NCBI GenBank assembly: GCA_007694885.1
Contig: REEW01000028.1
Location: 1-34,886 of the forward strand
Length of the DNA: 34,886 nucleotides
Origin: Wenzhouxiangella sp.
GTDB taxonomy: Bacteria > Pseudomonadota > Gammaproteobacteria > Xanthomonadales > Wenzhouxiangellaceae
Reading direction: 5' to 3'
Every line of letters starts with the position of its first letter. Within the stretch, counting starts at the first letter, position 1. Positions 1-34,886 of this stretch are shown piece by piece. A program made the position numbers and the translations under genes. Below the pieces are notes generated by a model that made no database searches, was not told the origin of the DNA, and saw only the letters and a list, made by a program, of their open reading frames with translations.

Positions 1-41
1 TGCCCAAGGAAACGAGGGCTTGACAAATGACGCCTCATAGA

Positions 42-70
42 AGGTCGGGGTTACACCCCCGACGGGCAGA
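42..70 (+). repeat. REP-type palindromic element, copy A
   Basis: Perfect 7-bp inverted repeat GTCGGGG (44-50) / CCCCGAC (57-63) around a TTACAC loop, followed by the tail GGGCAGA. The same unit recurs in the same orientation at 22568 and 34833, and a decayed one lies at 94. Similarity to the 34833 copy continues past the tail (GAATCC, then a pyrimidine-rich run). The size, extragenic position and palindromic core fit REP elements mobilised by REP-associated (RAYT) transposases; no transposase lies in the window. Confidence 0.75.
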
Positions 71-93
71 CCCGGAATCCGCCCTTATTTCCG

Positions 94-113
94 AGGTGAC
101 ACCCCCGACGGGC
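94..113 (+). repeat. Decayed REP copy B
   Basis: Shares the start (AGGT) and the right half (CACCCCCGACGGGC) of the REP unit but lacks the GTCGGGG left arm, so it can no longer form the hairpin. It lies about 50 bp after copy A in the same orientation, which suggests a tandem REP pair of which one member has eroded. Confidence 0.55.
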
Positions 114-223
114 CGAACCCCCGGGGTTTGCATCCGGCGCGGCACGCACCGATAATGACCCGCTGTTTCCCTGCCCCAGGTGCGGCGCTTGCTTCATGGC
201 GCACCTGCCAGAAACCACAAAAA

Positions 224-1177
224 ATGCGCAATCGCTACCAGATCACAATCAGCAACTATCGTGGCGCCCGTCACTTCACCCTCAACCAGTTCATGCGCCG
301 CACGCTGCTCGGCAGCGCCGGCGTCCTGGCCCTGGCCCTGCTCGGCGGCGCAATCGTCATTCACGTTCTTTCCTCGAGCGTCTCGGACCTGAACGCCGAA
401 CTGGTCGCGCTGAAAGCCCAGCGTGACGGTGTTCTGACCGAGCGCACGTCGCTGGCCGCCGAGCGGGCCCGGCTGGAATCCGAAGTCGAAGCCAAGGCGC
501 TGGCCCTGATGGCGCTGGGCGATGAAGTCGAAAACATCGAAATCCTGATCGGCCTGCGTTCAGAACCGGAACGCTCGCTGGCCCAGCGAGTCGACACGGC
601 CAGCCAGACCGCGCACGAAAAACGTCTGATGCTCCAGTCCATCCCCTCGGGCTATCCGGTCAGCTCCGAGCAGGTCACCAGCCCGTTCGGCATGCGCCGC
701 CATCCGATCCAGGAGCGCATGGCCATGCACGGCGGGGTTGACCTGAGGGCGCCGCGCGGAACACCGGTATACGCCACCGCCGACGGCGTGGTGGAATGGG
801 CCGCCAAACATCAGAGCAGCGGCATGGGCAACATGGTCCGGCTGGTCCACAACTACGGTTTCTCGACGGTGTACGGGCACCTGGACCAGATCGAGACCCG
901 GCCCGGCAGCTATGTCCAGCGCGGGGACCTGCTCGGCTACTCCGGCAATACCGGCGCCAGCACGGCGCCGCACCTGCACTACGAAGTCCGCCATCTCAAC
1001 CGGCGCCTGGATCCGAAGCCGTTCATGCGCTGGTCCATCAACGACTACGACATTCTGTTTGCCAAAGAGGAGCGCGTCGAATGGGAATCCTTGGTCGAAA
1101 TCATTCGAAAAACGGCCGCAACACCGCAACGACCGTCCTTGCTGCAGGGTCAAGCCTGGTCGGCGAGCTTGCCCTAG
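224..1177 (+). CDS. Membrane-anchored M23 family metallopeptidase
   Basis: Predicted peptidoglycan endopeptidase of 317 aa. Seen: a basic N-terminus, one membrane segment at about residues 29-50, a coiled-coil-like Glu/Ala/Leu-rich stretch at 53-108, and a C-terminal LytM domain at about 150-265. Zinc and catalytic motifs are intact: H169-x3-D173 (HGGVD), H219 (YGHL) and H250-x-H252 (HLHYEV). The coiled coil plus LytM layout is that of periplasmic cell-wall hydrolases tethered to the inner membrane. The ATG at 224 is chosen because upstream in-frame codons add an Arg/Pro-rich stretch unlike the family; no good ribosome site is seen before it. The 3' end overlaps the bactofilin gene by 97 nt. 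Known for the families: M23 peptidases often work with a neighbouring bactofilin in cell-shape control. That partnership is inferred here from position. Confidence 0.9.
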   Translation: MRNRYQITISNYRGARHFTLNQFMRRTLLGSAGVLALALLGGAIVIHVLSSSVSDLNAELVALKAQRDGVLTERTSLAAERARLESEVEAKALALMALGDEVENIEILIGLRSEPERSLAQRVDTASQTAHEKRLMLQSIPSGYPVSSEQVTSPFGMRRHPIQERMAMHGGVDLRAPRGTPVYATADGVVEWAAKHQSSGMGNMVRLVHNYGFSTVYGHLDQIETRPGSYVQRGDLLGYSGNTGASTAPHLHYEVRHLNRRLDPKPFMRWSINDYDILFAKEERVEWESLVEIIRKTAATPQRPSLLQGQAWSASLP

Positions 1178-1557
1178 ACGGCAATCTTCACGTCGACGGC
1201 CGAATCAACGGCTCGATCAACTCCACCGCGGAAGTCACCATCGGTCCCGAAGGACGGGTCGAAGGCGACATCAAGGCTCAGCGGGTACTGATCAGCGGGA
1301 GCTTCGAAGGCAACATCGAGGCTGAGCGACTCGAGATCGTGGCGACCGGCAAGGTGACCGGCGAGGTCGTTGTCGGGCAACTGGTGGTGGAGTCCGGCGC
1401 CCAGTTCAACGGCTCGAGCCGGATTCGCGGCGACGAAGCGCCGCGTCAGATCACTCACGACAAGCCCTCGACAACGCCAGCGAACAACGACGGGACATCC
1501 ACCGAGGCGGTCGAGCAGGCCGAACAGACCGAAGACCAGAAGGAAACCGGAGCCTGA
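1081..1557 (+). CDS. Bactofilin family cytoskeletal protein
   Basis: 158-aa protein with a bactofilin (DUF583) beta-helix core at about residues 15-110, seen as repeating short strands with Gly at turns (DGRINGSI, EGRVEGDI, EGNIEA, TGKVTGEV). The C-terminal tail of about 45 residues is hydrophilic and Glu/Thr/Gln-rich. Bactofilins polymerise without nucleotide and scaffold cell-wall enzymes at the cytoplasmic face of the membrane. Start: ATG 1081, with GAGGAG at 1067-1072 eight bases upstream. Both lie inside the M23 reading frame, so the two genes are read in different frames over 97 nt and are probably translationally coupled. The longer in-frame ORF reaching back to 796 is antisense-like filler in the M23 gene and was not used. 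The next gene, rplS, is convergent. Confidence 0.88.
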   Translation: MGILGRNHSKNGRNTATTVLAAGSSLVGELALDGNLHVDGRINGSINSTAEVTIGPEGRVEGDIKAQRVLISGSFEGNIEAERLEIVATGKVTGEVVVGQLVVESGAQFNGSSRIRGDEAPRQITHDKPSTTPANNDGTSTEAVEQAEQTEDQKETGA

Positions 1558-1730
1558 AGCCCCACCCGTGTCGGTCAAACCATCAAGCTGCGGCGCTGAT
1601 CTTTTGCCGAATGTGCTGGGTTCGCCCTACCGATGCAGGGAGGCCGGACGTTCATCAGTCGGCGAAGCGATCGGGCTTGCATGCAGCAAGTAAGTATGAA
1701 ACGGGTCGGTTTGTTGCGCTGGTCGTCATC

Positions 1731-1759
1731 AAAAGGGCCGGTCGCATAGAGACCGGCCC
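1731..1759 (-). terminator. Intrinsic terminator after rplS
   Basis: Perfect 9-bp stem GGGCCGGTC (1735-1743) / GACCGGCCC (1751-1759) with a 7-nt loop. Read on the minus strand the stem is followed by TTTTGATGA, a modest U-run, about 40 nt after the rplS stop. On the plus strand, for bactofilin, no T-run follows. The rest of the 243-bp gap (1558-1800) shows nothing I can name. Confidence 0.7.
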
Positions 1760-1800
1760 CGGTTTCGAAACGCTGTGCGCGCAAGCGCGCGGGACACTGC

Positions 1801-2160
1801 TCAGGCGCTTCTGCGCGTAAGCTTCTCGCGAATGCGGGCTGCCTTGCCTTCGAGATTGCGCAGATAAAACAGCTTGGCGCGCCGGACGCGGCCCTTGCGC
1901 TTGACGTTGATCGACTCGATCAGCGGACTGTAGGTCTGGAAGACCCGCTCAACGCCGGTCCCGTGGGAAATCTTGCGCACCGTGAACGCCGAATTCAGGC
2001 CGCGGTTGCGACGGGCGATGACCACGCCCTCGAACGCCTGCAGACGCTGACGATCGCCTTCACGCACCCAGATATTGACCACGACCGTGTCACCGGGCGC
2101 AAAGTCCGGAATTTCGCGCTGGGTCTGTTCCTTGTTGATTTCGTCGATGATGGTGCTCAT
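1801..2160 (-). CDS. rplS: 50S ribosomal protein L19
   Basis: 119 aa, the usual L19 length. The whole sequence matches the family: N-terminal helix, [16 protein letters not shown], the [12 protein letters not shown] core, and the basic C-terminus ending KLTRRSA. L19 sits at the 30S-50S interface of the large subunit. It is the last gene of the rpsP-rimM-trmD-rplS operon, the order found in most gammaproteobacteria. A ribosome site AGGA lies about 7 nt before the ATG. The 49-nt gap to trmD holds a small hairpin, GCCCGA/TCGGGC at 2184-2198 with a 3-nt loop. It may contribute to the uneven protein output known for this operon in E. coli; that role is inference. Confidence 0.97.
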
Positions 2161-2209
2161 GTCCGTTTCCTGGTCGTTGTGTGGCCCGACTATCGGGCGG
2201 GCAAGCCCA

Positions 2210-2977
2210 TTATTTTAACCCGCTTTCCTGGTCAATTGCACCCCCTGCGAGATCAAATTCTTCCATGGCCTGACGCTCCTGGCGACTGAGCGGGCGCTCT
2301 TGCAGCAGATCGGCGCGACGATGGGCGGTCCGGGCGACCGCCTGGGCCAGGCGCCAGCGCTGAATGCGCGCGTGATCACCGCTGAGCAGCACCTCCGGAA
2401 CCACCTGCCCGCGCCAGGTCTCCGGCCGGGTGTAGTGCGGGCAATCCAGGCGCGCATCGGCAAAGGAATCCTGCGCCGCAGAGTCCTGGTGGCCAAGCAC
2501 GCCGGGCTGCAAGCGGATAACGGCATCCATCAGGACCGCGGCCGCCGGCTCGCCGCCGGACAGCACATAGTCGCCGATGGACCATTCCTCGTCGACCAGC
2601 GCTTCCATGACGCGCTCGTCGATGCCCTCGTAGCGCCCGCACACCAGGATCAGCCGTTCCCGGCTCGCCAGTTCCTGCACCGCCGTCTGGTCGACAACCC
2701 GTCCCTGCGGAGTCAGGCAGCCCACCGGCGCCGGCTCGCCTTCTGCCAGGACGGCCTCCACGCAGCGAGCCAGCGGCTCCGGCCGCATCACCATGCCGGG
2801 CCCGCCCCCGTACGGCCGGTCGTCCACGCTGCGATGGACCCCCTGGGCGAAGTCACGCGGGTTCCAGCACTTCAGCAGGATTCGGCCCTCGGCCAGGGCG
2901 CGACCGGTCAGACCCAGCGCCTTGAGACCCTCCAGCCAGTCGGGGAACAGGGTGACGACGTCGATTCTGCGCAGCAT
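2210..2977 (-). CDS. trmD: tRNA (guanine-N1)-methyltransferase TrmD
   Basis: 255 aa, full length. Methylates G37 of tRNAs reading CNN codons and so prevents +1 frameshifting, using S-adenosylmethionine bound in a trefoil-knot (SPOUT) fold. Visible hallmarks: N-terminal [20 protein letters not shown] near residues 55-65, the knot motifs [11 protein letters not shown] and DYVLSGGE, and the [16 protein letters not shown] segment carrying the catalytic Asp, followed by the C-terminal tRNA-binding helical domain. The gene lies 6 nt after rimM and 49 nt before rplS, so it is co-transcribed. Nothing is missing or unusual. Confidence 0.97.
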
Positions 2978-2983
2978 GCGGCG

Positions 2984-3505
2984 TCAATCGACCCAGTCTT
3001 CCGGCCAGTCCACGGTCACTCGGCCGGCTTCCAGGTCGACCTGGCGGACCACATCAGGCTGGACGAAGGGAATCAGCACGTTCGGGCTCGACCCGCCGGA
3101 GATTTCCATGACGTCATGGGCGCCGGTCGGGAGCATGCGCTGGATTCGACCCCAGCACAGATCCTGCAGATTGATCACTTCCAGCCCGACCAGATCGTGC
3201 CAGTAGTAGCTGCCGGCCTCCAGCGGCGGCAGCAGGCTGCGCGGGACATGGATGTCCTGGCCGGTGAGTTCGGCCACCCGCTCCGGGGTGTCCACCCCGG
3301 CGAGGCTGGCGAGCAGTCGTTTTCCGGACCGCCGCCAGTCGCTGAGTTCGACCTGCCGTTGTTCCTGGCCGACAAGCCAGGGCCGGTAGTCGAACAATGC
3401 TTCGGGCGGGTCGGTCCATGAATAGACGCTGACCCAGCCCTGAACGCCCCAGGGGCCGAGAATGCGGCCGACGAGGACCGTACTCCCGGCACCCTCGCCG
3501 CTCAT
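2984..3505 (-). CDS. rimM: Ribosome maturation factor RimM
   Basis: 173 aa, typical length. Binds S19 and helps assemble the 30S head. Two parts are visible: an N-terminal RimM domain (VLVGRILGPWGVQGWVSV at about 10-27) and a C-terminal PRC-barrel (YYWHDLVGLEVIN and IPFVQPDVV, ending VDWPEDW). The rpsP stop and rimM start share one base (TGATG on the minus strand, around 3505), so translation is probably coupled. Its place between rpsP and trmD is the standard one. Confidence 0.95.
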   Translation of the reverse strand: MSGEGAGSTVLVGRILGPWGVQGWVSVYSWTDPPEALFDYRPWLVGQEQRQVELSDWRRSGKRLLASLAGVDTPERVAELTGQDIHVPRSLLPPLEAGSYYWHDLVGLEVINLQDLCWGRIQRMLPTGAHDVMEISGGSSPNVLIPFVQPDVVRQVDLEAGRVTVDWPEDWVD

Positions 3506-3765
3506 CAGGCCGCGGTCTGCTGGGCCTTGCGTGCCTCCAGGACCAGGTGCTCGACGCGCTGGGTCATCTGCGCACCCTGACCGACCCAGTGGTCGATGCG
3601 ATCGGTGTCCAGACGCAAGCGCTCTTCCTGGCCGCGGGCGACGGGGTTGAAAAATCCGAGCCGTTCGATGTTGCGGCCGTCACGACCGCTGCGGCTGTCG
3701 GTGACCACGATGTGGTAGAACGGCTGCTTCTTTGCTCCACCACGACTTAAACGTATCTTGACCAT
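3505..3765 (-). CDS. rpsP: 30S ribosomal protein S16
   Basis: 86 aa, the family norm. [20 protein letters not shown] is the classic S16 start, followed by [21 protein letters not shown]16 stabilises the 5' domain of 16S rRNA in the small subunit. First gene of the operon; a strong ribosome site AGGAG lies 6-10 nt upstream of the ATG. The 119-bp gap to ffh (3766-3884) holds a candidate promoter and a short CCGGC/GCCGG hairpin at 3793-3805 followed on the minus strand by an AT-rich run. The hairpin could be a weak terminator for ffh or a leader element; I cannot tell which. Confidence 0.97.
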
Positions 3766-3841
3766 CCATTACTCCTGAAATAAAGAATCAGACCGGCCAC
3801 GCCGGCGCTGACGGAAACTTGCTTGAATCGGCAAACTTCCC

Positions 3842-3847
3842 ATTGTA
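3842..3847 (-). promoter_or_regulatory. Candidate -10 box for the rpsP operon
   Basis: TACAAT on the minus strand, about 75 nt upstream of the rpsP start and 37 nt after the ffh stop. No convincing -35 is seen (TTCCTT at a 17-nt spacing), so this is a weak call supported mainly by position. Confidence 0.35.
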
Positions 3848-3884
3848 TCGACTCGGCTCCCAGAAAGGAAGCCTGGCGACGCAC

Positions 3885-5258
3885 TCAGAACGGCATACCG
3901 CCGCCGGGCTGGCCGCCACCACCGGGCAGGCGCTTCATCAGCTTGGCCATGGCCCCCTTGCTGCCCACCTTCTTCATCATCTTCTGCATCTGCTTGTGCT
4001 GCTTGAGCAGACGATTGACGTCCTGGATCTGGGTCCCCGAGCCGATCGCGATCCGGCGCTTGCGCGAGCCCTTGATGATGTCGGGGTAGCGGCGCTCGTT
4101 GCGGGTCATGGAGTTGATGATGGCGACCATGCGCCGGGTCTGGCGATCATCCATCTGGGCGCGGGCGGCCTCGGGCAGCCGATTCATCCCCGGCAGCTTG
4201 TCCATCAGCGAACCCATCCCGCCGAGTTTTTCCATCTGCTGGAGCTGGTCCTTGAGATCGTCCATACCGAAACGACGCGAGGCCTTGCCGACCTTGCCGG
4301 CCAGCTGACGCGCCTTTTTCTGGTCCACCTTGCGCTCGACTTCCTCGACCAGGCTGAGTACGTCGCCCATGCCCAGGATGCGCGAAGCAAGCCGGTCCGG
4401 GTGGAATGGCTCCAGACCGTCGAGTTTCTCGCCGGTGCCGAGGAACTTGATCGGCGCGCCGGTGATCTGGCGCACCGAAAGGGCCGCCCCGCCGCGGGCA
4501 TCGCCGTCGGTCTTGGTCAACACCACCCCGGTCAGGGGCAGGGCTTCGTGAAAGGCGCGTGCGGTGTTGGCCGCATCCTGCCCGGTCATGCTGTCGACGA
4601 CAAACAGCACCTCGGCCGGCTCGATGGCGGCGTGAACCCGACGAATTTCGTCCATCATCGCTTCGTCCACGGCCAGCCGGCCGGCGGTATCGACGATCAG
4701 AACATCGGCGAAGCGGCGGCGCGCCTCGGCGGCCGCATCGCTGGCGATGCGCACCGCGTCGGACGTCTCGGAAGAACGGAAAAAGTCGGCTTCGACCTGG
4801 CCGGCCAGGGTCTCGAGCTGGTCGATGGCCGCCGGCCGATACACATCGCAGCTGGCCAGAAGCACGCGCTTGCCGTGACGCTCCTTGAGCAGACGGGCAA
4901 GCTTGCCGGCCGTGGTCGTCTTGCCCGCGCCCTGCAGCCCGGCCAGCAGCATCACCACCGGCGGTTGCCGATCCAGGAGCAGCGGGGCCTGCTCTTCGCC
5001 AAGAACGCGCTTGAGCTCCTCGTGCACGACCTTGATCAGGGCCTGGCCCGGCTTGAGACTGCCGATGACTTCCTGGCCGACGGCGCGCTGGGTGGTCTGG
5101 GCGATGAAGTCCTTGACCACCGGCAGCGCCACATCGGCCTCGAGCAGGGCAACCCGGACCTCGCGCATGGCCTCGCGGATATTGTCTTCGCTCAGGCGCC
5201 CGCGCCCACGCAGGCGCTCCAGCGATCCGGATAGTCGTTTGCTCAGCTGGTCGAACAT
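3885..5258 (-). CDS. ffh: Signal recognition particle GTPase Ffh
   Basis: 457 aa from the ATG at 5258. An upstream in-frame start would add 11 residues lacking in the family, and AAGGGA lies about 11 nt before this ATG. Binds 4.5S RNA and signal sequences of nascent inner-membrane proteins and delivers ribosomes to FtsY. Domains: N domain 1-90; G domain with P-loop GLQGAGKTT (107-115), DVYRPAAIDQL, DTAGR and TKTDGDARGG; then the Met-rich M domain containing the RNA-binding RRIAIGSGTQIQDVN motif and ending in a GGQPGGGMPF tail. Divergent from ypjD, as in E. coli. Confidence 0.97.
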   Translation of the reverse strand: MFDQLSKRLSGSLERLRGRGRLSEDNIREAMREVRVALLEADVALPVVKDFIAQTTQRAVGQEVIGSLKPGQALIKVVHEELKRVLGEEQAPLLLDRQPPVVMLLAGLQGAGKTTTAGKLARLLKERHGKRVLLASCDVYRPAAIDQLETLAGQVEADFFRSSETSDAVRIASDAAAEARRRFADVLIVDTAGRLAVDEAMMDEIRRVHAAIEPAEVLFVVDSMTGQDAANTARAFHEALPLTGVVLTKTDGDARGGAALSVRQITGAPIKFLGTGEKLDGLEPFHPDRLASRILGMGDVLSLVEEVERKVDQKKARQLAGKVGKASRRFGMDDLKDQLQQMEKLGGMGSLMDKLPGMNRLPEAARAQMDDRQTRRMVAIINSMTRNERRYPDIIKGSRKRRIAIGSGTQIQDVNRLLKQHKQMQKMMKKVGSKGAMAKLMKRLPGGGGQPGGGMPF

Positions 5259-5272
5259 CGGCGGCGTTTCCC

Positions 5273-5302
5273 TTGGGATTTGATGCGGCAAATCATTATA
5301 CT
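5273..5302 (+). promoter_or_regulatory. Candidate sigma-70 promoter for ypjD-corB
   Basis: TTGGGA (5273-5278), an 18-nt spacer, then TATACT (5297-5302). Transcription would start near 5309, about 30 nt before the ypjD GTG. The -10 overlaps the minus-strand TATAAT facing ffh. Confidence 0.45.
5295..5300 (-). promoter_or_regulatory. Consensus -10 box for ffh
   Basis: Perfect TATAAT read on the minus strand, about 37 nt upstream of the ffh start codon. No good -35 is seen at 16-18 nt. It shares bases with the divergent TATACT of ypjD, so RNA polymerase probably cannot sit on both at once. Confidence 0.45.
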
Positions 5303-5340
5303 GGCCGAATGTTTGGCTTCCTACCCGAAAGCACGCCGAC

Positions 5341-6183
5341 GTGTCGCTGAGTGCATCGATCGCCCTGATCGCCGGCCTGCTCTATCTGTTCGCCGGTGCG
5401 TCTCTCGCTCGCTCCTTTTACCTGAACCAGCGCAGCCTGCGCAGTTTGGGCATTGGCCTGGCCGTGCTCGCCGTGATCGCCCATGCCGGCTTTGCCTGGT
5501 TGCAGACCAGCACCGATCTGGGCCTGAACGTCAACTTCATCAACACCCTGTCGGTGGCGGCCTTGATGGTGGCCCTGGTTTTGCTGCTGACCGGGGTCGG
5601 GGCGCGTTCGCTGGAAGCTGGCGTGCTGGTCTTTCCCGGCGCGGCCTTTTGCGTGTGGCTGCAGTGGTTGAGCAACCCGGCGCCGATGTATCTGGGCGAC
5701 ATGCCGGCCATGCTGCAGTTTCACATCCTCAGCGCCCTGCTCGCGTTCAGCCTGCTGACCATTGCCGCGCTCAATGCCGTCCTGCTGTGGGTCCAGAACT
5801 ACCTGTTGCGCCATCCGCGGCCGATCCGCCAGCTCGAGCTGCTGCCGCCGCTGATCGTGCTCGAAGAGCTGATGTTCCGGCTGATCCTGGCCGGTTGGCT
5901 GTTGCTGACCCTGGCCCTGGCTGCCGGCCTGACCTTCGTCGATGACCTGCTGGCCCAGCACCTGATCCACAAAACGGTGCTCTCGATCATTTCCTGGCTT
6001 CTGTTCGGCCTGCTGCTGGGCGCACGGTGGTGGCTGGGCTGGCGCGGCCGGCGCGCCATCAACTGGACGCTGGTGGCCATGCTGATGCTGGTTCTGGCCT
6101 ACTTTGGAAGCAAGTTCGTCCTTGAACTCATGCTCGACCGAACCTGGAGCAGGCCGGGAATGATGCTGGCCGGAATCGCCTGA
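5341..6183 (+). CDS. ypjD: Inner membrane protein of the cytochrome c assembly (CcsA/YpjD) family
   Basis: 280 aa with about eight hydrophobic helices across the whole length. Start GTG 5341: the only nearby upstream ATG (5308) is out of frame and soon stops. The sequence resembles CcsA/ResC-type proteins, and its place between ffh and corB matches E. coli ypjD, which has been linked with CorB/CorC in Mg2+/Co2+ handling (known only in outline). The heme-handling WWD motif typical of true CcsA is not evident; the nearest Trp-rich stretch is RWWLGWRGRR near residue 230. A heme role should therefore not be assumed. It ends 6 nt before corB and is probably in the same operon. Confidence 0.8.
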   Translation: MSLSASIALIAGLLYLFAGASLARSFYLNQRSLRSLGIGLAVLAVIAHAGFAWLQTSTDLGLNVNFINTLSVAALMVALVLLLTGVGARSLEAGVLVFPGAAFCVWLQWLSNPAPMYLGDMPAMLQFHILSALLAFSLLTIAALNAVLLWVQNYLLRHPRPIRQLELLPPLIVLEELMFRLILAGWLLLTLALAAGLTFVDDLLAQHLIHKTVLSIISWLLFGLLLGARWWLGWRGRRAINWTLVAMLMLVLAYFGSKFVLELMLDRTWSRPGMMLAGIA

Positions 6184-6189
6184 GCGGCG

Positions 6190-7458
6190 ATGGCCGAGAT
6201 CCCCCTGGGCACCCTGTTCGGACTGCTGGGACTGCTGATCGTCCTGTCGGCCTTCTTCTCCAGCTCCGAAACCGCGCTGATCGCGCTGAACCGCTACCGC
6301 CTGCGCCACCAGGTCCAGTCCGGCCATCGCGGCGCCCGCCTGGCCCAGAACCTGCTGGCCCAGCCCGATCGCATGTTCGGCCTGATCCTGCTCGGCAACA
6401 ACCTGGTCAATATCCTCGCCGCCTCGATCGCAACCGTGATCGCGCTGCGCCTGCTCGGCGAGGCCGGCATCTGGGTCTCGACCGTGGTTCTGACCGCGGT
6501 CATCCTGATCTTTGCCGAATTGACGCCCAAGACCCTGGCCGCCCTCTATCCCCATCGCATCGCCTATCCGGCCAGCTACGTTCTCACCCCGCTGCTGCGC
6601 CTGCTCTATCCCTTTGTCTGGCTGATCAACCTGGTGGCGTCCGGATTGCTCAAGCCCTTCGGCGTGCGCCCGACCGGCGTGCACATCGACGCACTCAACC
6701 GCGACGAACTGCGCCTGCTGGTCAAGGAGGGGGGACGAAATATCTCCCTCAACCACCAGCGCATGCTGATCAACATCCTCGACCTGGAGCACGGCACGGT
6801 CGAGGATGTCATGGTGCCGCGCCATGACATCGTCGGTATCGACCTCGACGACAACTGGGAAACCATCCTGCAGACCCTGACCCAGTCGATTTACACCCGC
6901 CTGCCGGTCTGGCGCGGCGATATCGACAAGGCGGTCGGACTGCTGCACATCCGGACCGTGGTCACCCGGCTTGCCCAGGGCCGCCTGGACCGCGACGCCC
7001 TGATGCGGGCCGCGCGCTCGCCCTATTTCATCCCCGAAGGCACTACCCTGACCCAGCAGATGCTCGAATTCCAGAGCCGGGAGCGGCGCATGGGCCTGGT
7101 CGTGGACGAGTACGGCGACATCCAGGGCCTGGTCACCCTCGACGACATCCTCGAAGAAATCGTCGGCGAATACACCACCGAGGGCGGCTCGCGCCAGAAG
7201 CTTATCCGCAAGCTCGAAGACGACACCTGGATCATCGATGGTGCCGCCACGGTGCGCATGCTCAACCGGCGCCTGGACTGGGAATTGCCCACCGCCGGCG
7301 CCAAGACCCTCAACGGGCTGATCCTCGAGCAGCTGGAGTCGCTGCCGGACGGCCACACCTGCGTGCGGATCGGAGGCCTGGTATTGACCATCGTCGACAT
7401 GGTCGACATGCGTATTCGCAAGGTCAGGGTCAGCGAAGCGCCGGCAAGCGAGGATTGA
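6190..7458 (+). CDS. corB: CNNM/CBS-domain transporter-type protein (HlyC/CorC family)
   Basis: 422 aa. Order: CNNM transmembrane domain (about 1-190; opens with LLIVLSAFFSSSETALIALN, with the helix-rich segment and FAELTPKTLAALYP), a cytosolic CBS pair (about 205-325; VEDVMVPRHDIVGID, TRLPVWRGDIDKAVGLLHI, MGLVVDEYGDIQGLVTLDDI), and a C-terminal CorC-HlyC domain (about 340-415). The family is implicated in Mg2+ transport or efflux, with adenine nucleotide bound by the CBS pair. Length and position (directly after ypjD, downstream of ffh) match E. coli yfjD/corB, hence the symbol. Transport direction and substrate here are inference. Convergent with the next gene, with 17 nt between stop codons. 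Confidence 0.88.
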   Translation: MAEIPLGTLFGLLGLLIVLSAFFSSSETALIALNRYRLRHQVQSGHRGARLAQNLLAQPDRMFGLILLGNNLVNILAASIATVIALRLLGEAGIWVSTVVLTAVILIFAELTPKTLAALYPHRIAYPASYVLTPLLRLLYPFVWLINLVASGLLKPFGVRPTGVHIDALNRDELRLLVKEGGRNISLNHQRMLINILDLEHGTVEDVMVPRHDIVGIDLDDNWETILQTLTQSIYTRLPVWRGDIDKAVGLLHIRTVVTRLAQGRLDRDALMRAARSPYFIPEGTTLTQQMLEFQSRERRMGLVVDEYGDIQGLVTLDDILEEIVGEYTTEGGSRQKLIRKLEDDTWIIDGAATVRMLNRRLDWELPTAGAKTLNGLILEQLESLPDGHTCVRIGGLVLTIVDMVDMRIRKVRVSEAPASED

Positions 7459-7481
7459 CTCAGCCCGCAGCGGGCTCAGTC
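7457..7481. terminator. Hairpin across the corB / AsmA-like convergent ends
   Basis: 12-nt arms GACTCAGCCCGC (7457-7468) and GCGGGCTCAGTC (7470-7481) with a single C-C mismatch and one central base. It includes bases of both stop codons. No T-run follows on either side, so an intrinsic terminator is possible but weak. Confidence 0.4.
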
Positions 7482-9455
7482 GATCATGCTTTCGAGCTGC
7501 CGAACCAGCTGCGGCCAGTCGACCAGGCGGCGGTGGCCGACGATATCCAGCCGCGGCAGGCCGCGCCCTTCGACAATGTAAAACCCGCCGGAATCGTGCG
7601 GCGCAACACCGTCGATGTGGCAGATGTTGTTGCTCAGCCGACAGGCCAGGCCGGCGCGTCGATAGGGAAAGTCGTCGAACACGCGCAAGATGGTGCCCGA
7701 GACAATCGCGCCCCCGGCACCGCCCAGGCTGGACAGATTGTCCACCGCGCGCTGGCTGATCCGTCGCCGGCGTGCGTCTTCATGGGTGAACATGCGCGCA
7801 TCCATGGCAACCGGGCGCCAGTCGAGCAAACGCAAATCGTGCGCCCAGCCCGATGCCTGGCCTTCCATGCGCCCGAAGTTGAACGCACCGGTCAGCTCGA
7901 GCAGATCCAGGCGATCGAAACGCAGCTGGGCGGCCAGCGCCGGCAGACTGCCGAACGGTCGTTCCACGACCAGGTCATCGATCCGAATCCTGCCGGAAAA
8001 AGCCTCGACGTCGATACCGCCGGTAAACGCCAGCCGCTCCTGCTCGAACTGCACACCCGGAAACCGTCCGGCCAGGGTGCCGCCGAACTCGATCAGCCCC
8101 AGCTGGCGGGTCAGCAGACCGAGATCGACCGGCTCGATCCGGGCATCGACCACCAGTCGCAAAGGTGCGTCAGGCACGTTCAGCCAGGCCAGGCCGTCGA
8201 TCGCCACGGCCCCATCGAGCAGCGGAACGACCACCGGCCTGAGCAGGCGCAGCCCGACCTCGTCGTGATGCAGCAGCACGGATGCCGAACCCAGCGGCAA
8301 GCCCAGCAGGCCGGCCCCTTCCCAGGCCAGATCAAGGCGCACCGAACCGTCGCGGCCGCTGACCGACCCGGCCAGGCCGGCCAGTGCCAGCCGCTCGGCC
8401 GGATCATCCAGCGCAAGGCCGCTCAAGACCACCTCGACGCGGTCGAAAACTCCCTGTCGCCAGCGCAGATCACCCGAAACGCGGCCCAGCGTGTCGAGGT
8501 CGGCAAAGCCGGCCGCGGCCGCCGGCCCGTCCAGCCAGCGCTGCCAGAACCCGGGAAACTGCACGTCCAGCCTCGCCAGCTCCAGCAGCTCGAGTTCCCA
8601 GCCCTCCTCGTCGGCACCCAGCAAGGCCAGGCCGCCGGCTCGAACCGTCCCCGGATCGTCGAAATCGAATTCGACCCGCAGCGGCCCGTCGGCACCGTCC
8701 CGGCGCAGCTCGGCCGACAGCGCCATCGGCTGGACCGGGGCCGGCAGATAGACCGGACCGGCCAGAATTTCGCCGGCCGACTGCTCCAGCTGCACGGACC
8801 AGCCGGGTTGATCGTCGGCAAAATCAACCTCCAGGCGAGCGTCCAGGGCAAGATTCTCGGCCGCAAGCTGTCCGCCCCATCCATCGAACAGGCCCGAGCT
8901 CAGCTGTATCCGGCCGGACCATCGCTGATCGGCAAGCCGCAGATCGGCCGACACCATTCCGGCCAGAAAATCGACCCCCAGACCGTCCAGCCAGGCCGCA
9001 GGCAGCGTGGACAGGTCCAGATCGTGCAGGCGGGCTTCCAGTTCCGGGCTGGCGGTGCCGCCCGACCAGACCAGTTCGAACTGTCTTTCCTCACCCGGCG
9101 GGGTGACCCGATAGCCTCCGGAAGGATCGGGCACCACGCTCACCGCCACCACCAGGTCCGGCGCTTCGCCGGCTCTGGCCACCGACAGGCGACCCAATGG
9201 GCAGGAGGGCTGGCCCTCAGACCAGGCGAAACGCTCGCAGGAAATGCCCAGATCGAGGCCCGGCAGCGCCTCGACGAGCTGCAGGTTGGCGATGTCCAGC
9301 GCCCAGATCGACCCGTCCGTCGCCCCGGGGCGATAATCCAGGCTGAGCCGATCCCACGTGGCGCCGCCGAAACGACCGCCATCGCTGCGCAGCTCCAGTT
9401 CCGCCGCGGCCGGAGCGCCCACCGCCAGGCCAACAGCCAGGGCCAGCACCGCCAT
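7476..9455 (-). CDS. Exported AsmA/YdbH-like protein of unknown function
   Basis: 659 aa from the ATG at 9455. A longer start at 9512 would overlap the divergent gene and put charged residues before the signal peptide. Seen: signal peptide MAVLALAVGLAVGAPAAA, then long beta-rich repeats alternating hydrophobic and Asp/Arg residues (for example LRWRQGVFDRVEVVLSGLAL, GGTLAGRFPGVQFEQERLAF). The C-terminus is better conserved in style, with FTHEDARRRRISQRAVDNLS and GFYIVEGRGLPRLDIVG. This resembles the repeating beta architecture of AsmA/TamB/YdbH proteins that bridge the envelope and move phospholipid. I recognise the style, not a named ortholog, and there is no obvious N-terminal transmembrane anchor after the signal. 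Periplasmic location is inferred. Divergent from the receiver-HPt gene, with only 44 nt between starts. Confidence 0.7.
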   Translation of the reverse strand: MAVLALAVGLAVGAPAAAELELRSDGGRFGGATWDRLSLDYRPGATDGSIWALDIANLQLVEALPGLDLGISCERFAWSEGQPSCPLGRLSVARAGEAPDLVVAVSVVPDPSGGYRVTPPGEERQFELVWSGGTASPELEARLHDLDLSTLPAAWLDGLGVDFLAGMVSADLRLADQRWSGRIQLSSGLFDGWGGQLAAENLALDARLEVDFADDQPGWSVQLEQSAGEILAGPVYLPAPVQPMALSAELRRDGADGPLRVEFDFDDPGTVRAGGLALLGADEEGWELELLELARLDVQFPGFWQRWLDGPAAAAGFADLDTLGRVSGDLRWRQGVFDRVEVVLSGLALDDPAERLALAGLAGSVSGRDGSVRLDLAWEGAGLLGLPLGSASVLLHHDEVGLRLLRPVVVPLLDGAVAIDGLAWLNVPDAPLRLVVDARIEPVDLGLLTRQLGLIEFGGTLAGRFPGVQFEQERLAFTGGIDVEAFSGRIRIDDLVVERPFGSLPALAAQLRFDRLDLLELTGAFNFGRMEGQASGWAHDLRLLDWRPVAMDARMFTHEDARRRRISQRAVDNLSSLGGAGGAIVSGTILRVFDDFPYRRAGLACRLSNNICHIDGVAPHDSGGFYIVEGRGLPRLDIVGHRRLVDWPQLVRQLESMID

Positions 9456-9499
9456 TGACCGGCACTTGCATATGGCCGCCCAAGCGCTATATTGAGGCC

Positions 9500-10294
9500 A
9501 TGACTGGATCATCGTTGCCTGACGCGCTGCGCGCTCTGAACGTTCTGATCGTGGATGATCACGAGATCAACCGCGAATTCCTGAGCATCGGGCTGGCCGA
9601 CAAGGTTGCCCGGGTCGAAACCTCGGCCGACGGCGCTTCGGCCGTCGAACGGTGCCGCACAGAATCCTTTGATGTCATTCTGATGGATCTGCATATGCCG
9701 CAAATGGACGGGCTGGCCACGGCCCACAGGATACGCGATCTGCCCGGGTCCTCCGCGCGCTCGCGCATGATTGTGCTGACCGCCGACGCCAGGCCCGAAC
9801 AGCGCGAGCGACTGCTCGCGGCCGGCTTCGACGCCTATCTCAACAAGCCGCTGTCGATTACGGATCTGATCGAGGCCTTGACCGAGCTGTTCGAACCGCA
9901 GCACGGGCGCAAGGCGCGCCACGACGGCGACTCGCCGCGTACCACGCCGCTGATCGACTGGACATGTGCGCTCGCTGCCGCCAACGGCCAGGAGAAGACG
10001 GCCGCCCGGCTCGCTCAGATGCTGGGCAGAGAGCTTCAGGAACGCCTGCCCGAGCTCGACCGGATGCTCGCCGAGGGTCGCAAGCAGGAGGCCGCGGCCC
10101 TGCTCCACCAGTGGGCCGGTGCCGGCGGCTTTGCCGGCGCCATGCAGTTCAGCAATGCCTGCAGCATTCTCTGCCGGCGCCTGATCCAGGCCGACCCCAG
10201 TTCGCCCGGTACAGCGTATGCAGAGTTCCTCAGAACCGCCGGCGCGACCCGTCAGGCCCTGACCGGCCGGGCCGAGGGTCTCGAACCGATCTGA
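9500..10294 (+). CDS. Response regulator with receiver and HPt domains
   Basis: 264 aa. Receiver domain 12-130 with acidic pair D19-D20, phospho-acceptor D63 (LMDLHMPQMDG), T94 and K116 (NKPLS). A linker follows, then an HPt-like helical domain at about 150-260 with the phosphorylatable His at H203 in LLHQWAGAGGFAGA. No DNA-binding or enzymatic output domain and no kinase domain are present, so it probably relays phosphoryl groups in a multistep phosphorelay whose kinase lies elsewhere. Start ATG 9500 is preceded by TTGAGG; a longer in-frame start at 9455 would collide with the divergent gene. It ends 9 nt from the convergent pdxJ with no terminator visible. Confidence 0.85.
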   Translation: MTGSSLPDALRALNVLIVDDHEINREFLSIGLADKVARVETSADGASAVERCRTESFDVILMDLHMPQMDGLATAHRIRDLPGSSARSRMIVLTADARPEQRERLLAAGFDAYLNKPLSITDLIEALTELFEPQHGRKARHDGDSPRTTPLIDWTCALAAANGQEKTAARLAQMLGRELQERLPELDRMLAEGRKQEAAALLHQWAGAGGFAGAMQFSNACSILCRRLIQADPSSPGTAYAEFLRTAGATRQALTGRAEGLEPI

Positions 10295-10303
10295 TCGGGC
10301 CGC

Positions 10304-11071
10304 TCAAGGGGGACCGTCGGGACAGCGCTGTTCGGCCGCCAGGCGTGCCGTGCGCATGGCGTGCTTGAGCTCGGCCACCGCCCGGTCCAGGCCGATGAAC
10401 AGCGCCCTGGCGATGACGGCGTGACCGATGTTGAGCTCGCGAACCCCCGGCAAGGCCGCGACCGGGCCCACGTTGTCGACGGTCAGTCCATGCCCGGCAT
10501 TGACCTGCAGACCCAGCTCCAGGCCGGTCCGCACAGCCGCTCGCAGACGCTCCAGCTCCCCGTCAGCGCCATCGACCCGGTCAAGGCTTTCGGCATAGCA
10601 GCCGGTGTGCAGTTCGACCACACCGGCGCCGGCTGACCGCGCCGCGGCCAGCTGGTCCGGCTCGGGGTCGATGAACAGCGACACCCGGATGCCGGCCGCG
10701 TGCAGCCGCCTGCAGGCCCGGCGAACCGCGGCCTGATGGCTGATCACATCCAGGCCGCCCTCGGTGGTCAGCTCCTCGCGGCGCTCCGGAACCAGGCAGA
10801 CGTCGGCCGGACGAATGCGCTCGGCGATCGTGAGCATGGCGTCGGTCACCGCCAGTTCGAGATTCATGCGCGTGGTCAGACACCCGGCCAGCGCTTCGAC
10901 ATCGGCGTCCTGGATGTGGCGTCGATCCTCGCGCAGGTGAATCGTAATGGCGTCCGCGCCGGCCGCTTCGGCCACGCGTGCGGCCTCGATGACCGACGGA
11001 TAGGACGTGCCACGCGCCTGGCGCAAGGTGGCCACGTGGTCGATATTGACTCCAAGCAACAGCTCGCTCAT
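10304..11071 (-). CDS. pdxJ: Pyridoxine 5'-phosphate synthase PdxJ
   Basis: 255 aa TIM barrel. Condenses 3-amino-1-phosphoacetone with deoxyxylulose 5-phosphate to make pyridoxine 5'-phosphate, the last ring-forming step of vitamin B6 synthesis. Motifs: [15 protein letters not shown] at 6-20, [30 protein letters not shown] and GHGLTVDNV, all standard. Start at 11071: ribosome site AGGAG, and the ATG overlaps the recO TGA by 4 nt (ATGA). Last gene of the long rpoE-to-pdxJ run; the recO-pdxJ pairing is common in gammaproteobacteria. Confidence 0.96.
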
Positions 11072-11769
11072 CCAATACTCCTGAACAATTCCCGGGTTTT
11101 GAGGGTTCTGCCGCCGAGTTGATGATCGATCAGCAGTCGAGTCATCTGCCGGCCCTGGCGCCTGGCATCCGCATCGGCCGGATCGCCGCGCCCCAGGGCC
11201 AGGATCGCCCGGCCCGAGTAAACGTCGCGGCCCTGCCGGGTCACCGCAACAAAGCCGCTTTCCGGATCGAGCCGATACCAGGCTTGCGGATCGATGGGGC
11301 CGCCCTGCAAAGCCTCGTGTTCCAGGTCCGGGGCGACCCCCAGGCAGTCCAGCAAGACCAGCTCGAACGCGCGCAGGGCGGCGTGGCGACGCTCGCTGTC
11401 CGGCAGCAAAGCCAGTGCCCGGCCATATTCTGCCACCAATGCCGGCACCGGCTCGTCGCGCCCGATCAAGGTCAGCACCAGTTCGTTGGCGTACAGCCCG
11501 CACCACAGGGCCTGCCCGGCCAGCGGCAGGCGTGCCCCGGCCGCCTCGAACTCGGTCAGGGTGCCCAGCTCGCCCCGTCGCAGCCAACCCGCAGTCAGGG
11601 GCTGGAAAGGTTCTCCAAGCCCGCGCCAGGGCGAGCGCGCGCCGCGCAACCCCCGGGCCACGATGCCGATGCGACCGTGCTCGAGGCTCAACAGCTCCAG
11701 CAAAAGACTGGACTCGCGCCAGGGGCGTCGATGGAGAATCCAGCAGTGTTCAGAGACGAATCGGCTCAA
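11068..11769 (-). CDS. recO: DNA repair protein RecO
   Basis: 233 aa. N-terminal OB fold ([35 protein letters not shown], about 9-43) and a helical C-terminal domain ending [14 protein letters not shown], the usual RecO terminus. With RecR it loads RecA onto SSB-coated gaps and anneals single strands. The zinc-binding Cys cluster found in some RecO proteins is absent, as in E. coli. It lies 6 nt after era and overlaps pdxJ by ATGA. Confidence 0.94.
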
Positions 11770-11775
11770 GCGGCA

Positions 11776-12666
11776 TCATTCGGAAAAACCGAGCTCGTCG
11801 AGGCTGCGCTCGTCGTCCATCCAGCCGGCCCGGGTCTTGACGTGCAGCTCGAGATGCACCGATTGCCCGAACAGTTCGGCCATGGCCTTTCGAGCGCGCG
11901 AGCCGACCCGCTTCAATACCTGGCCCTGGCGGCCGATCACCATCCCCTTGTGGCGGTCGTCGGCGACCAGGATCAGCGCCCGGATCACCAGCCTGGCCCC
12001 TTCGCTGGCAAAGTCCTCGATCTGCACGGTCAGCCCGTACGGGATTTCCTGATGCAGCTGCAGCATCAACTGCTCGCGAACCAGCTCGGCGGCCAGAAAG
12101 CGCGACGATCGATCGGTGAACTCATCGACCGGATACAGCGGCGCGCCCGCCGGAAGATGCTTGAACAGGACATCGAGCAGATCGTTCAAGCCATTGCCCT
12201 TGAGGGCCGAGACGTAGACCACGGCGTCGGTCTCCAGCCGGTCCGACAGACGCGCGGTCTGCTCCAGCAGCACGCCGCGGTCGTCGAGCATGTCGATCTT
12301 GTTCAGGGCTACGACGCGCTGGCCCGGAAACTTCAGGAGCATGTCGACCGCCAGGTCGTCTTCGTCGGTCCAGCGGGTCGCGTCGACCACCAGGACGGCG
12401 ACATCCACCCCGCGCAGCGCCGCCCCCGCCGTTCGGTTCAGGCGCCGGTTGAGCGCATTCTGCCGGCGCAGATGGACTCCCGGGGTATCGACCAGGGCGA
12501 TCTGGCCGCGGGCCTCGTTGATCAGCCCGACAATGCGGTGGCGCGTGGTCTGCGGCTTGTGCGTGACGATGGCCACGTGTTCCCCGGTCAGCGCGTTGAG
12601 CAGGGTCGATTTGCCCGCGTTGGGCCGACCCAGCAGGGCTACGTGTCCGAAGCCGGATTCAGCCAT
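11776..12666 (-). CDS. era: Ribosome assembly GTPase Era
   Basis: 296 aa from ATG 12666; an in-frame GTG at 12675 is the alternative. The ATG has GGTGGG about 5 nt upstream and lies within the last bases of rnc (8-nt overlap). G domain: P-loop GRPNAGKS (13-20), effector-region TT, DTPG (60-63), NKID (122-125). C-terminal KH domain with VIGRQGQVLKRVGSRARKAM, which binds the 3' end of 16S rRNA. Era is a 30S maturation checkpoint. The rnc-era-recO order is the classical one and supports all three calls. Confidence 0.97.
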   Translation of the reverse strand: MAESGFGHVALLGRPNAGKSTLLNALTGEHVAIVTHKPQTTRHRIVGLINEARGQIALVDTPGVHLRRQNALNRRLNRTAGAALRGVDVAVLVVDATRWTDEDDLAVDMLLKFPGQRVVALNKIDMLDDRGVLLEQTARLSDRLETDAVVYVSALKGNGLNDLLDVLFKHLPAGAPLYPVDEFTDRSSRFLAAELVREQLMLQLHQEIPYGLTVQIEDFASEGARLVIRALILVADDRHKGMVIGRQGQVLKRVGSRARKAMAELFGQSVHLELHVKTRAGWMDDERSLDELGFSE

Positions 12667-13402
12667 TCGACCCACCGGCGGCTTTCAGCGATTCACGGCC
12701 GGATTCCATCTGCTCGCGCAGGGCCTGGTGCATGATCCGGGCCGCGCCCTGCTCGGCCTTGCGGCGACTGCCGGCCTCGGCCCGGACCGGCGGCAGAACG
12801 TCGCCGATGGCGCACTCGACCACGAAACGTTTGGCGTGGTCAGCGCCGCTTTCGGCCAGCACCGTGTAGGTCGGTAACGCAAAACCCTGGCCCTGCAACA
12901 GCTCCTGCAGCCGGGTTTTGGGATCCTTGAGTTGCTCGGCATCGGGCAGGTCATCGAGCCGGTCGCCGATCAGGTCGGTCACCACTCGATGGGCCGCAGC
13001 GAATCCGCCGTCCAGGTAGACCGCGCCGATCAGGGATTCAACCACGTCGGCAAGAATGGACTCGCGCAGAAATCCGCCGCTGCGCAACTCGCCCTGGCCC
13101 AGGCGCAGGTAGCGACCCAGATCCAGATCAAGGGCAATCTCGGCCAGGGTGACATCGCGCACCAGGCGCGACCGCAGGCGACTGAGATCGCCCTCCGGTG
13201 CAAGCGGTCGGCGTCGATACAGCAGCTCCGAGGCAACCAGGTTGAGCAGGCTGTCGCCGAGAAACTCCAGGCGCTCGTAATGGCCACCGCCGTGGCTGCG
13301 GTGGGTCAGCGCACGGGCCAGCAGGTCCGGATCACGGAAGCGGTGATCAATGCCGGGAAGATGGTCGATGCCGTCAGTTGCTGAGAGGTTCGATTCGTTC
13401 AA
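12659..13402 (-). CDS. rnc: Ribonuclease III
   Basis: 247 aa. Catalytic domain with ALTHRS at 31-36, signature ERLEFLGDS (43-51) and ADVVESLIGAVYLDGG, carrying the acidic metal ligands; C-terminal dsRNA-binding domain from about 158 (DPKTRLQELLQGQG to EQGAARIMHQAL). Cleaves double-stranded rRNA precursors and mRNAs. The longest ORF starts with TTG at 13402, 29 nt inside the DUF4845 gene. No ATG or GTG precedes the conserved region, and no clear ribosome site is seen. Alignment with E. coli Rnc needs a start in this area, so the TTG is accepted with caution. Confidence 0.95.
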   Translation of the reverse strand: MNESNLSATDGIDHLPGIDHRFRDPDLLARALTHRSHGGGHYERLEFLGDSLLNLVASELLYRRRPLAPEGDLSRLRSRLVRDVTLAEIALDLDLGRYLRLGQGELRSGGFLRESILADVVESLIGAVYLDGGFAAAHRVVTDLIGDRLDDLPDAEQLKDPKTRLQELLQGQGFALPTYTVLAESGADHAKRFVVECAIGDVLPPVRAEAGSRRKAEQGAARIMHQALREQMESGRESLKAAGGSNG

Positions 13403-13742
13403 AGCGTATCACGGCATCGATGTTGCCGATCAGGTGTTCTTCGACTTCGTAGGCCACGACCAGATTGGTGCCCTGACCGCGCTCGACGCGAATGTTTTCC
13501 GGTCGAACATGGCTGACGTAGCTCACGTCCAGCCGGGTCATGAGGTTGCGACGAACGGTCTGCGGCGGCAGGTTGGCCGAACCCGGCTCGGCGGCGACCG
13601 CTTTCATTTCGCTGACCACCGAATAGTGATTGAGATAGATCGGCACCAGCTTGATCCCAAGGTAGGCGGCGAAAAGGACCAGGATCAAGACAAGAATGAA
13701 GCCGATCAGGGTCATCCCGCGCGTCTGCTGCATCGTCATCAT
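13374..13742 (-). CDS. DUF4845 family membrane protein
   Basis: 122 aa from ATG 13742, chosen over an upstream GTG (13778) because GAGGAG lies about 9 nt before it. One N-terminal hydrophobic helix (MTLIGFILVLILVLFAAYLGIK, about 10-31) preceded by a short QQTRG segment resembling a prepilin-like or tail-anchored start, then a soluble domain (QTVRRNLMTRLDVSYV, LVVAYEVEEHLIGNIDAVIRFER). Function unknown. The gene regularly sits between lepB and rnc in gammaproteobacteria, as here. The 50-nt gap to lepB has no clear signal. Confidence 0.85.
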   Translation of the reverse strand: MMTMQQTRGMTLIGFILVLILVLFAAYLGIKLVPIYLNHYSVVSEMKAVAAEPGSANLPPQTVRRNLMTRLDVSYVSHVRPENIRVERGQGTNLVVAYEVEEHLIGNIDAVIRFERIEPLSN

Positions 13743-13792
13743 TCGCCTGGTCTCCTCATCCAAAGCCGTGTACGGCACGGGTGCCGTTTCCC

Positions 13793-14584
13793 TCAGTGAA
13801 TCTTATCACCAATTCGGCTCCAGACCACGCAGCCGCGCGCGCAATCCCAGTGCATCCAGACCCGGGTGGCGCGGCCGACGAGGTTGTCCTCCGGCACGAA
13901 GTTCCAGGACCGGCTGTCCAGGGACTGGTCGCGGTTGTCGCCGAGGACAAAAAAGTGACCCTCCGGCACGGTCCAGGTCCGGGTCTCGCGATCGGGCTGG
14001 TCCGGAAAGACCATGATCGTGTGCGGATCATCGCCGAGGAACTCCAGGCGCTGGATCGGCTGACGCCCGGGCGGGTTTCGATTCAGGCCCTCGCCGACCC
14101 ATGGACCGATCACTTCCTGCTCGACCGGCTCGCCGTTGATGAACAGCACCTTGTTGCGGTAGGTGACCGCATCGCCGGGAAGGCCGACCACACGCTTGAT
14201 GTAGTTGATCCGTTCGTCTTCGGGAAAACGAAACACCATCACGTCCCCGCGCTCCGGGTCGCCAAGCTCGATGATGCGGGTATTGAGCACCGGCAGACGC
14301 AATCCATAGGAAAACTTGTTGACGACGATGAAATCGCCGATCTGCAGGGTCGGGATCATCGAGCCGGAAGGAATCTTGAACGGCTCGAACATGAAGGACC
14401 GGAAGATCAGTACAAGCAGCAGAATCGGGAACAGCGAGGCGATGCTCGCCAGCCAGTGACGGGCGCCTTCCTCGCCCGCTTCGGTCTGGTCCTGATGCGC
14501 ACGGCGGCGCAGCCAGAATCGTTCCAGCAGCCACAAAACGCCGGTTACCAGCGTCAGAACGGTCAGAATCAGAGCATAGTCCAT
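13793..14584 (-). CDS. lepB: Signal peptidase I
   Basis: 263 aa. Two N-terminal membrane segments (about 1-21 and 47-66), then the periplasmic serine-lysine protease domain. Catalytic Ser75 lies in IPSGSMIPTL and Lys130 in YIKRVVGLPGD; the further family boxes GDVMVF and FFVLGDNRDQSLDSR are present. Removes signal peptides from Sec- and Tat-exported proteins. Follows lepA by 18 nt, the classic lepA-lepB pair. Confidence 0.96.
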   Translation of the reverse strand: MDYALILTVLTLVTGVLWLLERFWLRRRAHQDQTEAGEEGARHWLASIASLFPILLLVLIFRSFMFEPFKIPSGSMIPTLQIGDFIVVNKFSYGLRLPVLNTRIIELGDPERGDVMVFRFPEDERINYIKRVVGLPGDAVTYRNKVLFINGEPVEQEVIGPWVGEGLNRNPPGRQPIQRLEFLGDDPHTIMVFPDQPDRETRTWTVPEGHFFVLGDNRDQSLDSRSWNFVPEDNLVGRATRVWMHWDCARGCVVWSRIGDKIH

Positions 14585-14602
14585 GGGCGTTTAGTCGTCG
14601 CT

Positions 14603-16408
14603 TTACTTGTCGTTGTCGGTTCGCAAGACGGCCAGAAACGCTTCCTGCGGAATCTCGATCCGCCCGACCTGCTTCATCCGGCGCTTGCCGGCTTTCTGTT
14701 TTTCCAGCAACTTGCGCTTGCGGGTGATGTCCCCGCCGTAGCACTTGGCCGTCACGTTCTTGCGATACGCCTTGACCGTGGATCGAGCGATGACGTGTGA
14801 GCCGATCGTGGCCTGAATGGCGATATCGAACATCTGGCGCGGGATCAGTTCGCGCATGCGCTCGGCCAGTTCTCGTCCGCGTCGTTCGGCGACGTCCCGA
14901 TGAACAATGCTGCCCAGCGCATCGACCCGTTCGCCGTTGATCAGGAGATCCAGGCGCACGAACGGGCCGGCCTGGTGGCGGATGAAATCGTACTCGAACG
15001 AGGCAAATCCGCGCGAGCAGGACTTGAGTCGGTCGAAGAAATCCATGACCACTTCCGACATCGGCAACTCGTAGCTGAGCTGGACCTGGCCGCCGAGGAA
15101 ACGCATGTCTTTTTGCATACCGCGCTTTTCCTCGCACAATCCGATCACGGCGCCGAGGTAGTCCTGGGGAACCAGGATGTTGGCCGCAATAATGGGTTCG
15201 CGGATTTCCCGAACCTTGTTGAGCGGGGGCATTCCGGCCGGATTGTCCAGCCTGACGATTTCACCGTCGGTCAGCTCCAGTTCGTAAATCACGGTCGGTG
15301 CGGTCGTGATCAGATCCAGATCGTACTCGCGCTCGAGGCGCTCCTGGACGATTTCCATGTGCAGCATGCCCAGAAAACCGCAGCGGAACCCGAAGCCGAG
15401 AGCAACCGAGGTTTCGGGCTCGAACTGCAGCGCCGAATCGTTGAGCTGCAGCTTGTCCAGCGCTTCGCGCAAGTCCGGGTAATCGCTGGAATCGATCGGG
15501 AAGATGCCGGCAAAAACTCGTGGCTGAAGCGGCTTGAACCCCGGCAACGGCTTTTCAGCCGGGTTGCGCGCCCGGGTAATCGTGTCGCCGACCGGCGCGC
15601 CGTGAACTTCCTTGATGCCGGCGGCGATGAAACCGACCTGGCCACAGCCCAGTTCCGAGGTTGCCGTGCGCTTCGGGTTGAAAATGCCGATCTGGTCGGC
15701 CTGGTGCTCCTCACCGGTGGACATGACCCGAATTTTCTCCCCCTTGACCAGGCGTCCCTGCTTGATCCGGACCAGCGAGTTCACGCCCAGGTAGTTGTCG
15801 AACCAGGAATCCACGATCAGCGCCTGGAGTGGACCGTCCTCGTTGGCCGAAGGCGGCGGAATTCGTCTGACAATGGCCTCGAGCACCTCCCGAATGCCCG
15901 CGCCGGTCTTGGCGCTGACCAGCAGGGCCTCGGAGGCATCGATGCCGATGATGTCCTCGATCTGGTTCCGGACCCGCTCCGGGTCGGCTGCCGGCAGATC
16001 GATCTTGTTGATCACCGGGATCACTTCCAGGCCTTGCTCCACCGCCGTGTAGCAATTGGCCACGCTCTGGGCCTCGACCCCCTGGGCGGCGTCGACCACC
16101 AGCAGGGCGCCCTCGCACGCGGCCAGCGAGCGCGACACCTCGTAGGAGAAGTCGACGTGTCCCGGCGTGTCGATGAAGTTGAGCTGGTAGCGCTCGCCGG
16201 AATCGCTGTCGTAGTTCAGGGTGACGCTCTGGGCCTTGATGGTGATGCCGCGCTCGCGCTCCAGGTCCATGGAGTCGAGCACCTGTTCGTTCATCTCGCG
16301 ATCGCTCAGACCACCGCAAACCTGGATAAACCGATCGGCCAGCGTCGACTTGCCATGATCGACGTGGGCAATGATGGAAAAATTTCGGATTCTGGCGATG
16401 CGAGTCAT
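14603..16408 (-). CDS. lepA: Elongation factor 4 (LepA)
   Basis: 601 aa. N-terminal start [20 protein letters not shown] is the family's, with G1 [21 protein letters not shown] and [13 protein letters not shown]-like domains II, III and V follow, then the LepA-specific C-terminal domain ending [20 protein letters not shown]. Ribosome-associated GTPase involved in translation and 30S biogenesis. The 98-nt gap upstream to mucD holds a TATACT box (16466-16471, minus strand) and a GC-rich hairpin ending 14 nt before the ATG. The 14 nt themselves contain no Shine-Dalgarno sequence, which is unusual. Confidence 0.97.
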
Positions 16409-16422
16409 GGGTACACAATGAC

Positions 16423-16449
16423 GCCGCCCCCGGAAAAACCGGAGGCGGC
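16423..16449 (-). repeat. GC-rich hairpin in the lepA leader
   Basis: On the minus strand GCCGCCTCCGG, a TTTTT loop, then CCGGGGGCGGC: 11 pairs with one U-G wobble. It lies 14 nt upstream of the lepA ATG and is not followed by a U-run (GTCATTG), so it is a poor intrinsic terminator. It may be a remnant mucD terminator or a translational control element. Confidence 0.5.
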
Positions 16450-16506
16450 GAATTCCAAAAGAAGGAGTATAACGGCTGCCCGTGCAGGCAGGCCGGGCGA
16501 AATCAC

Positions 16507-17928
16507 TCAGTCACCCGGCTCGGGGGTATAGGCGACGAAGGTGGTCGTGCCGTCGGGCCGATGGAGCAGCAGGGCAACCGACCGGCCCGGGGGCAACTCC
16601 TCGACGATGCGCTGGAAGTCATCCATGTCGGCCACGGCCTGGTTGTTGATCATCAGGATCACCTGTCCCTGGCGCACGCCAGCCCGATAGGCGTTGTCGC
16701 TTTCGACTTCGCCGATCAGGACACCGCCCTCCGGGTCTCCCAGGCGCTGACGAGCCTGGCTGTCAATGGGCTCGACCGACAGGCCCAGGGCATTGGTGGG
16801 CTGGCGTTCGTCCTCGCGATCGGCATCGGCCACGGCCGGCTCCTCGTCGCGCTGCTTGATCGTGACCGTCTTGGTGATCTCCTCGCCCCAGCGATACAGC
16901 CTGACCGGCACTTCGGTACCCGGTCGGACCATGCCGACCAGCGGCGGCAATTCGGAGAACACGTCGATCGGCTCGTCGTTGAACGTCACGATCACGTCCC
17001 CGACCTCGATGCCGGCCGCCTCGGCCGCACTGTCCGGCTCGATCCGGTTGACCAGGGCGCCGGCCGGCCGGTCCAGACCCAGCGCATCGGCTTTCTCGCG
17101 CGTGATCACCTCGATGCCAACACCGAGGTAACCGCGCGAAACCCGACCGTATTCAAGCAACTGATCGATGGAGTTGCGCGCCACTTCGATGGGGATGGAA
17201 AACGACAGGCCGATGTTGCCGCCGCCGGAGCTCAGAATCCAGGAGTTGATGCCGACCACGCTGCCGTCGGTACGGATCAGCGGCCCGCCCGAGTTGCCGC
17301 GGTTGATCGCCACATCGGTCTGAATGAACGGCACGTACTGCTGCCGCCCCTGGGTTCGACCCTTGGCGCTGACGATCCCTGCGGTCACGGTCTGCTCAAA
17401 GGAAAACGGCGAGCCGATACCGATCACCCATTCACCCACGCGCAGGTCGCGCGAGTCGCCGAACTCCAGCGTCGGCAGGTCGCTGGCGTCGATCCGCAGC
17501 AGCGCCACGTCGGTTTCCGGATCAGAGCCGACGACCTCGGCCTCGAACTCGCGTCGATCGGCCAGGCGAACGACCACCTGGTCGGCGTCTTCGATCACGT
17601 GGTGATTGGTGACGATCAGGCCGTCATCGGAAATGATGAAGCCCGACCCGCCTCCGCGTCGATCCGGCTGACCACGCGGCGGGCCTTCGCCAAAGGGGAA
17701 GTCAAAAAAGCGCCGGAACATGTCCGGCAGGTCTTCGGGCATCTCGCCGCGCTCACTGCGCGGATCGCGGCGCTCGGCGGGACGCGAGCCGAAACGAATC
17801 GTCTCCACGTTGACCACGGCCGGAATCGACTCATCAACGAGTTCGGTGAAGTCCACGCCCTGGGCGGGGACCAGCGGAATGTAGGCCGCCAGGACAATGA
17901 CCAGAACGGCAAGCGTCTTTTTCAACAT
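16507..17928 (-). CDS. mucD: Periplasmic serine protease of the DegP/MucD type
   Basis: 473 aa from ATG 17928 (GGAG 6 nt upstream). Signal peptide [24 protein letters not shown]; trypsin-like domain with triad His110 (TNHHVIE), Asp140 (DPETDVALL) and Ser213 (GNSGGPL); two PDZ domains (about 265-355, with YLGVGIEVI and [20 protein letters not shown], and about 385-470, with [20 protein letters not shown]). Degrades and refolds misfolded envelope proteins and feeds into control of sigma-E. A Gly/Arg/Pro-rich loop (about 80-93) is the usual flexible LA loop region. Position after rseC in the sigma-E operon supports the mucD name as in Pseudomonas. Confidence 0.95.
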
Positions 17929-17973
17929 GGGATCTCCGGTTCTAAAGACATACAGATTCAACGTAGAGTGGTT

Positions 17974-18453
17974 TCATTCGGCGGGCGTTTCAAGCCCGGT
18001 GCATTCGGATAGAGCAGACACTGGTTCAAGGGCAGGGTTCAACATCCGGCCCTTGAGGTGGCGGGCGCAGCCGACGCTGATTGCCGCAGCCAGCAGCCCC
18101 GACAACAGCCCGACGGCATCTCGCCAGGCCGCGCTGTCAAACAACATACCAGCAAGCACTGCAGCCAGGATGAAAGCGACCACCGGCAAGCCATACAACC
18201 ACAGGGCGGCTTTCATCAAGTCGGTCTCGCGCACCCCGACGCGCACGAACTGGCCGACGCAAAGCTCGCGCCGGGCAGGCACGATCAGCTCCGTGGCGCG
18301 GGCGGAAAAAAGTCGGCTGAACACGCCCGCTCCGCAGCCCTCTCCGCGCAGACAGCGCCGGCACTGTTCCAGGGACTCGAACTGGATGGTCACGGTGACG
18401 GAAGAGACGGCGGTCACCCGCCCTGTCTGCCAGGCCCAGCCGGATTCCCGCAT
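17974..18453 (-). CDS. rseC: RseC/MucC family protein
   Basis: 159 aa from ATG 18453; a GTG one codon upstream is equally possible, with no good ribosome site for either. Cytosolic N-terminal part with the Cys-rich motif CRRCLRGEGCGAG (about residues 31-43), then two hydrophobic helices (about 82-107 and 113-130), then a short tail. E. coli RseC belongs to the SoxR-reducing Rsx system and modulates sigma-E mildly. The Cys pattern and the rpoE-rseA-rseB-rseC order make the assignment firm. Gap of about 45 nt to rseB. Confidence 0.92.
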   Translation of the reverse strand: MRESGWAWQTGRVTAVSSVTVTIQFESLEQCRRCLRGEGCGAGVFSRLFSARATELIVPARRELCVGQFVRVGVRETDLMKAALWLYGLPVVAFILAAVLAGMLFDSAAWRDAVGLLSGLLAAAISVGCARHLKGRMLNPALEPVSALSECTGLETPAE

Positions 18454-18499
18454 CACCGCGTCAAAAGCAGGGTTTTGCAGACGCGCTTGGCGGGATACA

Positions 18500-19513
18500 C
18501 TAGCGCGCCGGGCTGACGGCAGGCTGGCGTTGCAACTGCCGGGCGACGAACGCCACGGTGGCCGACGGCACTTCCCCGACCACCGTGACCTGGTGGTCGT
18601 CGACCGATCCGGTGTAGATGTGAACCGGTCCGATGGCCTCGATTCGATCAGAGGTCAGCAGGTCGGCCTCGGCGCGCGCTTCGATGTAGACCGAAAAGCT
18701 TGCCAGGCCATCACTGAACAACAAATGTTCCAGGGCCTGCCCCTCGCTGTTGTAACCGCGACCCGTGCTCGCCAGCCTGAAGCCGTCCGGCAGACGCTTG
18801 GGCACCCAGGTCGCACGATGCAGCTCGCCGGAAGAACCCTGCTGTCCGCGGACCAGCTCATCGATCTCGATCTCGCGCGCCTGCTCGTCGCTCAAGGCCG
18901 ACTCCAGCTCGCCATCGCTGATCGGTACGCCCAGCTCGATCTCGACGAAGGACAACTGCTGCAGGTAATTACCCCGATGGTCCAGCAAGGCCGAGCGCAG
19001 CAGCATGCCGGTGTTTTCTTCCAGCCAGAAACGATGCCCGTAGCGAAACTGGTCGCGGGGACGGATTTCCAGAACCCGGGTCGGCAGGCCGGCGATCCGG
19101 TCGCTACCGGAAAAACTCATTCGATACGCCACGATCGGGTGGGAAAGCCGGTTCGGCGGCAGGTTCGGCAACAGGCGTGCGCCAATACCGCCCTGGATCA
19201 CCAGCGATTGATCACCAACGAGCAGGGTCCGGACATTATGGCCGTCGCGCAGAATCTCGCGCGGCTCGCCGTCAACCGAATACAGACGTTCGCGGATGCC
19301 GTCCTCGTCGGCGCGATGCACGATGCGGAACGTGTCGACCTGCCCGTCGCGCGTGTGAACCAGGGTCCCCCGGTAGCTGAGGGTTTCGACGGCTCGGGCC
19401 ATGCGGTCCAGCCAGTGGGCGACATCGTCACCGGCCTGGACGGCCATCGGCACAAGACCCAGTAAAAGCGCCAGGGTGGTGCCTGCCAACAACGGCTGCC
19501 GGCGATGGGCCAT
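18500..19513 (-). CDS. rseB: Sigma-E regulatory protein RseB/MucB
   Basis: 337 aa. Signal peptide 1-27 (ending VPMAVQA), then the lipoprotein-localisation-like large domain with the family start WLDRMARAVETLSYRGTLVHTR and YRMSFSGSDRIAGLPTRVLEI, and a C-terminal small domain (LFSDGLASFSVYIEA). It binds the periplasmic part of RseA and shields it from DegS until lipopolysaccharide intermediates displace it. It starts 3 nt after the rseA stop, so the two products are probably made together. Confidence 0.95.
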   Translation of the reverse strand: MAHRRQPLLAGTTLALLLGLVPMAVQAGDDVAHWLDRMARAVETLSYRGTLVHTRDGQVDTFRIVHRADEDGIRERLYSVDGEPREILRDGHNVRTLLVGDQSLVIQGGIGARLLPNLPPNRLSHPIVAYRMSFSGSDRIAGLPTRVLEIRPRDQFRYGHRFWLEENTGMLLRSALLDHRGNYLQQLSFVEIELGVPISDGELESALSDEQAREIEIDELVRGQQGSSGELHRATWVPKRLPDGFRLASTGRGYNSEGQALEHLLFSDGLASFSVYIEARAEADLLTSDRIEAIGPVHIYTGSVDDHQVTVVGEVPSATVAFVARQLQRQPAVSPAR

Positions 19514-19516
19514 GGT

Positions 19517-20125
19517 TCAGTAGCCGCCTGAACCGGCCGCGGCCGGTTCCGGAGCGGCCGCCGCGCCATCGCCCGGAGGCGACCGGTCACCGGCCACGAT
19601 GGGTACGTAGGAAACGAATCCTGCCCCGCCGGCGGCCTGGTTATGGCGCACCACGTAACTGCGGATGCGCTGACGATCGGCCGCCGAGGTCTCGGAAAAG
19701 CTGACCGGCACCAGGGGCTGGGCAAAGGCATGGTCCAGAGGCGAAGGCTGGCTGACGAATCCGGCCTCGCTGGCCAGCAATTCCGGTTGCTCGCGCTCCA
19801 TCAGGCTGGTGTTGATGGCCACCAGCGCGGCAACGGCGACGCTCGCGGCAATGGCAGCACCGCCCAGCGGCTTGAACCAGCGCGAGCCCGAAGCGGCCTT
19901 GGGCGTCAGCGCTTGTTCGGCTGCCAGGGCATCCGCGACCCGGCTGCCCAGGTCAATCCCACCGGCCAGTTCGTTGTGCATGCAGGCCCGGATCAAGTGG
20001 TAGCGTCGCCAGCGACCCGACAGCTGTTCATCCGATGACAGCCGGCGCACGAGAAATTTCCCTGCGCCTTTGTCCAGTTCGCCGTCCATGAGGCAGGAGA
20101 GGTGTTCGCGGTTGGATTCGGTCAT
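19517..20125 (-). CDS. rseA: Anti-sigma-E factor RseA/MucA
   Basis: 202 aa. N-terminal sigma-binding domain 1-80 (NREHLSCLMDGELDKG, WRRYHLIRACM), one membrane helix at about 86-106, and a periplasmic tail of about 95 residues ending in an Ala/Pro/Gly-rich stretch. It holds sigma-E inactive at the membrane and is cut by DegS and RseP during envelope stress. The periplasmic part contains a Gln-rich and Ala-rich region but no obvious DegS site that I can pinpoint. It follows rpoE by 15 nt. Confidence 0.93.
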   Translation of the reverse strand: MTESNREHLSCLMDGELDKGAGKFLVRRLSSDEQLSGRWRRYHLIRACMHNELAGGIDLGSRVADALAAEQALTPKAASGSRWFKPLGGAAIAASVAVAALVAINTSLMEREQPELLASEAGFVSQPSPLDHAFAQPLVPVSFSETSAADRQRIRSYVVRHNQAAGGAGFVSYVPIVAGDRSPPGDGAAAAPEPAAAGSGGY

Positions 20126-20140
20126 GGCTGGAGTTCCGTT

Positions 20141-20722
20141 TTACTGATTGTCGAGCAGGGGACGCAGGCGTTGATCGATGGCTTCCCGGGCTCGGAAAAT
20201 GCGTGATCGCACCGTCCCGATGGGGCATTCCATGGTGGTGGCGATGTCTTCATAACTCATTCCTTCCATCTCACGCAGGGTGATGGCCACCCGGAGGTCT
20301 TCGGGAAGGTCGCCAATGGCATCGTGTATGGTCTGCTCAATCTCTTCTCGAAGCAGTTCATGTTCCGGTGACGCGCGATCCTTGAGACGCGTATCGATCT
20401 GGTATTGCTCGGCGTCGCCGGCATCGATGTCCGACAGCGGCGGCCGGCGGCTCTGGGCCACCAGGTGGTTCTTTGCCGTGTTGATCGCGATCCGGTACAG
20501 CCAGGTATAGAAGGCGCTGTCGCCGCGAAAACGCTTGAGCGCGCGGTACGCCTTGATGAACGCTTCCTGGGCCACGTCCATGGCCTCGGAGTGATCAGAA
20601 ACGTAGCGCGACACCAGGCTGATGATCTTGTGCTGGTACTTGATTACCAGCACATCGAATGCCTTCTTGTCGCCTTTCTGAACTCGCTCTACCAGCAGCT
20701 GATCAACTTCCCGTTCGCCCAT
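20141..20722 (-). CDS. rpoE: RNA polymerase sigma factor RpoE (AlgU type)
   Basis: 193 aa from ATG 20722. The longer ORF upstream is non-family sequence, and AGGA lies about 8 nt before this ATG. Region 2 with ISLVSRYVSDHSEAMDVAQEAFIKAY and FYTWLYRIAINTAKNHL (about 34-87), and region 4 with LPEDLRVAITLREMEGMSYEDIA and CPIGTVRSRIFRAREAI (about 139-183). Directs transcription of envelope-stress genes and in AlgU-type species alginate and biofilm genes. First of twelve co-directional genes down to pdxJ. Upstream DNA holds a large hairpin, but I could not find a convincing sigma-E-type promoter (GAACTT, then TCTGA) for self-regulation. Confidence 0.96.
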   Translation of the reverse strand: MGEREVDQLLVERVQKGDKKAFDVLVIKYQHKIISLVSRYVSDHSEAMDVAQEAFIKAYRALKRFRGDSAFYTWLYRIAINTAKNHLVAQSRRPPLSDIDAGDAEQYQIDTRLKDRASPEHELLREEIEQTIHDAIGDLPEDLRVAITLREMEGMSYEDIATTMECPIGTVRSRIFRAREAIDQRLRPLLDNQ

Positions 20723-20749
20723 CGGGCCCGTCCTGGCTCCTCGCCGACG

Positions 20750-20780
20750 ATCGGGACACTGGCATGGACAGCGTCCCGAT
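20750..20780 (-). repeat. 12-bp inverted repeat in the rpoE leader
   Basis: Arms ATCGGGACACTG (20750-20761) and CAGCGTCCCGAT (20769-20780) with a 7-nt loop. In the minus-strand transcript all twelve pairs form, one as a G-U wobble. The hairpin ends 27 nt before the rpoE start codon. It could be a stabilising leader hairpin or a DNA operator; no U-run follows. Confidence 0.6.
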
Positions 20781-20906
20781 GCATTAGTTTCGTTCAGTGC
20801 GCATTCACGATTGGAAGGCCAGCGCTTGCGCGATCCACCTCGGCCTGCCGCACGCATGCAGACCGGCAAGAATAGCATGAGGTGTCCAGCAACCAGGCAG
20901 ACCAGG

Positions 20907-20915
20907 TGTGATAAT
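20907..20915 (+). promoter_or_regulatory. Candidate extended -10 promoter for the aldehyde dehydrogenase gene
   Basis: TGTGATAAT, an extended -10 (TGn plus GATAAT), about 44 nt before the ATG. The hexamer 17 nt upstream (CAGCAA) is a poor -35, as is common for extended -10 promoters. Confidence 0.45.
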
Positions 20916-20958
20916 GGGGGTTGTGCAAAGACAATTCGACCAGGAGACCACGACAGCC

Positions 20959-22488
20959 ATGAACGGGCAACAGCAGATTCTTCAGAAACTCGGAATTTCC
21001 GACCTTCAAGCCGGCGCCTGCTTTGGGCCCGGGCAATGGTCCAGCGTCGCATCCGAACGTGCTTTCGCCTCCCGCAACCCGGCCAATGGCGAGATCATCG
21101 CCAGGGTCAGCGCGGCCACCGAAGCCGATTACCAGCGCGTCATCCAGACCGCCGAAGAGGCCGCCCGGGCCTGGCGCAAGGTGCCCGCTCCGGCTCGCGG
21201 CGAAGCCGTCCGCCTGGTCACCAACGCCTTGCGCGACTACAAGGATCCCCTGGGCAGCCTGGTCGCGCTGGAGATGGGCAAGATCAAGGCCGAAGGCGAT
21301 GGCGAAGTCCAGGAAATGATCGACATCGGCGACTTCGCGCTTGGCCAGTCGCGCATGCTCTACGGCAAGACCATGCACTCCGAGCGTCCCGGTCATCGCA
21401 TGTACGACCAGTGGCATCCCCTGGGCGTGGTCGGCGTCGTGACCGCGTTCAATTTCCCGGTGGCGGTCTGGGCCTGGAACGCCCTGCTGTCGGCCGTTTG
21501 CGGCAACGCCACGGTCTGGAAACCCTCGCCCAAGGGCGTGCTGTGCTGCGCCGGGGTTCAGAACATCGTCAACGAAGCCCTCGCCGACAGCGACTACCCG
21601 CCGATCTTCACCTCGTTCATGGAAGACGGCCATGCCCTGGCCGAGCGCTTCATCGACGACGAACGCGTGGCGCTGATGTCGTTCACCGGCTCCAGCCAGG
21701 TCGGCCGCATGGTCGGTGAACGGGTTGCCAGGCGCTTCGGCAAGAGCCTGCTGGAACTGGGCGGCAACAACGCCATCATTCTCGATCCCAGCGCCGATCT
21801 GAAACTGGCCGTTCCGGCCATCGTGTTCGGAGCCGTGGGCACCGCCGGACAGCGCTGCACCACGACCCGGCGCCTGTTCGTGCACGAATCCATGATCGAA
21901 TCGGTCACCGAGTCGCTGGTCCAGGCCTACGGCCAGGTCCGCATCGGCGACCCGCTGGACGAGCGCACGCTGATGGGACCGCTGACCGACGCGGCTGCGG
22001 TGGAGCGCTTCGAGCAGGCCGTTGAGCGTGCTCGCGAGGCCGGCGGCAAGGTGCTGACCGGCGGCAAGCGCATCGAGCGCGAAGGCTTTTTCGTCGAGCC
22101 GACCATCGTCCAGGCCGAGAACCACTGGGACATCGTCCAGGAAGAAACCTTCGCCCCGATCCTCTACGTCATCAGCTTCAAGACGCTGGAGGAAGCCATG
22201 GCCATGCACAACGATGTCCGCCAGGGCCTGTCGTCGGCGATCTTCACCACCGACCTGCGCAGTGCGGAATACTTCCTGTCCCACCTGGGTTCGGACTGCG
22301 GCATCGCCAACGTCAACATCGGCACCTCGGGCGCCGAGATCGGCGGCGCCTTCGGCGGCGAAAAGGAAACCGGCGGCGGACGCGAGTCCGGCTCCGACGC
22401 CTGGCAAGCCTACATGCGCCGCCAGACCAACACCATCAACTACTCCAACGAGATGCCGCTGGCCCAGGGGATCAAGTTTGATCTCTGA
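20959..22488 (+). CDS. ALDH7-type aldehyde dehydrogenase (aminoadipate-semialdehyde type)
   Basis: 509 aa from ATG 20959 (AGGAG 12 nt upstream). Full NAD(P)+-dependent aldehyde dehydrogenase fold: Asn165 ([10 protein letters not shown]), Lys188 (WKPS), Gly motif FTGSSQVG, general base Glu266 (LLELGGNN) and nucleophile Cys300 (TAGQRC). The ALDH7/antiquitin subfamily is suggested by the N-terminal start, by [20 protein letters not shown] and by [20 protein letters not shown]. Those enzymes oxidise 2-aminoadipate 6-semialdehyde (piperideine-6-carboxylate) in lysine breakdown, or betaine aldehyde in some members. No other lysine-catabolic gene is nearby, so the substrate is inference. It stands alone between divergent rpoE and pyrD. 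Confidence 0.88.
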
Positions 22489-22493
22489 GATTT

Positions 22494-22528
22494 CAGGGGT
22501 CAGGGGTCAGGGGTCAGGGGTCAGGGGG
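22494..22528 (+). repeat. 7-bp tandem repeat (CAGGGGT)
   Basis: Four exact copies of CAGGGGT (22494-22521) and a fifth with one change (CAGGGGG), starting 6 nt after the aldehyde dehydrogenase stop. A simple-sequence repeat that may vary by slippage. It lies just before a REP element in the 180-nt gap to pyrD; I see nothing else in that gap. Confidence 0.85.
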
Positions 22529-22567
22529 CCTTGGTGCAGGCGTCGGATTCCGCGCCTGGGGCAGACT

Positions 22568-22598
22568 GTAGGTCGGGGTTACAACCCCGACGGGCAGA
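22568..22598 (+). repeat. REP-type palindromic element, copy C
   Basis: GTCGGGG (22572-22578), loop TTACAA, CCCCGAC (22585-22591), preceded by GTAG and followed by GGGCAGA, the same unit and orientation as copies A and D. It differs in one loop base, so the stem is conserved while the loop is not. Confidence 0.8.
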
Positions 22599-22668
22599 GC
22601 CGGACTTTTTCCCGGTGCTTTCGATCAGGCGTCATTCAGAAGGCTTTTCCAAGCGTGAGCGTGCACTG

Positions 22669-23703
22669 ATGTATCACTGGCTGAGAAAGGGCATGTTTCT
22701 GCTGTCGCCGGAGGCGGCGCACGAGGTGGCCGTGCACGCGATGGCGGCCGGGCGGCTGACCGGGATGAGTCGTCTGTTCTCCGGCCCGCGCCCCAGCCGG
22801 CCGGTGGAGTTGATGGGACTGACCTTTCCCAACCCGGTCGGTCTGGCCGCCGGCTTCGACAAGAACGGCGACTACATCGACGCCCTGGGCGCCCTGGGCT
22901 TCGGCCACATCGAGGTCGGCACGGTCACGCCCAGGCCCCAGCCCGGCAATCCGAAACCGCGCCTGTTCCGGCTGCCGGAGCACGAAGCCATCATCAACCG
23001 CATGGGCTTCAACAACAAGGGCGTCGACCACCTGGTCAAGCGCCTGCAAAGCGCGCGCTACGACGGCGTGGTCGGCGCCAACATCGGGCGCCAGAAGGAC
23101 ACGCCCACGGATCGGGCCGCCGACGATTACCGGGTCTGCCTGGAGAAGGTCTACCCATGGTGTGATTACGTCGCGGTCAACATTTCCTCGCCCAACACCC
23201 CCAACCTGCGTGAGCTGCAGGACACCGGCCCGCTGACCGAACTGCTGACCGAACTGGTCGAGGTTCGCGCCCGCCTGGAATCCGAGCACGAGATGTACCG
23301 GCCGATCGTGCTCAAGATCGCGCCGGACTGGGACGAGGCCGCCCTGATCGCCTCGCTGGCGGTGATCGGCGAGTCCGGCCTGGACGGCCTGATCGCGACC
23401 AACACCACGCTGGAGCGCACGCCGGTGGCCGATCACCGCCACGCCCGGGAAGCCGGGGGCTTGAGTGGTCGACCGTTGATGGGGCCGTCAACCCGGGTCC
23501 TCGAGCGCGCGCGTCAGGTGCTCGGCAAGGACTTCCCCATCATCGCCTCGGGCGGCATCCACGGCGCCGCCGACGCGGCGGCAAAACAGGCCGCCGGCGC
23601 CGACCTGGTCCAGCTCTACACCGGTTTCATCTATGAGGGCCCCGCTCTGATCCGGGCCTGCACCCGGACCTGGGCGGCAGACCCGCGGCATGCGGCCGCC
23701 TGA
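22669..23703 (+). CDS. pyrD: Dihydroorotate dehydrogenase (quinone), class 2
   Basis: 344 aa from ATG 22669. The N-terminal membrane-associating helices (YHWLRKGMFLLSPEAAHEVAVHAM) mark the quinone-dependent class. The FMN barrel shows GLAAGFDKNGDYIDAL (58-73), FNNKGVDHLVKRL and NISSPNTPNLRELQ with catalytic Ser174, then IIASGGIHGAADAA. Oxidises dihydroorotate to orotate at the inner membrane, the fourth step of pyrimidine synthesis. Upstream is a 180-nt repeat-bearing gap with no clear promoter or ribosome site. Its last 14 nt overlap murB. Confidence 0.96.
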   Translation: MYHWLRKGMFLLSPEAAHEVAVHAMAAGRLTGMSRLFSGPRPSRPVELMGLTFPNPVGLAAGFDKNGDYIDALGALGFGHIEVGTVTPRPQPGNPKPRLFRLPEHEAIINRMGFNNKGVDHLVKRLQSARYDGVVGANIGRQKDTPTDRAADDYRVCLEKVYPWCDYVAVNISSPNTPNLRELQDTGPLTELLTELVEVRARLESEHEMYRPIVLKIAPDWDEAALIASLAVIGESGLDGLIATNTTLERTPVADHRHAREAGGLSGRPLMGPSTRVLERARQVLGKDFPIIASGGIHGAADAAAKQAAGADLVQLYTGFIYEGPALIRACTRTWAADPRHAAA

Positions 23704-24730
23704 GATCGTCGAGGGTGCGGATCTCGCACCCTTGAGTACTTTCCGGCTGCCGGCCCGGGCCGGGCAGCTCGTCGTCCTCGACGATATCGAACAACTGCCG
23801 CTGCTGCCGCCGGATGACGGTCCGCGGCTGGTTCTCGGTGGTGGGTCCAACACGCTGTTTCTCGCCGACTGGCCGGGCCAGGTCCTGCTCAACCGCCTGG
23901 GCGGCATTCAAACCCAGGCGCTGGAGGACGGCCGGGTGCGGGTTCGCGCCGCCGCCGGCGAGAGCTGGCACGGACTGGTGCGCTGGTGCCTGGACCGGGG
24001 CCTGTACGGGATCGAGAACCTGGTCCTGATTCCCGGCTCGGTCGGTGCCGCGCCGATGCAGAACATCGGCGCCTACGGAGTGGAACTGGCCGATGTACTC
24101 GAATCGGTGACGGTCTGGGACTGGTCGCGTCGGGCCGGAGCCGAAATCCCCGCCGCCGAGTGCGGCCTGGCCTACCGCGACAGCCGCTTCAAGTCCGCCG
24201 ATCGCGGCCGATTCCTGATCACTGCGGTGAGCTTGAGGCTGCGGCGCGACTTCCGCCCCGCGCTGGGCTACCAAAGCCTGGCCGATGCACTGGCCAAACG
24301 GCGGCTGACCCCACCGCAACCGCGCCAGCTTGCCGCCGCGATCATGCGCCTGCGTCGTCGCCGCCTGCCCGATCCTGCGCGCCTGGCCAATGCCGGCAGC
24401 TTCTTCAAAAACCCGGTGGTCTCGCCGGCCCGGGCCGAGCAGGTACTGGCCGACCATCCGGACTTGCCCTGCTGGCGCCTGCCCGACGGCCGGTTCAAGC
24501 TGGCGGCCGGCTGGATGATCGAGCAACTGGGCTGGCGCGGACGCCGGATCGGCGACGCCGGCGTGCACGAACACCATGCGCTGGTCCTGGTCAACCATGG
24601 CCGGGCCAGCGCCGCGCAGCTCCTCGAGCTGATGGACTCCATCCGCGAAGCGGTCGACTCGGCTTTCGGCGTACGGCTGGAACCCGAGCCGCAGCTGGTG
24701 GGCTGGAACCCGGATCAAAAAAGGGGCTGA
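23690..24730 (+). CDS. murB: UDP-N-acetylenolpyruvoylglucosamine reductase
   Basis: 346 aa, type I (E. coli-like length). FAD-binding VLGGGSNTLF (48-57) and LVLIPGSVGAAPMQNIGAYG (111-130), Arg163 in YRDSRFK, proton-donor Ser237 in AGSFFKNP, and a C-terminal Glu in LEPEPQLVG. Reduces the enolpyruvyl group to make UDP-MurNAc, the second committed step of peptidoglycan precursor synthesis. Overlaps pyrD by 14 nt in a different frame, implying coupled translation; a pyrimidine gene and a wall gene then share one transcript. Its stop codon lies in the terminator hairpin. Confidence 0.96.
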   Translation: MRPPEIVEGADLAPLSTFRLPARAGQLVVLDDIEQLPLLPPDDGPRLVLGGGSNTLFLADWPGQVLLNRLGGIQTQALEDGRVRVRAAAGESWHGLVRWCLDRGLYGIENLVLIPGSVGAAPMQNIGAYGVELADVLESVTVWDWSRRAGAEIPAAECGLAYRDSRFKSADRGRFLITAVSLRLRRDFRPALGYQSLADALAKRRLTPPQPRQLAAAIMRLRRRRLPDPARLANAGSFFKNPVVSPARAEQVLADHPDLPCWRLPDGRFKLAAGWMIEQLGWRGRRIGDAGVHEHHALVLVNHGRASAAQLLELMDSIREAVDSAFGVRLEPEPQLVGWNPDQKRG

Positions 24731-24744
24731 ATCAGCCCCTTTTT
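24717..24744. terminator. Bidirectional intrinsic terminator between murB and rpoH
   Basis: A-run (24717-24722), GGGGCT (24723-24728), loop GAATC, AGCCCC (24734-24739), T-run (24740-24744). The A- and T-runs on both sides make it a terminator for murB (+) and for rpoH (-). The murB TGA (24728-24730) lies within the hairpin. Confidence 0.85.
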
Positions 24745-24769
24745 CACGTCGACGCCGAAGGGCGCTGCC

Positions 24770-25627
<858 letters not shown>

Positions 25628-25654
25628 CCGAGACTCCAAATTCATTAACAGATT

Positions 25655-25663
25655 ATTGTACCA
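25655..25663 (-). promoter_or_regulatory. Extended -10 promoter for rpoH
   Basis: TGGTACAAT on the minus strand: TGn plus TACAAT (25655-25660), about 28 nt before the rpoH ATG. No strong -35 is seen. Confidence 0.5.
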
Positions 25664-25738
25664 GTTCACCCGGCATCCAGTGAAGCCAGGGTGAATCTTC
25701 ATGTTTCTTGGCTGTTGCGGTAGACCCGGCGGCGCAGG

Positions 25739-26959
25739 TCAAGTTCCGGCGGCAGGCGAGTCCGGCTCGCTCTCGGCGGGCGGCGGCAGGGACTCGGCCG
25801 AGCGCCCCGACTTCAGGCGCAGCGCGTTGCGATAGCACTGTGCGGCCGCTTCCAGGCGGCCGGAACGGTCGAGAATACGGCCCAGCAAGGCATAGGCCTC
25901 GCCGTCTGACCGTGCCGCCAGCGATTTTTCCAGATGCTTGCGCGCCTGTTCATAGTCGCGATCGTCCAGGTACATCATCCCCAGGGCCAGGTGCAGGCCG
26001 TCGTCGTCGGGACGTTCCCTCAACCAGCCCTGACAATCGGCGATTCGCCCCGGCCGATCGCGGCTGTCGACCAGCGCATACAATCGCAGCGCCTCGCGGT
26101 CGGGTTTTTCCGCCAGCAGCTTTTTCAGCCGCGCTCCGGCAAGCGCCGAGCGACCCATTTCCGCAGCCCGCCGGGCATGGGCCATGACCAGGTCCCGGGA
26201 ACGCCGCAAGCGGCGCGGAAAAGAACGCCACACCGATTCCAGCTGCTCGGGCTCGGCGGCCTGCTCCAGCTCCCGCACGCCGGCCAGCACAGCCAGTTCG
26301 TCGGTACGCTGGCGGTCGGTGATGTCGGCCTTGTGCAGGGCCGGGGTCAGCAGACGCAGGTCCCGCCAGCGTCCGGCGTCCTGGTAGGCCTGCAAAAGCA
26401 GGCGCAGCACGCCGGGGTGGCGCGGTTTGCGCAGGTGCAGTTCTTCGAGCTGATCAATGGCCTCCTCGGGTCGTCCCTCATCGAGCAGAAAGCGGGCCCG
26501 GGCCAGACCGGCGACCCGGTGGCGGCGGCCATAGCGCGCATCGGCAAGCTCGAGCCAGTCGTCACGTCTGCCGGGCTCGGACTGGCCCTGCGCAGCCCGC
26601 GCCGCGGCCAGGTATCCGGCCGTAGAACCGCGTTGGGCCAGGGCCTTGCCCAGGTGTTTTTCGGCCTGCTGCCAGTCGCCTTCGACCAGCGCAAGCAGGC
26701 CGTTTTCCAGCTGCCGCTGCGAGCGGGCCTGGCGGGCCCGGCGAACGGTCCGGCCGGGCAGTCGAAAAATCGCGATGACCAGGGTGACCGCGATCCAGGC
26801 AGCGATGACCAGCCCGACCAGCACCAGCATCGACATTTCCACGCGCCAGGGTCCTGCATCGATGGTGACGTGCCCCGGATCGTCCAGCAGCGCCGGGGCC
26901 AGCACGGCGGCCAGGGTCACCACCAGCAGCGCGGCCAGGATGAGAAACAGTTTCTTCAA
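25739..26959 (-). CDS. hemY: HemY family membrane protein (heme-operon TPR protein)
   Basis: 406 aa. Two N-terminal membrane helices (about 3-25 and 44-67), then a helical, Arg/Leu/Ala-rich region reading as TPR repeats (ALVEGDWQQAEKHLGKALAQ, ALGMMYLDDRDYEQARKHLE, YALLGRILDRSGRLEAAAQC) and a Pro/Glu-rich tail. This is the gammaproteobacterial HemY, not the Gram-positive oxidase of that name; its role in late heme synthesis is unclear. The start overlaps hemX by ATGA. The 110-nt gap to rpoH has no clear terminator. Confidence 0.88.
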   Translation of the reverse strand: MKKLFLILAALLVVTLAAVLAPALLDDPGHVTIDAGPWRVEMSMLVLVGLVIAAWIAVTLVIAIFRLPGRTVRRARQARSQRQLENGLLALVEGDWQQAEKHLGKALAQRGSTAGYLAAARAAQGQSEPGRRDDWLELADARYGRRHRVAGLARARFLLDEGRPEEAIDQLEELHLRKPRHPGVLRLLLQAYQDAGRWRDLRLLTPALHKADITDRQRTDELAVLAGVRELEQAAEPEQLESVWRSFPRRLRRSRDLVMAHARRAAEMGRSALAGARLKKLLAEKPDREALRLYALVDSRDRPGRIADCQGWLRERPDDDGLHLALGMMYLDDRDYEQARKHLEKSLAARSDGEAYALLGRILDRSGRLEAAAQCYRNALRLKSGRSAESLPPPAESEPDSPAAGT

Positions 26960-28266
26960 AACGCGTCGAGCCTCGCCTGCACCAGATCCAGCGCCTCGCC
27001 GAGTTCAATCGCCGGCGGCTCGAAGCGCAGCGACCTCAGTGCTTCCAGGTCGGAGCGGGCTTGAGCCACGTCCTCGGAGGCCGGGTCGAACCAGTCGTCG
27101 AGCAAGTTCAGGGCGGCGTCGAGGTGGATTTCAAGAGCGTCGGGGGCGCGCCGGGAAAGGGCCAGCTGAGCAGCCACCAGGCGCAGCTGCAGCTGCTCGC
27201 GGGCGGCCTGAAACTGCTCATCGGTCCGCCCCAGGTCGTCGCGCGCCTCGATCCGGACCAGGCCGCGCACGGCCGCGCCGAGCCGTTCGCGCCATCCGGC
27301 CGGCGCTTCAGTGTCCGGAGACTGCGCCGCCGGCGCTTGCGCCCGATCACCCAGTCGGGTCGGCCAGGCTCGGCTTTCCCGATGCAGTCGGTCCAGTCGT
27401 GCCAGTTCACGGTTTACATCCACGGCGCGGACATTTTCCAGGGCTTCAAGCTCCGCGGCCAGGGCGCGTCGCGCTCGATCGAGGCGGGCATCGTCGACAT
27501 CGTCCAGAACCCGGGCCGCTCTTCGAAACGCCCGTTCCGCACCGGCGAAATCAGCGCTCAGTTCAGCCCGCTCCTGGCCAATGCGCAGCAGTCCGGCCGC
27601 TTCCAGCATCGCCATCTGACGGCGCAGGTCGCGATCGACCTGGCGCTCGACATCGCCGCGCTCGGCGAACTCCTCGACCGCCCCGGCAAGCCGCTCGGCC
27701 AGTCCATCGACGGCCGCGCCCAGATCATCCACTTGCGCCTGCAACGGCGCGACTTCGTCTGCGAAACGGGCATCGAACCGATCATGCAGTTCGTCGAGTC
27801 GGTCGCCCAACTGATCAAGCGATTCCGCCAACTCGCCCAGACCCTCGTCGACCCGTTCCTGCGTGGCCAGGGGCTGATCGGTCACCTCGGCCTCAAGGTC
27901 GCCGACCCGTGCATCCAGTGCCTGCAGGCGTTCCTGCTCGACGGATGGTTCGCCTGACGGCCCCGCATCTTCGGCGCCCGGAACCAGTTCATTGTAGTTG
28001 GCCCAGCCGGTCATGCCGAGCGCGGCCAGGGCGACGATCAGGGCAAGAAAAGCCAGACCGCGACCGCCGGCAGCCCTGGACGCAGCCGGCTGCGACTGCG
28101 GTTCGGCCACGGACGAACCGGCCGTACCCGATCCGTCGGCCGTTACGTCAGCCCCGCCGCCTTCGGTCTGGTCGGTGCTGTTGGGCTGCTCGGTTTGCTC
28201 GTGTTTTTCGCTGCTCATGGCTTCGTTCATGAGAGCCGGTTTCAAGGCTCTCCCTGTCCTTCTCAT
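26956..28266 (-). CDS. hemX: HemX family membrane protein
   Basis: 436 aa from ATG 28266, which overlaps the hemD stop by 4 nt (ATGA); in-frame ATGs at 28230 and 28218 are alternatives. An acidic, low-complexity cytoplasmic N-terminus of about 68 residues, one membrane helix (about 70-89, GLAFLALIVALAALGMTGWA), a coiled-coil region (about 110-200, heptad-like LDxRxxDLxxE patterns), then a helical domain with RQMAMLEAAGLLRIGQERAEL and LHLDAALNLLDDWFD-type helices near the end. Earlier reports called HemX a uroporphyrinogen methyltransferase; no SAM-binding methylase motifs are visible here. It is probably a structural partner of HemY and HemD. Confidence 0.88.
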   Translation of the reverse strand: MRRTGRALKPALMNEAMSSEKHEQTEQPNSTDQTEGGGADVTADGSGTAGSSVAEPQSQPAASRAAGGRGLAFLALIVALAALGMTGWANYNELVPGAEDAGPSGEPSVEQERLQALDARVGDLEAEVTDQPLATQERVDEGLGELAESLDQLGDRLDELHDRFDARFADEVAPLQAQVDDLGAAVDGLAERLAGAVEEFAERGDVERQVDRDLRRQMAMLEAAGLLRIGQERAELSADFAGAERAFRRAARVLDDVDDARLDRARRALAAELEALENVRAVDVNRELARLDRLHRESRAWPTRLGDRAQAPAAQSPDTEAPAGWRERLGAAVRGLVRIEARDDLGRTDEQFQAAREQLQLRLVAAQLALSRRAPDALEIHLDAALNLLDDWFDPASEDVAQARSDLEALRSLRFEPPAIELGEALDLVQARLDAF

Positions 28267-29042
28267 TCAACAGAGTAACTCATCGGCAAAAGCTCGGGGC
28301 GTGCTAGTGCGAGGGCGGTCAGCATCGAGTGGTCGTCAGCGCCGGCGGCACCGACGACTTGCCGGCAACCGGCCGCACGGGCAAGGTCGGCGACGCGACG
28401 CGATGGCGCAATCACCAGGCCGGAAGTCAATGTCCGCCAGGCCGCCGTGGAGAAATGCCGTTGCAGTCCCTCCAGGGCGCCGCCGCTGGCCAGCAGGGCC
28501 ACCAGGTCGTCGCCGGCGGCCAGCGTCGCGAGCAGGTCGGCACTCGGACGGGCCGGAAGACGTCGGTACACGTGCACGCGGTGCACCTGCGCGCCACGCT
28601 CGCGCAGGGTTTGCTCGATCAGGCGGCGCCCGCCGGAGGCGCCAAGAATCAGGACGCGCCGGCCGTCGACCGCCTGCAGTGCGGGCAAATCGAGGATGCG
28701 CTCGCTGGTGCCCTGATCGTTCGGCGCCAGCACGTTTCCCAATCCCAGCGCGGTGGCCACGCGCGCCGTACCCCGGCCGGGTACGACAACGGGCATGCCG
28801 GCGAGGCGACCAGGATCAACCAGGGTGACCAGCCGGCGCAGCGCCTCGGCCGATGGCACCACCAGGCAGTCTGCCGGAAGCAGCGCCAGCAAATGGCGCC
28901 GAATCGCATCCGGGTCGGCCGGGCCGCGCAAGACCACCGGGGCGTAATGCAAAGCCGCAAGCCCGGCCGCGCGCAGGCGGCCCGCCAGGGCTTGTCCCTC
29001 GGCGCCCGAGCGGGTCACGAGAATGCGGGCTGGTGAGTTCAT
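28263..29042 (-). CDS. hemD: Uroporphyrinogen-III synthase
   Basis: 259 aa from ATG 29042 (MNSPARILVTRSGAEG fits the family; a TTG-type longer start adds MWHR). Weakly conserved family recognised by ILVTRSGAEGQALAGRLRAAG at the start, the mid-protein GRRVLILGASGGRRLIEQTLRERGA and the closing VIAPSRRVADLARAAGC. Cyclises hydroxymethylbilane, inverting ring D, to uroporphyrinogen III. Unlike most relatives it does not follow hemC closely: a 239-nt gap with a structured RNA and a terminator-like hairpin ends 14 nt before its ATG. The ribosome site is poor (GTTGTGGCATCGC). Confidence 0.9.
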   Translation of the reverse strand: MNSPARILVTRSGAEGQALAGRLRAAGLAALHYAPVVLRGPADPDAIRRHLLALLPADCLVVPSAEALRRLVTLVDPGRLAGMPVVVPGRGTARVATALGLGNVLAPNDQGTSERILDLPALQAVDGRRVLILGASGGRRLIEQTLRERGAQVHRVHVYRRLPARPSADLLATLAAGDDLVALLASGGALEGLQRHFSTAAWRTLTSGLVIAPSRRVADLARAAGCRQVVGAAGADDHSMLTALALARPELLPMSYSVE

Positions 29043-29056
29043 GCGATGCCACAACG

Positions 29057-29084
29057 CAGAAAGCCTGCCGAAGCAGGCTTTCTG
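29057..29084 (-). terminator. UUCG-capped terminator or attenuator hairpin before hemD
   Basis: Perfect 12-bp stem CAGAAAGCCTGC / GCAGGCTTTCTG; on the minus strand the loop is TTCG closed by a C-G pair, the very stable UUCG tetraloop. The terminal run is TTTCTGCGTT, so a short form (AGCCTGC/GCAGGCT then TTCTG) is a plausible intrinsic terminator of moderate strength. It ends 14 nt before the hemD start. Confidence 0.65.
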
Positions 29085-29230
29085 GTAATAGATCCCGGGT
29101 GCCTAGCCTGAACCACCAAGATGCTGGGGGCTTGCGTGTTGGCGTTGGCAGTAGGGGGACGCACCTCAACAGATCAGACTGTGGTTGGCACCCGGAAAGC
29201 GAATCGAATTCCCCTACGCGAAACCGTAGT
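29057..29230 (-). ncRNA. Structured RNA between hemC and hemD: leader/attenuator or small RNA
   Basis: About 174 nt from a predicted start near 29230 to the UUCG hairpin. Helices seen: P1 CCGGGTGCC (29187-29195) with GGCACCCGG (29095-29103), 9 bp; P2 AACCAC with GTGGTT (29181-29186 and 29111-29116), 6 bp, stacked on P1 with a 7-nt bulge on one side; P3 TGCGT/ACGCA (29159-29163 and 29133-29137). The 5' CTACG/CGTAG hairpin (29214-29218 and 29225-29229) competes with a 7-bp GTAGGGG/CCCCTAC pairing (29211-29217 with 29151-29157). The bulge contains CAGGCT, complementary to AGCCTG of the terminator's 5' arm. No long reading frame with a ribosome site is evident. I cannot match it to 6S, 4.5S, tmRNA or Rsm families by eye. 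Strand is inferred from promoter and terminator. Confidence 0.55.
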
Positions 29231-29234
29231 TGAC

Positions 29235-29263
29235 ATTCTGCCACCGTCACACTGCGCTGTCCA
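29235..29263 (-). promoter_or_regulatory. Sigma-70-like promoter facing hemD
   Basis: On the minus strand TGGACA (29258-29263), exactly 17 nt, CAGAAT (29235-29240); five and four of six bases match consensus. It lies just after the hemC stop and upstream of the structured RNA. Confidence 0.5.
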
Positions 29264-29281
29264 GCCCGTGATGCACTTTTT

Positions 29282-30199
29282 TTACTCCGGCAGTGCGGCG
29301 ATGATTTCCCGACCGCCGTGGGCAAGCAGGTGGCGGCCTGCCTCCCTGCCAATCGCGGCTGCATCCGTGCGCCGTCCATGAAGCGTGATTTCGACCGCCT
29401 CGCGGCCGTCGGGGCTGCACAGCCGCGCGTACAGGCTGATTCGATCGGCGGCGTCGATTTCGGCCAGGGCCGCGAGCGGCATGCGGCAATCGCCGCCGAG
29501 CGTGGCCACGACCGCCCGTTCGGCGGCGACCTGGTCGGTGGTCAGGGCGCAGGCCAGGGGCGCCAGCAGCGCCTCGGTCCGTTCGTCATCATGACGAATC
29601 TGGGTCACGATCACACCCTGGCCGGGCGATGGAATGAATTCCGGCGGAGCCAGGGCCAGCTTGTGCTGCAGCGGGAACTGCAGCCGCTGCAGGCCGGCGG
29701 CGGCCAGGATCACCGCGTCGACCTGGCCGCTGGTCATCAAGCCCATTCGAGTCTGTACATTGCCCCGAATCGGCACCACCTGCAGATCGGGATAGCCGCG
29801 CAACAGCTGGCTCTGACGGCGCAGGCTGGAGGTGCCCACTTTCGCTCCCGGCGGCAGCTCTCCGGGCCCGCGCCCGTCCGCCGTCAGCCACCAGTCAGCC
29901 CAGTCACCCCGGGGCAGCACCACCGACAACTTCAGGCCCGGGGGCGATTCGGCCGGCACGTCCTTGAGCGAGTGGACGGCGATATCGGCCTCGCCGTCGA
30001 GCAAGGCACGTTCCAGTTCCTTGAGAAACACCCCCTTGCCGCCGATTTCCGACAGCGACCGATCAAGCACCTCGTCGCCGCGCGTGCTCAGGGGCAACAG
30101 CTCGAGATTCAGGTCGGCGTGATGACGCCTGAGTTCGGCGGCGACGTGTTCGGTCTGCCACAGGGCGAGTTTGGATTGTCGGGTTGCCAGTCGGATCAT
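29282..30199 (-). CDS. hemC: Hydroxymethylbilane synthase (porphobilinogen deaminase)
   Basis: 305 aa from ATG 30199 (MIRLATRQSKLALWQ is the family start; the longer ORF is rejected). Catalytic Asp80 in HSLKDVP, substrate-binding VGTSSLRRQ and RGNVQTR, and Cys238 in GGDCRMPLAA, which carries the dipyrromethane cofactor. Polymerises four porphobilinogen units into hydroxymethylbilane, the substrate of HemD. The 37-nt gap to algR holds a TACAAT box (30221-30226, minus strand) that could be a local promoter. It ends TAA followed by AAAAA and the RNA gap. Confidence 0.96.
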   Translation of the reverse strand: MIRLATRQSKLALWQTEHVAAELRRHHADLNLELLPLSTRGDEVLDRSLSEIGGKGVFLKELERALLDGEADIAVHSLKDVPAESPPGLKLSVVLPRGDWADWWLTADGRGPGELPPGAKVGTSSLRRQSQLLRGYPDLQVVPIRGNVQTRMGLMTSGQVDAVILAAAGLQRLQFPLQHKLALAPPEFIPSPGQGVIVTQIRHDDERTEALLAPLACALTTDQVAAERAVVATLGGDCRMPLAALAEIDAADRISLYARLCSPDGREAVEITLHGRRTDAAAIGREAGRHLLAHGGREIIAALPE

Positions 30200-30236
30200 G
30201 AATCGGCCTGTCTTGTATTCATTGTATTTGCAGACA

Positions 30237-30950
30237 TCAGCTGGTGAGCAGTCGGCGGATGGTTGCCAGGTTACGCCGACTGACCTCGGGCCGCACCCGG
30301 CAACCCTCGACCTCGACCCGCTCATGGCCGTCCGGGTCGCGAACCAGCGCGCGCAGATGCTGGCGGCTGACCAGGGCGGCCCGGTGCACGCGCACGAAAT
30401 GCTCGCCGAAACGCTCTTCCAGGCTCATCAGCGAATCCTCGATCAGGGCCTCGCCACCCACATAGTGCACGCAGGTGTACTTGTCTTCGGCCAGCAGCAC
30501 GCGCACCTCGTCGAGCGGTATCGCCAGCAAGCGCTCGCCCAGCCGCGCACTCAGCGTGATCCGGCGGCCCCGGCCGCGCTGTCGTGTCGCCGCGGCCCGT
30601 CTGAGCGCCTTGTCCAGGCGTTCGGCGCGGACCGGCTTGACCAGGTAGTCGAGTGCGTGCAGGTCAAAGGCATCGACGGCGTATTGCTCGAACGCGGTGA
30701 CGAAGACAATCTGCGGCGGCTGGTCGAGGCGCAGCATGCGCCGGGCCGCGCTGACCCCGTCCATGCCCGGCATTTCCACGTCCAGCAAGACCACGTCCGG
30801 GTGCAGGCTCAGGCAGGCCTCCAGCGCCTCGCCGGCATGACTGGCCGAGCCGGCGAACTCGGCCAGCGGATGGTCCTGCAGCAAGCGCTGGAGCCGCCGT
30901 ACTGCCGGGGCCTCGTCGTCGACAACCAGCACGCGCAGCGGACCGCTCAC
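30237..30950 (-). CDS. algR: LytTR-family response regulator (AlgR-type)
   Basis: 237 aa, GTG start. Receiver 1-120 with acidic pair D11-D12, phospho-acceptor D57 (LLDVEMPGMDG), T85 (VTAF) and K105 (LVKPV); LytTR DNA-binding domain from about 130 to the end (AIPLDEVRVLLAEDKYTCVHY, FVRVHRAALVS). The AlgR group controls alginate, type IV pili and twitching in Pseudomonas, and lies next to hemC there too, which supports the name. The usual partner kinase gene (algZ/fimS) is missing from its upstream position. A carboxylesterase gene is there instead, and its stop overlaps the algR GTG by 4 nt (GTGA). Confidence 0.87.
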   Translation of the reverse strand: MSGPLRVLVVDDEAPAVRRLQRLLQDHPLAEFAGSASHAGEALEACLSLHPDVVLLDVEMPGMDGVSAARRMLRLDQPPQIVFVTAFEQYAVDAFDLHALDYLVKPVRAERLDKALRRAAATRQRGRGRRITLSARLGERLLAIPLDEVRVLLAEDKYTCVHYVGGEALIEDSLMSLEERFGEHFVRVHRAALVSRQHLRALVRDPDGHERVEVEGCRVRPEVSRRNLATIRRLLTS

Positions 30951-31627
30951 GACCAGCAGCGGCGCAACCAGTCATCGATGGCGCTGATCTCCTCCGGGCA
31001 GACCGAATGCGGCATCGGCCAGGTCTGCATCTCGACCCGGTATCCGGCCGCGGTGAGCTGACTGGCGCTTTGCTGGCCCAGCGCGACCGGCACGACCGGA
31101 TCCTGGCTGCCGTGACCGATGAAGATCGGCACCTTGTTCGACTCGGGCGCTGCCCAATCGTCCAGACGATCGGCATCGAGAAGGTAGGCCGACAGGACCA
31201 TGATCCCGGCCAGGGCCGGCGCCCGGGCCAGCCCGCAACGCAGGGCGATGGCCCCGCCCTGCGAAAAACCGGCCAGGATCAGGTTGGACGATGGAATACC
31301 GGCCTCGATCTGTTCGGCGACCAACGCATCGACCTGCTCCAGCGAGGCCAGGATACCGGCGCGGTCCTGGTCGCGATCGATCTGCAGGCCGAGAATGTCG
31401 TACCAGGCCCGCATCGCCATGCCACCGTTGACCGTGACCGGACGCACCGGGGCGTGCGGAAAAATGAAGCGCACCGGGCGCTCGGCGGCGCTGGTGAGGT
31501 GGGGTACAATCGGCACGAAATCGTTGCCGTCCGCGCCCAGTCCGTGCAGCCAGATCACCGCATGGCGCGGCTGGGTACCGGTTTCACGGACAACACATTC
31601 CAGCCGTTTCGGATCGATAGAATTCAT
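30947..31627 (-). CDS. Alpha/beta-hydrolase carboxylesterase (phospholipase/carboxylesterase family)
   Basis: 226 aa from ATG 31627. HGLGADGNDFVP (28-39) oxyanion region and triad Ser122 (GFSQGG), Asp176 (GSQDPVVP), His207 (MPHSVC), matching the esterase/lysophospholipase (carboxylesterase 2, APT-like) family. No signal peptide, so cytoplasmic; acts on short-chain or acyl-thioester substrates in relatives, with the natural substrate unknown. The ATG forms a CATG with the divergent lptM start, and the stop overlaps algR. A longer start at 31696 would run deep into lptM and was rejected. Confidence 0.9.
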   Translation of the reverse strand: MNSIDPKRLECVVRETGTQPRHAVIWLHGLGADGNDFVPIVPHLTSAAERPVRFIFPHAPVRPVTVNGGMAMRAWYDILGLQIDRDQDRAGILASLEQVDALVAEQIEAGIPSSNLILAGFSQGGAIALRCGLARAPALAGIMVLSAYLLDADRLDDWAAPESNKVPIFIGHGSQDPVVPVALGQQSASQLTAAGYRVEMQTWPMPHSVCPEEISAIDDWLRRCWS

Positions 31628-31781
31628 GCGTGCCAGTTTACCCCTTGTTGTCACGTTGTTGCTGAGCCTGGCCGCGGTCGCCGGCTGCGGTCTCAAGGAC
31701 GACCTGTATCTGCCCGCCGAAACGGACGCCGCACAGCCTGCCGAGGATTCCGAAGAAGATGCAGAGGATTCCCGAACCTGA
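31626..31781 (+). CDS. lptM: LptM-like small lipoprotein
   Basis: 51 aa. Signal peptide with lipobox AVAGC (lipidated Cys21), directly followed by GLKDDLYLP, close to the CGLKGPLYLP core of LptM/YifL lipoproteins that help LptD mature in the outer-membrane LPS translocon. The tail is short and acidic. Its position shortly upstream of dapF is the family's usual one. The Asp-Asp in place of Gly-Pro is a noticeable change in the core. It starts within the same CATG as the divergent esterase and overlaps the methyltransferase by 23 nt. Confidence 0.85.
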   Translation: MRASLPLVVTLLLSLAAVAGCGLKDDLYLPAETDAAQPAEDSEEDAEDSRT

Positions 31782-32424
31782 ACTGATGGACGAGCCGGCC
31801 CAGGCGCGCGCCTACGCCGAGGCCGATTTCTCCGAACCCAACCAGCTCTTCGCCGACGCCGTGGTCGAGGCCCTGGGCGATCACCGCGCGGGGACCATGA
31901 TCGATCTGGGCTGCGGCCCGGGCGATATCTGCCTGCGCCTGGCCCGCGCCCTGCCCCGGTGGCGGCTTACCGCGCTCGACGCCGGGCCGAACATGCTGGC
32001 GCTGGCCCGGGAGGCACTCGACCGGGCCAGTCTGAGCGACCGGATCGAGCTGCGCCAGGCGCGCCTGCCCCGGGGGCGACCGGAGCAGACCTTCGATGCC
32101 GTGATCTCCAACAGCCTGCTCCACCATCTGCCCGATCCGATGACGCTGTGGCAAAGCATCGCCGCCCTGGCCGGACCGGGTGCGTACGTGCAGGTCATGG
32201 ACCTGCAGCGCCCGGATTCGGTTGAACGCGCGCGCCGGATCGTCGATCAGCACGCGGCAGACGCGCCGGCGATCCTGCGCGAGGATTTCTACAACAGCCT
32301 GCTGGCCGCCTGGACCGCCGACGAGGCAGGCGAGCAGATCAACGCCGCCGGCCTGGCCGGGCTGCGGGTGAGCCGTCCAAGCGAGCGTCACTGGATGGCC
32401 AGCGGCTTCGTCGGGCGCGACTGA
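31759..32424 (+). CDS. Class I SAM-dependent methyltransferase
   Basis: 221 aa from ATG 31759 (AGGA about 10 nt upstream); ATG 31786 would remove 9 residues and the overlap with lptM. Rossmann motif I DLGCGPGD (49-56), motif II LTALDAGPNML, a motif IV-like FDAVISNSLLHHLPDP (Asn and His in a loop typical of the small-molecule type) and a C-terminal variable part. The substrate is not readable from sequence. Neighbours (lptM, dapF) give no clear hint. It ends 3 nt before dapF. Confidence 0.85.
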   Translation: MQRIPEPELMDEPAQARAYAEADFSEPNQLFADAVVEALGDHRAGTMIDLGCGPGDICLRLARALPRWRLTALDAGPNMLALAREALDRASLSDRIELRQARLPRGRPEQTFDAVISNSLLHHLPDPMTLWQSIAALAGPGAYVQVMDLQRPDSVERARRIVDQHAADAPAILREDFYNSLLAAWTADEAGEQINAAGLAGLRVSRPSERHWMASGFVGRD

Positions 32425-32427
32425 CCC

Positions 32428-33258
32428 GTGCAGCGCGGCCGGCACTTTGCCAAGTTCGAAGCCCTGGGCAACGATTTCGTCGTGTTCGACCAGCGCGCCG
32501 GCGGCCAGCTGCCGCACGGCGACCAGGTCCGCGCCCTGGCCGATCGCCACACCGGGGTCGGCTTCGATCAACTGCTGATCCTGTTGCCGGCCTCAGACCC
32601 CGCCATCACCTGCTCGGTCGCCATCTACAACCGCGATGGCGGTTCGGCAAACCAGTGCGGCAACGGCATGCGCGCCATCGGTCTGTGGTTGCACCAGGAA
32701 ACACCCGATCAGCGGGATTTCGTTCTGGAAACCGCTGCCGGCATCGTCCGGGTTCGGGTCGAGCGGGATGGCCTGATCGGTGTGGACATGGGCCATCCGG
32801 CCTTCGACCCTGCCGCGGTCGGGCTGTCCGATTCGTTCACCAGCCGCGCACTGGCGACGTCGCTTCCGACCTTCGTCGCCGCCGGCACGGTCAGCATGGG
32901 CAACCCGCACCTGGTGGTGCTGCTCGCCAGGCCGGCCACGCCCGAACTGGTCGAGCGCATCGGTACCGCGCTGGGTCGGTCCCCGGAGTTCGCCGACGGG
33001 GTCAACGTCAGCCTGGCCTGCATACTGGCCGACGACGAGGTGGATTTGCGCGTCTGGGAACGCGGCGTCGGAGCGACCCGGGCCTGCGGCAGCGCCGCCT
33101 GCGCCGCGGCCGCCTGGCTGCTGCGCGAACAGCGCGTGCGCGGACCGGTTCGGGTTCGACAGCCAGGCGGCGAGCTTGTGATAAATTGGTCCGGCGTTGG
33201 ACGGACGTTGCAGATGAGCGGACCGGCCCGACGTGTCTTTGATGGGACCCTGAGATGA
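32428..33258 (+). CDS. dapF: Diaminopimelate epimerase
   Basis: 276 aa, GTG start. FAKFEALGNDFVVFD opens the family fold; the catalytic Cys pair is Cys77 (NQCGNGMR) and Cys220 (RACGSAACA). Converts LL- to meso-diaminopimelate for lysine and peptidoglycan. dapF-DUF484-xerC is a standard gammaproteobacterial order. It overlaps DUF484 by ATGA. Confidence 0.96.
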   Translation: MQRGRHFAKFEALGNDFVVFDQRAGGQLPHGDQVRALADRHTGVGFDQLLILLPASDPAITCSVAIYNRDGGSANQCGNGMRAIGLWLHQETPDQRDFVLETAAGIVRVRVERDGLIGVDMGHPAFDPAAVGLSDSFTSRALATSLPTFVAAGTVSMGNPHLVVLLARPATPELVERIGTALGRSPEFADGVNVSLACILADDEVDLRVWERGVGATRACGSAACAAAAWLLREQRVRGPVRVRQPGGELVINWSGVGRTLQMSGPARRVFDGTLR

Positions 33259-33935
33259 ATTCGACACCGAGCCTGACCCCCGAACGCGTTGCCGAATGGC
33301 TGCGGGACCACCCGGATCTGCTCCGCCACTACCCCGACCTGATCGAGCGGCTGGAACTGCCGGACGACGGTCCGGCCGTGTCGCTGGTTCATCGACAAGC
33401 CGCTCGTTTGCGCCAGCGCAACGCGCAACTTGAAGACCAGTTGAACCACCTGACCGGGATTGCCGGAGAAAACGAACGCCTGATGCAGCGTTTGCATCAG
33501 CTGACCCTGGATGTGATGACCACCCAGAGCAGTGCGGCGTTCATCGAACGGCTGTTTGATCGGCTGGCTGCGGATTTCAATGCCGAAGATGTCCGCCTGC
33601 ACCTGCTCGAGCCGAGCAAAGAACTCGTCGAAGTGGCCAGAGTGGCCGTTCGCGGCGAAGACCGACCGGAATGGTTCGACAAGCTGCTCGAGCGGGGCGT
33701 GGCCCACTGCGGCCGGCTGACCCGCGCAAAGACCGATCTGCTGTTCCCGAACCGAACCGCCGAGATCGGTTCCAGCGCCCTGGTGCCGATTGCCGGAACC
33801 GGCCTGCTCGCGATCGGATCGAGCCGCGAAGATCGCTTTCATCCGGGGGTCGGCACGCTGTTTCTGGAGCTGATCGGCACCACCATCGGCTATCGCCTGA
33901 AAAAGGTGGAGAGCATCGATCGCAAACGAGCCTGA
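33255..33935 (+). CDS. DUF484 family protein (GAF-like)
   Basis: 226 aa. N-terminal helix-rich part with VAEWLRDHPDLLRHYPDLIERLELP (about 11-35), a coiled-coil segment (RQAARLRQRNAQLEDQLNHL), then a GAF-like domain. The PFAM DUF484 family lies between dapF and xerC in many gammaproteobacteria; its function is unknown. ATG shared with the dapF stop (ATGA). The gene's last bases carry the ribosome site and start of xerC. Confidence 0.9.
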   Translation: MNSTPSLTPERVAEWLRDHPDLLRHYPDLIERLELPDDGPAVSLVHRQAARLRQRNAQLEDQLNHLTGIAGENERLMQRLHQLTLDVMTTQSSAAFIERLFDRLAADFNAEDVRLHLLEPSKELVEVARVAVRGEDRPEWFDKLLERGVAHCGRLTRAKTDLLFPNRTAEIGSSALVPIAGTGLLAIGSSREDRFHPGVGTLFLELIGTTIGYRLKKVESIDRKRA

Positions 33936-34836
33936 CCGGACCGAACAGCCATCGCTGCCAGAGGCCATCGAACGCTTCTTCGAGCACGAGGCGGGCAGAT
34001 TGAGCGCGTCCACCGTCGACGCCTACCGACGCGATCTGAAGCGCCTGGCCGATTGGGCGGCCCGGCACGATCGCCAGGATCTCGAACGGATTGACCAGGC
34101 CGACATTCGTTCCTTTGCCGCCGGCGAGCACCGCCGGGGCCTGAGTCCGCGCAGCGTCCAGCGGCGCCTTTCGGCGGTGCGTCGCCTGTTCCGGTTTCTG
34201 CGCGCCCAGGGCCAGGTACGCGGTGATCCCACCCAGGGCGTGCGTGCGCCCAAGGTCCGCCGCCGCCTGCCCGAAGTCCTGGAGTTCGAGCAGGTCCTGG
34301 CCTTGCTCGAAATCCCTCAAGAAAGCGAGATCGGCGTCCGCGACCGGGCCATGCTGGAGCTGTTCTATGCCTCGGGCTTGCGGGTCAGCGAACTGGCCGG
34401 GCTGATCTGGGCACGGCTGGATTTCGCCGAAGGCATGGTCCGGGTGCTGGGCAAGGGACAGCGCGAGCGGATCGTCCCGGTCGGCCGGCATGCGCTTCAA
34501 GCCCTGCAGCGCTGGCGTGCCATCCACGCCGGTCTTGGCGACGGCAGCGAACCACGCGTATTCACCAGCCTGACCGGCAAACCGCTGACCGTTCGCGCCA
34601 TCCAGAAACGGGTCGCCTACTGGTCCGAGCGCCAGGGCCTGGACCAGCGCGTCCACCCGCACCAGCTGCGCCACTCCTTCGCCTCGCACATCCTCGAATC
34701 CTCCGGCGACCTGAGAGCCGTCCAGGAACTCCTCGGCCACGCCAACCTCTCCACCACCCAGATCTACACCCACCTCGACTTCCAGCACCTGGCAAAGGTG
34801 TACGACAAAACCCATCCGAGGGCCAAAAAGCCGTAG
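33919..34836 (+). CDS. xerC: Tyrosine recombinase XerC
   Basis: Chromosome-dimer recombinase acting at dif with XerD, regulated by FtsK. 305 aa if translation starts at the ATC at 33919. Start choice: the family's first helix (SLPEAIERFFEHEAGRLSAS) lies upstream of the first standard codon (TTG 34000, 278 aa), and this frame has no ATG, GTG or TTG before it. An AGGTGGAG sequence sits 7 nt before the ATC, whose codons read like an ordinary MANEPD-type start. Catalytic residues counted from the TTG: R128 (ASGLRVSEL), K152 (GKGQRER), H221 and R224 (HQLRHSF), H247 and Tyr256 (HANLSTTQIYTH). All are present, so the enzyme looks active. The TAG stop is supplied by the REP element. Confidence 0.88.
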   Translation: MANEPDRTEQPSLPEAIERFFEHEAGRLSASTVDAYRRDLKRLADWAARHDRQDLERIDQADIRSFAAGEHRRGLSPRSVQRRLSAVRRLFRFLRAQGQVRGDPTQGVRAPKVRRRLPEVLEFEQVLALLEIPQESEIGVRDRAMLELFYASGLRVSELAGLIWARLDFAEGMVRVLGKGQRERIVPVGRHALQALQRWRAIHAGLGDGSEPRVFTSLTGKPLTVRAIQKRVAYWSERQGLDQRVHPHQLRHSFASHILESSGDLRAVQELLGHANLSTTQIYTHLDFQHLAKVYDKTHPRAKKP

Positions 34837-34863
34837 GTCGGGGTTACACCCCCGACGGGCAGA
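34833..34863 (+). repeat. REP-type palindromic element, copy D
   Basis: GTCGGGG (34837-34843), loop TTACAC, CCCCGAC (34850-34856), with the same flanks as copies A and C. The first bases (GTAG) contain the xerC stop codon, so the element begins within the gene's end. The similarity to copy A continues to the window edge. Confidence 0.8.
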
Positions 34864-34886
34864 ATACGAATCCACCCCTATCCAGA

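Follow-up and report, generated by a model that had tools for sequence, protein, structure and literature searches.

The gap that separates hemC from hemD in Wenzhouxiangella sp. raises the question of whether it holds a leader that controls hemD or an RNA gene in its own right. In the window (the whole stretch of DNA analysed, 34,886 nucleotides of contig REEW01000028.1), this gap covers positions 29043-29281 on the minus strand. Pfam searches place hemC on one side (29282..30325, minus strand; PF01379, E 1.5e-72) and hemD on the other (28263..29042, minus strand; PF02602, E 6.8e-28; ATG at 29042), followed by hemX and hemY. The listed hemC frame is probably 42 codons too long at its 5' end, the true start of the gene most likely being the internal Met of MIRLATRQSK. 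An earlier note on this DNA had described the gap as a structured, promoter-driven RNA closed by a terminator hairpin, and read it mainly as an attenuator or riboswitch of hemD-hemX-hemY, with a small RNA as the alternative. The structured RNA is borne out by its promoter, folding energy, covariation and conservation across the family; as to its role, the small RNA is the better fit.

Promoter and structure of the RNA

The minus strand of the gap folds with an energy of -71.4 kcal/mol (z = -3.5). The promoter-like TGGACA-N17-CAGAAT already pointed out in the earlier note is present at 29263-29235 and has the organization of a sigma-70-type promoter (29235..29263, minus strand), with a -35 TGGACA, a 17-nt spacer, a TG and a -10 CAGAAT. 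It matches 9 of the 12 consensus positions, in addition to the TG before the -10, while 0.1 such matches are expected from shuffled sequences. A counterpart was found in all 36 family sequences examined, as a T(G/A)GAC(A/T) -35 and a NANNNT -10 spaced by 17-18 nt, the -35 being exactly TGGACA in 31 of them; for L011 the promoter script chose a more distant upstream match, and the counterpart TGGACA-N17-CAAAGT is also there. From this promoter the transcript is expected to start near 29228. Together with the position of the terminator and the conservation within the family, this predicts an RNA of ~174 nt (29055..29228, minus strand).

Most of the predicted RNA is a long rod. Its base, P1, pairs a 5' arm UCCGGGUGCC (29187..29196, minus strand) with a 3' arm GGCACCCGGG (29094..29103, minus strand) through 10 pairs, with 100% of the cells of the alignment paired and 7 pairs changed on both sides. 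A one-sided bulge AACCAC (29181..29186, minus strand), the CCAC of which is largely kept across the family, leads to P2/P3, where the 5' arm (29161..29180, minus strand) and the 3' arm (29105..29124, minus strand) form 18 pairs, 13 of them changed on both sides, with 95.5% of the cells paired. RNAalifold predicted 42 pairs, including 26 with changes on both sides. The earlier note had held that a lack of covariation in relatives would refute its reading; instead, covariation is strong, as both-side changes affect 20 of the 33 pairs of the 106-nt rod, with 97.5% of the cells paired, a level reached by 0 of 500 shuffles and not approached with slid partners either. G-U pairs make up about 15% of the paired cells when the minus strand is read, and on the opposite strand these cells would turn into A-C mismatches; the RNA is therefore the product of the minus strand. 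Judged by comparison of sequences, the gap contains a real structured RNA gene. Among the competing 5' helices that had been proposed, the hairpin CUACG..CGUAG is not conserved.

The 5' leader (29197..29228, minus strand), located between the predicted start and P1, contains a G-run, GUAGGGGA, that is conserved and complements the C-run in the apical loop. GGGG occurs in this leader in 28 of 36 sequences, against 8.4 expected from dinucleotide shuffles, and the leader of L021 carries GGCAGUAG in place of GGGG, complementary to CUACUGCC. The energy of pairing between the leader G-run and the loop is no stronger than for G-rich hemC sequence. From this complementarity, the G-run could cap the loop.

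Conservation of the apical loop

The feature that the earlier account lacked, and that needs relatives to be seen, is the invariant loop at the tip of the rod (29125..29160, minus strand). This C-rich loop of 36 nt, GUCCCCCUACUGCCAACGCCAACACGCAAGCCCCCA, is near-identical in all family members possessing hemC/hemD. In an alignment of 35 sequences it is nearly invariant, with variable stems, and its core is more conserved than the proteins of the flanking genes. It includes a UCCCCCU motif that is invariant across the family. The loop may contain a mini-hairpin, CU..UGC/GCAAG, which shows hardly any variation among full-length RNAs and whose pairing is preserved by a G-U change in one solitary copy. 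In summary, the comparison indicates that the 36-nt apical loop is the functional core of the RNA, presumably acting in trans.

Distribution and genomic context

Of 151 relatives, 38 have matches to the gap DNA. A covariance model of the 106-nt hairpin recovered the RNA in 36 of 43 Wenzhouxiangellaceae genomes and in 4 of 39 genomes from a sister family that belongs to the same order. The full RNA is nearly always located between hemC and hemD, and the match lies there in most loci examined, even where HemD identity is just 31-45%. In the genome G030, a methyltransferase-like gene (a 395-codon open frame, L025:250-1500) has come to stand between hemC and the RNA. In the sister family, the RNA of L147-L149 occupies the hemC-hemD gap and its loop has partly changed, and L041 has the RNA directly after hemC. 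Outside these groups, a search of 369 genomes drawn from the class, scoring the best candidates per genome, retrieved the genome of the window itself and one weak match (29.7 bits), which is unconvincing and apparently lies inside a coding sequence. Rescoring the hemC loci of 25 genomes with filters off gave no RNA. Phages and plasmids searched for the loop pattern contained none, and viral contigs gave a single loose pattern match (L269). Within the family, five genomes (G031, G032, G033, G036 and G037) have hemC and no detected RNA; many genomes are draft MAGs and the genome searches scored the best candidates of each, so such absences are no proof.

Four small Wenzhouxiangella genomes (G004, G006, G020 and G023; 1.3-2.1 Mb) have neither hemC nor hemD by Pfam search, which suggests that these organisms are heme auxotrophs; the genomes G006 and G023 are 95-98% complete. 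G004 and G006 retain hemY and a hemX-like gene, and in both the promoter and the RNA are kept at the same chromosomal place, between an esterase gene and hemX-hemY. No terminator was seen between the RNA and hemX in these two genomes. Therefore, these genomes show that the RNA is independent of hemC and hemD, a conclusion that does not extend to hemX-hemY.

Solitary copies of the loop

The same loop recurs at unrelated loci as solitary copies (solos), where it is carried by a 12-13-bp stem, GGYYGCCCGGC..GCCGGGCRRCC. They occur in G003, G005 (two), G007, G017, G018 (two), G027 and two other MAGs (L101 and L110), and two further ones have diverged loops (L037 near 3627, and L207). The compact solos consist of stem and loop alone, without the G-run leader, and keep two half-sites, CCCUACUGCCAACGCCAA and GCAAGCCCC, separated by a variable spacing of 0-3 nt. 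An extended -10 (TG-NANNNT) ends 7-9 nt before the hairpin in 8 of 12 solos, counting the two with divergent loops and with that of L110 read by eye, and is absent from the other 4. Some candidates were discarded: the hairpin is missing at L086, L107 and L112 despite a match to the loop pattern, and L202 in G053 has the stem and no loop. At L101:1232-1366, a decayed solo stands just before an apparent tRNA 3' end (GGTTCGAACCC..CACCA), where ARAGORN found no whole tRNA.

The surroundings of the solos, where open reading frames were called with a simple GC-frame script and no curated annotation, often include toxin-antitoxin, phage or defence genes. AbiEi/AbiEii genes lie within about 0.3-0.6 kb of the solos L033:3249-3311 and L034:3603-3668, in different genomes and with different AbiEi types. 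Other neighbors are a SIR2-like protein and a transposase-like gene (L150), a weak integrase match (L110), a Toprim/AAA protein (L038), a phage capsid (L087) and an Xre/MbcA-like antitoxin (L037). Immediately downstream of L034, L037, L084 and L110 there is no gene in the same orientation, so these solos are unlikely to be leaders.

The stem shared by the solos and their location in accessory regions, together with the tRNA-like 3' end near L101 and the weakly integrase-like gene beside L110, would also suit an element acting at the DNA level, such as a REP-like repeat or an attachment hairpin, rather than an RNA. Nevertheless, the G-U pairs fit one strand only, the full form conserves a promoter and a terminator, copies are few per genome, and perfect hairpins with the same stem and unrelated loops occur at chance level; on this last ground a REP-like repeat family was rejected. 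We consider a DNA element highly improbable.

The terminator and hemD

The terminator announced by the earlier note is a 12-bp hairpin with a UUCG loop (29057-29084, minus strand) that ends 14 nt before the hemD ATG, and its stem covaries in the alignment. Less of the claim stands for the U-tract, which is weak in the clade of the window, and for this reason a simple terminator scanner did not list the window terminator; most relatives have a longer U-run. The distance from the terminator to hemD is about 10-70 nt in most family members, and in the window hemD does lie too close behind the hairpin for another promoter, as had been stated. In L147-L149 of the sister family, a -10-like TGCTANANT can be seen by eye between the RNA and hemD, where a consensus scan gave no promoter.

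This arrangement is what would be expected of a cis-acting attenuator or ligand-sensing leader, in which the RNA sets terminator read-through into hemD-hemX-hemY. Like intrinsic attenuators and riboswitch leaders, the gap combines a promoter, a structured RNA and a terminator directly before a gene, and the terminator does lie upstream of the gene that it would control (hairpin 29057-29084 and hemD ATG at 29042). Furthermore, hemD is near in most relatives, it invariably comes after the RNA (as does hemX where hemC/hemD were lost), and the large conserved loop of the RNA could accommodate a ligand. However, unlike in such leaders, no conserved anti-terminator was found. The CAGGCT (29105-29110) proposed for this function, as part of a free bulge, is paired with AGUCUG (29175-29180) in a covarying helix and is therefore not supported in this role, and a non-systematic look at the alignment revealed nothing else conserved that would pair with the terminator stem. 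Nor does the element always head a transcription unit, as the solos L034, L037, L084 and L110 illustrate: the same loop module is found in free-standing hairpins without a downstream gene. The weak U-tract of the window clade also speaks against attenuation as the main role, which we regard as unlikely. Because solos occur at unrelated loci, some of them without a downstream gene, and because G004 and G006 keep the RNA without hemC and hemD, a small RNA is favored over a hemD attenuator. A secondary effect in cis is expected all the same, since in the window any transcription that reaches hemD from upstream has to pass the terminator, which probably lowers read-through into hemD-hemX-hemY as a by-product.

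Comparison with known RNAs

The Rfam search suggested in the earlier note (release 15, including RF00013) gave no family at or above its gathering cut-off in the window. The best sub-threshold match was isrB, with 18.2 of the 35 bits required, mostly from the terminator hairpin. 6S RNA, the candidate of that note, resembles the gap RNA in length and rod shape; the gap has no match to 6S, which this genome encodes on another contig (C149:6992-7180, 84.4 bits). A literature search found no paper on the hemC-hemD C-loop RNA, which, with no Rfam match either, represents an undescribed RNA family.

The closest comparison is with sX13 of Xanthomonadaceae, a 115-nt RNA with three stem-loops encoded downstream of polA, which represses mRNAs carrying G-rich motifs near the start codon, for which Hfq is dispensable, and whose loop 3 has the motif UCCCCCU (PMC3771888). 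Both RNAs belong to a related group (Lysobacterales/Xanthomonadales), display UCCCCCU in a C-rich apical loop, and are compact and structured, each conserved within one family at a single locus with varying flanks. In contrast to sX13, the gap RNA is ~174 nt long and lies between hemC and hemD instead of downstream of polA, consists of one long rod, one 36-nt loop and a terminator instead of three stem-loops, and has dispersed mini-copies. By analogy, the gap RNA possibly resembles sX13 in its mode of action, without belonging to that family, as locus, length and fold differ. As cited in the same paper, RepG/HPnc5490 of Helicobacter pylori also has a UCCCCCU loop and represses tlpB, a gene with a G-rich motif in its mRNA (PMC3771888). 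It shares this loop motif with the gap RNA and is unrelated in sequence and location; the loop of the gap RNA is far longer, and its invariance extends beyond the C-run.

Possible modes of action

We infer transcription of the RNA, action in trans and pairing with G-rich sites. In our likely, preferred reading of the sequences, the gap is the gene for an independent ~174-nt small RNA that would act in trans through its loop. It would be transcribed in the direction of hemC from its own promoter near 29263-29235, end at the hairpin 29057-29084, and fold into one long rod (P1, the 6-nt bulge and P2/P3) displaying the C-rich loop as its working part. The preferred chemistry, by analogy with sX13, would be pairing of the short C-run seeds UCCCCCU and GCCCC with G-rich mRNA sites. 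Extended antisense pairing to a shared target is unsupported, since complementary TTGGYRGTRGG sites show no enrichment (3-14 per genome, compared with 8-29 for the reversed control), and was set aside.

The invariance of all 36 loop nucleotides exceeds the needs of a short C-run seed and counts against seed pairing. Since the whole loop is invariant, purines included, a protein partner is nearly as likely as C-run pairing. The RNA would then be a scaffold or a sponge in the style of CsrB or 6S, with the loop as the protein site and the solos as minimal sites or decoys; this possibility, to which we give a smaller though appreciable chance, overlaps with the preferred reading, as it also implies action in trans through the loop. 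The variable spacing of 0-3 nt between the half-sites is easier to reconcile with a folded site than with continuous antisense pairing, and the missing enrichment of complementary sites agrees with this. However, the loop lacks the GGA motif of CsrA sponges, and the RNA is not 6S.

The small-RNA reading, with trans action through the loop, could also be extended to the solos. In a speculative and rather doubtful scheme, the hemC-hemD RNA would be a core regulator that holds its loop in check with the G-run of its 5' leader, and the solos of defence islands and mobile elements, which lack this leader, would be permanently open mimics that capture its target, a host RNA thus coexisting with element-borne decoys.

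A loop that hardly changes between stems that vary freely and compensate points strongly to a specific partner, and the solos in accessory islands offer a ready-made minimal version of this loop for finding it. More generally, an RNA gene that resides within an operon can be mistaken for a hem attenuator.
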